DNA of 46,656 nucleotides from Oligoflexia bacterium (GTDB taxonomy: Bacteria; Bdellovibrionota; UBA1018), in assembly GCA_903881565.1 (NCBI GenBank), contig CAIRTR010000217.1, forward strand, positions 1 to 46,656, in the 5' to 3' direction. Numbering within the stretch: the stretch's first letter is position 1; the number at the start of each line of letters is the position of its first letter. Under the pieces are notes generated by a model, which had not been told where the DNA came from, made no database searches, and was given only the letters and a program-made list of their open reading frames with translations. The position numbers and the translations under genes are program-made. Shown in pieces: positions 1 to 46,656 of the stretch.

Positions 1-188
1 AAGTTCGACGTCGAGCGATTTCTTTTTCTAGGTCGCCAGTGGCTATAGTTGGAGTCATAGAGGTTGGCGCACCATGCCTGAAAGTTGGTCAAATTTCCAT
101 AAAAACGATGCGGAATCAATGACTCCCCGCTTGCGCACCCCGGATACAGTGTCCCCCCCGACGTCTGATTGTTAAGGCATTCACCCAA
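1..188 (-). pseudogene. DUF1566-like fragment running off the left edge
   Basis: Read on the minus strand, this stretch is open and protein-like, with a cysteine-bearing segment followed by WCANLYDSNYSHWRP. An aromatic/Cys...W-R pattern of this kind is typical of DUF1566 (Lcl C-terminal) domains, where the next residues are usually Leu-Pro. Here the frame continues PRKRN instead, and a neighbouring frame reads LEKEIAR, so a frameshift near base 30 is possible. The frame stays open past 188, but the residues upstream of a run of eight G (on the minus strand) no longer look like protein. The only nearby in-frame start is a TTG at 188 without a good ribosome binding site. I see a partial or broken gene; the family call is an inference from a short motif. 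Confidence 0.28.
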
Positions 189-238
189 CCGCCCCCCCCA
201 ACCGAAAAGATCTATAGGCGTAAGATAGGTAGGACACA

Positions 239-682
239 ATGAAGTCAGCAATAGTAGGTCTTGTTGTCGATTACGAGAATGAGTCTCCTCGGCTTTTGGA
301 GATTATTTCGGATGATCGAGAGATAGCTGTCATTGAATCAGCTTGTGAAGAGGGAGATTCGGACCCGCTTCAAAAGCTGGAGCAAGGACGTCAGAAAGCG
401 GCAGTCGAAGAAGAGGAGTTTGCCAATTATGTAGAAGAACTTTTGAGTCAACCCTTCTTGAGACCCGAGATCCAGGCACATGGAGTCCAGTGGCTCAAGT
501 CGAAGTCAAAGATCGAACAATATCAGAGAAATGAAGCTGAAGCGGCTAAGATCATTGCAGATTATGCTTTCAAGGTCTTCGTCGAAGATCCCTCAAAAAC
601 GGATTTTTTCCTCGTAGGCCCGTCCACGCAAGTGCGAATTCGAGTCTTCAGCCTAAGGGAGAGGAGGTCGCAAGCGGCGTAG
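239..682 (+). CDS. hypothetical acidic protein, 147 aa
   Basis: I do not recognise this protein. It starts at ATG 239 behind an AGGTAGGA ribosome binding site and has no signal peptide or membrane segment, so it should be cytoplasmic. The middle is rich in Glu and Lys and looks helical (about residues 45-110). The C-terminal part (about residues 110-140) is more beta-like and ends in a basic tail. No catalytic motif stands out. It stands alone, with no gene close enough on its strand for a convincing operon. Coding is supported by the start signal, the length and the absence of a better frame. Confidence 0.55.
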   Translation: MKSAIVGLVVDYENESPRLLEIISDDREIAVIESACEEGDSDPLQKLEQGRQKAAVEEEEFANYVEELLSQPFLRPEIQAHGVQWLKSKSKIEQYQRNEAEAAKIIADYAFKVFVEDPSKTDFFLVGPSTQVRIRVFSLRERRSQAA

Positions 683-770
683 GCATATTTCTTGGCTCGG
701 CCCTTGATAAAATGCACCTCGCACGATAGAAGCTTTGTCGTTACCCAAAATTCTATCCCGGGGGGTTCCG

Positions 771-1286
771 ATGAGAAGCTCAAAGACAGGCTTAAGTCTC
801 GTTCTGGTAGGGTTGCTATTCGTTGCTACAAGCAGTTGGGCGACAACCGATGCTCCCGAATGCATGGCCAGCGGTCGTGCACTCTCGATCGATAACGGTC
901 AGGTCTTGAAATGGAAAGAATCGACCCCGAATCAGTTCCTGGCACGTGCCTACGTTGAAGGTACCGTCGTGACGGTTTACCCAGATCGTAACGGCCATGA
1001 ACATTTTGCTATCCGGATCGGAAACGAACCAACTGACATGCTTGAAGTTGTGTACAATAGCGAGTTTGGCGAAATGCCAACTCCCACCGTCGGCATGAAA
1101 GTCGAAGCCTGCGGAGACTACATTACTTCGACGGCACAAACCGAAGCCTATCCCCCTTCACCCGTGGGTGCGATCATTCACTGGGTTCACAAAAGCCCCT
1201 CGAAACACGACAGTGGCTTTGTCATGCTCGATGGCGTTCTTTACGGTTACACATTTCCACAAGGCTCTCCCAAAAAAGGCCACTAA
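771..1286 (+). CDS. secreted DUF3465-like protein
   Basis: The preferred start is ATG 771, directly behind a GGGGGG ribosome binding site. An upstream in-frame ATG at 735 would put a charged extension in front of the signal peptide. The first 24 residues form a signal peptide ending in SSWA, so the mature protein is periplasmic or exported. The body resembles DUF3465: a VEGTV strand, a PDRNGHEHF segment and the late block GAIIHWVHKSPSKHDSGF followed by a Tyr-Gly. In DUF3465 the matching region has HWTHHDP and a GW motif. That family is thought to have an OB-like fold of unknown function. The gene ends 16 bases before rnd and may be co-transcribed with it. Confidence 0.62.
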   Translation: MRSSKTGLSLVLVGLLFVATSSWATTDAPECMASGRALSIDNGQVLKWKESTPNQFLARAYVEGTVVTVYPDRNGHEHFAIRIGNEPTDMLEVVYNSEFGEMPTPTVGMKVEACGDYITSTAQTEAYPPSPVGAIIHWVHKSPSKHDSGFVMLDGVLYGYTFPQGSPKKGH

Positions 1287-1302
1287 GAATTAGGATCGCT
1301 AA

Positions 1303-2538
1303 ATGAAGACTTACCCAAAGCTGCTTTCGACGGCCCAAGAGATTGAAGACCTGGCCGCCGCACTTCGGGGCAAAGAGATCATCGCATTTGATACCGAGTT
1401 CATTCGAGAAAATACCTTTTTTCCCATTGTTGAAATCATCCAAGTCGCGACCGAGGACGAAAGTTGGCTCGTTGATGCACAAGCCTTCAAGACGGCTCAT
1501 CGACCCGGGCCTGCAGGGGGATTTGACCCTGGAATCAAGCCGCTACTCGAGATTTTCGAAGATCCAAAAATTCTCAAAATCCTGCATGCCGCGCAAGGCG
1601 ACCAGGAATGTCTGTATACGAGCTTCGCCGCTGTCGCGTCTCCTACTCTTGACACCTCCGTTGCCGCCTCCCTTTGTGGATACGGCGAAAGCATCGGCCT
1701 TGGAAAACTTCTTCATGCCTGTCTTGGGGTCACGATCAAGAAAGGCCACGCACGAACCAATTGGTCGGTGCGGCCGCTACCCGATCAATTGATGGAGTAC
1801 GCCCACGCCGACGTCATTCATCTCGTAGCGCTCGGAAAAAGACTCATGGAAGAACTGGAGACGCTGGGGCGCAAACCCTGGGCCCTTCACGCATCTTCGC
1901 GTTGGGCAGAGCGCTCGGCTTTTGAGCCTGAAATTTCGGCCATGGCCCAGAAGTATGCTCGCGGCAAGAGACTGGATGCTCGCGGTTACTCGGCACTTAT
2001 TAAACTCCTGCGCTGGCGAGAGGATCGCGTGCGACACCTCAACGTTCCCAGGCGTTGGATTGCCGATGACGCCGTCCTCCTCGATCTCGCCCATGTACGC
2101 CCCAAAGACATAGACCACCTGAGTTCCTTTCGCGGAATCAATCGAGGAGAGCTGCGCAACAGTGGCGAGGCCATCTTGGCCGCCATTCAAAATCTCAATA
2201 CCAACGACACACAAATCGATGCGGACTGGAAAGCCTTTGTGCTTGCGAGCCAAAGCGAAATCCCTTCTCCCGATGAGTCCCAGGCTCTGGATCTGCTTAA
2301 ATGCTATGTCGGGATTCTCGCTGATGAACACCGAATCGCACTCAAGCATCTCGTGGCAAGTGAGTATCTTTTACGCCTGATTCGAACCCCGGTTCTGAAA
2401 CCAGAGGATTTGGTTACGACCGGAGTGTTGACCGAAGATTCTGCGCTGCTTATCGGCGCAGAGCTACTGGCTTTCCTCCAAGGTGAATACGCACTAAAAG
2501 TCGACGGGGCACGCATTCGAGTCGTCAGAGTAAAATAA
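1303..2538 (+). CDS. rnd: ribonuclease D (DEDDy 3'-5' exoribonuclease)
   Basis: RNase D trims the 3' ends of tRNA precursors and other structured RNAs in the cytoplasm. The N-terminal half carries the DEDDy exonuclease: Exo I with D30 and E32 in AFDTEF, Exo II with D100 in HAAQGDQE, and Exo III with Y166 and D170 in YAHADV. An HRDC domain follows at about residues 220-300 (RGYSALIKLLRWRE onward), and the C-terminal 100 residues look like a second, weaker HRDC-type helical region. The length of 411 aa is slightly above the E. coli enzyme. All metal-binding residues are present, so it should be active. It lies just downstream of the DUF3465 gene. Confidence 0.92.
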   Translation: MKTYPKLLSTAQEIEDLAAALRGKEIIAFDTEFIRENTFFPIVEIIQVATEDESWLVDAQAFKTAHRPGPAGGFDPGIKPLLEIFEDPKILKILHAAQGDQECLYTSFAAVASPTLDTSVAASLCGYGESIGLGKLLHACLGVTIKKGHARTNWSVRPLPDQLMEYAHADVIHLVALGKRLMEELETLGRKPWALHASSRWAERSAFEPEISAMAQKYARGKRLDARGYSALIKLLRWREDRVRHLNVPRRWIADDAVLLDLAHVRPKDIDHLSSFRGINRGELRNSGEAILAAIQNLNTNDTQIDADWKAFVLASQSEIPSPDESQALDLLKCYVGILADEHRIALKHLVASEYLLRLIRTPVLKPEDLVTTGVLTEDSALLIGAELLAFLQGEYALKVDGARIRVVRVK

Positions 2539-2574
2539 GTAAGAAAAAGAAGTAAAAAAGAAGGACTACACTCC

Positions 2575-3891
2575 ATGGCAAATTCAGTTTCAAATCCAGT
2601 AGCAGGTTATTCCAAGGAGTTTCGAAAACGCCGTGCGGTCAATTGGCTTGCTTTGGGCTTCACCTACTCGGCCATGTACATGGGGCGGTACAACCTCTCA
2701 TTTGCAAACAAGTCCCTCTCGACGACCTACGGTTGGGATAAAACTCAAATCGGTGCGATCATCACTCCTGCGCTGCTTGTCTACGGCCTTTCGGCCATGT
2801 TTAACGGACCCATCGCCGACAAAATCGGCGGTCGCAAATCGATGCTTATTGGGGCCACGGGTGCTGTGATTTTCAACTTCTTTTTTGGGCTCGGGGCCTA
2901 TCTGGGATTCTTGGGGACCGGCACTTTTCTGTTGGGATACTTTGCAACCGTTTGGGCACTTAATTCCTATTTTCAATCCTTCAGCGCCCTTTCGCTGATC
3001 AAGGTGAACTCGGGATGGTTTCACATCAGCGAACGAGGGGTGTTTTCCGCAATTTTTGGTTCGATGATTCAAAGTGGTCGAGCTTTGATCTTCTTTATCG
3101 GCGGCGTCTTAGTCACGATCCTCCCTTGGCAATGGGTTTTCTTCGTCCCTTCTGTTCTCATTGCGATCATGGCCTTCATGACCTTTCGCTTTGTGCAAAA
3201 TGGACCCGAGGACTGTGGTTTTGATGTACTAGATGTGCAGGATGCCTCCAGCGGCGATAAGGGCGAAATTACTTTTAGCTATGTCGTTCGCAAAGTATTT
3301 ACCAACCCGGTCACCCTGACCATTGCATTTGCCGAGTTCTGCACGGGCTTTGTTCGCCACGGTTTCGAACAATGGTTTCCGCGCTACATGCTCGAAGCCC
3401 ACCATCTCTCGCTTGAGTCCGGCATTTTTCAAAAAGGCGCGGGCGCGGTGGTCATCGCCGGAATTCTAGGTGCGGTCTGTGCCGGCACACTTTCGGACTG
3501 GGTCTTTAAAGGACGAAGAGCGCCGGTCGCCTTCTTGGGCTACGTCACGCAAGTTGTTTGCTTGGGCATTGTCTGGATGGCTCCCGGAATTAATTGGATC
3601 ATTGCCGCTTTCATCTTCAACTCTTTTGCAATCAGTATCGTGCACTCGATGCTTTCCGGGACGGCGTCGATGGACTTTGGTGGAAAAAGAGCAGCAGCCA
3701 CCGCGGCCGGCTTATTCGACGGAATGCAATACGTCGGCGGATCCGTCGTCGGGATCGGAATGGGCTGGATGCTTGATAACTTCGGCTGGGGCGCCTGGGG
3801 CCCTAGTATGATTGGATTTTCCGCTATGGGCGCCATCTTGATGTTTGTCCTTTGGAACGCACGACCGGTTAGCAGCGGGTCTTCACACTAA
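2575..3891 (+). CDS. MFS transporter, organophosphate:phosphate antiporter (GlpT/UhpT-like) type
   Basis: This 438-residue integral membrane protein has the hydrophobic pattern of a twelve-helix major facilitator. The first helix region contains YMGRYNLSFANKSLS, resembling the YxxRxNxxxA signature of the GlpT/UhpT/UhpC (OPA) group. The loop after helix 2 has the MFS signature ADKIGGRKSM. OPA transporters exchange phosphorylated metabolites such as glycerol-3-phosphate for phosphate. The actual substrate cannot be read from the sequence, and a UhpC-like sensor role is possible. The start has an AGAAGGA ribosome binding site and lies 36 bases after rnd, so the two may share a transcript. Confidence 0.75.
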   Translation: MANSVSNPVAGYSKEFRKRRAVNWLALGFTYSAMYMGRYNLSFANKSLSTTYGWDKTQIGAIITPALLVYGLSAMFNGPIADKIGGRKSMLIGATGAVIFNFFFGLGAYLGFLGTGTFLLGYFATVWALNSYFQSFSALSLIKVNSGWFHISERGVFSAIFGSMIQSGRALIFFIGGVLVTILPWQWVFFVPSVLIAIMAFMTFRFVQNGPEDCGFDVLDVQDASSGDKGEITFSYVVRKVFTNPVTLTIAFAEFCTGFVRHGFEQWFPRYMLEAHHLSLESGIFQKGAGAVVIAGILGAVCAGTLSDWVFKGRRAPVAFLGYVTQVVCLGIVWMAPGINWIIAAFIFNSFAISIVHSMLSGTASMDFGGKRAAATAAGLFDGMQYVGGSVVGIGMGWMLDNFGWGAWGPSMIGFSAMGAILMFVLWNARPVSSGSSH

Positions 3892-3943
3892 TCTGGAACG
3901 GTCCCTGCATTTCTTCTTTGCGTGAACAGAGGGAGATTTGCCT

Positions 3944-4615
3944 ATGCGATTCAATATTGTCTACGTAATGCTAACCGTTCTGATTGCCGGCACAGCTGCT
4001 TGGGCTGCGGAGGATACATCTCAGCAAACTCAAGCGGAGGCCAAAGAGATCACTCGCGGATACCTTCGAGATGAAAAGGTCGCCGTGAAACCACAGATGG
4101 GAGTGGTGGCTTTTAACGAGCCATCAACAAGCAATACCGGAAGTCGTCTTGCAGCAGGGGTCACCGCAGAAATGAATGCAGTGCCTTTTGTCGATAAGAC
4201 GATGGCTGCCTGGTACGTAGGTCCCTCAACCGGACTTATTTTCTCGCACCTGGGGTCTGACACCTCGAACTTTGTGGGAACGAACCAAGATGTAGGATCG
4301 CGGGGAACACCCAGCTCCAACCTCTTGATCATCCCAACAAATCTCAAGGTAGGCTATGCGTTTACAGACTATTATCGTCTGGCTGCGCATGGCGGTGGTA
4401 ATATTATTTACCGCTCTGTTGGAAACTCGATGTTGCTCGACAAATCTGAGGTTGCCACCTCGGATTCGCAGTGGAAGTACTATCCCAATATCGGTGCCGA
4501 CTTAGATGTCGCGATTTCACCGAACTTGGCCCTGACAGTACGTCCAGACTGGACGATCACCCCTGATGACAATGTCTTCATGGGGACAGTCGCCTTGAGC
4601 GTAAACTTCAGTTAA
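3944..4615 (+). CDS. small outer-membrane beta-barrel-like protein
   Basis: I start the gene at ATG 3944, behind a GAGGGAG ribosome binding site; an in-frame TTG at 3938 is less likely. A signal peptide of about 20 residues (ending TAAWA) precedes a polar segment. After that come alternating strands with many aromatic and glycine residues, ending in VALSVNFS. A terminal phenylalanine-containing strand of this sort is typical of outer-membrane barrels. The mature protein of about 200 residues fits an 8-stranded barrel. I cannot assign a specific family or function. A strong hairpin terminator follows at 4646. Confidence 0.5.
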   Translation: MRFNIVYVMLTVLIAGTAAWAAEDTSQQTQAEAKEITRGYLRDEKVAVKPQMGVVAFNEPSTSNTGSRLAAGVTAEMNAVPFVDKTMAAWYVGPSTGLIFSHLGSDTSNFVGTNQDVGSRGTPSSNLLIIPTNLKVGYAFTDYYRLAAHGGGNIIYRSVGNSMLLDKSEVATSDSQWKYYPNIGADLDVAISPNLALTVRPDWTITPDDNVFMGTVALSVNFS

Positions 4616-4645
4616 TCTCTAGCAAGCAGAACTCCTTTGTAATCA

Positions 4646-4688
4646 CCCCGGGCTTCACGATCAAACGATCGGGGAGCCCGGGGATTTT
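4646..4688 (+). terminator. rho-independent-type terminator after the 3944 gene
   Basis: CCCCGGGCT (4646-4654) pairs perfectly with AGCCCGGGG (4675-4683). An inner CGATC/GATCG pair lies in the loop, and the stem is followed by ATTTT. It sits 30 bases after the stop codon. The T-run is short, so read-through is possible. Confidence 0.7.
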
Positions 4689-4882
4689 CGCGTTTACTGG
4701 TTTTGTCCACGTGCTTGCAAGACGCTGCCGTCAAGTTCTTGGCTATGTTAGAGCGTATTATGGCGGAATTGCGGCAGTTTATCACAGAATTGGCGCGAGG
4801 GTCCCTCAAGACACAGTTGTTTAATCCCAAGGCCCGGGATAAAATCAGGGGCAGTGTGGGTAAATAAACAATGAGGGGATCT

Positions 4883-5887
4883 ATGAAAAATTTAACAAAT
4901 GTCGTCGCGGTTTTGGGTTTTGTATTGAGTGTTGGGGTGGTGAATGTGGCGAGTGCGGAGACGCTATCATGTCCCGGAACTGCCTCAGCATTAGTGACGG
5001 TTGGTGGGAGTCTGAATGGTTTCTATTCAGCACCAGTGACAAGAAAGTTGAGTTATGCTTCTGCAAGCGTCAATAGTGCTGGTAACGCGCTTCAATGCAA
5101 CTATCAATTTGCGACCGAATTAGGTGGAACTATATACTACCCCGCCTCCGCTAATAAAACTTGTCCGGCCACTGCTGATGTAACGGTAGCACCTGTTGCA
5201 TTCAACGGTTATTTGACAAAACCATTTACCCTTAAAGGTTTCACCCTAACTAGACAATACAGTTCGCCCGACAAATTGACCTCATATTGTGAATATAAAC
5301 CGCCCCTTCAGTATGAACTCTACGAGCCTACTGCGGCGAACCCCGCATTCAAATGCGCCAACACTCCAAGTTCCCAGTCGGTAGCAACGTGCGTGGCTCC
5401 CCCCGCACCCGTGATGCCCAAAAATGCAATCTTCTCATGTCAGTTTCCCGCTAGTATGAAGTCTACCTACCCAACACTACCTGCCGGAGGGTCTTCAAAA
5501 ATTTCTTGGGCAGGACTTTCTGTTTCCCTTATTTTCGATTTTACCGGCCCAGATGAATTCAAAGCTTCTGCCGGTATTGGAAATTTGTGCAAAATTGAGA
5601 CGGGCAGCCCTAAATTTGTCTGTGCCACGGGAATCCAAGCTAAAGACCCTAAAACTAACAAAGTCGTGTTATCCAAACTGCCGTCTGAAACAACTTTTAC
5701 AATACAAGATACTTCTCCAATTGCGGGTTATGGAGTTATACCAAGCAGCAGTACTTCGATTGGCATTAATGGAAAATTGTTGGTGAATGCCCAAGGTGGG
5801 CTCACTGCCACTCTAACTGAGGTCAAGGTCTCGATAGCGGAAGGAACAATGCCAATCCTAAAGGACCTTCAGTGTACCCAATTCTAG
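4883..5887 (+). CDS. secreted cysteine-containing protein of unknown function
   Basis: I do not recognise a family. I prefer ATG 4883: the AGGGG just upstream is a ribosome binding site, and the alternative ATG 4871 would include that site in the coding sequence. The first 26 residues form a clear signal peptide ending ASA. The mature protein of about 310 residues is Ser/Thr/Pro-rich and predicted beta-rich. It has regularly spaced single cysteines, which suggests periplasmic or surface location with disulfides. The leader AGGGGATCTAT recurs in the leader of the Ig-kelch gene at 36534. A hairpin follows the stop codon. The left boundary of the htrA-IS island lies just beyond it. Confidence 0.6.
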   Translation: MKNLTNVVAVLGFVLSVGVVNVASAETLSCPGTASALVTVGGSLNGFYSAPVTRKLSYASASVNSAGNALQCNYQFATELGGTIYYPASANKTCPATADVTVAPVAFNGYLTKPFTLKGFTLTRQYSSPDKLTSYCEYKPPLQYELYEPTAANPAFKCANTPSSQSVATCVAPPAPVMPKNAIFSCQFPASMKSTYPTLPAGGSSKISWAGLSVSLIFDFTGPDEFKASAGIGNLCKIETGSPKFVCATGIQAKDPKTNKVVLSKLPSETTFTIQDTSPIAGYGVIPSSSTSIGINGKLLVNAQGGLTATLTEVKVSIAEGTMPILKDLQCTQF

Positions 5888-5914
5888 ACACACCGAAGCG
5901 AGCATAAAATAACA

Positions 5915-5958
5915 CCCCCCGGGGCCTCGAGATTAAACAATCAAAAAGTCCCCGGGGG
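5915..5958. terminator. bidirectional GC-rich hairpin
   Basis: CCCCCGGGG (5916-5924) pairs with CCCCGGGGG (5950-5958) across an A/T-rich loop. It sits just after the stop of the 4883 gene. On the minus strand it is followed by TGTTATTTTA, so it can also stop leftward transcription, such as that of the ancestral htrA whose orphan 3' end lies at 5972. Confidence 0.55.
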
Positions 5959-5971
5959 ATTGAATATAGAA

Positions 5972-6024
5972 CCTTCAACTGTACGAAAATCTTTTCTTTT
6001 TCCACTCTCTGGACATAAAGAACT
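5972..6024 (-). repeat. orphan copy of the htrA 3' end (direct repeat A, distal copy)
   Basis: This 53-base block matches 8235-8287, the last codons of htrA, at 42 of 53 positions by hand alignment, in the same orientation. Translated on the minus strand it gives VLYVQRVEKEKIFVQLK, against VLYVQRGEEEKIFVALK in the intact protease. The stop codon found in htrA is missing here, so the copy looks decayed. The homology stops one or two bases before the IS inverted repeat at 6026. Nothing else of a second htrA is present in the window. Confidence 0.85.
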
Positions 6025-6025
6025 C

Positions 6026-6050
6026 AAACTGCCCCCTTACTGTGTGGATG
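6026..6050 (+). repeat. IS left terminal inverted repeat
   Basis: It begins AAACTGCCCCC and ends TGTGGATG. It matches the complement of 7194-7218 apart from small gaps in the middle. Confidence 0.82.
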
Positions 6051-6160
6051 TTGATTCGTCGAGACAAGTAATCCCCTAGAGGGATTGCCTTTCAAAAGGC
6101 ACTTGGGCTTGTTTCTGTGCCACTTCGGTACTATTTATGATCGCAAGATTCGAAGTCGCC

Positions 6161-6967
6161 TTAATGCGATGTCAATACTTCGTTATGATATTGGACATAG
6201 ATTGCCAAGTGGAGCGCCAGTCGATCTGCGCGCTTTGTCGTGCACCAAGTCCTGCGAAAGAGTCGGTTAATATTCGCCCGGATCATGGCACAGGTGTGAT
6301 TGAGGTCAAAAAGTGGGTCATGACCTATCTTTTTTAATTCACCTTGGCCCACGACACAGCCACGCTGCCCCTTGTGAGTTTTGTGAGTTGCGTTTGGAAA
6401 ATGGGGCTTTAGCCAATTAGGATATTTTGGATTCTGATCGCTGATGATCGCTGATGATCGCTGATGATCGTGGATGATCGTGGCCCTGGGGTGAATGATG
6501 GGCTTAAGTTCTTCAAAGAGCGAGGAGGCTGCGACGGCGCGATGGTCAGCTCTACGTCCATATTTCTTAACAGAAATTCCTGCAAGCGGCCCTTTAGCGG
6601 GCATTAAGCAGACCCGAAAACCTAGAATTTTTCTGCTCTCTGGCTGGACGACAAGCGGAATGCTCAAGGGCAAACATTTTGAATGCTCAAAACTCTCCAT
6701 TTCATCAAACTGAATTGCGTTTAGCTTTGTCCCCTTGGCATGCAGATCGGTTATAGCTTGTTTCAAATATTGAGTAGCCTGCTCACCTAAAAATATGAGT
6801 TTTCGGGGCACCGTTTTGCGATTAATTCGAAGTAGTTTTGCAATTCTTCTCTTCGAGACCCCTGAGCAATACAGTTTTCTAATTGGGTCATTGAGTCTTC
6901 GTTTCTTTTGGCCAAAACAGGCCGTGAGTCTGGAAGAAGAAAATGTCCGCTCACAAGTGAGGCACAA
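6161..6967 (-). CDS. IS transposase (IS1-like DDE), probably without an intact start
   Basis: The protein has the layout of an IS1-like transposase. A CxxC zinc-ribbon (CLTC) is followed by a helix-turn-helix (about residues 35-57, SKRRIAKLLRINRKTV). The DDE core begins at DEMESFEHSK and has a second Asp region at ISDQNPKYP. Near the C-terminus is a conserved block containing NHTCAMIRANINRLFRRTW. The first usable start is TTG 6967. The same frame continues upstream with plausible family residues (VRNGYYRRSSDSKRVSRF) to 7024 and stays open to about 7066, where a TAG closes it with no ATG or GTG in between. The true N-terminus therefore seems lost. A 10-bp repeat expansion also inserts ten residues beside the second catalytic Asp. 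Confidence 0.8.
   Translation of the reverse strand: MCLTCERTFSSSRLTACFGQKKRRLNDPIRKLYCSGVSKRRIAKLLRINRKTVPRKLIFLGEQATQYLKQAITDLHAKGTKLNAIQFDEMESFEHSKCLPLSIPLVVQPESRKILGFRVCLMPAKGPLAGISVKKYGRRADHRAVAASSLFEELKPIIHPRATIIHDHQRSSAIISDQNPKYPNWLKPHFPNATHKTHKGQRGCVVGQGELKKIGHDPLFDLNHTCAMIRANINRLFRRTWCTTKRADRLALHLAIYVQYHNEVLTSH
6436..6485. repeat. 10-bp tandem repeat inside the transposase gene
   Basis: The unit GATCGCTGAT occurs three times in a row, followed by one GATCGTGGAT and a partial unit. Three units add 30 bp, so the frame is kept. The result is an in-frame insertion (IHDHQRSSAI) immediately before ISDQNPKYP of the transposase. Confidence 0.9.
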
Positions 6968-7193
6968 AAAGCGCGAAACTCTCTTCGAATCAGAAGACCT
7001 TCGATAGTAGCCATTTCGGACAATCCGCCCGACTCTTGGACTTGAGTTCGAGCTGCCGAAGCTTCCCTAATTCAATGAGCACTCAATATAAGGGCATTTG
7101 GGGTGGAATCCCGCTGAACTTATCTCTCCCATGACTCAGGTAATTGGCAATTCCTGCGCCATTTCTGAAACTTAGAAATATCTCAGACTCGCT

Positions 7194-7218
7194 CATCCAC
7201 ACTAAAGGGGGGCAGTTT
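7194..7218 (-). repeat. IS right terminal inverted repeat
   Basis: The complement reads AAACTGCCCCCCTTAGTGTGGATG, matching the left end apart from one extra C and two missing bases. Confidence 0.82.
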
Positions 7219-7226
7219 ATACCCGC

Positions 7227-8168
7227 TCACAAATCCATCGCCTGCAGCATATTCTCCCAACTACAAATAAGTATCCCGTTTTGAGAACGGTTTCTATTCT
7301 TAACCTCGCGCATTCCAACTGCAATACAACGATGAACCTTAGGATAGTACTTTCGAAAAGCGAGGAGTCCATCGAGATCGCCTTGCTGAATTTCCCCCGA
7401 TTTGACTTCAATCGCCCAGATTTTTCCGCGCAACTTTACAATAAAATCAACTTCTAATCCGTGCCGAGTGCGAAAGTACTGAATCTCGATAGGTTCATCC
7501 AAAGCGAGCGCCGAGTTGCGAAGTTGACTATAAATGAAATGTTCAAAAAGAGCCCCCATCCTATCTTGAGAGATCTCGAAGCTGCCTAACAAACCATTGA
7601 GAACACCTGCATCAAAAAAATACAGTTTAGGGTGTCGAATAACATCGGCCTCTTCGGCGCGATCAAAAACCGTAACTCGTTGAGCGATCAAGGTGTCTTC
7701 GAGAATTTCCATAAATCGGATGCAGCTACTGCGCGAAACTTTGCTTTTTGTCGCAATCTTTGAAAAATCGCAGATCTGGCCAGAGAGCTCTGCGGCAGTA
7801 CTCAAAAAACGAGCAAAACCCGGGATACACCGAGCGAGGGCCTCCGCCTGGATCTCCTCCTTAAGATAAGTGGCCGAATAAGTGCGAAGAAGCTTTGCGC
7901 AGTCAGCACGATTGGATTCGAGGTAGGGTTCGGGCAAAGTTCCAAAAGCGAGCGCCTTATTTAGGTCAAGATGATAATCAAGTTCTCGTGCACACAAACC
8001 CGCCAGTTCAAACATAAAGACCCGCCCAGGAAGAAGGTTCGCCTGCCCTTTTCGCAGTTTGCGCGCACTAGAGCCTGAGAGGTAGAATTTTGGCGGATGA
8101 GGGCGATCATCTAAGATCGCTTGGATGGTATTAAGAAGAGAGGGAACACGCCTTAAGAAGACGGACAA
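7227..8168 (-). CDS. DUF4143 AAA-type ATPase lacking its Walker A region (probable pseudogene)
   Basis: The 313-residue frame matches the C-terminal three quarters of the widespread DUF4143 ATPases (about 380-400 aa). The matching segments include the sensor-like block FYLSGSSARKLRKG, LLPGR, TYLKEEIQAEAL, the late block KLYFFDAGV, and the nuclease-like end HGLEVDFIVK...AIEVKSG. It begins only at RVPSLLN, so the P-loop and most of the Walker B region are absent. Four bases upstream, another frame starts ATG ATT GTC CGT CTT CTT (MIVRLL, at 8172), the usual N-terminal style of this family. About 70 codons between the two have apparently been deleted out of frame. DUF4143 ATPases often sit in accessory DNA; their function is poorly known. 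ATP hydrolysis is not expected here. Confidence 0.75.
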   Translation of the reverse strand: MSVFLRRVPSLLNTIQAILDDRPHPPKFYLSGSSARKLRKGQANLLPGRVFMFELAGLCARELDYHLDLNKALAFGTLPEPYLESNRADCAKLLRTYSATYLKEEIQAEALARCIPGFARFLSTAAELSGQICDFSKIATKSKVSRSSCIRFMEILEDTLIAQRVTVFDRAEEADVIRHPKLYFFDAGVLNGLLGSFEISQDRMGALFEHFIYSQLRNSALALDEPIEIQYFRTRHGLEVDFIVKLRGKIWAIEVKSGEIQQGDLDGLLAFRKYYPKVHRCIAVGMREVKNRNRSQNGILICSWENMLQAMDL

Positions 8169-8181
8169 TCATAGATTTCAC

Positions 8182-8216
8182 CTAGTGGTCATTCTAACCG
8201 TAAATATGACCACTAG
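8182..8216 (-). promoter_or_regulatory. inverted-repeat operator/promoter of the DUF4143 gene
   Basis: CTAGTGGTCAT (8182-8192) and ATGACCACTAG (8206-8216) are perfect 11-bp arms around a 13-bp A/T-rich spacer. The repeat sits between the htrA stop and the remnant start of the ATPase. There is no T-run, so an operator is likelier than a terminator. Confidence 0.55.
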
Positions 8217-8229
8217 CAATCCATTTTTA

Positions 8230-9768
8230 CTACGCCTTCAACGCCACGAAAATCTTCTCCTCTTCTCCACGCTGGACATAAAGAACCAAGGTTTCATCTG
8301 CCCGCGCACTTCGAAGACTCCGACGAAAACTCTTGGAGTCCACAACGGGCACGCGATTCACGCTCAAGACAATATCCCCGGGCATGAGCCCCGCTTCAAA
8401 CGCCGGCCCCCCCGGAAGAATCGAAACCACCAAAGCGCCTTTGGCATCCGGCAACCTCAGATAACGGGCAATTTCGGCGGGGATATTCTCTGTTTCAATC
8501 CCACGAGGAAGTGCCGTAATCAAAGGCGCCTTTCGATTCGGCTGTGCTTGCCCGGCCTGTTGAGCTTGCTCCTCTTTGCGAATGGGTTGAGTGCCAATTT
8601 CCAAAACAGCCTGGAGATGCTCTTTGCTTCGAACCACATCGACGGTCAGTTTTGCACCTTGAACGCTTTTATTGACTCTGTTCCTAAAATCCATAGCATC
8701 GAGAATCGGCGAATCTGAGAATCGTGTCACGACATCCCCGGATTGAAGATTCGCCTTCGCGGCGGGACTCCCCGGAACAACTTGAGTGAGAAGCGCACCC
8801 TGCTCATTGAGAGCTCCGAAAAATGCGCCCAGCTCGGGCGTCAGGTCCTGCGCGGCAAGCCCCACCCACCCTCGTGTGACATGACCTTGAGAGAGAAGCT
8901 GTCCCACAACTTCCTGAGCCACTTTCGAGGGAATCGAAAAGCCAATCCCCATGAAACCTCCCCCGGGAACTCGAGGGTTTCCGGGCATGGGTGATGACAA
9001 AATCGCAGTATTGAGTCCGATGATTTCACCTTTGAAATTCAACAAAGGCCCCCCCGAACTTCCCGGATTGATCGCGGCATCGGTTTGAAGAAAATCCTCG
9101 ATCTCCAATATTCCCACTCGCCCACGTCCTTTTGCGCTAATAATCCCCGCACTCAAGGAACGCATCAGACCAAAGGGGCTTCCCACCGCAAAAACAGGAT
9201 CACCGACCTGCATTTCGTCACTGTTTCCAAACTCCAGAACGGGGACAGGAGAAGAAGGCGCCTTCTCGAGCTGGATGAGCGCAAGATCCGTCCTCGAATC
9301 AAAGGCGATCAAACGCGCGGACTCTCGCCGCTTTTCGTCGATAATAACCGTTATTTTTGAGGCATTCTCAATGACATGAAAGTTGGTGAGAATCAGCCCA
9401 TTGCTCCGAATAAACACCCCCGACCCAAAACTTACGGGTGGATGCTCCGGCTGCCCGCCCAGTAGCCCCCATGGAGCAAAGCCGCCCCCCTCTTCAATCT
9501 GATCGAGAGAAAATACTCGCAGGGTACTGATCCCGACAACAGCCGGTAGAATTCGCTGAGCGGTTTTAGTAAAAGACCCATTATGCGAGCGAAAAAGATC
9601 GGTGAACTTTATAGGGCTTGGCGTAGCCTGACCGTCCGGCTGAGACTCAAAGAAAAGCAACGGCGTTGCGAGAAGCAATCCTCCCGCCAAGGACGACAAC
9701 GCTAAAAGTCGACGGTTTTCACGAGGTTTTCGCGCATTTTTTTGCCCATTGTCTTGAAAAATCGCCAT
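8230..9768 (-). CDS. htrA: HtrA/DegP-family periplasmic serine protease with two PDZ domains
   Basis: The protein is an envelope quality-control protease that degrades misfolded periplasmic proteins. Residues 21-40 form a signal anchor. The trypsin-like domain carries the full catalytic triad: H131 in NFHVIENA, D161 in RTDLALIQLE and S238 in NPGSSGGPL (the usual GNSGG is GSSGG here). PDZ1 lies at about 290-375 (GALLTQVVPGSPAA) and PDZ2 at about 420-510 (GALVVSILPGGPAF), giving the DegP/DegQ layout at a normal length of 512 aa. Its last 53 bp are duplicated at 5972 beyond the IS/ATPase island. The upstream gene ychJ ends 55 bases before the start and may be co-transcribed. Confidence 0.93.
   Translation of the reverse strand: MAIFQDNGQKNARKPRENRRLLALSSLAGGLLLATPLLFFESQPDGQATPSPIKFTDLFRSHNGSFTKTAQRILPAVVGISTLRVFSLDQIEEGGGFAPWGLLGGQPEHPPVSFGSGVFIRSNGLILTNFHVIENASKITVIIDEKRRESARLIAFDSRTDLALIQLEKAPSSPVPVLEFGNSDEMQVGDPVFAVGSPFGLMRSLSAGIISAKGRGRVGILEIEDFLQTDAAINPGSSGGPLLNFKGEIIGLNTAILSSPMPGNPRVPGGGFMGIGFSIPSKVAQEVVGQLLSQGHVTRGWVGLAAQDLTPELGAFFGALNEQGALLTQVVPGSPAAKANLQSGDVVTRFSDSPILDAMDFRNRVNKSVQGAKLTVDVVRSKEHLQAVLEIGTQPIRKEEQAQQAGQAQPNRKAPLITALPRGIETENIPAEIARYLRLPDAKGALVVSILPGGPAFEAGLMPGDIVLSVNRVPVVDSKSFRRSLRSARADETLVLYVQRGEEEKIFVALKA
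8235..8287 (-). repeat. htrA 3' end (direct repeat A, gene-proximal copy)
   Basis: This is the in-gene copy of the 53-base repeat whose orphan partner lies at 5972-6024. It encodes VLYVQRGEEEKIFVALK. The pair brackets the IS and the ATPase gene. Confidence 0.85.
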
Positions 9769-9823
9769 GATCTCTCAAAGGTGTGCAGATTAGGTGCCGA
9801 AACCGAGAAAAATAGATTGAAAG

Positions 9824-10324
9824 CTAAGCTCCGCAGCACTTCTTAAATTTTTTGCCGCTCTTGCAAGGGCACGCATCGTTTCGCCCAACCTTGGGCTCCT
9901 CTCGCTTGTAGGTACCGGTGTGAACCGGACGGGCGTCCAAGAAGCGCCATTTGCCGTCTTCTTTTTCAAAGAGTGCATGCTCCCAATGATCTTCTTGCTT
10001 TCCTTCGGATTCAAATTGTGCACAAAAGGTCACACTTCCCTCAGTGTCTTGCGCAGTCCCTTTGTCCGTTTGCACAATTCGAAGTCCCAACCACTTTGAG
10101 TTCTTGGCCCAATCCACAACCTCTTGGCGATTAAGGTCTTTTTTCGTCTTGGAGTGATGCGAATCGATGATGAAATCGACCTCCTGCAAAGTGAATGCGG
10201 TGTAACGTGCGCGAAGGGTTTCTTCGGCCGTTTTAGCCACTCGCTTTCCTTTGATGACAGGAGTACAGCATTCTGAGATATTTTGAGCAGAACCACAGGG
10301 ACATGGAGTTGTGTCTAAAGTCAT
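9824..10324 (-). CDS. ychJ: YchJ-family (UPF0225) protein with two SEC-C motifs
   Basis: The protein begins and ends with SEC-C zinc-binding motifs: [13 protein letters not shown] at residues 8-20 and [13 protein letters not shown] near the C-terminus. Between them is the YchJ middle domain, with LRARYTAF and the NTF2-like [17 protein letters not shown] block. The 166-residue length matches the family. Its biochemical role is not established, and it is expected to be cytoplasmic. It is divergent from cyaY, with 15 bases between the two ATG codons. It points toward htrA. Confidence 0.88.
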
Positions 10325-10339
10325 ATGAGAGGTACTTTA

Positions 10340-10666
10340 ATGGAAGAATCGGAGTTTAGAAAGAGAGTACAGACAATCTTTGATTTTATTGAGGGGCAAT
10401 TCGAGTCCATCGATCCAGATGTAGCCGAATGCACCCAATCGCAGGGGTCGCTCACGATCGCGTTTGCCAATGGAGCTCGCTGCATTTTGAGTACTCAGCC
10501 CTCTGTGCGTCAGATTTGGCTGGCGCTTGCCGCCAAGGGGTTAGCATTTCACTTCAATTTTGAGCCCATCTCCGGAAAGTGGCTTGACGACAAAGGCCGC
10601 CCGATTGAGCTTATGAATTGTGTTTCAGAGCACGTTAAAGAAACCTGTGGAATTCAATTAAAATGA
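10340..10666 (+). CDS. cyaY: CyaY / bacterial frataxin
   Basis: Frataxin homologues bind iron and modulate iron-sulfur cluster assembly by IscS. The 108-residue protein starts at ATG 10340 behind GAGAGG; an ATG at 10325 lies upstream of that site and is disfavoured. The acidic first helix (EESEFRKRVQTIFDFIEGQFE) carries the presumed iron-binding face. The sheet contains the family signature QPSVRQIWLA followed by GLAFHF. Its stop overlaps the grxC start by four bases (ATGA), so the two redox/iron genes are translationally coupled. Confidence 0.88.
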   Translation: MEESEFRKRVQTIFDFIEGQFESIDPDVAECTQSQGSLTIAFANGARCILSTQPSVRQIWLALAAKGLAFHFNFEPISGKWLDDKGRPIELMNCVSEHVKETCGIQLK

Positions 10667-10917
10667 AAAAAGTCACCGTCTACACCTCGTCTTATTGCCC
10701 CTATTGTGTCCGAGCCAAGAAGCTCCTGAACGAGCGTGGAATTGAGTATGAAGAGATCCTTTTAGCCGAAGAAGATGACGCTGCCTGGGATGCCTTGACC
10801 AAACGCTCAGGCTTAAAGACCGTTCCGCAGATTTTCGTGGGCGAGCGATTGATCGGTGGTTATACAGATCTCGCAGAGCTTGATAAGAAAGAGGGATTGG
10901 ATTCTTTGAAGTCGTGA
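10663..10917 (+). CDS. grxC: glutaredoxin 3 type (dithiol)
   Basis: The protein is a thioredoxin-fold oxidoreductase that reduces disulfides and glutathionylated proteins with glutathione. The active site CPYC is at residues 12-15. The cis-proline motif TVPQIF and the glutathione-binding GGYTDL follow. At 84 aa it has the standard glutaredoxin length. It overlaps the end of cyaY, linking it with iron-sulfur metabolism. Confidence 0.93.
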   Translation: MKKVTVYTSSYCPYCVRAKKLLNERGIEYEEILLAEEDDAAWDALTKRSGLKTVPQIFVGERLIGGYTDLAELDKKEGLDSLKS

Positions 10918-10959
10918 AATCTTCTTGAACTCCCCTGCCGCCGCCCGTACGCTTTATCG

Positions 10960-11454
10960 ATGATAAAAACGACTCAAATCAAACTATTTGTCGTAGGTGT
11001 CTTGGCCTGCACTCTTCTCGTGGCGACCTCTTGCGCCCGCCTCTACCATGTCCAAGTCACGGACATCGAGCCCCTAGACTCCACCCATTTTGATGTCAGG
11101 CCCTTCGAAGTTAAGGTTTCTGAAATGGGTTTTTCGATTCAAGAAGCGGCAGGTATCGCCAAGGCCTTCACCCAAAACCAACGGGCGCGCGATCAAATCG
11201 GTCAGGCTGAAGCGATCCTCGCGCTTTTTCAATTCGGGCCTAAAACGGGAAAGCCTGTTTTTTCGGACACGTATGCAGATGAGCTTTTCATGAAAATTCG
11301 ATCCGAATGCCCCAATGGAACGATCTCGGGCCTCGTTTCAATTCGTGAGCAGCGAAGTTATCCCGTCGTGAGCGGCGAGATCGTAAAAATCCTAGGTTAT
11401 TGCTCAGAACCCAAAAACCAAGACGTTACAAAAAAAGGAAACAATCATGTTTAA
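10960..11454 (+). CDS. lipoprotein, first of a tandem family of three
   Basis: The signal peptide ends in the lipobox VATSC, so the mature protein of about 140 residues is lipid-anchored. No database family is recognised. The C-terminal block has CPNGTISGL followed by about 22 residues and GYC. The next two genes share this pattern, so the two Cys probably form a disulfide that closes a small domain. Compared with its neighbours it carries an extra middle segment of about 50 residues. It overlaps the next gene by 8 bases. Confidence 0.7.
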   Translation: MIKTTQIKLFVVGVLACTLLVATSCARLYHVQVTDIEPLDSTHFDVRPFEVKVSEMGFSIQEAAGIAKAFTQNQRARDQIGQAEAILALFQFGPKTGKPVFSDTYADELFMKIRSECPNGTISGLVSIREQRSYPVVSGEIVKILGYCSEPKNQDVTKKGNNHV

Positions 11455-11761
11455 CAAAAAATTATGGGGAGCAGCCCTGCTTGTTCTTGCCACCAGCTGT
11501 GCTTTGCTCAATACCGTTTCAGTCACGTCCATTCCTGCCAATCGCGCCAAACCAGTTACAGCCGAAGCCCATGATTGGGTGATTTTAGGCCTTAATTTCG
11601 AAAATGGCTTTGTGGATACGGTTCGAGACAAATTGCGCGAACAATGCCCCAATGGCAAAGTCAGCGGCATCCTCACCAAATACGAACACGTTTCGTATTT
11701 TCTCTGGTACAAACGCTCCGTCTCCGCCACCGGCTATTGCGAAACAGGAGTGAAGCTGTGA
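11447..11761 (+). CDS. lipoprotein, second of the tandem family
   Basis: A short signal peptide ends in the lipobox LATSC. The mature part is about 86 residues: HDWVILGLNFENGFVD, then the family block CPNGKVSGI with GYC about 22 residues later. It resembles the flanking genes in layout and in the conserved Cys pair, so the three probably arose by tandem duplication. Its start overlaps the previous gene, and its stop overlaps the GTG start of the next. Confidence 0.7.
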   Translation: MFNKKLWGAALLVLATSCALLNTVSVTSIPANRAKPVTAEAHDWVILGLNFENGFVDTVRDKLREQCPNGKVSGILTKYEHVSYFLWYKRSVSATGYCETGVKL

Positions 11762-12075
11762 AACGCGCACTCACTTTAATTCTACTTTTAAGCAGCGGCT
11801 GCAGCTACAGCCTGCATCAGTATCAAGCTTCTGATTATGGCTCGGAAAACGCACGCAAAAATCTCGCGCGCGCACGCGCTGTTGAAGCCACCGGTGAAAA
11901 GCATGTTATCTTGGGATTGTCGGGCGATACCGATTACGTTGAAGCCACTTATCGTGATCTCCAGGCTAAATGTCGGCACGGCGAGATCGTGGGAATCAAC
12001 TCGCGCTACAGCACAAGTTTAAGTTTTCTCTCTTACACTGAGAAACTGCACATGCAGGGACTTTGCTTAGAGTAA
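11758..12075 (+). CDS. lipoprotein, third of the tandem family (GTG start)
   Basis: The gene starts at GTG 11758, within the stop of the previous gene (GTGA overlap). It encodes 105 residues with a lipobox LSSGC. The mature protein has KHVILGLSGDTDYVE, parallel to HDWVILGLNFENGFVD of gene two. The Cys block CRHGEIVGI with GLC at the end follows. Function is unknown; as an envelope lipoprotein trio they may act together. It ends 2 bases from the convergent infA gene. Confidence 0.68.
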   Translation: MKRALTLILLLSSGCSYSLHQYQASDYGSENARKNLARARAVEATGEKHVILGLSGDTDYVEATYRDLQAKCRHGEIVGINSRYSTSLSFLSYTEKLHMQGLCLE

Positions 12076-12077
12076 TC

Positions 12078-12302
12078 TCAATGCCCATCTTGACGGCGAG
12101 TGATGAGTCCGTGAGTCGGATCGTAAGGCGAAACGCCGACGATCACGCGATCGCCAACAAGGACACGGATTTTGAATTTCTTCATGCGGCCTGAGAGCTG
12201 GGCATTGATTTTCTGACCATTGTCCAAAAGCACTTCGTAGTTCCCGCCGCCCGTAAGGTCGGAAATCTTACCATCAAAACTAATCAGATCATCTCTAGAC
12301 AT
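12078..12302 (-). CDS. infA: translation initiation factor IF-1
   Basis: IF-1 occupies the ribosomal A site during initiation. The protein of about 74 residues has the S1-like OB fold with the family landmarks DGKISDL, a FE/YEVLLDNGQ strand, the AQLSGRMKKFKIRVLVGDRVIV core and the C-terminal SPYDPTHGLITRR. Two ATG codons are adjacent (12305 and 12302); either may be used. It is a variant form, with a DDLISFDG start instead of EDVIEVEG. Confidence 0.92.
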   Translation of the reverse strand: MSRDDLISFDGKISDLTGGGNYEVLLDNGQKINAQLSGRMKKFKIRVLVGDRVIVGVSPYDPTHGLITRRQDGH

Positions 12303-12461
12303 CAAACATCCTCCCAGGAAGTAAGTCAGGTATTAGCACAAGTCCGTTATTCTTGCGAAGTTTTATTGTGTGCTGGGCGTCATACACCTAAAGAAGACTT
12401 TCTTCTTATTGAAATTACCCCAAAATAATGCGCTGATAGCCCAAAAGGAACCTAAAGCGCG

Positions 12462-13655
12462 ATGACCTCTGAGCAGAAAACAAGTTTCATCCGAACCTGC
12501 GTCCTGGTGGGCTTCATTTTCGCTTTCATTTGGTATTATTGCGTCGTCCAATACGGGGGCGTTGTGACCTATCCCCAATCGACGTTCCTTTTTAATCCCG
12601 GCGACAAGTTTCATGACTTTAGGGCGTCTTACCAAGCGGCGCGCAGCCTGAAGCCCTATGACAGCGATACGGCAGTTTATCCACCTTTTGCCTACGTCTC
12701 CTTATTTCCGTTCGCGATCCTGAAAGACAAGTTAGCTCACGCGTTTTATCTGATTACCGTGATCGTCGCCTCACTTGCGTACTTGTATCACCAGATTCCG
12801 GCACTCGACCGAATGCAACGGTTTCAAAACGCGCTCATCTTTTCGTTCATGAGCTATCCCTTTCTTTTTCTCCTCGACCGAGGAAACATTGAGTGGAATG
12901 TCGTGGCCCTGCAAACGCTGTTTTTGCACCTTTATTTCAAAGGCAACAATCCCAAATGGGCTACTCGAGCACTCACGCTTGCGGCGGCGATTAAGCCCTA
13001 CCCCCTCATTTTCATCGCCCTGCTTGTGGGTGATCGCAAATATCGCGAAGCGGTTAAAGTCGTGGCAGGAGCCATATTCTTAAACATTGCGAGCCTCTTT
13101 ATATTTCATGGAAATGCGGTGGAAACTTTTCACCAATTCACTTCCAATCTTCATCGAGTTCACCAAGAGATCGTCGCCTATCGTCTGTTGATGCTCCACA
13201 GTTCAAGCCTTTTTTCGTTTCTCAGGCTGGCATTATCCCCGATTTTCGAAGGGTTTCTAACAGAGATTCCTGCGCAAATGACTTGGCTTCATCAGCTCTA
13301 CCTACCCATTGCGGTGGTTTTGATCAGTCTGATTGGATTCACGGCCGCCTTCGTTGAAAAAACACCCTGGAAGAGAATCGCCCTTTTGGTTCTAGGGGAG
13401 CTTCTTCTGCCCGAAATCTCTTTTGATTATAAGTTGTCCTATATCTACGCCCCACTCATCTTTTTCCTTCAATCCAGTGGGGACCCCCATTGGAAACGCA
13501 ATGCCGTCTTATTTGCGCTCATTCTGGTTCCTAAGGGTTATTGGGTCATCACGGGCGAAATCACCAGCGCTACCTTAGCGGGGGTATTCGTACTTTTAGT
13601 GTTTTTGGCGGTGCTGCTGAGGGATGGATTGCGCGGCGCACTAAAACATCCCTGA
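12462..13655 (+). CDS. GT87-type (DUF2029) membrane glycosyltransferase
   Basis: This 397-residue polytopic membrane protein resembles GT87 polyprenol-phosphate-mannose dependent mannosyltransferases. After the first membrane segment comes DFRASYQAARSLKPYD followed by YPPFAY, the usual periplasmic loop with a catalytic acidic residue (DF). Later landmarks are LLDRGNIEW and AAIKPYPLIFIALL, both typical of this family. It likely adds a sugar from a lipid-linked donor on the periplasmic side. It stands alone, divergent from infA, so its acceptor is unknown. Confidence 0.72.
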   Translation: MTSEQKTSFIRTCVLVGFIFAFIWYYCVVQYGGVVTYPQSTFLFNPGDKFHDFRASYQAARSLKPYDSDTAVYPPFAYVSLFPFAILKDKLAHAFYLITVIVASLAYLYHQIPALDRMQRFQNALIFSFMSYPFLFLLDRGNIEWNVVALQTLFLHLYFKGNNPKWATRALTLAAAIKPYPLIFIALLVGDRKYREAVKVVAGAIFLNIASLFIFHGNAVETFHQFTSNLHRVHQEIVAYRLLMLHSSSLFSFLRLALSPIFEGFLTEIPAQMTWLHQLYLPIAVVLISLIGFTAAFVEKTPWKRIALLVLGELLLPEISFDYKLSYIYAPLIFFLQSSGDPHWKRNAVLFALILVPKGYWVITGEITSATLAGVFVLLVFLAVLLRDGLRGALKHP

Positions 13656-13754
13656 CGGTTTTCCTCAACTCCCGGAAAAATTTGCCGATACGTCTTATGA
13701 GACTAAGGGAGGTCCTCTATACCTGCATGGAAGCCCAGGTTAAAGGAGTCGTTT

Positions 13755-14156
13755 GTGCGTTTGTTTCATGTTGTCGTAATCGTTGGCCTAGCAGCAGGAA
13801 TGGGGAACTCTTTTTACGCCCACTCAGAAGAAGCCACTGTCTACAGTGTCTTTCGCGGGCTGGATCTCGGAAACCCCGGCGAAACACCTCAAAAAGATTA
13901 TTATGTAAGTGTAGGAACTTCAGCAGGCGTTCAAGAAGGAACCGTTTTGGAAGTCCTCAGAAAAAACTCGACCTATGACGCTCTCACCGAAAAACTTTAC
14001 CGCGACGTTACTTTTCCAGTCGCTACACTTAAAGTCATTCACGCCGAAAGTCATGTCGCCATCGCGCGACTCGAGAAGATGATCCCTCAGGATAAAACTC
14101 CGGTCATTAGTCCGGTTGCAGTGATGCTTGGGGATATCGTTCGAATCGCGCGATAG
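13755..14156 (+). CDS. exported hypothetical protein, 133 aa (GTG start)
   Basis: GTG 13755 follows AAAGGAG at a good distance. A signal peptide of about 22 residues leads into a compact beta-rich domain. Within it, VSVGTSAGVQEGTVLEVLRK and VATLKVIHAESHVAIARLE resemble the OB/SH3-like modules seen at the C-terminus of envelope proteins such as FlgT. That resemblance is weak. Location should be periplasmic. Function is unknown. Confidence 0.6.
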   Translation: MRLFHVVVIVGLAAGMGNSFYAHSEEATVYSVFRGLDLGNPGETPQKDYYVSVGTSAGVQEGTVLEVLRKNSTYDALTEKLYRDVTFPVATLKVIHAESHVAIARLEKMIPQDKTPVISPVAVMLGDIVRIAR

Positions 14157-14207
14157 CGCTTACCTCATGACTTCATGTCAAAAGGGGGTCGGGGGATCTA
14201 ACAGCTT

Positions 14208-14621
14208 TCAGCCCGTTTCAGCCAATGCCTCGGTTTCAACCGCAACATCAACATCCGCCTTTTTCCTGGGTTGGCCCAGAAAATTAACGTTGTCAGCCTG
14301 AACCTCAACAAAGTACTTCATTTTTCCGTCAGGATCCTGAAACTTGCGGTACTTCACCGCGCCTTCGACCAACACACTATAACCCTTCTTCAGGAAATTC
14401 ACGCAAAACTCCGTTTGCTTTCCCCACACCACAATCTGATGCCACTGGGTTTCTTCTTTATAGGCCGGCGTCTCAGCCGTAGGTTCCGTGACCGTATCGT
14501 CCTTGAATTTCCGACTCGTGGCCAGCGGGAATCGAACAACATTATTGCCGTTCTTGGTTTCCTTCTGGATGGGATCAGCTCCGAGTCTTCCGACTAGGAT
14601 AATTTTGTTTACGTCTTTCAT
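14208..14621 (-). CDS. ssb: single-stranded DNA-binding protein without the acidic C-terminal tip
   Basis: The start is ATG 14621 (MKDVNKIILVG) behind AGAGGT; a longer in-frame extension upstream lacks a binding site. The OB-fold motifs are all present: VGRLGADP, the VVRFPLATS strand, TQWHQIVVWGK and an LVEGAVKYRKF strand. The protein is 137 residues. It ends in VAVETEALAETG rather than the D-D-D-x-P-F tip that recruits partner proteins, so this may be a secondary or specialised SSB. It is divergent from ric. Confidence 0.88.
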   Translation of the reverse strand: MKDVNKIILVGRLGADPIQKETKNGNNVVRFPLATSRKFKDDTVTEPTAETPAYKEETQWHQIVVWGKQTEFCVNFLKKGYSVLVEGAVKYRKFQDPDGKMKYFVEVQADNVNFLGQPRKKADVDVAVETEALAETG

Positions 14622-14748
14622 ATGTTTGTACCTCTGGCCGGAGAGCACTGCTAATTGCGGGCCAAGAAAAACAGGGGATTTTGGGGAATCAGTGACCGAT
14701 TTTCGGACCCTGGGGCAGGAAATCGGACCCTCTTTGCTCCAAAACAAG

Positions 14749-14780
14749 GATCAATACCTCGTTTGGGGGTATTCTTGATC
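14749..14780 (+). promoter_or_regulatory. inverted repeat upstream of ric
   Basis: GATCAATACC (14749-14758) is mirrored by GGTATTCTTGATC (14768-14780), with a 3-base insertion in one arm, ending 15 bases before the ric ATG. A direct repeat TCGGACCCT (14703 and 14723, 20 bp apart) lies further upstream. Because ric genes respond to nitric oxide, these are candidate regulator sites; which regulator is not known. Confidence 0.38.
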
Positions 14781-14795
14781 TCAGAGGAACATTAT

Positions 14796-15494
14796 ATGAC
14801 CACGAAAACGATCGGCCAAATTGTCGCAGAAGATTTCAGAACCGCAAAAGTGTTTGAAAAACATGGAATCGACTTCTGCTGTGGCGGAGAGATCACCCTT
14901 GTGGAGGCATGCAAAGCCAAGGGCGTTTCACTTGAGGCAATGGGCGCTGAGCTTACGACCGAAAAGGAGACGCCCCTAGACCGAAGCCAAAATTTTGGGT
15001 CTTGGACTTTGCCGTTTCTCGCTGACTACATCGTCAACACGCACCACACCTACCTTCGAGAGAACACTGCGAGCATTATTGAATACACGCAGAAAATAGC
15101 GCGGGTCCACGGTGAAGGGCATCCTGAACTAGTTCAGATCGCAGACACGTTTCAAAAGATCGCAACCGCCATGACCGCTCACCTTCAGGAAGAAGAAGAG
15201 ATCTTGTTTCCGGTCATCAAGCGAATTGAAGCCAGCAAAAAAGAAGGAAAACAAGCAGCGGCCGAGGATATGAATCTCCTCGAGAAAACGCTTAATGGCG
15301 TAAGTCGAGAGCATCAAGAGATAGGCGATGCGACCCACACGATTCGTCACCTCTCGCACGACTATTCGGTCCCTGCGGATGGGTGCAATAGTTATAAAGT
15401 CGCTTTTAAGATGCTCAAGGAGTTTGAAGACGATCTACATAAGCACGTGCATTTGGAAAATAATATTTTGTTTATGAAGGCAGGACGGAAATAG
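14796..15494 (+). CDS. ytfE: iron-sulfur cluster repair di-iron protein Ric (YtfE/ScdA)
   Basis: Ric proteins help repair iron-sulfur clusters damaged by nitric oxide or oxidants. ATG 14796 follows CAGAGGA; a long in-frame upstream extension is not credible. Residues 1-60 are the ScdA_N/DUF542 domain with GIDFCCGG (Cys 28 and 29). From about residue 75 comes a hemerythrin-like four-helix bundle with the expected His and Glu ligands: NTHHTYLREN, MTAHLQEEEEILFP, SREHQEIG and LHKHVHLENNILF. The length of 233 aa is typical. It is cytoplasmic. Confidence 0.92.
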   Translation: MTTKTIGQIVAEDFRTAKVFEKHGIDFCCGGEITLVEACKAKGVSLEAMGAELTTEKETPLDRSQNFGSWTLPFLADYIVNTHHTYLRENTASIIEYTQKIARVHGEGHPELVQIADTFQKIATAMTAHLQEEEEILFPVIKRIEASKKEGKQAAAEDMNLLEKTLNGVSREHQEIGDATHTIRHLSHDYSVPADGCNSYKVAFKMLKEFEDDLHKHVHLENNILFMKAGRK

Positions 15495-15526
15495 GATTTA
15501 ATTGGGTTTGATGTTGGCACTAACCT

Positions 15527-15811
15527 TGCTCAGGAGCTCTCGCCAAACTGAGCAGAAGTAGACGGAACTACCTCCCTTCTTCGTAAAAAGAAAGGAGGTG
15601 ATCCCTATGAAACATAAAAGCGTGACCCGCTATTATATTCATCGGCGGAGCCTGGAAAAACTGAAACAAAAAACCTGGACTCTCTGCGTCTTAGCTAGGG
15701 TTTTGTTTTTTCTGGTGAATCTCTTGGACCACTACTTGAGACAATCGTGAGGAGGCCTCGGGCACAGCATTAACCGAAGGTGTAACTCATGACGAGAGCT
15801 GCTCAGTTTGG
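15527..15811. repeat. hairpin and 13-bp inverted repeat around the 47-codon ORF
   Basis: CCAAACTGAGCAG (15543-15555) has an exact inverted copy at 15799-15811. The left copy can alternatively pair locally, TGCTCAG (15527-15533) with CTGAGCA (15548-15554). Two mutually exclusive structures are therefore possible, one local and one enclosing the small ORF. No T-run follows the local hairpin. Apart from the small ORF, I see no other gene in the 400 bases between ric and the gliding operon. Confidence 0.5.
15607..15750 (+). CDS. 47-aa small basic/hydrophobic protein with an extended Shine-Dalgarno
   Basis: The ORF begins MKHKSVTRYYIHRRSLEK and ends in a hydrophobic helix with LARVLFFLVNLL. It is preceded by GAAAGGAGGTGATCC, complementary to about 15 nt at the 3' end of 16S rRNA, seven or so bases before the ATG. 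Such a long anti-SD match is far stronger than any other in the window. A basic N-terminus plus a single hydrophobic helix would fit a small membrane-associated or type I toxin-like peptide, but this is inference. No family is recognised. Confidence 0.5.
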   Translation: MKHKSVTRYYIHRRSLEKLKQKTWTLCVLARVLFFLVNLLDHYLRQS

Positions 15812-15894
15812 TTATTCTCAATTCCTTCCAAACAGGGATGGGAGAGTCCAGATCTCAGACCTACGTTTCGAAACTCGGCCCTTGTATTCGAATC

Positions 15895-17706
15895 CTATTT
15901 CACACTCTTCAACGCCAGGTACTTATCCTTGTTCGTACAATGATCCGGCAAATTCGCGCGAATCGAACCCAGCTCATCCGCCCAAATTTCTACGCGCGCA
16001 TCAGGCTCCGTAGGCAGTGATCCCCACAGCCATTTCTTTTCTCCCTGATCCTTCGAGGGTGGCTCAATCCACTTTGCAAGAGTCGTCGAATAATCGGGAT
16101 GTGCATTCATGAAGATCATATCGTGAGAGGCCCCATTGAAGATTTCGATTTCCACTAACCTCAAACTCTGAGCCGCTTCTTTGAGTTGACTTAAAAGCAC
16201 GGCATTTTCTTTCCTGATCTGTTGATCAATTTGCGCAACCAACTCCTTACGACGACCGTTTGCAGAACGTCTAGAAGCGGCGGAGATCACATTCCAAAGC
16301 GCACCCGCTCTTTTCTGATTTAGGTATTCGACAACTCGAGCTCTTAGCTCGGCCATCGACTTTTGAACAAGGGGCGCGCTCGCTGACTTCGGATCCAAGG
16401 CAAGCTGGGGCCGAACACTATTTGCCAGATTATGAATGGCCAAGCGATTCTGCCCCCTCTCTTCTTCAAGATCATCTTTAAAGGCAGACCCAGTCGAGTC
16501 TTCCTCAAAGAGCGCATTGATTTCCCGCTGCGATGTCATAAACGCAGGCATTCGCATCCATTGCCTCACCAAAGTTTCAGGTGCTGAGGCCTTCCCTTCA
16601 GTGCGCGTAATAGCGAGTGAATAAAGAGAAGGCCCCCCCCCTCCCTGCCCCTGAGTTTGCAACCATTCAAAGTCTTGTGCATAACGAGTCTTGAAATTCT
16701 GAACCGCCTGCAGCGCTGCGGGATAATGGCAAAGCTCATTAAACGCAATCGCCAGCACCAAGGCTGCATCGGGAATAAATTCCCCCTTGAAGGCACTGCT
16801 CTGAAGAGAAAGAGCCACCCCTACGGCCTCTGGATAACGTCCAGAATCTAAAGCCGTCCAAGCGAGATCCGTGAGCGCAGTGGTAAACAACGGTGAGTTT
16901 CTTGGAATCAGCCGGAGTTGCCCCCAAGCTTCTTGAAACTTCTTGGTCGAAAAATAGGCTCTCGCCAACAGGATGCGGACATGGGCGGAGAATTCAGGCG
17001 CAAGTGCATTACTTTGAAGAGCAACATTTAAAGGAGCAAGACTGTCCGCGATCGCACCCCTTTTCAGGGCATTCAAACCCGTAAGAAGGGGGCCGTAAAC
17101 AGGATCTCGTTTTGCGACAAGAACAAGTGAATCTCCAATCACACCTATGGCCGGGTTTTTTCCGGCCTGCATTCCGAAAATGTAAAATGCCGCAGCCAGC
17201 TTGGGCGCGCCAGGATTGCCATCACTCAAAGTGAGGACCGCCTTGTAAACTTCAGGATCAATAGGAACCGAGGGATTCTCACTCTGAATCGAAACCCAGC
17301 ACTCCAAAGCCGCAAGTCTGATACTTCGATCTGAATTTGGCGAGTTTTCTTGCGAAAGTAGAACATTCTTAAACCCACCCAAGGCCGAATGCGAAAGCTT
17401 CGAACTCCAAAGCACACGCGCAATCCAAAACTCCGCAAACTTCTTTGTATACGAATCCTCTGCAGCAGCTCTAAGCGCAAGCGCATCGGAAAATGCAATC
17501 GCATTGGACTCCTCTACTGAATTCTCGTCTTTTAGAAAACGGAGATACTTGGTTTTCCACTTCTGTGGAAACTCCTGGGGAAACTCCCAAGACTCACGAG
17601 AGGTGCAGGCATGGGTCACGCCAGTGGGCTTGGCCCATGCGCTTCCCCAGGGACTCACATGGAAGCCCACCCCGAGAACAAATGCAGCTAGTAGAAATGC
17701 TCTCAT
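15895..17706 (-). CDS. periplasmic TPR-rich protein of the gliding operon (GltC-like position)
   Basis: This is the last gene of the ten-gene minus-strand operon. A signal peptide (ending GSAWA) precedes about 580 residues of mainly helical TPR-like sequence. Repeats such as LLARAYFSTKKFQEAWGQL and LTDLAWTALDSGRYPEAV lie at about 240-320. The C-terminal third is a helical linker (about 430-540) and a short beta domain. TPR scaffolds such as GltC, GltD and GltE hold the Glt complex in the periplasm and at the outer membrane in Myxococcus. The exact equivalent cannot be fixed from sequence. It starts 3 bases after the upstream gene's stop. Confidence 0.68.
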   Translation of the reverse strand: MRAFLLAAFVLGVGFHVSPWGSAWAKPTGVTHACTSRESWEFPQEFPQKWKTKYLRFLKDENSVEESNAIAFSDALALRAAAEDSYTKKFAEFWIARVLWSSKLSHSALGGFKNVLLSQENSPNSDRSIRLAALECWVSIQSENPSVPIDPEVYKAVLTLSDGNPGAPKLAAAFYIFGMQAGKNPAIGVIGDSLVLVAKRDPVYGPLLTGLNALKRGAIADSLAPLNVALQSNALAPEFSAHVRILLARAYFSTKKFQEAWGQLRLIPRNSPLFTTALTDLAWTALDSGRYPEAVGVALSLQSSAFKGEFIPDAALVLAIAFNELCHYPAALQAVQNFKTRYAQDFEWLQTQGQGGGGPSLYSLAITRTEGKASAPETLVRQWMRMPAFMTSQREINALFEEDSTGSAFKDDLEEERGQNRLAIHNLANSVRPQLALDPKSASAPLVQKSMAELRARVVEYLNQKRAGALWNVISAASRRSANGRRKELVAQIDQQIRKENAVLLSQLKEAAQSLRLVEIEIFNGASHDMIFMNAHPDYSTTLAKWIEPPSKDQGEKKWLWGSLPTEPDARVEIWADELGSIRANLPDHCTNKDKYLALKSVK

Positions 17707-17709
17707 AAG

Positions 17710-18411
17710 CTAACCTCCAAACATCATCGCGACACCCACTGAAATTGAATTCGTCCAATTCCAGCGCTCACCTACTACCTGCCCAAGCTTCGTCGGGATT
17801 ACTTTTTCGACAATTTGCTCATGAAACGGCATGAGCCGATAATCCACCTTCAGCGAGAACAGGTGCGAGAGATGAATTTGTTGACCGATCCCTGCTAAAG
17901 GCGTCAAGTATGAGCCCGTCTCAGTTGAGGTACTCCCCAGGCCGCCTAAAAGATGGAGATCATAATAGATGATCGCCTTTCCAAGCAGACTTAATTTGCC
18001 GTAGAGAATACTGGCACTTGCCTCTGAGCCATAAAATGAATGGGGATCATTCGTGTTTGTCGTCGCTCCTCTGGTTTCCTGGAAGGTAACCAGAGCGCTC
18101 GAAGGCGACACCAGATATCTCATAGCTACAAAATGAGCAGAAAAGTATTCGCTAAAATGATAACCAATCGAGCCGCCAAGCGTTCCCATGCTCAAAAACG
18201 GATCACTCGCAACGGCGGAGGCAAACCCGCCGATTTCAATTTTATGTTCTTTTGAATAGAGCCGGTCTTGGACGACATTCATTTCGGTTGAGCTCCCGGG
18301 AGTCCAGTATTTTTCTCGGATCGCCTCCACATCGACCGATTGCGCTTCAGTTTCCGCAAGACAGTTTGAACTTTGAAGACCTAGAATCAGCGTAGCCAAT
18401 AAAATCAGCAT
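17710..18411 (-). CDS. outer-membrane beta-barrel domain protein (CglE-like)
   Basis: A signal peptide (ending CLAE) is followed by a conserved segment AIREKYW and then an alternating-strand barrel of about 180 residues. The layout and the MGTLGGSIGYHFSEYFSAHF block recall the TIGR04565 outer-membrane barrel family found with gliding genes of myxobacteria (for example CglE). Length is 233 aa. It would be an outer-membrane component of the gliding machinery. Its ATG overlaps the stop of the preceding gene by one base (TAATG). Confidence 0.65.
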   Translation of the reverse strand: MLILLATLILGLQSSNCLAETEAQSVDVEAIREKYWTPGSSTEMNVVQDRLYSKEHKIEIGGFASAVASDPFLSMGTLGGSIGYHFSEYFSAHFVAMRYLVSPSSALVTFQETRGATTNTNDPHSFYGSEASASILYGKLSLLGKAIIYYDLHLLGGLGSTSTETGSYLTPLAGIGQQIHLSHLFSLKVDYRLMPFHEQIVEKVIPTKLGQVVGERWNWTNSISVGVAMMFGG

Positions 18412-19496
18412 TATATCCTCCCCAGCATTTTGAAAATAAACGGATAACTCACAGCGACCTCAGTGCCCCCTCGGGGACGCGGAAAGCGCCATGAAGTGAG
18501 ATTTTGAGCAATACAATGCTCGAGATTTGAATCGTTCAAAGACGAGCGACTTACCAATACTGATCGAGCTCCCCCCGAAGGAGTCACCGAGAAATTTAGC
18601 ACCAGCTTTCCCTCGGCACCGGGATTGCGAACAATGGCAGATTCGTAACAGGCCCGAACTTCGCTCAGGTGCGAATAGATCACTTTGCCGACCTCATCAC
18701 GACTGAGACCTTCATCAACGGTCGCCAGGGCGTGTTGAATTTCAATTTTAGAAGTTCCTTGACCCTCAAGATGATGAACTTCGCCTGTGCGATAACCTGC
18801 ACCCTTACCCACGAGCCCTTCCAGATCCTTGCCCGTTGTTGGAGCAGCGACAGGCATCGCCGAAAGCGCTGTCAGGGAACTGAAAGTCGGCCCCGCAGAG
18901 GCAGCGTGAGGAGAAAAAACAGCCCGCCGTGCTTGCGGAAACGAAACTTCAGAAGAGACAAGTGCCCGCATCTTTGCCGAGGCACCGCCAGTGTTTGTGG
19001 CGTACGAGTGAGATTGCTCTGCAGGCCGTGAGAACTTCTGACTCATGATTATGCGGGCAAACTGCTGAGGAACCAAAACTTCTTCGATATCTAACTTTGG
19101 AGCAACCTTCCATAGGACAATTGGACCTAAGAGCAAAAATGTAGCGCAAATCAAAGAAACTGAAAATCTCCTAAAATTCGAGCGTTGATCGCTCCTGGTT
19201 AGCGAGCCTCTCCACGAGCGCTCAAGTGCGGAAATATTGCTGAAGGCCGGCTCGGGCGCATCGGCAGGAAGAATGCGGATCCAGACCCCGGGGGTAAGTC
19301 GAACACCGGCCCGGAGGAGCTCCTCGTCATACTCAGTCGAATTGAGCAATGCCCCCGTTTGAGTGGCTTTAAGGGTCCATTGAAGGGGCTTACGAAACCG
19401 AAGCGGGTGCCGCGTGTTCCAACTTCGCCTTGTATCTCCTTTGGGCGTGGAAAGGATCACGAGATATCTTGATTCCTTTAACTTTTGGGCAATCAT
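18411..19496 (-). CDS. GltG/PglI-like protein with C-terminal AgmX/PglI domain
   Basis: In Myxococcus, PglI (GltG) and AgmX (GltJ) link the inner-membrane motor to periplasmic parts. Here an N-terminal cytoplasmic region of about 110 residues, possibly a reduced FHA-like fold, precedes one membrane helix (VSLICATFLLLGPIVLW, about 113-130). A low-complexity Ser/Ala linker follows. The AgmX/PglI C-terminal domain lies at about 265-360: SRDEVGKVIYSHLSEVRACYE, GKLVLNFSVTPSGGA, a Cys in NLEHCIAQNL and a final YPFIFK. The topology resembles TonB, fitting the adjacent TolQ/ExbD motor genes. It overlaps both neighbours. Confidence 0.78.
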   Translation of the reverse strand: MIAQKLKESRYLVILSTPKGDTRRSWNTRHPLRFRKPLQWTLKATQTGALLNSTEYDEELLRAGVRLTPGVWIRILPADAPEPAFSNISALERSWRGSLTRSDQRSNFRRFSVSLICATFLLLGPIVLWKVAPKLDIEEVLVPQQFARIIMSQKFSRPAEQSHSYATNTGGASAKMRALVSSEVSFPQARRAVFSPHAASAGPTFSSLTALSAMPVAAPTTGKDLEGLVGKGAGYRTGEVHHLEGQGTSKIEIQHALATVDEGLSRDEVGKVIYSHLSEVRACYESAIVRNPGAEGKLVLNFSVTPSGGARSVLVSRSSLNDSNLEHCIAQNLTSWRFPRPRGGTEVAVSYPFIFKMLGRI

Positions 19497-19774
19497 GGCT
19501 GGATAAACCTCAACTGGTTAAGGCCGTTGCTTATTTCACCTGCGAAGTCTGACTTTTTCTTGTAAAGGTGCGGACTATTGCGTTTGTCGTTCTGTCCAGT
19601 TTGCGTCAATGAATCCAAGGGCTGTTTATTGACCGCTTCAATCCACTCGCCTTCAAAGTTGAGAGTCCTTTGCCGTAGAGCCGCTTCTGGGGGTGGGCCG
19701 GCTAAGGCTGCGTTAAATGTTAGCATTAGCAAGACACCCAGAGAGATGAAATACAGCCTCGCGAGTCGTGTCAT
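19493..19774 (-). CDS. CglF-like small exported protein
   Basis: This 93-residue protein has a signal peptide ending ALA followed by a short mature part. It contains LNFEGEWIEAVNKQP and ends KKKSDFAGEISNGLNQLRF. Small exported CglF-type proteins in gliding clusters have this size and a similar ending, in which a basic K-K-x-D/N-F segment precedes a helix. The assignment rests mostly on size, export signal and position between the TPR gene and the GltG-like gene. It overlaps both neighbours by 4 bases. Confidence 0.55.
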   Translation of the reverse strand: MTRLARLYFISLGVLLMLTFNAALAGPPPEAALRQRTLNFEGEWIEAVNKQPLDSLTQTGQNDKRNSPHLYKKKSDFAGEISNGLNQLRFIQP

Positions 19775-22626
19775 GTTGCACCTATCGAAAGTAGAGCGGC
19801 CATTCGCATGAGAGAAACCTTTTTTGTCGAAAGCGTTTTTTTTCGTTCAAACTCCTGCATGAGGAATACAGCTTGGGGCCAGTTATGAAGCTCAAGAGCC
19901 TGAAGCCACTTCGCAAGGACGCCCCCTTTTGCTGAGCTCCAGGACTCCTTGGGATCCAGCGTCTCAAGAAGAGAGGTGGGAGACGCAGTGGACGCAAGTT
20001 CTTGCGTTTGTTTAGGCGCTCTTTCAGAGACGGCGATTGCCTTCTTTTCCAAAATCGGGACAAGCGAATCAAGGCTGTCGCCCGGTGGCTTTGCTTTAAT
20101 CCAAGCGATCGTCTCCGCATAGATTACGGTCAATTCATGGACAATCGCACTCCTGATTCCTGCATGTGGGAGTTCCGCAAGAGCGACCACAGCCTCCTCA
20201 AAATCCTTCAACTGCTTTAGTCTCTGAAGCGGCGAGCGGATTTTTGAAATTTCAATCCTCAAGGAAGTCAGCGCCTCTGGCACCGAACGCGATAGAGAGG
20301 CGAGAATCGAAAGGCGCTCGAGGTCTTCTGACGCCGCCCACCTTTTTGGCACTTCTCGAAAAAAGCCTAAGCGGTCACTAAAGTTGAACTGCTCGGGGAA
20401 CCGCAATGCCACGACAGTCCAAAGAAGTCGCATCCTCTCCGACTTAGAGCGCATTCCAAAAGTAATTTCCTTCTTCACCGCTCCGCGATCCATGCCTGAG
20501 CCAGCCGTACTTTCGGACATAAGTTGCCGAGCCCGAAAGTCAGCACACATACCCGCTTCTGCGCAAAGCGCTTTTGAATTCAAGGCAACCGCCATCGCCT
20601 CAGGACTCCCGGAGAGCCAGGCAGACTGTAAGGCCATGGCGCGCAACTCAGCTGTGTTAATTGAATTTGGCGGATTGCCTGAAAAATAGGCTTGGAATTG
20701 ATTGAATGCCTCAAGGAACTGGTAAGCTTCACGATGGAGAAGCGCCAACCCCAGGTGGGCCGAAGCACCGTGTTCGGGAGAGACACTCCCCTCAAGTGAG
20801 CGATTGAAAAACTGCAACGCCTTGTCCTTTTGTCCTGAACCCAAGGCGGCATTTCCTGCCATAACCAGCGCCGCCCCCTGAGCTCGCTCAAGCTTGGCGA
20901 CAAATTCCGGAGGGTTCCACCCTTCAAGCTTTAAGAACCCTTTTGAGAGAGACTCAAGAAGTGTCCAATCATTCGCAAGTTGTGCGGTGTCCAGGGCCAG
21001 GCTCGCAGCAGCCGCTGCGTAGCGAGATCCAGGAAAGGCGGAGGCAAAAATTCGAAGTCGCTCCAACGAATCCTGATTCGCCCCTTGCTGGTAGGCTGCG
21101 CGCGCACATTCGAACTGGAGGTGCTGAAGATCCTCAGGCAGGGGCCTAGGATATCGAGTTATAATCTCATCACTCCACCGAATCCACTCTTCCAAACTCG
21201 CGGGCATGGTAGGACTTTTTGCCGCGAGCAATGCCTGCGGCTTTAGATCCGTAGGAATCAATCCCTGTTTTGAGAGTTCCTGATACCGACTCGCGAGTGC
21301 CCGCCTTCCGGAATCAAAAGCGAGGTTTTCTTGACCCTTCACCGGATGGCTATAAACCCAAAAATATCCGGCGGTCGCCCGAACAAAATCTTTCTGCGCA
21401 AATTGAATTTCCGCCAAATTGAAACGCAATAGCCGAACCTTGGGATCATCAAAAGAGGAGATCAAGCCATAAGCTTCGGAGATCTCCGCCAAGGTTATCA
21501 GGACCACCGGACTATCTTGGGACTTCTGGAGTGAATCAAAAGCCGCTGAAAGCACGCCTTGGACCTTTAAAAAATGAGGTTTTTGAGTTTTGACTTTTGC
21601 CAACCCTACAAAATCCTTGGTGGCCTCGCGAACCGCAGCGAAGTTCCTTCGGTTAAGCCCATACTCGAAACTGCAAAGAACAACATCGAGGGTTTCCGGC
21701 AAATTAGGCTCGTGATCCACCACTTCATTCTTCAGCTCGGCCAGATCATGCTCCCGACCATGGGAGCGCAGAAGCTGCGCAAGCTTCAAAAGCATCTTGC
21801 CATAGACCTTATTCGAGTCCAAAGAAGCGAACTTGGGCAATGCCTCCGAAAGAGTAAACCCTGGCAAGCCTCGCTCAAAGGCATCAAGGTAAAACAAAGC
21901 TGAATCTAACAGAATATTCTCCCGGATCGCAACGTCCGCTGCGCTCGCCTTATCGGCATAAAGACGAGCTAGTTTTCGGGTATAGCTGAAAGCGGTACTG
22001 GGATCGGCAGTATTGAAAGCCACCCAGGCAAGTCTATAAAGAGCAATGGCGTAGCGCGGATCCGAGGGCCTCGCCTCAATTCGATGCAAAAATCGGAGAG
22101 CATCCGTGTAGTGCCGCTCGGCAATGGCAAAATCAGCCAAACTCAAAGTTGCTGCAGAGCCCTCGTTGGTTTCTGGGAATCCGTCCGCGACACGCAAATA
22201 GTCAGAGATTGCTAATGACTTCTCCTTCAACTCCTCATGGGCCTGGCCCCGCAAAAAGAGGACCCTCTGGGCCGTATATTGGCCGGGATACTCCCTGGTC
22301 AAGCGTGTCGCGGTTCCAATCACATTGCGAAGCGCTCGCGTGTAGGGCGCGCTCGTCAGATTGCCGCCCTCGATTCGAAATAGAATCGTTGCGTTTTGTC
22401 GGTAGAGGTCTAATAAGCGCTCCAAAAGCTGCACCGATCTTCCTGGACCCGTTGATTCTTGGTCACCCTTCGACAGCGTCTCCTTAATAATCGCAATCGA
22501 CGACTCCTGCGTCTCTAGTGCAGCTTGGTCAACCGCTCGATCCACCTTTTCATCAGCGACAGCGAGACCCTGGAGACTTCCAATCACAAGACTCAGAAGA
22601 ACTAGGAGCTGCGCTTTCGATCTCAT
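19771..22626 (-). CDS. large TPR-repeat periplasmic protein (GltD/GltE-like)
   Basis: A signal peptide (about residues 1-24) is followed by some 920 residues of helical repeats. TPR-like units are clear in several places, for example FLRGQAHEELKEKSLAISDYLRV, ALYRLAWVAFNTADPSTAF, RFNLAEIQFAQKDFVRATAGY and HLGLALLHREAYQFLEAF. Such solenoids act as periplasmic scaffolds. In Myxococcus gliding clusters AgmU (GltD) and AglT (GltE) fill this role. Its place after two ExbD genes supports membership of the same complex. The start is 3 bases after the upstream ExbD stop, and the stop overlaps the CglF-like gene. Confidence 0.72.
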   Translation of the reverse strand: MRSKAQLLVLLSLVIGSLQGLAVADEKVDRAVDQAALETQESSIAIIKETLSKGDQESTGPGRSVQLLERLLDLYRQNATILFRIEGGNLTSAPYTRALRNVIGTATRLTREYPGQYTAQRVLFLRGQAHEELKEKSLAISDYLRVADGFPETNEGSAATLSLADFAIAERHYTDALRFLHRIEARPSDPRYAIALYRLAWVAFNTADPSTAFSYTRKLARLYADKASAADVAIRENILLDSALFYLDAFERGLPGFTLSEALPKFASLDSNKVYGKMLLKLAQLLRSHGREHDLAELKNEVVDHEPNLPETLDVVLCSFEYGLNRRNFAAVREATKDFVGLAKVKTQKPHFLKVQGVLSAAFDSLQKSQDSPVVLITLAEISEAYGLISSFDDPKVRLLRFNLAEIQFAQKDFVRATAGYFWVYSHPVKGQENLAFDSGRRALASRYQELSKQGLIPTDLKPQALLAAKSPTMPASLEEWIRWSDEIITRYPRPLPEDLQHLQFECARAAYQQGANQDSLERLRIFASAFPGSRYAAAAASLALDTAQLANDWTLLESLSKGFLKLEGWNPPEFVAKLERAQGAALVMAGNAALGSGQKDKALQFFNRSLEGSVSPEHGASAHLGLALLHREAYQFLEAFNQFQAYFSGNPPNSINTAELRAMALQSAWLSGSPEAMAVALNSKALCAEAGMCADFRARQLMSESTAGSGMDRGAVKKEITFGMRSKSERMRLLWTVVALRFPEQFNFSDRLGFFREVPKRWAASEDLERLSILASLSRSVPEALTSLRIEISKIRSPLQRLKQLKDFEEAVVALAELPHAGIRSAIVHELTVIYAETIAWIKAKPPGDSLDSLVPILEKKAIAVSERAPKQTQELASTASPTSLLETLDPKESWSSAKGGVLAKWLQALELHNWPQAVFLMQEFERKKTLSTKKVSLMRMAALLSIGAT

Positions 22627-22629
22627 TCC

Positions 22630-23088
22630 CTAGTTCCTCCCCGCGACCGCAAGTTTAAAGTCAGTATACCCTTGGGTCGCTGCTGATGTGAGTACGGTGC
22701 GAAGGTCAGAATAGGGAACCTCTTGATCAGCGACAATCAGGATTCTCGCATCTCGTGAAACACTGGGATTCTTGGAGACGATTAAATTCTGTCGTTTTCG
22801 CTCATGCTGAAAAGCCCTTGCAAGCGCAGGCGCGCCCTTCGCAATTGGGCGACCCTCGATCAGAATCGCATCACGAGAAACTTCAACTTTTAGGGCTTCC
22901 GACTGCGCGGCACTTCCGACCGCCACAGGGAGCGTGATCCCCTTCGAAGGAGAGAATGCAAACTGTCCCGTGGCAAAACTTTTCAAAAGGAAAATGAGGA
23001 TGATGGTAAAAATGTCTGCCATTGAGGTAATTTGAAGCGAGAAGTCCTCCTCGATTGCGGGGCGCTTGAGAAAGGTTCGCTTGACCAT
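22630..23088 (-). CDS. ExbD/TolR-type motor protein (second copy, AglS-like)
   Basis: ExbD/TolR proteins dimerise in the pore of TolQ/ExbB and convert proton flow into motion. The 152-residue protein has a short cytoplasmic tail and a single membrane helix with the essential Asp at position 25 (SMADIFTIILIFLLKSF). A periplasmic domain ends with DLRTVLTSAATQGYTDFKLAV, the ExbD signature block. In Myxococcus AglR is paired with two such proteins, AglQ and AglS, and the same one-plus-two set is seen here. Confidence 0.85.
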   Translation of the reverse strand: MVKRTFLKRPAIEEDFSLQITSMADIFTIILIFLLKSFATGQFAFSPSKGITLPVAVGSAAQSEALKVEVSRDAILIEGRPIAKGAPALARAFQHERKRQNLIVSKNPSVSRDARILIVADQEVPYSDLRTVLTSAATQGYTDFKLAVAGRN

Positions 23089-23089
23089 T

Positions 23090-23557
23090 TTAGAGTCCTC
23101 CTAGAGCAACCCAAGCTACCGTTTTCCGAGAAGTTTCAATTGCGCGAACAATCTCGCGGTAGGGAACCGCAGATTCGGATTCAATGGTCGCAGAACTCTT
23201 TAAGAGTTCTGGATGGGCTTTCGACCAAGTATCCAATGTGACTCCGAGATTCGCTAAATTCCAGGCTGCAGGCGCCGTATTTCCGCTAGGGATTTGGACC
23301 GACTGCCGAAAACTGCCGCGTACATTGACCTGAATACTATGATCATTGCGCAACACAACCGAAACATGGGCGGGAGTCTTCGCAGGAGCGACCCCATTGA
23401 CACTCGCGGCCCCGGTTTCAATGACCCCAATCGAGAGGAAAGACGCAGAAGCAAGAGTGAAGGTGATAAGGACGGTAAGGCAATCGATTATTGAGGCGAG
23501 ATTAATGTCCACCTCCTGCTTCTGCGGCGTTCGCCCCATCGAAAATGGATTTCTCAT
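23090..23557 (-). CDS. ExbD/TolR-type motor protein (first copy, AglQ-like)
   Basis: The 155-residue protein has the ExbD layout: a basic cytoplasmic start, one helix with Asp at position 25 (ASIIDCLTVLITFTL) and a periplasmic domain ending VPYREIVRAIETSRKTVAWVAL. The membrane Asp should carry protons. It differs clearly from the second copy, so the two are ancient paralogues. Its start overlaps the TolQ gene by 4 bases, and it ends 1 base before the next ExbD. Confidence 0.85.
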   Translation of the reverse strand: MRNPFSMGRTPQKQEVDINLASIIDCLTVLITFTLASASFLSIGVIETGAASVNGVAPAKTPAHVSVVLRNDHSIQVNVRGSFRQSVQIPSGNTAPAAWNLANLGVTLDTWSKAHPELLKSSATIESESAVPYREIVRAIETSRKTVAWVALGGL

Positions 23558-24216
23558 GAAAGAGAGTCCTTCGCGGTGGTCTCAATACCGTAAAGTTTCT
23601 GTTTCAATATATCCAGCGAACGAACCGCGGCTTGATCAACTTCGGCGACCAAGCGATTAGTCCTGTTCGTGAGAAAACTAAAAGCGATCATACACGGGAT
23701 AGCGACGCCAAGACCTAGAAGGGTAGCATTCATCGCCTGCGAAATCCCTGCAGCAAGAAGGGTTGATTTTTGTTGCGCATCCGCATGGCCCACAGCCTGA
23801 AAGGAGTTAATCAGGCCCGCAATCGTTCCAAAAAGTCCCAAAAGAGTTGCGACATTTGCAACCGTTGCTAAAAAACCCGTGCGCCGTTGAATCTCCTGAG
23901 CGGATTTGCTCACGACAAGCTGAAGCCCATGCTCTATGAGGTCTTCAGTCTGGTGAGCGCGCAGCAGCGCCTGTTTTGTCACTTGTGCAACGGGTTTTTC
24001 TGGAAAACGCTCGCAAACCTGAATCGCCTCCTTGATTTTCCCCGCCTCAACCATTTCCGTAATCCGATCAAAGAAGGACTCGGCGTCCGGAATAGGATAA
24101 GTTCTGAAAAGCACTTTCCACCTTTCAATCATGATTCCGACTGCAAAGATCCCTGCGATCAGAATGGGGCTCACGTGCCAAAAGCTGGTGCGGATAAATT
24201 CGACTAAGTCACTCAT
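23554..24216 (-). CDS. TolQ/ExbB/MotA-type motor channel protein (AglR-like)
   Basis: This 220-residue protein is the proton-channel subunit of the motor. Membrane helix 1 is at about 12-30. A cytoplasmic domain follows (about 40-115), then two long helices with the family signature GFLATVANVATLLGLFGTIAGLI and a third with GISQAMNATLLGLGVAIPCM. The conserved Thr and Gly residues of ExbB/TolQ pores are visible. Together with the two ExbD genes it forms an AglRQS-type set that powers gliding. It overlaps the VWA lipoprotein gene by 4 bases. Confidence 0.87.
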   Translation of the reverse strand: MSDLVEFIRTSFWHVSPILIAGIFAVGIMIERWKVLFRTYPIPDAESFFDRITEMVEAGKIKEAIQVCERFPEKPVAQVTKQALLRAHQTEDLIEHGLQLVVSKSAQEIQRRTGFLATVANVATLLGLFGTIAGLINSFQAVGHADAQQKSTLLAAGISQAMNATLLGLGVAIPCMIAFSFLTNRTNRLVAEVDQAAVRSLDILKQKLYGIETTAKDSLS

Positions 24217-25772
24217 AAGACACTCCTCGGTTGATAGTTGATTGATAGAATGTCGCCTGCTCTCAACGACAAGGTGGTTTCTGAATCCGTGATTGTGAGC
24301 GTCTTTCCTGAAATCGAATATTTGCTAGCCGCAATCACCGTCTTTGTGCCGTCAGCATGAACAAGCGAGACAATCATGTCCTCGGATCCCGTGGGTTCGC
24401 GAGTCATCGTAAATACGCTCTTCTGCGCGACCACCGTTTCTCCAAGATCATGAAGAATTCCCGAATAATCGACTTCACCGATCTCACGAACCAGAGACCC
24501 ATTTCCGACCAGCTCGCCGAGCGCGACATAGCGATCTCCGCGATCAACCGAGACGTCGCCCGGGTTCCCGGCGGCCTTGTCATCAAGTGATCGTTGCCTT
24601 TGAAGTTGCGCAAGTGTGGCTCCGGAGTTCGGGATAATTGAAGCAATAAAGTAGTTTGGAGAAGCGGTTTCTTCGCCATCTATCCGCCTGAAGAAACGAT
24701 CAAGTGAGGCCTTGACGTCAGCGACCGCGACAAGTTCTGCTGGATCCGCGCATGAAGAGAGGGTGTAAGCATAGTCGTCAACAGACTTCTTCTGACAATG
24801 AGTGAGATAGTCCGAAGCTGGTGAAAAATCGGAAGGCGGATTAACCGGAATGACCAAACTTTGATCATCTTCATCCGTGACAAAGAATATTCCGCGGAGA
24901 GAACCCTTCCTAAAAAAGGCAGTTTCGGACAATTCGTTATCACTCAATAACTGGAGGACCGACGCAAAACCCCGCTCAGAGCCGCTGCCGGAGGTTCCCG
25001 TTGTCACGTTGACCAAAAAGCTATCAGTCAGAGTCTTGGGGTCTTCCATCAACGTATTAAGGATAGGTTTTCCGGAGTGGATGGTATCATTTTCAAGCGT
25101 ATTCACGCACTGAGTGACTGCCGCTTCTCCAGCGCTGGGATTCAAACAATGATCAGCACCCCGCGGGGCGTTTGCGTCATCTCGAATTCGGCAATTTGTA
25201 GTCCCGTAAAAGAAGTAGCTATTGCCTTCATAGCAAAGCGCCGCCCCTGGGCCATCATGGGAACCGGGAACAAGGCGGGCATAAAACCAGTTCCAGGCAG
25301 GCATCAAGTCTTCAATATGGATTCCAAGATCAAAAACACCGGTCTTCAAGTTCACAAGGGTAGGGTTATTGGGGGGATTTGAGTAATTGGACAGCCGACC
25401 TGAAATATAGCGGGATTTCAAACCCTTTGTGCCAGTAACTGTTTGGTTGAGGTAGGGGGCAAACGCCGGATGTGCGAGATAAGTATCAGTCGTAATGACG
25501 GCGATTCGAATGTCCCACGTGGCTTGCAGATAGCGCTCCGCGAAGCTTCGAAAGCCCTGGCGAAGTTTGTCTTGGGAAACATCCATGCTCGCAGAGTTGT
25601 CGACGACCCAAAGAAGATCGACCGCCGTGTTCACTTTGATTTCAGACTGGGCAGTAAAATTCTCCACCTGCTGCGCAAGTCGAAAGGAATTAGGCAGTTG
25701 CCCGGTACAGCCGAAAAAACCTACAAAGAGTCCACCAAGGCCTAGCATCAAAAGCATGGCTCGGAATTTCAT
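24213..25772 (-). CDS. VWA-domain lipoprotein (CglB/GltK-like)
   Basis: The signal peptide ends at the lipobox GFFGC (Cys 22). A von Willebrand A domain begins near residue 50 with the metal-ion adhesion site D58-N-S60-A-S62 in LLWVVDNSASM, and contains VFFVTDEDD-like segments later (about 290). Several Cys pairs interrupt the domain. CglB of Myxococcus is an outer-membrane lipoprotein with an integrin-like VWA domain that couples the Glt complex to the surface. This protein has the same design and neighbours, so the adhesin role is a strong inference. The C-terminal 90 residues form a separate beta domain. Confidence 0.75.
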   Translation of the reverse strand: MKFRAMLLMLGLGGLFVGFFGCTGQLPNSFRLAQQVENFTAQSEIKVNTAVDLLWVVDNSASMDVSQDKLRQGFRSFAERYLQATWDIRIAVITTDTYLAHPAFAPYLNQTVTGTKGLKSRYISGRLSNYSNPPNNPTLVNLKTGVFDLGIHIEDLMPAWNWFYARLVPGSHDGPGAALCYEGNSYFFYGTTNCRIRDDANAPRGADHCLNPSAGEAAVTQCVNTLENDTIHSGKPILNTLMEDPKTLTDSFLVNVTTGTSGSGSERGFASVLQLLSDNELSETAFFRKGSLRGIFFVTDEDDQSLVIPVNPPSDFSPASDYLTHCQKKSVDDYAYTLSSCADPAELVAVADVKASLDRFFRRIDGEETASPNYFIASIIPNSGATLAQLQRQRSLDDKAAGNPGDVSVDRGDRYVALGELVGNGSLVREIGEVDYSGILHDLGETVVAQKSVFTMTREPTGSEDMIVSLVHADGTKTVIAASKYSISGKTLTITDSETTLSLRAGDILSINYQPRSVL

Positions 25773-26497
25773 TGTGTCATCTCCTTCATCGATTCGACGG
25801 CCCAGCCTTGGAAAAGAGCAAGATCATGACCCATTCCCATTGCGGTAATAAGCTCCGGTCCTAGCTCCGCTCGAATCTCAGGATCATCACTCACCGCATT
25901 GCCTTCATCAGCGCCCCCACTAGCACCCCCAGCGCCCAACGCATCGAGAAAACTATCGCGGGGAACAACACAGGGTTCATTGCAGCGAACTCCATAAGTG
26001 CCAAAGGTAAGCTGAACCGAAGAACGTGGGCCGGCAAGCGGCCCAAACGCGATCACTGATTTTAAGGGGCCACCGATATCCGCCCATTCATAGGCAACGG
26101 GCTTTCCATCAACTTTCACACACAGAGATTTTGAATTAAGAGAGGTACGCTCGATCTGAGGAGGAAGCTTCAGACCATTGCGATGTTGGACGCACTCTTC
26201 TTTTGAGCGATGAGAGAGAGACGCCTTGGGGGCCGCTTGATGTTTATAAGTAGCTGTGAAGCACCCACCCGCCATTTTTGACGAGATTTGGGGGGGGAGG
26301 GGGGAGCTCGCCGGATGGGGGCGGGCGGGGGCTTCGATCAGCGGTACGCGAACGGTTGAGATGGGGGGAATCACAACAGTCGATTCGCTGGGGAGCGGAA
26401 GCGGATCAAAGCGGGAAAACCAAATTCCTCCAAGGAGCGTTCCCGTTGTTAAGAGTAAGATCCAGAAAACTTTTCGGCTTCCATTCCGCGTCTTCAT
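25769..26497 (-). CDS. first gene of the gliding operon, membrane-anchored with proline-rich linker
   Basis: I do not recognise a family. The likely start is ATG 26497 (MKTRNGSRK), because the longer frame lacks a signal-like start. One membrane helix (about 9-27) is followed by a proline-rich linker (about 35-75). A periplasmic domain with Cys pairs follows (CFTATYKHQ, SKEECVQH, CNEPC), and then an Ala/Gly-rich C-terminus. The single anchor plus Pro-rich reach resembles TonB-like linkers, which fits a motor cluster. It overlaps the VWA gene by 4 bases and is the promoter-proximal gene. The ribosome binding site is weak. Confidence 0.6.
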   Translation of the reverse strand: MKTRNGSRKVFWILLLTTGTLLGGIWFSRFDPLPLPSESTVVIPPISTVRVPLIEAPARPHPASSPLPPQISSKMAGGCFTATYKHQAAPKASLSHRSKEECVQHRNGLKLPPQIERTSLNSKSLCVKVDGKPVAYEWADIGGPLKSVIAFGPLAGPRSSVQLTFGTYGVRCNEPCVVPRDSFLDALGAGGASGGADEGNAVSDDPEIRAELGPELITAMGMGHDLALFQGWAVESMKEMTQ

Positions 26498-26710
26498 GTT
26501 CTTGATGTAAAGCAACTCGCGTGCCACGTGCAGGACGCTTCGAAAAGTTAGCTGAACCTCATTCAAGAACGATTGAAGTTTGAAAGTGTAATCAATCTGG
26601 TACACCTCGAAATTGAATATGCGTACAACAATGAAAAACTGTACTGGTTTTGGGGCAGCTGAAACAATAATTCCTGGGCCTAGATCTTGCTCAGGACTGA
26701 GGATAAGCTC

Positions 26711-27553
26711 ATGTCAGAAAAAAACTTCTCAAAGCCTTTTCCTTGGACCGCACTTTTCGCCACCAGCTTGGCTCTAGGCGCAGGGTTCACTGCGGGACAT
26801 CTCTTTTTTTCGCCCGAGGCCACCTCCAATGAAAAAGGGCTCGTCGGAGTTTTCAATGTGGGGCTGTCTCTTCTTGGATTCGCGGGTCTTCTTGGACTTT
26901 CACTCCGCCATAGAAACCGGCCAGCCCCGCTTCGCAAATCGAGAGAAACGCTACACAGCACTCAGCTTTCGAAATGGATCAAGACCTGTGAGCGATCCCT
27001 GGCCCTGGCAAAACCCAAAACCGCGCTGCTGCAACTCGAATGTTTACGGCGAACGCTCTTCGATGATGAATCAAAATCCGATCGGGTCACAGATCTCCAG
27101 AGCTGGCTCGAGCAACTTGCAACAGAGGCCCGCGAGATGGCGATCCCTGTTGTCCCCCTTGAATCGGCGCCCCCTCTTTGGGCGTTTCTCGATGCCGAGC
27201 TTCTTCGGGCTGCCGTCCTAAATCTCGTGCTCACTTTTTCAAATGAAAACAGGGGCGCCTCCGTACCAGGTAGTCGAATCGTACTCAAGATCACCTCCCC
27301 AAGAAACGGCACCAGCGGTGCCGAGATTCAAGTCGGTTGGAGTTTCGCCCCCTGGAACTCACCTCTTCATGGCGTTTCTTCCGACGACTCCCTCGCACTC
27401 GGCCTCGCTCTTTCCGCTTCTACTCGGCACGGCTTCTCGTTAAAAGAAGTGAGAGAGGGCTCCCAAACCTTGGGTTATGTTTTCACCATGGGACATGAGC
27501 GAATTGCCGACTTTTCAGCTGGGATCCCGCCGTTTGAAGGGCACCGGGTCTAA
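26711..27553 (+). CDS. degenerate sensor-kinase-like membrane protein
   Basis: ATG 26711 has a GAGGAT binding site. Two membrane helices (about 12-30 and 46-64) are followed by a cytoplasmic region. Part of that region looks like a histidine-kinase dimerisation/ATPase unit: ELLRAAVLNLVLTFSNENRG resembles an N-box, and DDSLALGLALSASTRHGF resembles the G2 region. There is no H-box with a phosphorylatable His in an E/D-x-x-N/T-P context. It probably does not autophosphorylate. It may modulate the GlrK/GlrR-like pair next door. It lies between the gliding operon and that system. Its end overlaps the convergent response regulator gene by 39 bases. Confidence 0.6.
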   Translation: MSEKNFSKPFPWTALFATSLALGAGFTAGHLFFSPEATSNEKGLVGVFNVGLSLLGFAGLLGLSLRHRNRPAPLRKSRETLHSTQLSKWIKTCERSLALAKPKTALLQLECLRRTLFDDESKSDRVTDLQSWLEQLATEAREMAIPVVPLESAPPLWAFLDAELLRAAVLNLVLTFSNENRGASVPGSRIVLKITSPRNGTSGAEIQVGWSFAPWNSPLHGVSSDDSLALGLALSASTRHGFSLKEVREGSQTLGYVFTMGHERIADFSAGIPPFEGHRV

Positions 27554-28939
27554 ACCATATTTTCGTATGAGGTTATAGACCTCCGTGCGCGACTTAGACG
27601 CCAGGCGCGCAGCTTGCGCTACATTTCCCGCCGCAGCCAATAGCAGCTGCTTGAGGTAGTTTTGTTCAAACTGTGATTTAGCCTCGGAAAATGCGAGCGG
27701 AAGAACGGAGTCTGACGAAAGGAGCTCTGCACTATTTTCGTCTTGCTCATCTTGGAAAAGCACTTTAGATGACATGAGATTCTCTTGAAAAAGATCCGAG
27801 GCCGACAGCTGCCCTCCTTTTGAGAGAGCCAAAGCCTGTTCAATGCGATTCTGAAGCTCTCGAACATTTCCGGGCCAATCGTGGGCAAGCATGGCTTGTG
27901 ACGCCGAGACCGTGAAACCCTCGAAGTTGACGCTCATTTTTGGGGCCATCTCTATTGCGAAGTGTGAGGCCAAATAGAGAATATCTTTAGGCCGTGCTCG
28001 CAGGGGCGGAATTTCCAAGGGAATCACATGAAGTCGGTAATACAAATCCTGTCGAAACTTTCCTCGCTCCACCTGCTCCTTCAGAGAGCGGTGCGACGCC
28101 GAGATCACACGTACGTCAATTTTTACAGGGACACTCGCACCCACGGGGAGCACCTCCCGCTCCTGAAGAACTCGCAAAAGTTTCGCCTGAATTGACAACG
28201 GTGCATCACCGATTTCATCCAAAAACAGGGAACCTTTTTGCGCTCTCACGAAAAGGCCTGGTTTTGTTTCTTTTGCATCCGTAAATGCTCCACGAACATG
28301 ACCAAAGAGTTCTGACTCCAGCAAAGACTCTGGAAGAGCCGCACAGTTGAAAGCAACAAAAGGAAAGCTCTTGCGCGGGCCACTAAAGTGCAAAGAACGA
28401 GCAACCAGCTCCTTGCCTGTTCCACTCTCCCCTTGGATAACGACACTGCTCGGAACCTGGGCCGCCATCCCAATTCGACGAATCAAAGGATCCATTACGG
28501 GATCCCGAGATCGAATGAAGCTTCGAACTTCAGTTGCGGACAAGGGAGTACGAAGCGGACTGAGATCTTGCTTAAGCTGATAGTCCTCTAGAGCTTGGGC
28601 CACTTGCGCCTTCAGCTCTCCCTCTTGAAAAGGTTTTCGAATATACCCCGTAACGCCAAGGCGGAAAGCCTCGACGGCCGACTCGACATCCCCGTGGGCT
28701 GTCATCATAAAAATGGGCACTTTCGCGTTGATTTCACGAAGTTTCGGTAAAAGGACAAGACCCGAAGCCTCACCTAATCGAAGATCGAGTAGAATCAGGG
28801 CGGGATCGGCTTCCTGGAGAAACTGCAGCGCCTTTGCCTCCGCATCACAGCAATGAACCTCAAACCCGTCTGCCTCAAACGTGAGTGAGAGAATCTCGGA
28901 GAGCTGCTCGTCATCGTCAATAATCAGTAGAGAACTCAT
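27515..28939 (-). CDS. glrR: NtrC-family sigma-54 dependent response regulator (GlrR/QseF-like)
   Basis: The 474-residue protein has three parts: a receiver domain with phospho-accepting D52 (LLDLRLG), an AAA+ domain with Walker A GESGTGKE (170-177), and a Fis-type helix-turn-helix at the end (AGNVAQAARLASKSRTEVYNL). The last region matches the GlrR pattern closely: SEAKSQFEQNYLKQLL. The sigma-54 contact loop is GAFTDA (217-222), not the usual GAFTGA. It activates sigma-54 promoters when phosphorylated, presumably by the kinase at 29202. Its start overlaps the small lipoprotein gene by 4 bases, in the glrK-qseG-glrR order known from enterobacteria. Confidence 0.88.
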   Translation of the reverse strand: MSSLLIIDDDEQLSEILSLTFEADGFEVHCCDAEAKALQFLQEADPALILLDLRLGEASGLVLLPKLREINAKVPIFMMTAHGDVESAVEAFRLGVTGYIRKPFQEGELKAQVAQALEDYQLKQDLSPLRTPLSATEVRSFIRSRDPVMDPLIRRIGMAAQVPSSVVIQGESGTGKELVARSLHFSGPRKSFPFVAFNCAALPESLLESELFGHVRGAFTDAKETKPGLFVRAQKGSLFLDEIGDAPLSIQAKLLRVLQEREVLPVGASVPVKIDVRVISASHRSLKEQVERGKFRQDLYYRLHVIPLEIPPLRARPKDILYLASHFAIEMAPKMSVNFEGFTVSASQAMLAHDWPGNVRELQNRIEQALALSKGGQLSASDLFQENLMSSKVLFQDEQDENSAELLSSDSVLPLAFSEAKSQFEQNYLKQLLLAAAGNVAQAARLASKSRTEVYNLIRKYGLDPVPFKRRDPS

Positions 28940-29205
28940 CGCAGTATCCTCCCGCCTTCTTGATCGAGATTCCTGATCGCGCGCAACTTGGAAGCAAGCT
29001 CCCGATTTTGAATCTCCTGCTTCTTTTGTTTACGGAGCAAGTCTTTCAAAAATACCGTGGGGACGCGGACTTCGGGTTCTTCAACCCGTCCCAGTTCTCT
29101 CTCAAACTCAGGAAATGAGGTCGGTGAAATCCTAACAACGTGTTGCGTTTCAGCGCATCCGAGCCCGACTAGGAAAAGTGCAAATGCTACAAACGTTTTT
29201 CTCAT
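28936..29205 (-). CDS. small lipoprotein in QseG position
   Basis: The 89-residue protein has a signal peptide with lipobox LGLGC. A mature part follows with a short Pro-containing segment and then a basic coiled-coil-like helix (LLRKQKKQEIQNRELASKL). In enterobacteria, QseG sits at this place and binds the GlrK periplasmic region. QseG is much longer, so the equivalence is positional, not proven by similarity. It overlaps the genes on both sides by 4 bases. Confidence 0.6.
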   Translation of the reverse strand: MRKTFVAFALFLVGLGCAETQHVVRISPTSFPEFERELGRVEEPEVRVPTVFLKDLLRKQKKQEIQNRELASKLRAIRNLDQEGGRILR

Positions 29206-30653
29206 GCCCCTCTCCGATCAATCTGGGTGTTGTAAATGCGGGGAACCCAAAAGCGAAAACAGGTGACACCATCATGAAACTCCGCACGAACATTGCCATG
29301 ATGTGCTTCCACAATACGCTTAACCACGTACAGCCCAAGTCCCAGGCCAGCCTTACCCCCAGTGTTGTTCCCACGATAGAACCGATCAAAAAGTTTGGCT
29401 TGATCATCAATTGCGGGGCCTTGGCCTCTGTTCTCAACGGATATCTCCACATGAGGAACGTGCAGCTTCGTCTCGCCGCTATCAGAGACACCAGCAGAGT
29501 CGCAAGCAGCGACGGTGACTTTTACCGGGGTTCCGCCTTCTCCGTACTTAATAGCGTTAATGAGAAGGTTCTCGAGAATTTGAATCATGCCATCGCGATT
29601 GAATGCCGCCATCAATTCAGGGGGCGCGGAGCATTCAATTTCGACCTCTTTTTTATTAGCGAGTGGACGGACTTCCTCGATCGCAGCGTGTATTGCCTCC
29701 GAAAGGTCCTGAGTTGCGAGATCGAATTCGAAGAAACCATTCTCTGAGAACGAGGACTTGAGGAGATTCCCGATGATAGACTCCAATCTTTTTGCCGAAA
29801 GCTGACACGCAGAAAATCCGCGTGACTTCGCATAAGGGGAGAGGCTCTCTCCTCTCGAAGTGAGAAAGGACAGCCCCTCCCTCAAGGCGGCAAGTGGATT
29901 CTTTATTTCATGGGAGAGCGTCGCAAGAAAATCACTCTTCGCGCGTTGCAGACTTTCAAGGCGCTCAGCCATAATATTGAAAGATTTAGCCAAATGGCGA
30001 ATTTCGAGAACATCAGGAAGCGGATCTAGGCGAAAGGTAAGATCGCCGTCATGAATACGCTCAAGTGCATCCCGAAGGCGATCAATGGGTTTGAAAAGCC
30101 CATAACGGAAAACATAACTTATCCAAACCGTGAGAAGGATCGTGAGAAACAGAGAGAGTACGATGAGCCTGAAAATACTAAGAGCGGAGTCATGGGCATG
30201 CCGCAGTTTTACTTGCCGACTTTCATCCAAAACTCGATGAAGCTCAAGCAAAGCAGCCCGCGCAACGCCAGCGTGAGGGTCAGTGAGTTGGGCAAGTGGC
30301 GGCAAACACCGCTCATAGAGCTCCGGAAATCCCTGACGAATGATCCCCAGAAAAGTTTCCGAGCTCACTTTCAGCGCCGCCAAATGGCGCTCTTGCAGGG
30401 TGATATAGGTTGAGTCACGAGTAATGTTCGCTTTTTTTCTCGCCAACGAAAATGCCCCGGCATCTGATTCGAGTTGCGCAATCAAGGTCTGAGAAGATAC
30501 GCCGTAAGTGATAAGCTCTTGAGTCTCATGATAGTGCGTCCGCGCACTGAAATAGGCGCGAAAACCTAAGATTCCCATCATGAGAACTAAGAAAGCCAGA
30601 ATGATTCGAGCATGGGCTTTCAGACTGATGGAAGGTAAGAAACGAAATCGCAC
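29202..30653 (-). CDS. glrK: sensor histidine kinase (GlrK/QseE-like)
   Basis: Two membrane helices (about 16-34 and 160-182) enclose a helical periplasmic sensor of about 125 residues. A HAMP domain lies at about 185-235. The H-box is SHEIKNPL with H248. The N-box is ILENLLINAIKYG, followed by G-boxes including GLGLGLYVVKRI. All catalytic motifs are intact. It should phosphorylate the GlrR-like regulator encoded two genes downstream. Length is 483 aa, typical of GlrK. The operon promoter presumably lies in 30654-30825, shared with the divergent 30826 gene. Confidence 0.88.
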   Translation of the reverse strand: MRFRFLPSISLKAHARIILAFLVLMMGILGFRAYFSARTHYHETQELITYGVSSQTLIAQLESDAGAFSLARKKANITRDSTYITLQERHLAALKVSSETFLGIIRQGFPELYERCLPPLAQLTDPHAGVARAALLELHRVLDESRQVKLRHAHDSALSIFRLIVLSLFLTILLTVWISYVFRYGLFKPIDRLRDALERIHDGDLTFRLDPLPDVLEIRHLAKSFNIMAERLESLQRAKSDFLATLSHEIKNPLAALREGLSFLTSRGESLSPYAKSRGFSACQLSAKRLESIIGNLLKSSFSENGFFEFDLATQDLSEAIHAAIEEVRPLANKKEVEIECSAPPELMAAFNRDGMIQILENLLINAIKYGEGGTPVKVTVAACDSAGVSDSGETKLHVPHVEISVENRGQGPAIDDQAKLFDRFYRGNNTGGKAGLGLGLYVVKRIVEAHHGNVRAEFHDGVTCFRFWVPRIYNTQIDRRGA

Positions 30654-30825
30654 TAAAGAAGTGTACCGAAATTCTCACAAGCTCCAACTTGTTTCCATTG
30701 CTGCCTGTTTGCGAATCATAAATATCGTCCGTGCCTTTCAAGTTCGGTTGTCGTTGGCTTGCGTGTTGCATTGGATTACATTAACGTTATTTAAACGACT
30801 GCAACTATCAAAAGTGAGGAATGTC

Positions 30826-31896
30826 ATGGATCGACTCAATCTCCGCTTAAGCATTTTTTTCCTTCCCCTAACCGCGGTGCTTTTTTTTATGGGATGTCAG
30901 CAGCTTCCGAATGGAGTTTCCGCCTCCCCCTCCAACCCCCAAGCTTCGATCAGTGAGCCCCAGGCTCTCCCTGCTGCGAATACTGCGAACACAACGATTT
31001 CGGTCACTCCCGACCTGCAGATGCTTCAAGGCAAGGATCAGGTCAAGGTTCACGTGAAAAGTACCCATCGGCGCACGCATTGCCTAAAAGAGGTGCACAT
31101 TAAGGTAGCGTCGGTTGAGTTTCGCAAAAGAGGCCACGAAGAAGATCGTGATTTTGATAATGAAAACGACCGTGACCACAAGTGCGGCTATGAGGGCAAG
31201 TTCGAGCATCGCGAAAGTGATCGTTGCGAGAGTCGACTTACGCAGCGTGACGTACTAGAGGATCTGGATATCGAAGGACACACTTCTGGGGTCCCGCCGG
31301 GTGATTATACGCAGTTGCGGCTGAAACTTTCAGAAGCTTGGGCCACTCTTGACGATGATTCGATCGTAGAGCTTAAGGTACCTAGTGGATCAGAGAGTGG
31401 ACTCAAGGTCATGCTAAACCACCCTCTTCAGATCCGAGATGGCAACGAATTCTCCGGACTGCCAGAAGAGATCTATATCGAATTTGATTTTTCACGCTCC
31501 TTTGTCTTCAGGGGCCACACCTGCTCAGCTCCTGATAACGACGGAGTGATCCTGAAGCCGGTTGTGCGGGGTGAAGTTGTTTCTACAACAGGAACGCTGC
31601 AGGGAACTGTTCAGTCCGACGAAGGGACGGCGGGATTTACGGACGATGATCAAGCTCTGGCTGGAGCCATTATCGAGGTTCAAGCAGGCGGAGTCGTCGT
31701 CACGACAACTCAGGCGGATGCAAATGGTGCCTACTCGATCCCTGCACTTGCCGAGGGCACATATGATTTGGTTGTGAGCGCCGATCAGCATTCCACTCAA
31801 ACCGTGACCGGAATTTCGATCTCGGCCGGGGTGAGTACCGCACAGGACATACTCCTTTCGATGGTTAGTTCAGGAGGTGGAACCGTGGCCCCCTAG
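30826..31896 (+). CDS. DUF4382-type lipoprotein with C-terminal carboxypeptidase-regulatory-like domain
   Basis: The start is ATG 30826 (MDRLNLRLS) behind GTGAGGA; a longer frame from 30580 is antisense to glrK and not credible. The signal peptide ends at the lipobox FFMGC. The DUF4382 domain (about 55-255) has HCLKEVHIKVASVEFR, PPGDYTQLRLKL and ILKPVVRGEV, interrupted by a charged His/Asp/Glu/Arg-rich insert (HEEDRDFDNENDRDHK). A CarboxypepD_reg-like beta-sandwich follows (DDDQALAGAIIEVQ...ANGAYSIPALAEGTYDLVVS). It should be surface or periplasmic. Function is unknown. Confidence 0.75.
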   Translation: MDRLNLRLSIFFLPLTAVLFFMGCQQLPNGVSASPSNPQASISEPQALPAANTANTTISVTPDLQMLQGKDQVKVHVKSTHRRTHCLKEVHIKVASVEFRKRGHEEDRDFDNENDRDHKCGYEGKFEHRESDRCESRLTQRDVLEDLDIEGHTSGVPPGDYTQLRLKLSEAWATLDDDSIVELKVPSGSESGLKVMLNHPLQIRDGNEFSGLPEEIYIEFDFSRSFVFRGHTCSAPDNDGVILKPVVRGEVVSTTGTLQGTVQSDEGTAGFTDDDQALAGAIIEVQAGGVVVTTTQADANGAYSIPALAEGTYDLVVSADQHSTQTVTGISISAGVSTAQDILLSMVSSGGGTVAP

Positions 31897-31940
31897 CATC
31901 CCTCTCTCGGCCATCTACAGCTTGTACTTTCTCTCATTCT

Positions 31941-31976
31941 TGCCCATAATGTTTTCCTAGGAGAACATTATGGGCA
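31941..31976 (+). promoter_or_regulatory. palindromic hairpin that buries the start of the 31970 gene
   Basis: TGCCCATAATGTT (31941-31953) and AACATTATGGGCA (31964-31976) are perfect arms. With one G-U pair the RNA stem can extend inward to CCUAGG. The right half contains the AGGAG binding site and the ATG at 31970, so translation should be blocked when the hairpin forms. Confidence 0.75.
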
Positions 31977-33403
31977 TCAGACTTTACGCACTCCCGCTTT
32001 TGGTAGGCTTTGCCTTTTTGGGTTCGCATGAAGCCAAAGCTGCAGCGCCGAACTCACCCATAGCTCCTATTCCAAACGCAGAGCTCTCTCCCGTCTCCGA
32101 CGAATTCAACCTTCCTTCGCTTCGTTCCACATCGGCGTGGCTCACTGAAACAGACCAACCCTCTCAACTCGCCTGGAAGAAGAAAACCATGTGGGCCTGG
32201 GGCAGCACTCCTGGACCGATTTCCATAAAACATTTGCTCCTGAGAACCTGGATTTTTCTTCCCCCCAAATACTCCCTTGCATCCGTGGACGCTGCGCACA
32301 TGCGCCAGGCTCAAGACCCGGGGACGCCCCCCGTTCTAAAAACAGACGAAGCTCCATTTGCCATTGATATGGATGCCCCTGCAGATACGGGCACTCTTCA
32401 AATCAAAGATCCAGCCGGAAAAATATCCACGGTGAAACTTAGAGTCGAAGTAAACAACCCCTCGCCAGTAGCTGTAACCCACCCGTCTTGCCGTGAGAGC
32501 GGCTTAGGATTGAGTGCGAAACGAGGCAAAGGAAATATTGCATTTTCCTCGGCCATTTGCGTGGATCGCGGCAATGCCGTTGATCTGTTCTTCTTTTATT
32601 CCCGCGATGGTGTTTTGAAAAAGACTGGCATCTCGGGGCTCAAAAATACCACAACCGGTATGATCGAAATCCACTTGCCGAAACCCAAACAAATCTGGAG
32701 TGGCCCGCGCTGGATCGGGGGTTTTCAGATTGCGGAGAAGCAAACTGACGTTCCGGCAGAGTATCTCGTTTACTTCGCGCCGAGAGCCGCACGCACCTCT
32801 TCAGGCGTAACCCCCGAAGTTGCGTTCACTTATCTCAGCTACTCCGAAGATCCCGGCGATATTCGGATCACCGAAACCGCGGTGACGGGGAAACTCAGCG
32901 GTGAACTTAATTTGATTCCTTCGGTTCTCGATGTCGACGCTTCGGTGTTCATGACTTTGGTTCCGACTTCTCACTCCCCTGCCGATTTTGATGCCGCACG
33001 ATTCTATGGTTTGAATGCGCGGCTGGGTTATCACTTGCCGCTGGGGATGGGTGCAACCGAGTGGCGGTTTCTGTTGGGCGCCTACATCTGGGGAATGAGT
33101 GTTCCTGGAAACGCTTACGGGATTCAATCCCTCTGGGGTCCGCAGATGTTCATCTCGACAAGGCACCAGCAAGTGGGCACGCGCAACTGGTCTTTTTATG
33201 TAAAATACGTACCGCTTACGAGTGGCTTTTCCTTGGGCAACCGCGAGTTGGCCAGCGGAATCAGTTATCAGATCAACTCACCTGAAGCTCGAACCGCCTG
33301 GAGTTTGACTTTAAATGTTTCTGATTTCCGCTACAAAGCCGCTGACGATTCTGGAAAAGTGGGGTTGTTTTCGACCTCGATGGGGATTCAGGTCGGACTG
33401 TAA
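31970..33403 (+). CDS. outer-membrane protein with N-terminal periplasmic region and C-terminal barrel
   Basis: ATG 31970 follows AGGAG. A signal peptide (about 1-24, ending AKA) precedes a long soluble stretch (about 25-170) containing GPISIKHLLLRTW and IDMDAPADTG. A central beta domain is followed by a C-terminal part with alternating aromatic strands (GLNARLGYHL, GNRELASGISYQI) ending GIQVGL, barrel-like. I do not recognise the family. Its start lies inside a strong RNA hairpin, so its synthesis is probably controlled at translation. Confidence 0.6.
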   Translation: MGIRLYALPLLVGFAFLGSHEAKAAAPNSPIAPIPNAELSPVSDEFNLPSLRSTSAWLTETDQPSQLAWKKKTMWAWGSTPGPISIKHLLLRTWIFLPPKYSLASVDAAHMRQAQDPGTPPVLKTDEAPFAIDMDAPADTGTLQIKDPAGKISTVKLRVEVNNPSPVAVTHPSCRESGLGLSAKRGKGNIAFSSAICVDRGNAVDLFFFYSRDGVLKKTGISGLKNTTTGMIEIHLPKPKQIWSGPRWIGGFQIAEKQTDVPAEYLVYFAPRAARTSSGVTPEVAFTYLSYSEDPGDIRITETAVTGKLSGELNLIPSVLDVDASVFMTLVPTSHSPADFDAARFYGLNARLGYHLPLGMGATEWRFLLGAYIWGMSVPGNAYGIQSLWGPQMFISTRHQQVGTRNWSFYVKYVPLTSGFSLGNRELASGISYQINSPEARTAWSLTLNVSDFRYKAADDSGKVGLFSTSMGIQVGL

Positions 33404-33444
33404 CATACTGTAACGATAAGACATTATATCACACTCTCTATTTA

Positions 33445-33463
33445 GTTGACCAAAAAGATCAAC
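33445..33463 (+). promoter_or_regulatory. 19-bp palindrome upstream of the first Ig-kelch gene
   Basis: GTTGACCAAAAAGATCAAC has 5-bp perfect outer arms. The same 19-bp design occurs at 36472 before the paralogous gene, so it is a candidate shared operator; TTGACC may also serve as a -35 element. Confidence 0.5.
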
Positions 33464-33496
33464 AATAATAACATAATGAGTAGGGGATTTGTTTAT

Positions 33497-36409
33497 ATGA
33501 AGAATTCACTCTCACTTTGGGCAGGGGTTGCTGCGCGGACATTTGCTCTGGCCTCAACGGTTCTGGTTTTTGTGGGCTGCTTTGAGCCCAAAATGAACAA
33601 CAAACGCACCCCTGGTGGTAGCTCACCTGGGATCTCGGAGATTCGAGACGACAGCACTGTTTTGATTGCATCCGATGCGACCCCAAAACTGCGCTTGCCT
33701 CCCTCTGATTTCAAATACGCAAAAGCCCTCTATGTTTTAGAAGTCGGCAAAGATTTTGTTTCTGATGTCCCAACAAACGCAGGTGGAGAGATCGTGTCTT
33801 ATTCAGTCATTCCACAACTACCTGAGGGTCTTACCTTAGACACAAGAACAGGCTTGATTGCGGGCGTAATTAGTAAGGAGCTGCCCGAAAGCCCTTTTTC
33901 GATCCGAGGAATCAATTCCATGGGCCGAGTCTCTATTTCCATAAGCTTCAAAGTCGTCCCCGCGACCTTCGGGGTTATCACGGACTTTATTTATGTGGAT
34001 ATCGTCGGCGAAAAAGGGAAACTTTTTACAGTCCCGACTCCTACTTATACCGGCGGACCGGTTAGTAGTTTTTCAGTTTCAACAGCCGACGCCTCACCTG
34101 CTTTACCTGCGGGACTTTTGATTGATTCAAATACGGGCTCAATCTACGGCACGCCCACTGAAGTCGTTCTCAATCCCACTACAGTCACGATCGCCGCTGC
34201 ATATAAAGGGGGATCTACCTACGGTGACGGCGCTACTTTGGCGCAGGTTTCAATTCAAATTAAAGACACCCCACCTGCGGGACTCGTATACTCACCCACC
34301 GAAATGAAATGCTTCTTAGGCGACGCCTGCAAGCTAGCTGCACCCAAGAGTTCGGGGGGAACGATCACGAAGTTCTCACTCGTTGGCGCTCCTAACTTTC
34401 TGACGATCGACGCGGCCACGGGTGCACTGTCTGTGGATTCAAAAACAGAACAGAAGGGGGATTTTTCTTTCCAAGTAAAAGCAGAGAATTCAACCAGCGA
34501 TTCAACAAGCGTTTCAGTGGCTCTCACGGTAACGGATAAGCCGACATTTGCTTATAACCAAATCATCGGGATTTTGGGTACCGCTTTGACCCCCATAAGC
34601 CCGGTCATAACAGGCGTAGCCCTCTCAGGATTTTCTGAAGCCCAGGGCTCTTCTCTCCCTGCAGGCCTGAAGATTGATGCCGTAACGGGAGCGATTTCGG
34701 GAACTCCCACGGTCGTAGGACTCATTGAGGTTTCTGTCGCCCTTCAAGCCAACTTTGCGGGGGGTACGGCACCGGCGACTGCAACTGCAAAGTTCATCAT
34801 CAAAGACAAAGCACCAGAAGTTTCCTATGGTCCACAGACCATTACTTGCAACTTAGGGGACTACTGCGCCGCCTTATCCCCTCCGGTAAGTACGGGAGGA
34901 GCGGTCACCTCTTATGAATTTGTATTGGGCGGCCAAAGCAACGTTCCATCCTTCTTAAATATCAACACGGCAACGGGTATCCTGTCGCTAAATCTGAATA
35001 CGGAAACTATCGGCACCTACCCTTTTACTATTAAAGCAACTAACCTGACCAAGACCGTAAGTGTGCCGCTGATTCTGGTGATCATCGATCCCATTCGGAA
35101 CTTGGCGTATCCCTTCTCCGGTATGATCTTGCAAAAAAATTCGTTGGCAATGACCAATACACCAACGTGGAAGGGACCCGGCGCCACGTTCGATGTGAAT
35201 CCAAAGTTACCTGCAGGACTGGGTCTGGACCCATTGACCGGAGTCATCCAAGGGATTCCCACAGCGTATGCACCAAAACAAGACTACGTCATCAGCGCCG
35301 TCAATCCGGATAATACCGCTGGAGCAGCCAAAGCAACCCTATCCATATTTGTTGCAAATACTGTCTCCCAACCTGCATCAGTCAGTAGAGATCTTCGTCG
35401 CAGGTACCATTCAGCCAGCCTCTTAAGAGATGGTCGAGTTCTCATTGCAGGAGGCTTGGATTGCAATGGGGCGCCTTTGAACACAGTCGAAATATTTGAC
35501 CCAGCCACAGGCTTTTTTCAAAGTCTTTCACATCCACTTACAACGGCGCGCTCTCACCACTCCTCCTCGTTAATGGCAGACGGACGCGTCTTGATCGCCG
35601 GAGGAGAAACCGCCCCAAACAACGCCCTTGCGACTTTAGAAACAATCGATACGAGCAACGGCGATATCGCTGCGGCGGGAGGCTTCAAGACCGGAGGTAG
35701 AACCTCTCCAGTTGCCATCAGACTTTCAAACGGCAAAGTGATTTTTGGAGGAGGCACGAGTACGCCAGCACTTGAATTGGTTGATCCCGCAAGAAAGATC
35801 TTCACTGCTATTGGGGTGCCGAGCAATACTGACCTATCAGATGCGAAGGGCACGATGCTTGCGAGTGGGAAAGTCCTTTTTGCAGGAATTCTTTCACCCA
35901 CAGCGTCTCTGATTTTTGATCCCACCGATAATTCAATAGTCAAAATTGCCCCGCCAAGTGTTCCGACCAAACTCCACACGGTGACGGGGCTCCCGGATGG
36001 CACTGCTCTTTTGGTGGGTGGTTCTGCGGTTAACGGCGTTGTTGTGAATCTGACGAAAATATTTTCACCATCAAATAGTAGTTTTGCTGCAGGTCCAGCT
36101 CTTATTTCAGCTAGAGCTCAGCATACCGCCAGTCTCATGCTCGACGGAACCGTTACAATTGCGGGCGGGGTGGATGCAACAGGAGCAGCACTCGACTCAG
36201 TCGAGCAGTTTAAGAACGCTGCATTTTCTCAAAAAGCGGCATTAAGCTCGCCCCGCGTCGGGCACACTTCGACCCTTCTGACCTCGGGAGGGCTATTTAT
36301 CTACGGAGGAGAGGCGTGCGGTGCTACACCCCCGCCTGCAGGGGAAGTATTGGCTCCGGCAGCTTTCGTCGTAAATCCTAACATTTTTATACCGCTGATT
36401 TTTCCATAG
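33497..36409 (+). CDS. lipoprotein with six Ig-like modules and a seven-bladed kelch-type propeller
   Basis: The start is ATG 33497 (MKNSLSLWAG) behind AGGGGAT; the longer frame from 33446 runs through the palindrome. The signal peptide ends with the lipobox VFVGC. Six putative-Ig (He_PIG-like) modules follow, each with an LPAGL-x-(I/L)-D-x2-TG-x-I-x-G core, for example LPAGLLIDSNTGSIYGTPT and LPAGLKIDAVTGAISGTP. From about residue 640 seven kelch-like repeats have H-x-S/T-x-x-LxDGRVLIAGG cores (HSASLLRDGRVLIAGG), enough for one propeller. The protein should be an extended surface lipoprotein. An adhesive role is inferred. A paralogue follows at 36534. Confidence 0.78.
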   Translation: MKNSLSLWAGVAARTFALASTVLVFVGCFEPKMNNKRTPGGSSPGISEIRDDSTVLIASDATPKLRLPPSDFKYAKALYVLEVGKDFVSDVPTNAGGEIVSYSVIPQLPEGLTLDTRTGLIAGVISKELPESPFSIRGINSMGRVSISISFKVVPATFGVITDFIYVDIVGEKGKLFTVPTPTYTGGPVSSFSVSTADASPALPAGLLIDSNTGSIYGTPTEVVLNPTTVTIAAAYKGGSTYGDGATLAQVSIQIKDTPPAGLVYSPTEMKCFLGDACKLAAPKSSGGTITKFSLVGAPNFLTIDAATGALSVDSKTEQKGDFSFQVKAENSTSDSTSVSVALTVTDKPTFAYNQIIGILGTALTPISPVITGVALSGFSEAQGSSLPAGLKIDAVTGAISGTPTVVGLIEVSVALQANFAGGTAPATATAKFIIKDKAPEVSYGPQTITCNLGDYCAALSPPVSTGGAVTSYEFVLGGQSNVPSFLNINTATGILSLNLNTETIGTYPFTIKATNLTKTVSVPLILVIIDPIRNLAYPFSGMILQKNSLAMTNTPTWKGPGATFDVNPKLPAGLGLDPLTGVIQGIPTAYAPKQDYVISAVNPDNTAGAAKATLSIFVANTVSQPASVSRDLRRRYHSASLLRDGRVLIAGGLDCNGAPLNTVEIFDPATGFFQSLSHPLTTARSHHSSSLMADGRVLIAGGETAPNNALATLETIDTSNGDIAAAGGFKTGGRTSPVAIRLSNGKVIFGGGTSTPALELVDPARKIFTAIGVPSNTDLSDAKGTMLASGKVLFAGILSPTASLIFDPTDNSIVKIAPPSVPTKLHTVTGLPDGTALLVGGSAVNGVVVNLTKIFSPSNSSFAAGPALISARAQHTASLMLDGTVTIAGGVDATGAALDSVEQFKNAAFSQKAALSSPRVGHTSTLLTSGGLFIYGGEACGATPPPAGEVLAPAAFVVNPNIFIPLIFP

Positions 36410-36471
36410 TAAATTACAAAGAAAAAGTCGCATATACTTGTAATTAAACAGTTATTCATATAATAGAAGCA

Positions 36472-36490
36472 GTTGACTTAATTGGTCAAC
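36472..36490 (+). promoter_or_regulatory. 19-bp palindrome upstream of the second Ig-kelch gene
   Basis: GTTGACTTAATTGGTCAAC has 6-bp perfect arms, the same length and half-sites as the palindrome at 33445. Both are followed by an A/T-rich stretch and then AGGGGAT before the gene. Confidence 0.5.
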
Positions 36491-36500
36491 TAAAATAAAC

Positions 36501-36521
36501 TTATAGATAGGGGATCTATAA
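36501..36521 (+). promoter_or_regulatory. leader hairpin presenting an SD-like loop
   Basis: TTATAGAT (36501-36508) and ATCTATAA (36514-36521) are perfect 8-bp arms with AGGGG as the loop. The real binding site AGGGGG follows at 36521-36526 before ATG 36534. A decoy or standby ribosome site is possible. Confidence 0.45.
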
Positions 36522-36533
36522 GGGGGACGTTTT

Positions 36534-39026
36534 ATGAAATCTATTTATTGGAAATATCTGTCGCGCACGCTTGGACTTGCCTTGGTTGCGTCGACCACGA
36601 TGGGCGCGGGAACTTGCACCTCGGGACCAAAGATGAATCGGACCTTGGGGTCGGTCACGAGAACCGTTTCGAACACTTCGGGCGGAACCAGTGGTCAGAT
36701 TAGCGGCTCCGGAATAATTCAAGACGCCCTCAAAGCTCCCAAGAATCTGCGCTTCTCCCAAAATTCTTTTGCGTTAACCGTGGGTAAGCCGGAATTAATT
36801 CTCGACCCCACCTTTGAAGAGGGAACCCCCGCACTTTTTGACATCAAACCCGATCTACCCAAAGGCCTGACGTTCGATTACCTGTTTGGAAATATTATCG
36901 GCACACCAAGTGTGGCAATGGATGAAACTGAATTCACAATTACGGCGAAGAATGCGGTGGGTGTGGCCGAGGTGAAGATAAAGATCAGCGTGAGTGAACT
37001 TGCGCTCCCGGCAGACCCTGTCGACGACGATCCCAGTCCTTCACTCAACTACAGCTCGTGTAACAGCATCTTGGTCTGTACGATTGGGCAACCATGCTCA
37101 TGCAAGCCTACTCTCGTTACCACACTACAAGTAACTTTTGAGTTTGCGAAAAAGTCGACTTTACCCACCTACCTCTCCTCTCCTAGCGATCTCGAAATCA
37201 TCAAAGGAATCTCAATGGATCACACAACTGGTGTGATCGGAGGAACGGCACTTGAGTTTTTGAGCAAGCCCCTGAGTGCGATTGTGAACGCAAAAAACTC
37301 AGAGGGGCGAGTTGTTGCATCCTCCATTGTTACTTTAAATCTGAGCATGCCTAAAAATACACCCTTTGACTACGGCGGAGGACTTCTCACATTTCCACTA
37401 GGTGACCTGGCTACTGAATTCAAACCGACATTAAATGGCTCTTTTGATACGTTCACCTATTCTCCTGCCTTGCCTGAGGGGATCAATCTCGACTCCAAAA
37501 ACGGAACCGTGAGTGGTACGCCTAAAGCATTTTCAGATAAACTCACAACTCATGTCGTTATCGCAAGTGATTCGAGTGGAAAAACTCCCTCGGCCGTGAC
37601 TGTTTTCACCCTCAAGCTTATGGATATTCCTCCCCTGAGCTTGACGTATTCATTCAATCAAAGTCTTTATGTAGTCGGAAAGCAAATTTTGCCAAATTAT
37701 GCACAATACAAAGGAGGAGCCGCGCAATTTAGTTCGCCTTGCTTCGGAGGAAATTCCAACATTGAAGGACTCATCTTGGATCCCTCTACCGCAAAAATAT
37801 CTGGTACACCCACGAAAATCTTCGATCCTAAAGTGTGTGCAATTACTGCTCAAAACAACGGAGGACCTCCCCTTACAACCAATGTAACGATAAGCGTAGT
37901 TAATCAGCTGCCAACGCTGGGAACCCCGGTATCAAATCGTTCAGATCATACTGCGACGCTCTTAACAGACGGAAGAGTCCTTATCGTAGGCGGGAGCGAT
38001 CTTGCTACAGCAGGAACACTGAAAACGGCGGAAATATTTGACCCCAAGACAGGCGCTTTTACAAAAACAGGGGACATGACTTATGCCAGACAAAAACATC
38101 AGGCCGTGCTTTTGTCGGATGGACAAGTTGCAATAATTGGAGGCACTTCCAACTCTGCTCCTCCGCCACCTGGCCCCTCAAAAACTATCGAAATCTATGA
38201 TCCAACAAGCGGCGAATTTTCAAAATCAATAGTCCCAATGACGAGAGAAAGGACTAGTCCGGCCGCGGCACTCATGCCCGATGGACGCGTCTACATTGTA
38301 GGAGGCAATTCCGATGGAGCACCTGAAATCTTCGATCCTTTCAAAGGGAGCAGTTCAGTAACTCGCCCGCCCGGCTTTAACTATTCCTTATTCTCAGTTG
38401 CTGCGACTCTAGACATAAATCCAGGTAAGGTTCTTTTCATTGAAGGAGCAAATGCAAACAATAATCCAGTCGAACTCTATACAGCTTCAACCAACTTAAT
38501 TTCTTCCGGCACTTCACTTCCAACGCAAATATTTGATTCCTTCACCCTCACTGCACTACCAGGAGGACGGTACGTAGTAGCAGGGGGCACCACCAGCAAC
38601 ACCTCAGTGGGTGGAGTGCTCATCAGCGACGTAAACACTTCAGTGAATACCCCCCTCTTTGGAGGAGATGATAGAGCTGGTCACACTGCCAACCTCATGC
38701 CCGATGAAAAAACAGTCATACTTTTGGGCGGATATGTGTATATCAATCAAACTATCTACTGGGGAAACACCGCCCCGGACGGAACCGAATGCAATAACGA
38801 TGCTGAAGATGACTGTCCGTATTCCTTCGACACACTTACTGCATCCGCCGATACTATCTCAACGGATTCAAAATCACTTACACGAAAATCCATTGCTGGT
38901 TTAAAGAGCGCCCGTTTTAAACACACTTCGACCCTACTGCAAAGTGGGACACTCTTGATCGTGGGCGGAGCGGATCTTGCCTCTACTCAAACAGTGAACA
39001 CTCCGGAGTACTACCCAGCCCCTTAA
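36534..39026 (+). CDS. paralogous lipoprotein with Ig-like modules and a kelch-type propeller
   Basis: This 830-residue protein copies the design of its upstream neighbour. The signal peptide has a lipobox GAGTC. At least four Ig-like modules follow (LPKGLTFDYLFGNIIGTPS, LPEGINLDSKNGTVSGTPK, IEGLILDPSTAKISGTPT and a diverged one with ISMDHTTGVIGGT). Then come seven kelch-like repeats (HTATLLTDGRVLIVGG, ALMPDGRVYIVGG, HTSTLLQSGTLLIVGG). A Cys/Asp-rich insertion lies in the sixth blade. The protein should be surface exposed and lipid anchored. The stop codon touches the orphan glycosyltransferase 3' end repeat. Confidence 0.78.
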   Translation: MKSIYWKYLSRTLGLALVASTTMGAGTCTSGPKMNRTLGSVTRTVSNTSGGTSGQISGSGIIQDALKAPKNLRFSQNSFALTVGKPELILDPTFEEGTPALFDIKPDLPKGLTFDYLFGNIIGTPSVAMDETEFTITAKNAVGVAEVKIKISVSELALPADPVDDDPSPSLNYSSCNSILVCTIGQPCSCKPTLVTTLQVTFEFAKKSTLPTYLSSPSDLEIIKGISMDHTTGVIGGTALEFLSKPLSAIVNAKNSEGRVVASSIVTLNLSMPKNTPFDYGGGLLTFPLGDLATEFKPTLNGSFDTFTYSPALPEGINLDSKNGTVSGTPKAFSDKLTTHVVIASDSSGKTPSAVTVFTLKLMDIPPLSLTYSFNQSLYVVGKQILPNYAQYKGGAAQFSSPCFGGNSNIEGLILDPSTAKISGTPTKIFDPKVCAITAQNNGGPPLTTNVTISVVNQLPTLGTPVSNRSDHTATLLTDGRVLIVGGSDLATAGTLKTAEIFDPKTGAFTKTGDMTYARQKHQAVLLSDGQVAIIGGTSNSAPPPPGPSKTIEIYDPTSGEFSKSIVPMTRERTSPAAALMPDGRVYIVGGNSDGAPEIFDPFKGSSSVTRPPGFNYSLFSVAATLDINPGKVLFIEGANANNNPVELYTASTNLISSGTSLPTQIFDSFTLTALPGGRYVVAGGTTSNTSVGGVLISDVNTSVNTPLFGGDDRAGHTANLMPDEKTVILLGGYVYINQTIYWGNTAPDGTECNNDAEDDCPYSFDTLTASADTISTDSKSLTRKSIAGLKSARFKHTSTLLQSGTLLIVGGADLASTQTVNTPEYYPAP

Positions 39027-39087
39027 TCCCCTACGCGCAGCCCTTACTCAGCAACTCCTCAAGCGGTGCGGGATCCTTGCCGGCCGC
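39026..39087 (-). repeat. orphan copy of the glycosyltransferase 3' end (direct repeat B, distal copy)
   Basis: This 62-base block matches 41066-41127 at 57 of 62 positions by hand alignment, in the same orientation. Translated on the minus strand it reads AGKDPAPLEELLSKGCA then stop, against AGKDPAPLEELLSKGWA then stop in the intact gene. No other part of a second glycosyltransferase is present. It bounds the AbiE island on the left. Confidence 0.92.
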
Positions 39088-39089
39088 AA

Positions 39090-39302
39090 CTACCGCAGGC
39101 GATACCTCACGCCCCGCCCCTTACCTTCAAGAACAAGAGGACCATCGGCGACCATCGATTTAAAGTAAACCATAACCGTATTTCGGTTCACTTTCGTTAG
39201 CGTCACAACTTCAGCAACGGAGGCAGAGCCATGGGTTTTAATGATCTCGATGATTTGAGCGAAAGGGGCGGCATCTTTGCCAACAAAATCTCTCCCCGAA
39301 GC
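39090..39302 (-). pseudogene. winged-helix domain remnant
   Basis: The minus frame from 39302 encodes about 70 residues that look like a winged-helix DNA-binding domain: FAQIIEIIKTHGSASVAEVV, then TKVNRNTVMVYFKSMVADG and a basic wing GKGRGVRYRLR before a TAG at 39090-39092. The frame is closed upstream by TAA at 39303-39305, and there is no ATG or other convincing start near its beginning. It probably is the C-terminal remnant of a larger gene. It lies between the AbiEii stop and the orphan repeat, so it is part of the island's distal end. Confidence 0.5.
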
Positions 39303-39322
39303 TTATGCTCACCCAGGATTCT

Positions 39323-40198
39323 TCACAAGCATCGCTGAACCATTACCGCTATTCTTTCCAACTGTTTCCAAGCGCTTTCAAAATCAAAAATAGAAAAGTC
39401 CCTATCCCGCAATACCGGGCGCAGATCTGTCTCTAACTGATCTTTGAATGCGGCTTTCCGCTCCAACGAAACCTGAATCTGGCCATTCCCAGAAACTTGA
39501 AACTTCTCCTTAATCAAAGCTAACCAACCCTGCTCATCTAAAGGAATATGACTATTGCGTGTTGCGTGATCCAGGTCGTACAGGTCCCTGATCGCAGCTT
39601 CCTTTCGCGTTAGCGCTGCCCGGACCTTTTCGGCGTAAGCCTCTCCTTTGGATAGGCAGGCAACATCAAAATGGGGTATCAACGGCGCATCAGTATAAGG
39701 GTCTTGAAGCAAAGTTGCAGCGGCCTTCATGACGGCTTCATGGACTTTTTCACGTTGGCTAATCTCAATCAAAATAGAATCTGTTTTCTCAATGAGCACA
39801 GAATTATATATAACAGTAGCATTGTACTGCCTCGACTCATTACTTCCCGTCAAAGACTTCTCAAGCACAACTCCAGGAATATTAGTAGGGAGTGCCAAAA
39901 CAATTGCCTTCAGAGGCTTTGCATTTTTGCTGCGCTCACCACGAGTGGTTTTAAAATCCGTCGAAATAGTAAAATCAAGATCTTCACTTAGCCTATAAAA
40001 TCCCGCATGAACTTTATTCAAAAGAGTTCCGCCTTTGAAAACAAGAGCGTTCCGCGTTTTCATTAACTCTCTTAAAACCAGCGAACAATAATAATCCTTT
40101 TCAATCAGGCGCGCGGAAAAGCCAGTTTTACCTTCGACAAATCGGATCGAATCCTTAAATGCGCTACGATCCTGATGCGGCAATAAAGGGTTAGACAT
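39323..40198 (-). CDS. abiEii: AbiEii-type nucleotidyltransferase toxin (type IV toxin-antitoxin)
   Basis: The 291-residue protein has the AbiEii/AbiGii nucleotidyltransferase signature: FKGGTLLNKVH (GG-T/S motif), then FYRLSEDLDFTI (D-x-D metal site). Later family motifs include a conserved ...KGEAYAEKVRAALTRKEA segment and IRDLYDLDHA. AbiEii enzymes use a nucleotide donor to halt growth; related enzymes modify tRNA. The cognate antitoxin gene overlaps its start by 8 bases. The catalytic residues are intact, so the toxin should work. It is one of the two intact genes on the island bounded by repeat B. Confidence 0.85.
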   Translation of the reverse strand: MSNPLLPHQDRSAFKDSIRFVEGKTGFSARLIEKDYYCSLVLRELMKTRNALVFKGGTLLNKVHAGFYRLSEDLDFTISTDFKTTRGERSKNAKPLKAIVLALPTNIPGVVLEKSLTGSNESRQYNATVIYNSVLIEKTDSILIEISQREKVHEAVMKAAATLLQDPYTDAPLIPHFDVACLSKGEAYAEKVRAALTRKEAAIRDLYDLDHATRNSHIPLDEQGWLALIKEKFQVSGNGQIQVSLERKAAFKDQLETDLRPVLRDRDFSIFDFESAWKQLERIAVMVQRCL

Positions 40199-40994
40199 TG
40201 AGAATCAAACCCCATTTTACATCGATTTTTCCACGCGCACTTTTTGTGGGATCCAGCGGCACAAAGGATCTTTGACTTGGAATAGTTTTCATAATCTTGG
40301 CAAGATAGGGCTTCGAATATTTCACCCCATCAAGCACAAAGCCCACACGCTTCTTCACAGCGACATTTCCGAGCTTGAGCAATATTCTCAAAAATTCATC
40401 CATAAATTTCTTGTCATTTACCCGCTCCTTGAGCCAACCAAAGGCCTTAGACTGCGTGCCATACTTCTCACAGTCATAAATCGCATCAAATACTGCGCGA
40501 GGGAGTGAGCTAAACTTAACCACAATCTCCCCCTCTCGCTCCTTTACATTATAGCCTTGGGTAAATCCCAGACGATCCGGCGCAATCTTAATAAACCGAT
40601 AATTTTGACCCGCAATTTTCTTCAACCCTGAAAGTTTGTCATTATACACATCCAATTGATTTGGCACCTGAGTATCTAAACCATATGAACTAAAAACCGT
40701 AAGACCGCTGATTTGATAGCCCTTCGCACTTACCGCTTTCATCAGCGCATCCACAATTAAGTATCCCGAGGGACTAAACACCCCTCCAGGTGGAAGTGTC
40801 TTTGGGACTAAATAGAGGCCCCGCATGAGTTTAGCGATAAGTCGCTTCTTAGATAACTGAGCAAGGAGTCTGGCCTCTTGCACCGGGGTCAAGCGTAAGG
40901 CGGCCAGCAGATCGCCTGTCTTTACGACCGTGATTCCCCTATTTTGTGACCAAGAAAGAAACTTGGACTCTATCGATCCATACCGTTCCACCAT
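40191..40994 (-). CDS. abiEi: AbiEi-type antitoxin / transcriptional repressor
   Basis: The 267-residue protein has an N-terminal winged-helix (about 8-70: TGDLLAALRLTPVQEARLLAQLSKKRLIAKLMRGLYLVP), typical of AbiEi. The C-terminal antitoxin domain has the block ERKA-like ISGLTVFSSYGL and later FSSLPRAVFDAIYD. AbiEi neutralises AbiEii and represses the operon by binding inverted repeats in the promoter. Such a repeat lies directly upstream here. It precedes and overlaps the toxin gene, the standard order. Confidence 0.83.
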   Translation of the reverse strand: MVERYGSIESKFLSWSQNRGITVVKTGDLLAALRLTPVQEARLLAQLSKKRLIAKLMRGLYLVPKTLPPGGVFSPSGYLIVDALMKAVSAKGYQISGLTVFSSYGLDTQVPNQLDVYNDKLSGLKKIAGQNYRFIKIAPDRLGFTQGYNVKEREGEIVVKFSSLPRAVFDAIYDCEKYGTQSKAFGWLKERVNDKKFMDEFLRILLKLGNVAVKKRVGFVLDGVKYSKPYLAKIMKTIPSQRSFVPLDPTKSARGKIDVKWGLILNV

Positions 40995-41048
40995 ATATTC
41001 TATTTACGCTAATTCTGGTCTAACCGCAATACAAGAAAATAGAATATA
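40994..41048 (-). promoter_or_regulatory. inverted-repeat operator of the abiE operon
   Basis: TATATTCTATTT (40994-41005) is mirrored exactly by AAATAGAATATA (41037-41048), 12-bp arms about 31 bp apart. The arm overlaps the abiEi start codon. AbiEi antitoxins are known to bind paired inverted repeats, so this is the likely autoregulatory site. Confidence 0.65.
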
Positions 41049-41065
41049 CACTCAAAACTCACCCT

Positions 41066-41127
41066 ATCCCCTACGCCCAGCCCTTACTGAGCAACTCCTC
41101 AAGCGGCGCGGGATCCTTACCCGCCGC
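41066..41127 (-). repeat. glycosyltransferase 3' end (direct repeat B, gene-proximal copy)
   Basis: This is the in-gene copy of the 62-base repeat whose orphan partner lies at 39026-39087. It includes the last 19 codons of the glycosyltransferase (counting its stop) and five bases beyond. Confidence 0.92.
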
Positions 41128-42219
41128 TGCCCAAGCCTCACGCACAACGCCCACAAACTCGCGCTGAAACCGCTCACGCGTGAAGAGTGCCGCACGTGTG
41201 CGACAGTCGGCCTCTGAAAACACCACCGCGCCCGTTTCTATTTTCTGGACCGCTTCCATGAGCGCCTCGACTGTCTGCGGAGTAAACAACACCCCTGTCT
41301 GTGGCGTCACCGTCTCACACGCGCCGCCTTCACCAAACGCGATCACAGGTGCCCCTGAAGCCATAGCTTCAACCGGCGTGATTCCAAAATCGTCTTTGCC
41401 CGGAAACACAAACGCGCGGCATTTCGAATACAAATCCGCAATCGCGGCGTTTGATAATGAACCTAAAAAATCTATGGTTGGCCCTGCAATCTTCTTAAGC
41501 GCCTTTTGTCCGGGACCTGACCCCACAATGAGCAGCGGTAACTTGAGTCGCGTAAACGCCTCAATCGCGAGATCCACGCGCTTATTGGGCGCAAACGCGC
41601 CCACCATCAAATAACATTTCCCAGGGAGTCTGGGCTTCGTAAACCTGGACTGCTCGGCAAACGGGTAAATCACCTTGGCATCGCGCCCGTAAAGTTCCCG
41701 CAATTGGCGCGCGATGTATTCACTGTTTCCCACCATCGCATCGACCCGCTCGGCAGTGCTCACGGATTTATCCCAATCTTGAAGGCGCTTGCGGACAGCT
41801 GCGGCCGCCAGGCGAACCGGAAACTTCGCTCGCCCCGGTCCAAAATAGTCTTCATACCGATCCCAGATATATCGCATCGGCGCATGTACATAAGAAACAT
41901 GAACTGCGCCCGGCGCTTTGCGAATCCCCTTCGCCACACAATGCGATGAAGAGATGACAAGATCAAACCCCGTAAGATCAAAGCGATCAATCATTTGGGG
42001 CATCAGGGGCAAGAAATAACGATAACGCTTTTCAGCCTGCGGAACCTTTTGTAGCCAGCTCTTATGAATTTTCAATGTGCTTAGAATCGGGGAAATCGCC
42101 CCGGGCACCTGAATCAGCGTAAAAAGATCACTCTTGGGAAAAAGCTCCGCGATGGCTTCGAGGACGTATTCGCCGCCGCGCATTCCGGTGAGCCAGTCAT
42201 GAACAAGTGCGACTTTCAC
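41071..42219 (-). CDS. GT4 glycosyltransferase (WbaZ-like mannosyltransferase type)
   Basis: The start is GTG 42219, overlapping the stop of the upstream epimerase gene (GTGA); it gives KVALVHDWLTGMRGGE, the usual start of this group. The protein is a GT-B fold enzyme: acceptor domain to about 190, then the donor domain with VGAFAPNKRVDLAIEAF, GSGPGQKAL and the E-x7-E motif in FPGKDDFGITPVEAMASGAPVIAF. WbaZ-like enzymes add mannose to O-antigen or capsule units; the donor is not certain. It is the last gene of the polysaccharide operon, and its 3' end is the insertion point of the AbiE island. Confidence 0.85.
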   Translation of the reverse strand: MKVALVHDWLTGMRGGEYVLEAIAELFPKSDLFTLIQVPGAISPILSTLKIHKSWLQKVPQAEKRYRYFLPLMPQMIDRFDLTGFDLVISSSHCVAKGIRKAPGAVHVSYVHAPMRYIWDRYEDYFGPGRAKFPVRLAAAAVRKRLQDWDKSVSTAERVDAMVGNSEYIARQLRELYGRDAKVIYPFAEQSRFTKPRLPGKCYLMVGAFAPNKRVDLAIEAFTRLKLPLLIVGSGPGQKALKKIAGPTIDFLGSLSNAAIADLYSKCRAFVFPGKDDFGITPVEAMASGAPVIAFGEGGACETVTPQTGVLFTPQTVEALMEAVQKIETGAVVFSEADCRTRAALFTRERFQREFVGVVREAWAAAGKDPAPLEELLSKGWA

Positions 42220-43196
42220 AAACAAGTCTTAAAATATTCGAGCGTTTTCGCCAGACCCTCTTCTAACGACACCTTGGGCTCCCAACCCAAAAGCGTGCGC
42301 GCACGCGTGATATCCGGGCAGCGTTTGCGTGGATCATCAGGACGGGCCGGCATAGAAGTCAGCGTCGAGCGAGAACCCGATAGTTTGATCACCGTTTCCG
42401 CAAACTCACGCACGGAGCGCTCCACGGGATTTCCAATGTTCACGGGATCTTTGATATTGCTCTCAAAGAGGCGCACGATTCCGTCCACTAGGTCTGTGAC
42501 ATAACAAAAACTCCGAGTCTGACTTCCATCTCCATGAATCGTCAGCGGCTTGCCCTGCAACGCTTGCATACAAAACTCAGGCACAATGCGCCCGTCATCA
42601 GGACGATTGCGAGGGCCGTAGGTATTGAAAATTCGAACCATGCCGCCATTGAGCGGCTTTGAGCAGCCCTCCGGCCAACGACCCACTCCTCGATTTGCGG
42701 TACTGACATAGGCCTCGGCAAAACGCTTCGCTTCATCATAGCAAGCGCGCGGGCCCGTTGTACTGACGTTTCCCCAATAATCTTCTTTTTGCGGATGAAC
42801 GAGTGGATCTCCATAAGTCTCAGAAGTTGAAGCGAGCAGATAGCGCGCATTATGGCGCATCGCTAGCTCCACCGTATGCTTGGTGCCCTCAGAATCCACG
42901 GCCAAAATCTCAAACGGAATTTTATCAAAATCCACAGGACTTGCAGGACACGCAAAATGAAACACCCCATGCAACCCGTGTTTTGCGAGCAACTCCAGAC
43001 GTTGCTCCGGAATCGGCTTGCACACATCCCACTCCAGAAGTCTCATGTTTGGATTCTCAAGTGCTTGCTTAAGATTCTCTTTCCGACCGGTTACAAAATT
43101 ATCGACCGCGGTAACCGCGTATCCTTTTCCAAGCAAAGTCTCAGATAAATGAGAGCCAATGAATCCTGCCCCGCCCGTAATGACAATATGTTTCAT
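42216..43196 (-). CDS. SDR sugar-nucleotide enzyme, UDP-glucuronate decarboxylase type
   Basis: The start is ATG 43196 (MKHIVITGGAGFIGSH). The Rossmann motif GGAGFIGSH is at residues 8-16. The mid-region has VDFDKIPFEILAVDSEGT, the STSETYGDP segment and the catalytic Y-x3-K in CYDEAKRFAEAYV. FNTYGPRNRPDDGRIVP and SFCYVTDLVDGIVRL follow. This layout is characteristic of UDP-glucuronic acid decarboxylases, which make UDP-xylose for polysaccharides. Length (326 aa) fits. It lies 22 bases after the Wzy-GT4 gene and overlaps the next glycosyltransferase. Confidence 0.85.
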   Translation of the reverse strand: MKHIVITGGAGFIGSHLSETLLGKGYAVTAVDNFVTGRKENLKQALENPNMRLLEWDVCKPIPEQRLELLAKHGLHGVFHFACPASPVDFDKIPFEILAVDSEGTKHTVELAMRHNARYLLASTSETYGDPLVHPQKEDYWGNVSTTGPRACYDEAKRFAEAYVSTANRGVGRWPEGCSKPLNGGMVRIFNTYGPRNRPDDGRIVPEFCMQALQGKPLTIHGDGSQTRSFCYVTDLVDGIVRLFESNIKDPVNIGNPVERSVREFAETVIKLSGSRSTLTSMPARPDDPRKRCPDITRARTLLGWEPKVSLEEGLAKTLEYFKTCL

Positions 43197-43218
43197 ATTG
43201 TTTGGAAAACTATCACAC

Positions 43219-45597
43219 TCAAAACTTAAGGTAAACTTGATCCATGGTCGCAGCCAAATTTTCGGCACTAAAACGGCTCAAAATGGCCCTTCGTGTCTCC
43301 ACAGATGTCCGAACGCCGCCCCCCACTGCCACCTGCTGCATCGCGCGCGTCCACGCATCGATATTGCGAGGATCAAGCCACACGGCCTCGGCATCTTTAA
43401 GGTCAACGAGTCCTTCACGGTGAGGAGGAATTTCTGAAACGAGCACCGGCACACCCATCGCTGCCGCTTCAACGGGCGGAAGCCCAAAACCCTCATAGAG
43501 CGAAGGAAACACCAAAGCCCCCGCTCCTTCAATAAGCGCTCGAGTCTCATGAGTAGCCACACTCCCTAACGCACAAACGCCCGGGACGTCGGCGAACTCT
43601 TTCATGCTGAGGGCGAGTTTCCACAATGCCCCTTGGGGTTGCGCCGCGCGCAGCGCGCTCTCGAGATACTTCGAATAGGCCTCCACCAGCATTCCAACAT
43701 TTTTGTGAGGTTTCGGATTTGAGAGTGCAAAAAAATACTGCCCCTTCTCCAACCCATATTTTCCCAAAACGCCAGAGATCAGTCCTTCAGTCACCGGCTC
43801 GGCAAGTGCAGAATCAATCACATTGTAGGCAATCTGAATTGATTGCGACGGGACGCCCAACCACTGAGACAGCTCAGCTTGCGAGAACTTTGAAACCGTA
43901 CAAACCTTGGCCGCTTTGCGCGCAAAGCGCTTAAGCAAGAACCGATAATACAACTTATGAAACAAGCCACCATAGGTCAGATGATTCAAATCATGAATCG
44001 TCACCACCCAAGGGCACGGCGCCCAGGCTAGACTCGAAAAGGTCGGACTATGGTAAAGATCCGCATCCAGGGATTTAAGAACCCGCGGAATCTCAATCAA
44101 CTCCGCGATCGACAAAAAAGGAGCGCGACAAAAAACCCTCGGAAAGTCGGCAAATATGGTTTGTGAAATTCTCTCCCGCATTTCCTCATTAAGTAAAAAG
44201 ACAACCTCGTATCCAAGTTCCTTCTTATCCTGGCTTGCCTGGAGGCCTTCGGCCAGAAACGTAATATAGCGGGCAAAACTGTGATGAACATGATCCACCG
44301 AGCGAGCGTCGATTACGACGCGCTTACGGACTTTTTTTTTCACAGGATCTACACTCTCACCTTGAGCACGTTCAGCCCCCAACAAGGCCCACGCCACCAT
44401 CCACATCAGCTGGTGAAGAACTTTACCTTCCGCAAAATTAGTCTGGGTCAGACCGTTGATCTGAAACACGATAAAAGCGCACAAAAGCCCCCGGCCTCGT
44501 ACATCGGCAAAAGCCTTGGTCAACCGAACCTTCCAAAACAAGACGCCCACGAACACGCACCAAGCCAACCACGAAACGGTGCCTAAAAGCCCGGTCCCAC
44601 CCATATAATCCAGGAAATTATTGTGCGCATGCCCACTGAAAACGTCCGCTCCAGCGTGTTTAGCCATCAAGTAGAAACCCGAGAGCTCGATGTTATGATG
44701 CCAGCCCACACCCGTAAAAAGACGCGCTTTGAAAAACTCAAGGTTCGCTTCCCAAAGTTCCTGTCGCGTCGCCACTCCCAAGGCGTTGTGCATGCGCGCC
44801 GAAATCACGGGATGCTGCGAAATCAACACTCCCCCCAAGACACAAGCAAACGCCAGAGGTAACGAAAGCTTCTTAGGAAGACTCCACAAGACCCAAATGA
44901 GAATTCCAAGGGGGAGCGCAATCCAAAGCGTGCGGGAGTAGGTCGCAAAGAGAACAAAAAGTCCCACCGCCGCCAACACACCAAACAGCGCTCGCATGCG
45001 ATCTGTGCGCGCCAACAAGAGGCGATCCAAACCCACGAAAAACGGAAAAATCAAAATGCTCGCTACCGAAAGATGGTGTCCAAAAAACAGCGTCGAATGA
45101 AACCGATGCTCAAGCCCCGGAATATGCTGAGGCCTTGGCCAACCCGTAAAATGCTGAGCGACTCCAATCACCGCCAATAAGGCATAAGCGCCTATCCATG
45201 CCCAAAAAACGGCCTTGCGTGATGACTCGGGCAAAGCACGAAGTGCCACCACTAACAAGAGTGGCCAAAACAGGTACCAACCCTTGGTCATCTCTTTGAA
45301 GAAAAAAACTTCCGAAACTCGCCCACCCACTTCAAGCGGCGCCCACTTTGCGATGAGAAGACTCAAAGCGCAGGACAAAAAAAGCAATCCCGAAAAGGCA
45401 AAATAACGCCGAGAAGTGGTCCGACTGAGTTCGGCTTTAAGGGTACTCCAAAGTCCAACAGGACCGCTCATCGCAAAGAGCAGCACAAGCGCGACAACGA
45501 CCGCGCCGATACTCATCGTGGCCATCGAGCCTAGCGATAAAACGGCGTAAATTCCTAAGGCCCAAGCTACGATTTGGGATCTCTTAGCCGTTAGCAA
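43219..45597 (-). CDS. O-antigen ligase/polymerase-like membrane domain fused to a GT4 glycosyltransferase
   Basis: Two proteins normally encoded separately are joined. Residues 1 to about 410 form a polytopic Wzy_C/O-antigen ligase-like membrane protein, with about ten helices and the signature loop GVGWHHN...SGHAHNNFLDYMGGTGLLG. After a basic linker (KKKVRKR, about 420) a GT4 enzyme begins with VVIDARSVD. It contains VTIHDLNHLTY, CTVSKFSQAEL, LSNPKPHKN and the donor site FPSLYEGFGLPPVEAAAMGVPVLVS. The fusion would couple sugar addition to chain ligation or polymerisation at the inner membrane. The start is probably TTG 45597, overlapping the previous stop. Confidence 0.82.
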   Translation of the reverse strand: MLTAKRSQIVAWALGIYAVLSLGSMATMSIGAVVVALVLLFAMSGPVGLWSTLKAELSRTTSRRYFAFSGLLFLSCALSLLIAKWAPLEVGGRVSEVFFFKEMTKGWYLFWPLLLVVALRALPESSRKAVFWAWIGAYALLAVIGVAQHFTGWPRPQHIPGLEHRFHSTLFFGHHLSVASILIFPFFVGLDRLLLARTDRMRALFGVLAAVGLFVLFATYSRTLWIALPLGILIWVLWSLPKKLSLPLAFACVLGGVLISQHPVISARMHNALGVATRQELWEANLEFFKARLFTGVGWHHNIELSGFYLMAKHAGADVFSGHAHNNFLDYMGGTGLLGTVSWLAWCVFVGVLFWKVRLTKAFADVRGRGLLCAFIVFQINGLTQTNFAEGKVLHQLMWMVAWALLGAERAQGESVDPVKKKVRKRVVIDARSVDHVHHSFARYITFLAEGLQASQDKKELGYEVVFLLNEEMRERISQTIFADFPRVFCRAPFLSIAELIEIPRVLKSLDADLYHSPTFSSLAWAPCPWVVTIHDLNHLTYGGLFHKLYYRFLLKRFARKAAKVCTVSKFSQAELSQWLGVPSQSIQIAYNVIDSALAEPVTEGLISGVLGKYGLEKGQYFFALSNPKPHKNVGMLVEAYSKYLESALRAAQPQGALWKLALSMKEFADVPGVCALGSVATHETRALIEGAGALVFPSLYEGFGLPPVEAAAMGVPVLVSEIPPHREGLVDLKDAEAVWLDPRNIDAWTRAMQQVAVGGGVRTSVETRRAILSRFSAENLAATMDQVYLKF

Positions 45598-46511
45598 TCA
45601 AAGACCCTTTTCTTCTTATCGTTCTTATCAGCGCCCACAATCCCGATTCGGGCCAACGAAAAATCAAATCGCACGGGATCCGTCGGATCCACTTTGCGCA
45701 GTCTTGCGGTCACTTCAAGCGCCGCTTTCCAGTCCAAGGTTTTTCGATCCGTCAGCCGCAAGTTGCGACTGATTCGCCCGACATGAACATCCAGCGGAAT
45801 CACAAGTTGTGAAGAATTCAAAAAAGATTTCAAAGATCCCTTGTTGCCGACCAGCTCCGAACCTTTCGTCCAAAGCCCTAAATCGATTCCATCGCGCCGC
45901 CCCATCCAACGCATAAGCATGCACCAACGCTTGCAGCAACTGCCATCCTGTGGGGCAGTCAAAAAATGGGATCGAGCCAAGGCAGGCTCGCGTGCTCTGA
46001 TTTCTGTGATGAGTGAATTAAGCGCCCCTTCAAAAGTGGGGTCTTGGGGCGAAAGATCACGAACGAATCGGGCTCCAAGAGAACCATACTCCGTCCACAT
46101 TCGATTCACGGTCCTAAAAAGAGCCAGGACCTCAGGGGCACGATTAAATCGATGGACAAAACCCTCAAAAGATTTCTCGGCGGCGCGCACCCCTTCTTCA
46201 TTCGAAAGGCTGCGGATAAACAGCGAGGGCGTAGCCGCGACCCGCTCAATACGCGCGAGGACATCACGAATGGAGTGCCGAATCTGCACGACATTTCCAT
46301 AGGCAAGCAGGGCGGAAATTAGGGCCACCGGCTCCTGATCCCAAGGCGACTTATACTGATGCACGAACTCTAACGGATCCGTACTCAGAAACTCCGAGCG
46401 ATGAAATCGATTCTCATTTTCTCGCAAAAATGCTTCAAGCTTAGGTGTCGAAATCTGGGGCACGCCTTTGGTCTGACACACCTCGTGAAAATAGTCAAAG
46501 GTGCTCCCCAC
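45591..46511 (-). CDS. TIGR02757 / DUF2400 family protein
   Basis: The 306-residue protein matches the TIGR02757 (DUF2400) family. Landmarks are FVHQYKSPWDQEPVALISALLAYGNV near residue 50, the GSCCKRWCMLMRWMGRRDGIDLGLW block around 190-215 and PLDVHVGRISRNLRLTDRKT near 240. The fold resembles helix-hairpin-helix DNA glycosylases, but no enzymatic activity is established. It is cytoplasmic. It overlaps the start of the Wzy-GT4 fusion gene by 7 bases, so it is the first gene of that operon, divergent from carB. Confidence 0.85.
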   Translation of the reverse strand: MGSTFDYFHEVCQTKGVPQISTPKLEAFLRENENRFHRSEFLSTDPLEFVHQYKSPWDQEPVALISALLAYGNVVQIRHSIRDVLARIERVAATPSLFIRSLSNEEGVRAAEKSFEGFVHRFNRAPEVLALFRTVNRMWTEYGSLGARFVRDLSPQDPTFEGALNSLITEIRAREPALARSHFLTAPQDGSCCKRWCMLMRWMGRRDGIDLGLWTKGSELVGNKGSLKSFLNSSQLVIPLDVHVGRISRNLRLTDRKTLDWKAALEVTARLRKVDPTDPVRFDFSLARIGIVGADKNDKKKRVFDC

Positions 46512-46604
46512 CTTTTTGTTAATACTTGCGTCATTTTCGCACCTCTCCGAAAGATCCTTGTCAAATCCAAGCCCAGGCCGGTAGAACTCTATCGGGGGAT
46601 CTGA

Positions 46605-46656
46605 GTGCCAAAAAGAACTGACATCGAAAAAATTCTCCTCATCGGAAGCGGCCAGA
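46605..46656 (+). CDS. carB: carbamoyl-phosphate synthase large subunit, 5' end only
   Basis: The last 52 bases open with GTG 46605 behind a GGGGGA site and read VPKRTDIEKILLIGSGQ. CarB proteins begin MPKRTDI-x-x-IL-I-G-x-GP, so this is the start of carB running off the right edge. The usual next step is the first ATP-grasp domain. CarB makes carbamoyl phosphate for arginine and pyrimidine synthesis. It is divergent from the TIGR02757 gene, with 93 bases between the starts. Confidence 0.8.
   Translation, partial: MPKRTDIEKILLIGSGQ

Follow-up and report, generated by a model that had tools for sequence, protein, structure and literature searches.

A palindrome over the start codon of a secreted-protein gene as a possible read-through insulator in an Oligoflexia bacterium

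In the window (the whole 46,656-nt stretch of DNA analysed here), the Shine-Dalgarno sequence and the start codon of a gene for a 477-aa secreted protein lie within a near-perfect 36-nt palindrome (31941-31976). The palindrome is a real, non-random structure, and the best explanation we can offer, to which we assign a probability of roughly 0.4, is that it acts as a read-through insulator. We infer from the sequence and its predicted folds that a sigma70-type promoter, TTGTAC-17-CATAAT, with its -10 box inside the left arm would drive the gene, and that the gene's own transcript would begin at or near the dyad centre, hold the right arm only (AGGAGAACAUUAUG...), be free of the hairpin and, with a leader some 11-13 nt long, be translated. 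RNA reading through from the upstream gene would bear both arms, fold into a 16-pair hairpin and not be translated from the start at 31970, and the regulatory purpose would be that expression of the protein is set by its own promoter and not by that of the neighbour. This explanation draws on the palindrome itself, its predicted stability, its overlap with the Shine-Dalgarno sequence and the AUG, the 73-nt gap to an upstream gene on the same strand and the preference of the genome for short leaders. If it is correct, the gene would add a case, on a chromosome and unrelated to phages or sporulation, in which structure alone, with no terminator, protects a gene from transcription of its neighbour. 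A start codon within a hairpin need not imply riboswitch-like control, as the transcription start decides whether the hairpin exists at all. The features discussed are collected in Table 1.

Table 1. Positions of the palindrome arms, the candidate promoter elements and the genes and repeats discussed in the text
Feature	Position	Strand	Remarks
Left arm, TGCCCATAATGTTTTCCT	31941..31958	+	In RNA that includes the left arm, would base-pair with the start region
Right arm, AGGAGAACATTATGGGCA	31959..31976	+	Contains Shine-Dalgarno AGGAG, ATG, codon 2 and the start of codon 3
Candidate -35 box, TTGTAC	31922..31927	+	3/6, consensus match only
Candidate -10 box, CATAAT	31945..31950	+	5/6, 17 nt past the -35 box, within the left arm
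Predicted transcription start, dyad centre	31957..31959	+	About 11-13 nt before ATG; placed from the position of the -10 box
Gene for 477-aa secreted protein	31970..33403	+	Signal-peptide-like N-terminus
Upstream gene, lipoprotein-like, DUF4382 and carboxypeptidase-regulatory-like domains	30826..31896	+	Possible source of read-through RNA
Intergenic gap, 73 nt	31897..31969	+	No terminator-like site found
AAA_14-associated repeats	Loci L173-L222 (e.g. L195, L180, L200, L193, L187); also L113:17357-17396 and L135:13314-13356

Structure and predicted stability of the palindrome

The palindrome consists of two 18-nt DNA arms with no spacer between them, which match at 17 of 18 positions (34 of the 36 nucleotides are symmetric), and TGCCCATAATGTT (31941-31953) is exactly complementary to AACATTATGGGCA (31964-31976). 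The sole mismatch between the arms, T31954/G31963, becomes a G-U pair in RNA and is harmless to the RNA stem. When folded as RNA, 31941-31976 is predicted to form 16 pairs, one of them G-U, that close a CUAG loop with -23.0 kcal/mol for the element alone, and a 121-nt region folds at -33.0 kcal/mol compared with a mean of -21.6 kcal/mol for dinucleotide shuffles (z -3.9). In the predicted fold the AUG (31970-31972) is fully paired, its partner being CAU at 31945-31947, and the Shine-Dalgarno sequence AGGAG (31959-31963) is partly paired, with its initial AG in the loop and GAG in the stem. An earlier note, made from the letters of the sequence, had described a near-perfect palindrome at this place, with a stem extended by a G-U pair towards a CUAG loop and with AGGAG and ATG in the 3' arm, and had suggested that the folding energy be computed; its coordinates and its description agree with the analysis in all these respects. 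The same note had held that the element is not a terminator, and indeed an intrinsic terminator at the palindrome was rejected, as no U-run follows the stem and a terminator scan gave no match at the palindrome or in the intergenic gap.

Opening of the start region is predicted to cost 24.0 kcal/mol in RNA with both arms as against 4.8-5.8 kcal/mol in RNA beginning at 31951-31959. Strong sequestration of the start, on which the earlier proposal of translational control was based, is thus borne out by prediction for RNA that carries both arms, whereas the switches proposed to operate it fit poorly, as discussed below. A search of Rfam gave no match at the curated score, and only a sub-threshold match to potC (22.6 of 44 bits), which lies on the opposite strand, was obtained.

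The gene, its product and its neighbours

The ATG at 31970 is the earliest possible start of its reading frame and the signal-peptide-like sequence (MGIRLYALPLLVGFAFLGSHEAKA/A, judged by eye) begins there, and therefore the start call is sound. Four paralogues of the 477-aa protein are encoded in its own genome. Of the 96 related genomes searched, 45 have distant homologues (about 23-41% identity), the source genome being the only one of its genus among the genomes compared. The best homologues are about 30% identical, lie in other contexts and lack the palindrome. No Pfam family above the cut-off, no NCBIfam match and no relative in the PDB (by profile search) were obtained for the protein, and a single-sequence fold model reached a pLDDT of 33. 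The designation as an outer-membrane protein, which had been given to the product in the earlier note, is therefore unconfirmed by these searches, although an outer-membrane location is plausible.

The upstream DUF4382 gene has only partial and distant matches. Downstream on the same strand follow a gene of the Kelch/putative-Ig type and then another large gene, and both of these next genes of the run have promoter-like sites of their own in the gaps before them (33446-33474 and 36473-36501). An inverted repeat, GTTGAC-N7-GTCAAC, over the -35 boxes is common to these two genes (33445-33463, with one mismatch, and 36472-36490); with one mismatch allowed it occurs at only 12 places in the genome, compared with 8 for the reversed control. 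The regulators nearest to the palindrome are a sigma54-type response regulator and its kinase (27515-30653). A sigma54 site was considered and rejected on reading the sequence, as no GG stands ten bases 5' of the GC in TTGCCC.

A candidate promoter within the left arm

In a simple scan of the 140 nt upstream of the ATG, TTGTAC-17-CATAAT was the only sigma70-like site with a match of at least 8/12, which is a weak match. As its -10 box lies in the left arm, the transcript is predicted to start at the centre of the palindrome. According to the earlier note, a transcription start inside or downstream of the left arm would refute its view of the hairpin as part of the messenger; the start predicted here, at the dyad centre, is of this kind, but at 8/12 the match is weak and the start is a predicted one. 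Also, within the palindrome CATAAT is simply the sequence that pairs with ATTATG at the start codon, and its resemblance to a promoter may be a side effect of this symmetry. A promoter model trained on the genome gives the TTGTAC/CATAAT pair a score of 2.6 compared with a median best score of 5.9, and favours a pair at 31940/31963, from which the start would come after the ATG.

Among 663 gene starts in 1.57 Mb of the genome, -10 boxes (matches of at least 9/12) that end 20-24 nt before a start codon are enriched, with 14 found and 2.7 expected, and the candidate CATAAT, which ends 19 nt before the ATG, is at the edge of this peak. A second peak of -10 boxes was seen 5-9 nt before start codons. 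The two peaks suggest that the genome has many leaderless and short-leader genes. No genome-wide association was found between hairpins at ribosome-binding sites and short-leader promoters (Fisher p about 0.8-1), and therefore the proposal of a read-through insulator concerns one gene and does not describe a rule.

Rarity of the palindrome within the genome

The genome survey covered 1.57 Mb, about a third of the 4.56 Mb, and 1272 gene starts, which were called by a simple home-made ORF script and of which individual ones may be wrong. No other of these 1272 starts folds locally as stably as the one at 31970 (-24.4 kcal/mol, compared with a mean of -7.8 and a standard deviation of 4.2). The 1.57 Mb contain six inverted repeats with arms of at least 17 nt (one mismatch allowed, loop of up to 10), all six in intergenic DNA (six in 0.29 Mb, as against none in 1.28 Mb of coding DNA), and none was obtained in six order-3 Markov simulations of equal size. 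For arms of 14-16 nt, coding DNA shows a slight excess, with 7 found and about 2.5 in simulation. Hairpins at ribosome-binding sites are in modest excess over shuffles at the strongest thresholds only (21 and 8.3, respectively, at -14 kcal/mol).

A second copy of the palindrome was not found, and nothing recognisable beyond chance was seen in the 1.57 Mb; as no other copy of an arm occurs in the genome, a dispersed repeated element was rejected. The palindrome patterns are also absent from the genome and viral collections that were scanned. Four short CCATAATG..CATTATGG matches occur elsewhere in the phylum, with different centres and in distant families.

Comparison with known hairpins at translation starts

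In bacteriophage T4, the start sites of genes e, soc, 49 and I-TevI are hidden in RNA that comes from upstream, and in the cases of e and I-TevI, RNA from late promoters is without the 5' portion of the structure and does get translated; the effect is 100-fold for gene e (PMC3014915, PMC2988022). For sigG of Bacillus subtilis, it was proposed that a hairpin with over 20 pairs blocks read-through RNA; the sigG transcript itself is unable to form this hairpin. A separate hairpin of five pairs with -6.2 kcal/mol cuts sigG translation 2-4-fold (PMC5942855). With the latter as a yardstick, a stem of -23 kcal/mol in the normal leader would nearly silence the gene, and a transcription start inside the palindrome is therefore the more sensible assumption.

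The arrangement described here resembles that of the four T4 genes in that a stable hairpin lies on the Shine-Dalgarno sequence and/or the AUG and transcripts from upstream would be silenced; a promoter in or beside the 5' arm, such that the gene's own transcript lacks the hairpin, would be a further likeness if the weak candidate site is real. The pairing of the Shine-Dalgarno sequence and/or the AUG in upstream-derived RNA, which characterizes T4 e, I-TevI and sigG, is predicted here as well. Unlike the T4 cases, it is found on a bacterial chromosome, with a sigma70-like site in place of a late phage promoter, and it has a predicted start and no known temporal programme. Unlike sigG, which encodes a sporulation sigma factor, the gene encodes a secreted protein in an unrelated bacterium. 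By analogy, the palindrome would function like the T4 and sigG hairpins if the promoter is real, and the gene would then be a further example of a mechanism already known elsewhere.

Alternative explanations

The main rival to a read-through insulator, which we regard as somewhat unlikely, is that the palindrome serves as an operator in the DNA: a regulator acting as a dimer would bind across the -10 box, the transcription start and the ribosome-binding site, in the position of the lac operator, and block transcription, the RNA hairpin being incidental. Operators of the lac type are palindromes of about 35 bp that overlap the transcription start and lie either on the -10 box or immediately 3' of it, and the present palindrome, of about the same length and over the candidate -10 box, has a similar position. 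The high symmetry at the DNA level (34/36) speaks for an operator, yet 17 of 18 matching positions with no spacer exceed what is usual for operators, and compared with lac-type operators the symmetry is higher, no regulator is known and there are no auxiliary copies. Several long inverted repeats elsewhere in this genome resemble operators placed on promoters at the starts of genes: those of AAA_14-type ATPase genes (12 of 30 score at least 9, compared with 36 of 1272 genes), of an RHH antitoxin-like gene and, in the window itself, of an AbiEi gene. However, the palindrome is unique in the genome and so does not form a recurring regulon site, which would leave an operator with a single target; the 477-aa protein is not DNA-binding, and among its neighbours we recognised no gene for a simple repressor. 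It is very doubtful that the palindrome works on two levels at once, as DNA containing a -10 box and perhaps bound by a regulator, and as RNA silencing all transcripts not begun at its centre, such that a surface-protein gene would be translatable only from its own promoter.

An unlikely alternative is that the hairpin belongs to the normal leader and that a thermosensor, an RNA-binding protein, an sRNA or processing toggles translation. Wherever both arms are present in an RNA, the Shine-Dalgarno sequence and the AUG would be hidden by pairing, and with the upstream gene only 73 nt away, cotranscription is possible. However, the stem begins about 45 nt beyond 31896, where a ribosome on the upstream gene would stop, and would not be opened by that ribosome. 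Control by temperature, one of the earlier proposals, is unlikely given a stem that is predicted to remain folded above 80 C and is thus too stable for an RNA thermometer. Control by an sRNA also fits poorly, as a trans-acting sRNA able to release the start would need a sequence like that of the right arm, and the genome contains no second locus of this kind. The Rfam search gave nothing near threshold.

Finally, the palindrome might have arisen by mutational accident, when a recent template switch copied the start region to the other side, and have little or no function, which we regard as quite improbable. Its restriction to this genome, its absence from homologues, its near-perfect arms without a spacer and the slight enrichment of coding DNA in arms of 14-16 nt would all be explained in this way. 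On the other hand, the confinement of arms of at least 17 nt to intergenic DNA suggests that the longest repeats are under selection, or are acceptable nowhere but between genes, although purifying selection within genes could yield the same contrast.

Other inverted repeats in the genome

About 60 genes for AAA_14 (PF13173) ATPases are present in the genome, and at the promoter or start codon of many of them lies a long inverted repeat, whose sequence differs from gene to gene; these repeats may be operators over leaderless promoters. In the window, an AbiEi/AbiEii-type toxin-antitoxin pair is located on the minus strand (39323-40994), and a 12-bp inverted repeat (40994-41005 / 41037-41048) lies at the start of AbiEi. 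At L117:5065-5092, a perfect 28-bp palindrome lies just 5' of the Shine-Dalgarno sequence of the RHH antitoxin-like gene (recognised by eye), which is followed by a second small reading frame.

Follow-up and report, generated by a model that had tools for sequence, protein, structure and literature searches.

An AbiE toxin-antitoxin operon in the Oligoflexia bacterium contig CAIRTR010000217.1 lies between two copies of the 3' end of a glycosyltransferase gene. This is a genuine scar within the stretch of 46,656 nt that was analysed (the window), and although its outcome resembles that of an integrase, the evidence points to recombination by the host. The reading preferred here, at a rough probability of 0.48, is that the operon was acquired through homology-assisted illegitimate recombination of the host and not through a recombinase of its own, and that what remains of the earlier state is the former gene tail and part of a Fic gene that arrived before abiE and was displaced.

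The duplicated gene end and the AbiE cargo

The two copies, at 39,026-39,087 and 41,066-41,127 on the minus strand, have the same orientation and a spacing of 2040 nt, and match at 57 of 62 nucleotides (92%), exactly as a sequence-only reading of the window had described them. When the contig is compared with itself, the chance expectation for such a 62 bp pair is E ~2e-18, and a search of the whole 4.56 Mb assembly (323 contigs), which that reading had proposed, found just these two copies. The block comprises 18 codons and the stop of the glycosyltransferase gene, with 5 nt 3' of the stop; read in the direction of the gene, it starts GCG GCG GGT AAG and ends TGG GCG TAG GGGAT. The copy on the gene side, recognised by the repeat search and codon comparison, encodes AAGKDPAPLEELLSKGWA before its stop, and the orphan copy, recognised by the repeat search and the search of the assembly, encodes AAGKDPAPLEELLSKGCA before its own. 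The owner of the duplicated end is a group 1 glycosyltransferase gene (41,071-42,225, minus strand; Pfam PF00534, 5.7e-26). This gene, which adjoins the cargo, is complete and the far copy is an orphan of its last 18 codons, as had been supposed. Its orthologues in the family are 65-72% identical and have in common an ending like AGKxxxxLxxxIxxGWA.

On the far side is the convergent gene of a Kelch/Ig-repeat protein (36,534-39,026, plus strand; Pfam Kelch_4, 1e-18), which is also intact. Its TAA stop (39,024-39,026) overlaps the repeat by one base, the last of the stop and the first of the repeat. At a junction with a single copy and no cargo, the Kelch and glycosyltransferase genes are both complete, tail to tail and a few bases apart. 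One copy leaves both convergent genes whole, and therefore a harmless insertion needed the gene end to be duplicated or a second one to be brought in.

The cargo begins with a 71 bp promoter region of 32% GC (40,995-41,065, minus strand), read from the sequence, that contains a perfect 11 bp inverted repeat, ATATTCTATTT (40,995-41,005) and AAATAGAATAT (41,037-41,047), the probable operator of AbiEi. The antitoxin and repressor gene abiEi (40,191-40,994, minus strand; PADLOC AbiEi, 3e-27) is directly upstream of abiEii, the nucleotidyltransferase toxin gene (39,323-40,198, minus strand; Pfam PF08843, 1.3e-28; PADLOC AbiEii, 6.7e-33), which it overlaps by 8 bp. The gene order and overlap, the type of toxin and the inverted repeat in the promoter are all shared with AbiE type IV systems, with no notable difference, and in function the operon is probably an ordinary addiction module of type IV. 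Addiction would favour its retention. The AbiE genes have a GC content of 44-45%, compared with 55% for the glycosyltransferase gene, which supports a foreign origin for the cargo.

Between abiEii and the orphan tail is a 5'-truncated remnant of a Fic-family gene (39,090-39,302, minus strand) that encodes a C-terminal winged helix. When 369 genomes from the phylum were searched by tblastn, the 70 codons of the remnant (39,093-39,302) were 52-58% identical to the C-termini of the closest intact Fic proteins, which carry the HPFQDGNGRLSR motif and end in a sequence like GRGxRYRxR; no Pfam family scored above the cut-off. What has been lost is the front of the gene; its own stop, TAG (39,090-39,092), has been kept and is separated from the orphan tail by 2 nt. 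The winged-helix remnant of the sequence-only reading is real, and can now be specified as a Fic-family C-terminal domain. Gene calls, Pfam and PADLOC show AbiEi, AbiEii and the Fic remnant in the 2 kb unit and no integrase or transposase, in agreement with what had been seen by eye.

No empty site was seen in 35 genomes of the family and 80 named loci, all from outside the genus, the closest of which has about 72% protein identity. No second copy of the gene end was found at the relatives' glycosyltransferase loci that were scanned. Downstream of the gene, family-level relatives have a convergent PfkB kinase gene or unrelated genes, and in none does a Kelch orthologue adjoin it. The best AbiE relatives in the phylum are 50-64% identical, and no gene-end repeats surround the relatives at 41-64% identity (G006, G017, G005, G047 and G326). 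Viral contigs, phages and plasmids contained no close AbiE relative, and the viral contigs no copy of the 62 bp block. Integron cassettes were considered for the repeats around AbiE genes in two further genomes (G110 and G303) and rejected, these sequences being unlike attC by eye.

Gene-tail duplications at other genes

Similar duplications were identified in a scan of the relatives' loci and 1.25 Mb (~27%) of the genome; in these cases gene names other than DUF4143 were read from translations by eye. Within the window itself, an HtrA-like protease gene (8,230-9,774, minus strand) has its final codons, at 8,235-8,286, repeated at 5,972-6,023 (52 bp, 81%), and between the copies are a DUF4143 gene lacking its N-terminus (7,227-8,168) and a transposase-like ORF. 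A VOC-type gene on contig C123 (16,378-17,310) has its end repeated over about 110 bp some 1.5 kb downstream, with a RelE-like ORF between. Contig C147 has a lone DUF4143 gene between repeats of about 70 bp (80%) that contain the end of a phosphatase gene. Because the opposite strand of this repeat codes for the C-terminus of the DUF4143 protein, the case has two readings. In G181, from another family of the phylum, a RelE/HTH pair lies between a gene and a repeat of that gene's last 12 codons (38 bp, 97%). In G002, from the same family, perfect 23 bp repeats enclose a DUF4143 gene and are the exact overlap of two convergent genes. The DUF4143 proteins are AAA+ ATPases with nuclease-like residues in the C-terminal domain.

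The targets are all different: the glycosyltransferase, HtrA-like, VOC and phosphatase genes, the G181 gene and the convergent pair of G002. The flanking genes are convergent in five of the six places, the abiE site included. Both truncated remnants, the Fic tail and the DUF4143 gene at 7,227-8,168, have lost their 5' ends and are oriented as the intact gene.

Among 78 contigs picked blindly (1.0 Mb, 887 ORFs), there was no clear case of an orphan tail without a paralogous body. This suggests that tail duplication accompanies cargo of this type and is not common to genes at large; the abiE contig and C123 were not blindly chosen, and the other cases were sampled with some bias and give no formal rate. 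Tail matches of pilins (C80), of histidine kinases (C61/C11) and of an MNT-type fragment (C22) were dropped, being explained by paralogues. When the flanks of DUF4143 genes were set against mismatched pairs, upstream from one such gene and downstream from another, 4 of 51 genes were above the 99th percentile, against 0.5 expected. One of these four (L334) is a dispersed repeat and another (L330) is in a tandem pair of DUF4143 genes.

Possible routes of arrival

The two copies of the glycosyltransferase end differ at five nucleotides, all at third codon positions, and four of these differences are synonymous. The fifth changes Trp to Cys in the orphan; family relatives have Trp in the whole-protein alignment. 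When in-place duplication was simulated, with constraint on the gene and neutral drift of the orphan, the observed pattern arose in about 1% of runs (P ~0.01), a value that rests on few changes. With such differences, the copies resemble alleles that have diverged, and not a new duplication made in place. The bias towards third positions and synonymous changes may mean that the tail diverged in another lineage and came with the cargo, an explanation that is favoured, though on small numbers. On C123, one block has all five of its changes at third positions (P ~0.01-0.02) and the other block has P ~0.04-0.12; the tendency is weaker in the HtrA-like case.

Under homology-assisted recombination by the host, the incoming DNA would have carried the 3' end of a related glycosyltransferase gene followed by the cargo. 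On one side it would have paired by homology with the resident gene, and on the other it would have been joined illegitimately to resident DNA, 57 nt before the end of that gene. The resident gene would have gained the incoming tail, and its old tail, shifted to the far end, would have become the orphan. That a 5'-truncated Fic remnant separates abiEii from this orphan tail suggests that cargo entered twice: a Fic gene would have come first, and abiE would later have displaced all but its end. An intact gene, then the newest cargo, also intact, then older cargo truncated at its 5' end and finally the old gene tail: this nested order fits homology-facilitated illegitimate recombination. The truncated older cargo downstream of the newest, a feature of such displacement, is present in the form of the Fic C-terminus. 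The same logic has been proposed for the orphan immunity arrays of the Vibrio type VI secretion system (PMC5361080), and homology-assisted illegitimate recombination is considered to account for many of the small variable segments in bacterial genomes (PMC2884548). The V. cholerae arrays likewise have a constant anchor gene, the newest cargo intact beside it and older, 5'-truncated remnants downstream (PMC5361080), whereas at the abiE locus the anchor is a glycosyltransferase gene and its own 3' tail has also been left. No donor allele was seen among the comparison genomes, which are at family level or more distant. The perfect 23 bp repeat of G002 and the 38 bp repeat of G181 (97%) count against recombination of this kind, in that local target duplication fits them equally well.

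Such an insertion in place, in which some unknown process copies a stretch of the target to both sides and the orphan then drifts, is an unlikely explanation for the abiE locus. Insertion with long target duplication is known for restriction-modification genes in Helicobacter, from the work of Nobusato et al. (2000) as it is represented in PMC1643837 and PMC3031569, where the concept and its link to these genes are described. As far as those accounts go, the cases share with the abiE locus a small addiction-type cargo, a direct repeat of at least tens of bp derived from the target and the absence of a transposase; the abiE locus differs in its type IV toxin-antitoxin cargo, the allele-like divergence of its repeats and its position at the 3' ends of convergent genes, and in that no empty allele was seen among genomes at family level or farther. 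A long direct repeat of target sequence without a transposase is what is found here. Such insertion does not require a transposase, and it would suit direct repeats that are as long and variable as those found (23, 38, 52, 62, 70 and ~110 bp), as well as cargo of the addiction type. It would also suit G002, where duplication of the exact overlap leaves both convergent genes intact. However, the mismatches in the glycosyltransferase and VOC copies are more conservative than expected of a neutral orphan, and the Fic remnant requires an additional event. Target duplication and host recombination differ mainly in the source of the tail, copied on the spot or brought with the cargo, and the codon pattern leans towards the cargo.

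Integrative elements that insert at the 3' ends of genes or tRNA genes restore the gene end, and those without recombinase genes are known as CIMEs. The repeats at the abiE locus could be the attL and attR of such a remnant, its recombinase lost or acting in trans, and this is improbable. As at known targets of integrases, the gene has had its end restored by a copy with synonymous changes, and an orphan copy has been left on the far side; on contig C222, an AbiE-like pair occurs with an excisionase-like and a tyrosine-recombinase-like gene. The direct repeat and the restored gene are thus those of an integrase-type element, but the unit is 2 kb with no recombinase gene, and in the relatives inspected no related element was found at the glycosyltransferase gene. 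Similar units use six unrelated target sequences, with no shared attachment site, which disfavours one site-specific recombinase. The integrase-like pattern recognised in the sequence-only reading therefore stands as far as the restored gene and the orphan copy are concerned, but is not supported as the mechanism, since at least five other, unrelated targets carry similar duplications.

Alternatively, a second glycosyltransferase gene once present here could have lost its body when the Fic and abiE genes arrived, with the orphan as its last remaining piece. Both copies have changed as under coding constraint, and the genome does have partial duplicates that have decayed, such as the MNT-type gene on C22. 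Against this, only the last 18 codons are left at the locus, directly after the native end of the Fic gene, with no trace of a further glycosyltransferase before them, and tails alone are also found beside cassettes at several other genes. Derivation from a full second gene, which would have spoken against the original interpretation, is accordingly doubtful. An assembly artefact or chance is very improbable, even for a draft metagenome assembly of 323 contigs, given the E-value of the pair, the five differences, which show that it is not a single sequence placed twice, and the intact reading frames on both sides.

Small addiction modules and gene ends

How small addiction modules move without a recombinase is still unsettled, and the abiE pair shows the scar of such an arrival, with similar scars for other cargoes and targets in the same genome and phylum. 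There is a slim chance that the Bdellovibrionota have a class of recombinase-free cassettes, comprising AbiE, RelE-type pairs and single DUF4143 ATPase genes in tens of copies per genome, that enters the 3' ends of convergent genes and duplicates the tail such that both neighbours survive, in which DUF4143 may cut in cis or in trans. The duplication of a gene tail is a sequence signature that can be searched for, and insertion with long target duplication becomes testable on toxin-antitoxin genes. Duplication of a gene end that spares both convergent neighbours would explain the survival of such insertions.

Gene tails and a tRNA end duplicated around cargo

Besides the glycosyltransferase tail, the window holds a second gene-tail duplication, at 5972-6023 and 8235-8286. 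The duplicated 3' end is that of an HtrA-like protease gene (8230-9774, reverse strand), and its second copy is 2.26 kb downstream. The copies enclose a DUF4143 gene that lacks its 5' part (7227-8168) and, at 6161-7066, a transposase-like ORF.

For this duplication and for the loci on C123 and C147 and in G181 and G002, gene names other than DUF4143 were read from translations by eye. Elsewhere in the source genome, a VOC-type gene and its orphan tail copy span 16378-18897 of L209 (G000:C123); the orphan tail is 1.5 kb downstream, a RelE-like ORF separates the copies, and remnants of DUF4143 are found past the orphan tail. In another family of the phylum, a RelE/HTH pair is present between a gene and a 38 bp copy of its end (97% identity; L222, G181:C132, 2060-2097 and 3237-3274). 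A tRNA-Leu 3' end is duplicated over 73 bp (96%) at 10378-10450 and 15037-15109 of L145 (G005:C10, from a relative). The copies enclose 4.6 kb of cargo, and none of its ORFs of at least 120 aa was recognisable as an integrase.

Repeats associated with AbiE genes

In L208 (G303:C195), an AbiE operon and DUF4143-like genes each have an upstream repeat of about 180 bp (1491-1673, 4923-5102, and 6428-6607), resembling a leader common to several cassettes. In L205 (G110:C76), intergenic repeats of 50-115 bp separate three successive units: AbiE, a pair of RelE-like and HTH genes, and one HipA-like gene. Judged by eye, these repeats do not resemble attC, and they were rejected as integron attC sites. 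In the source genome, genes resembling those for an excisionase and a tyrosine recombinase come after an AbiEi/AbiEii-like pair, with all families assigned by eye only (L246, G000:C222, 2178-5474), and 103 bp repeats are at 397-499 and 6431-6533.

DUF4143 genes between direct repeats

Perfect 23 bp repeats surround a DUF4143 gene in L359 (G002:C15, same family as the source genome; 840-862 and 2365-2387). The repeat is the overlap of two convergent genes, thus the stops of both are preserved. A single DUF4143 gene in the source genome is flanked by repeats of about 70 bp (80%; L316, G000:C147, 835-903 and 2110-2179) that code for a phosphatase end on one strand and, on the opposite strand, for the DUF4143 C-terminus. 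The DUF4143 ATPase genes are hugely multiplied in the source genome, with 49 matches genome-wide. Among its relatives, G005 has 76, G010 70, G014 58, and G024 40, whereas several others have only one or two each.
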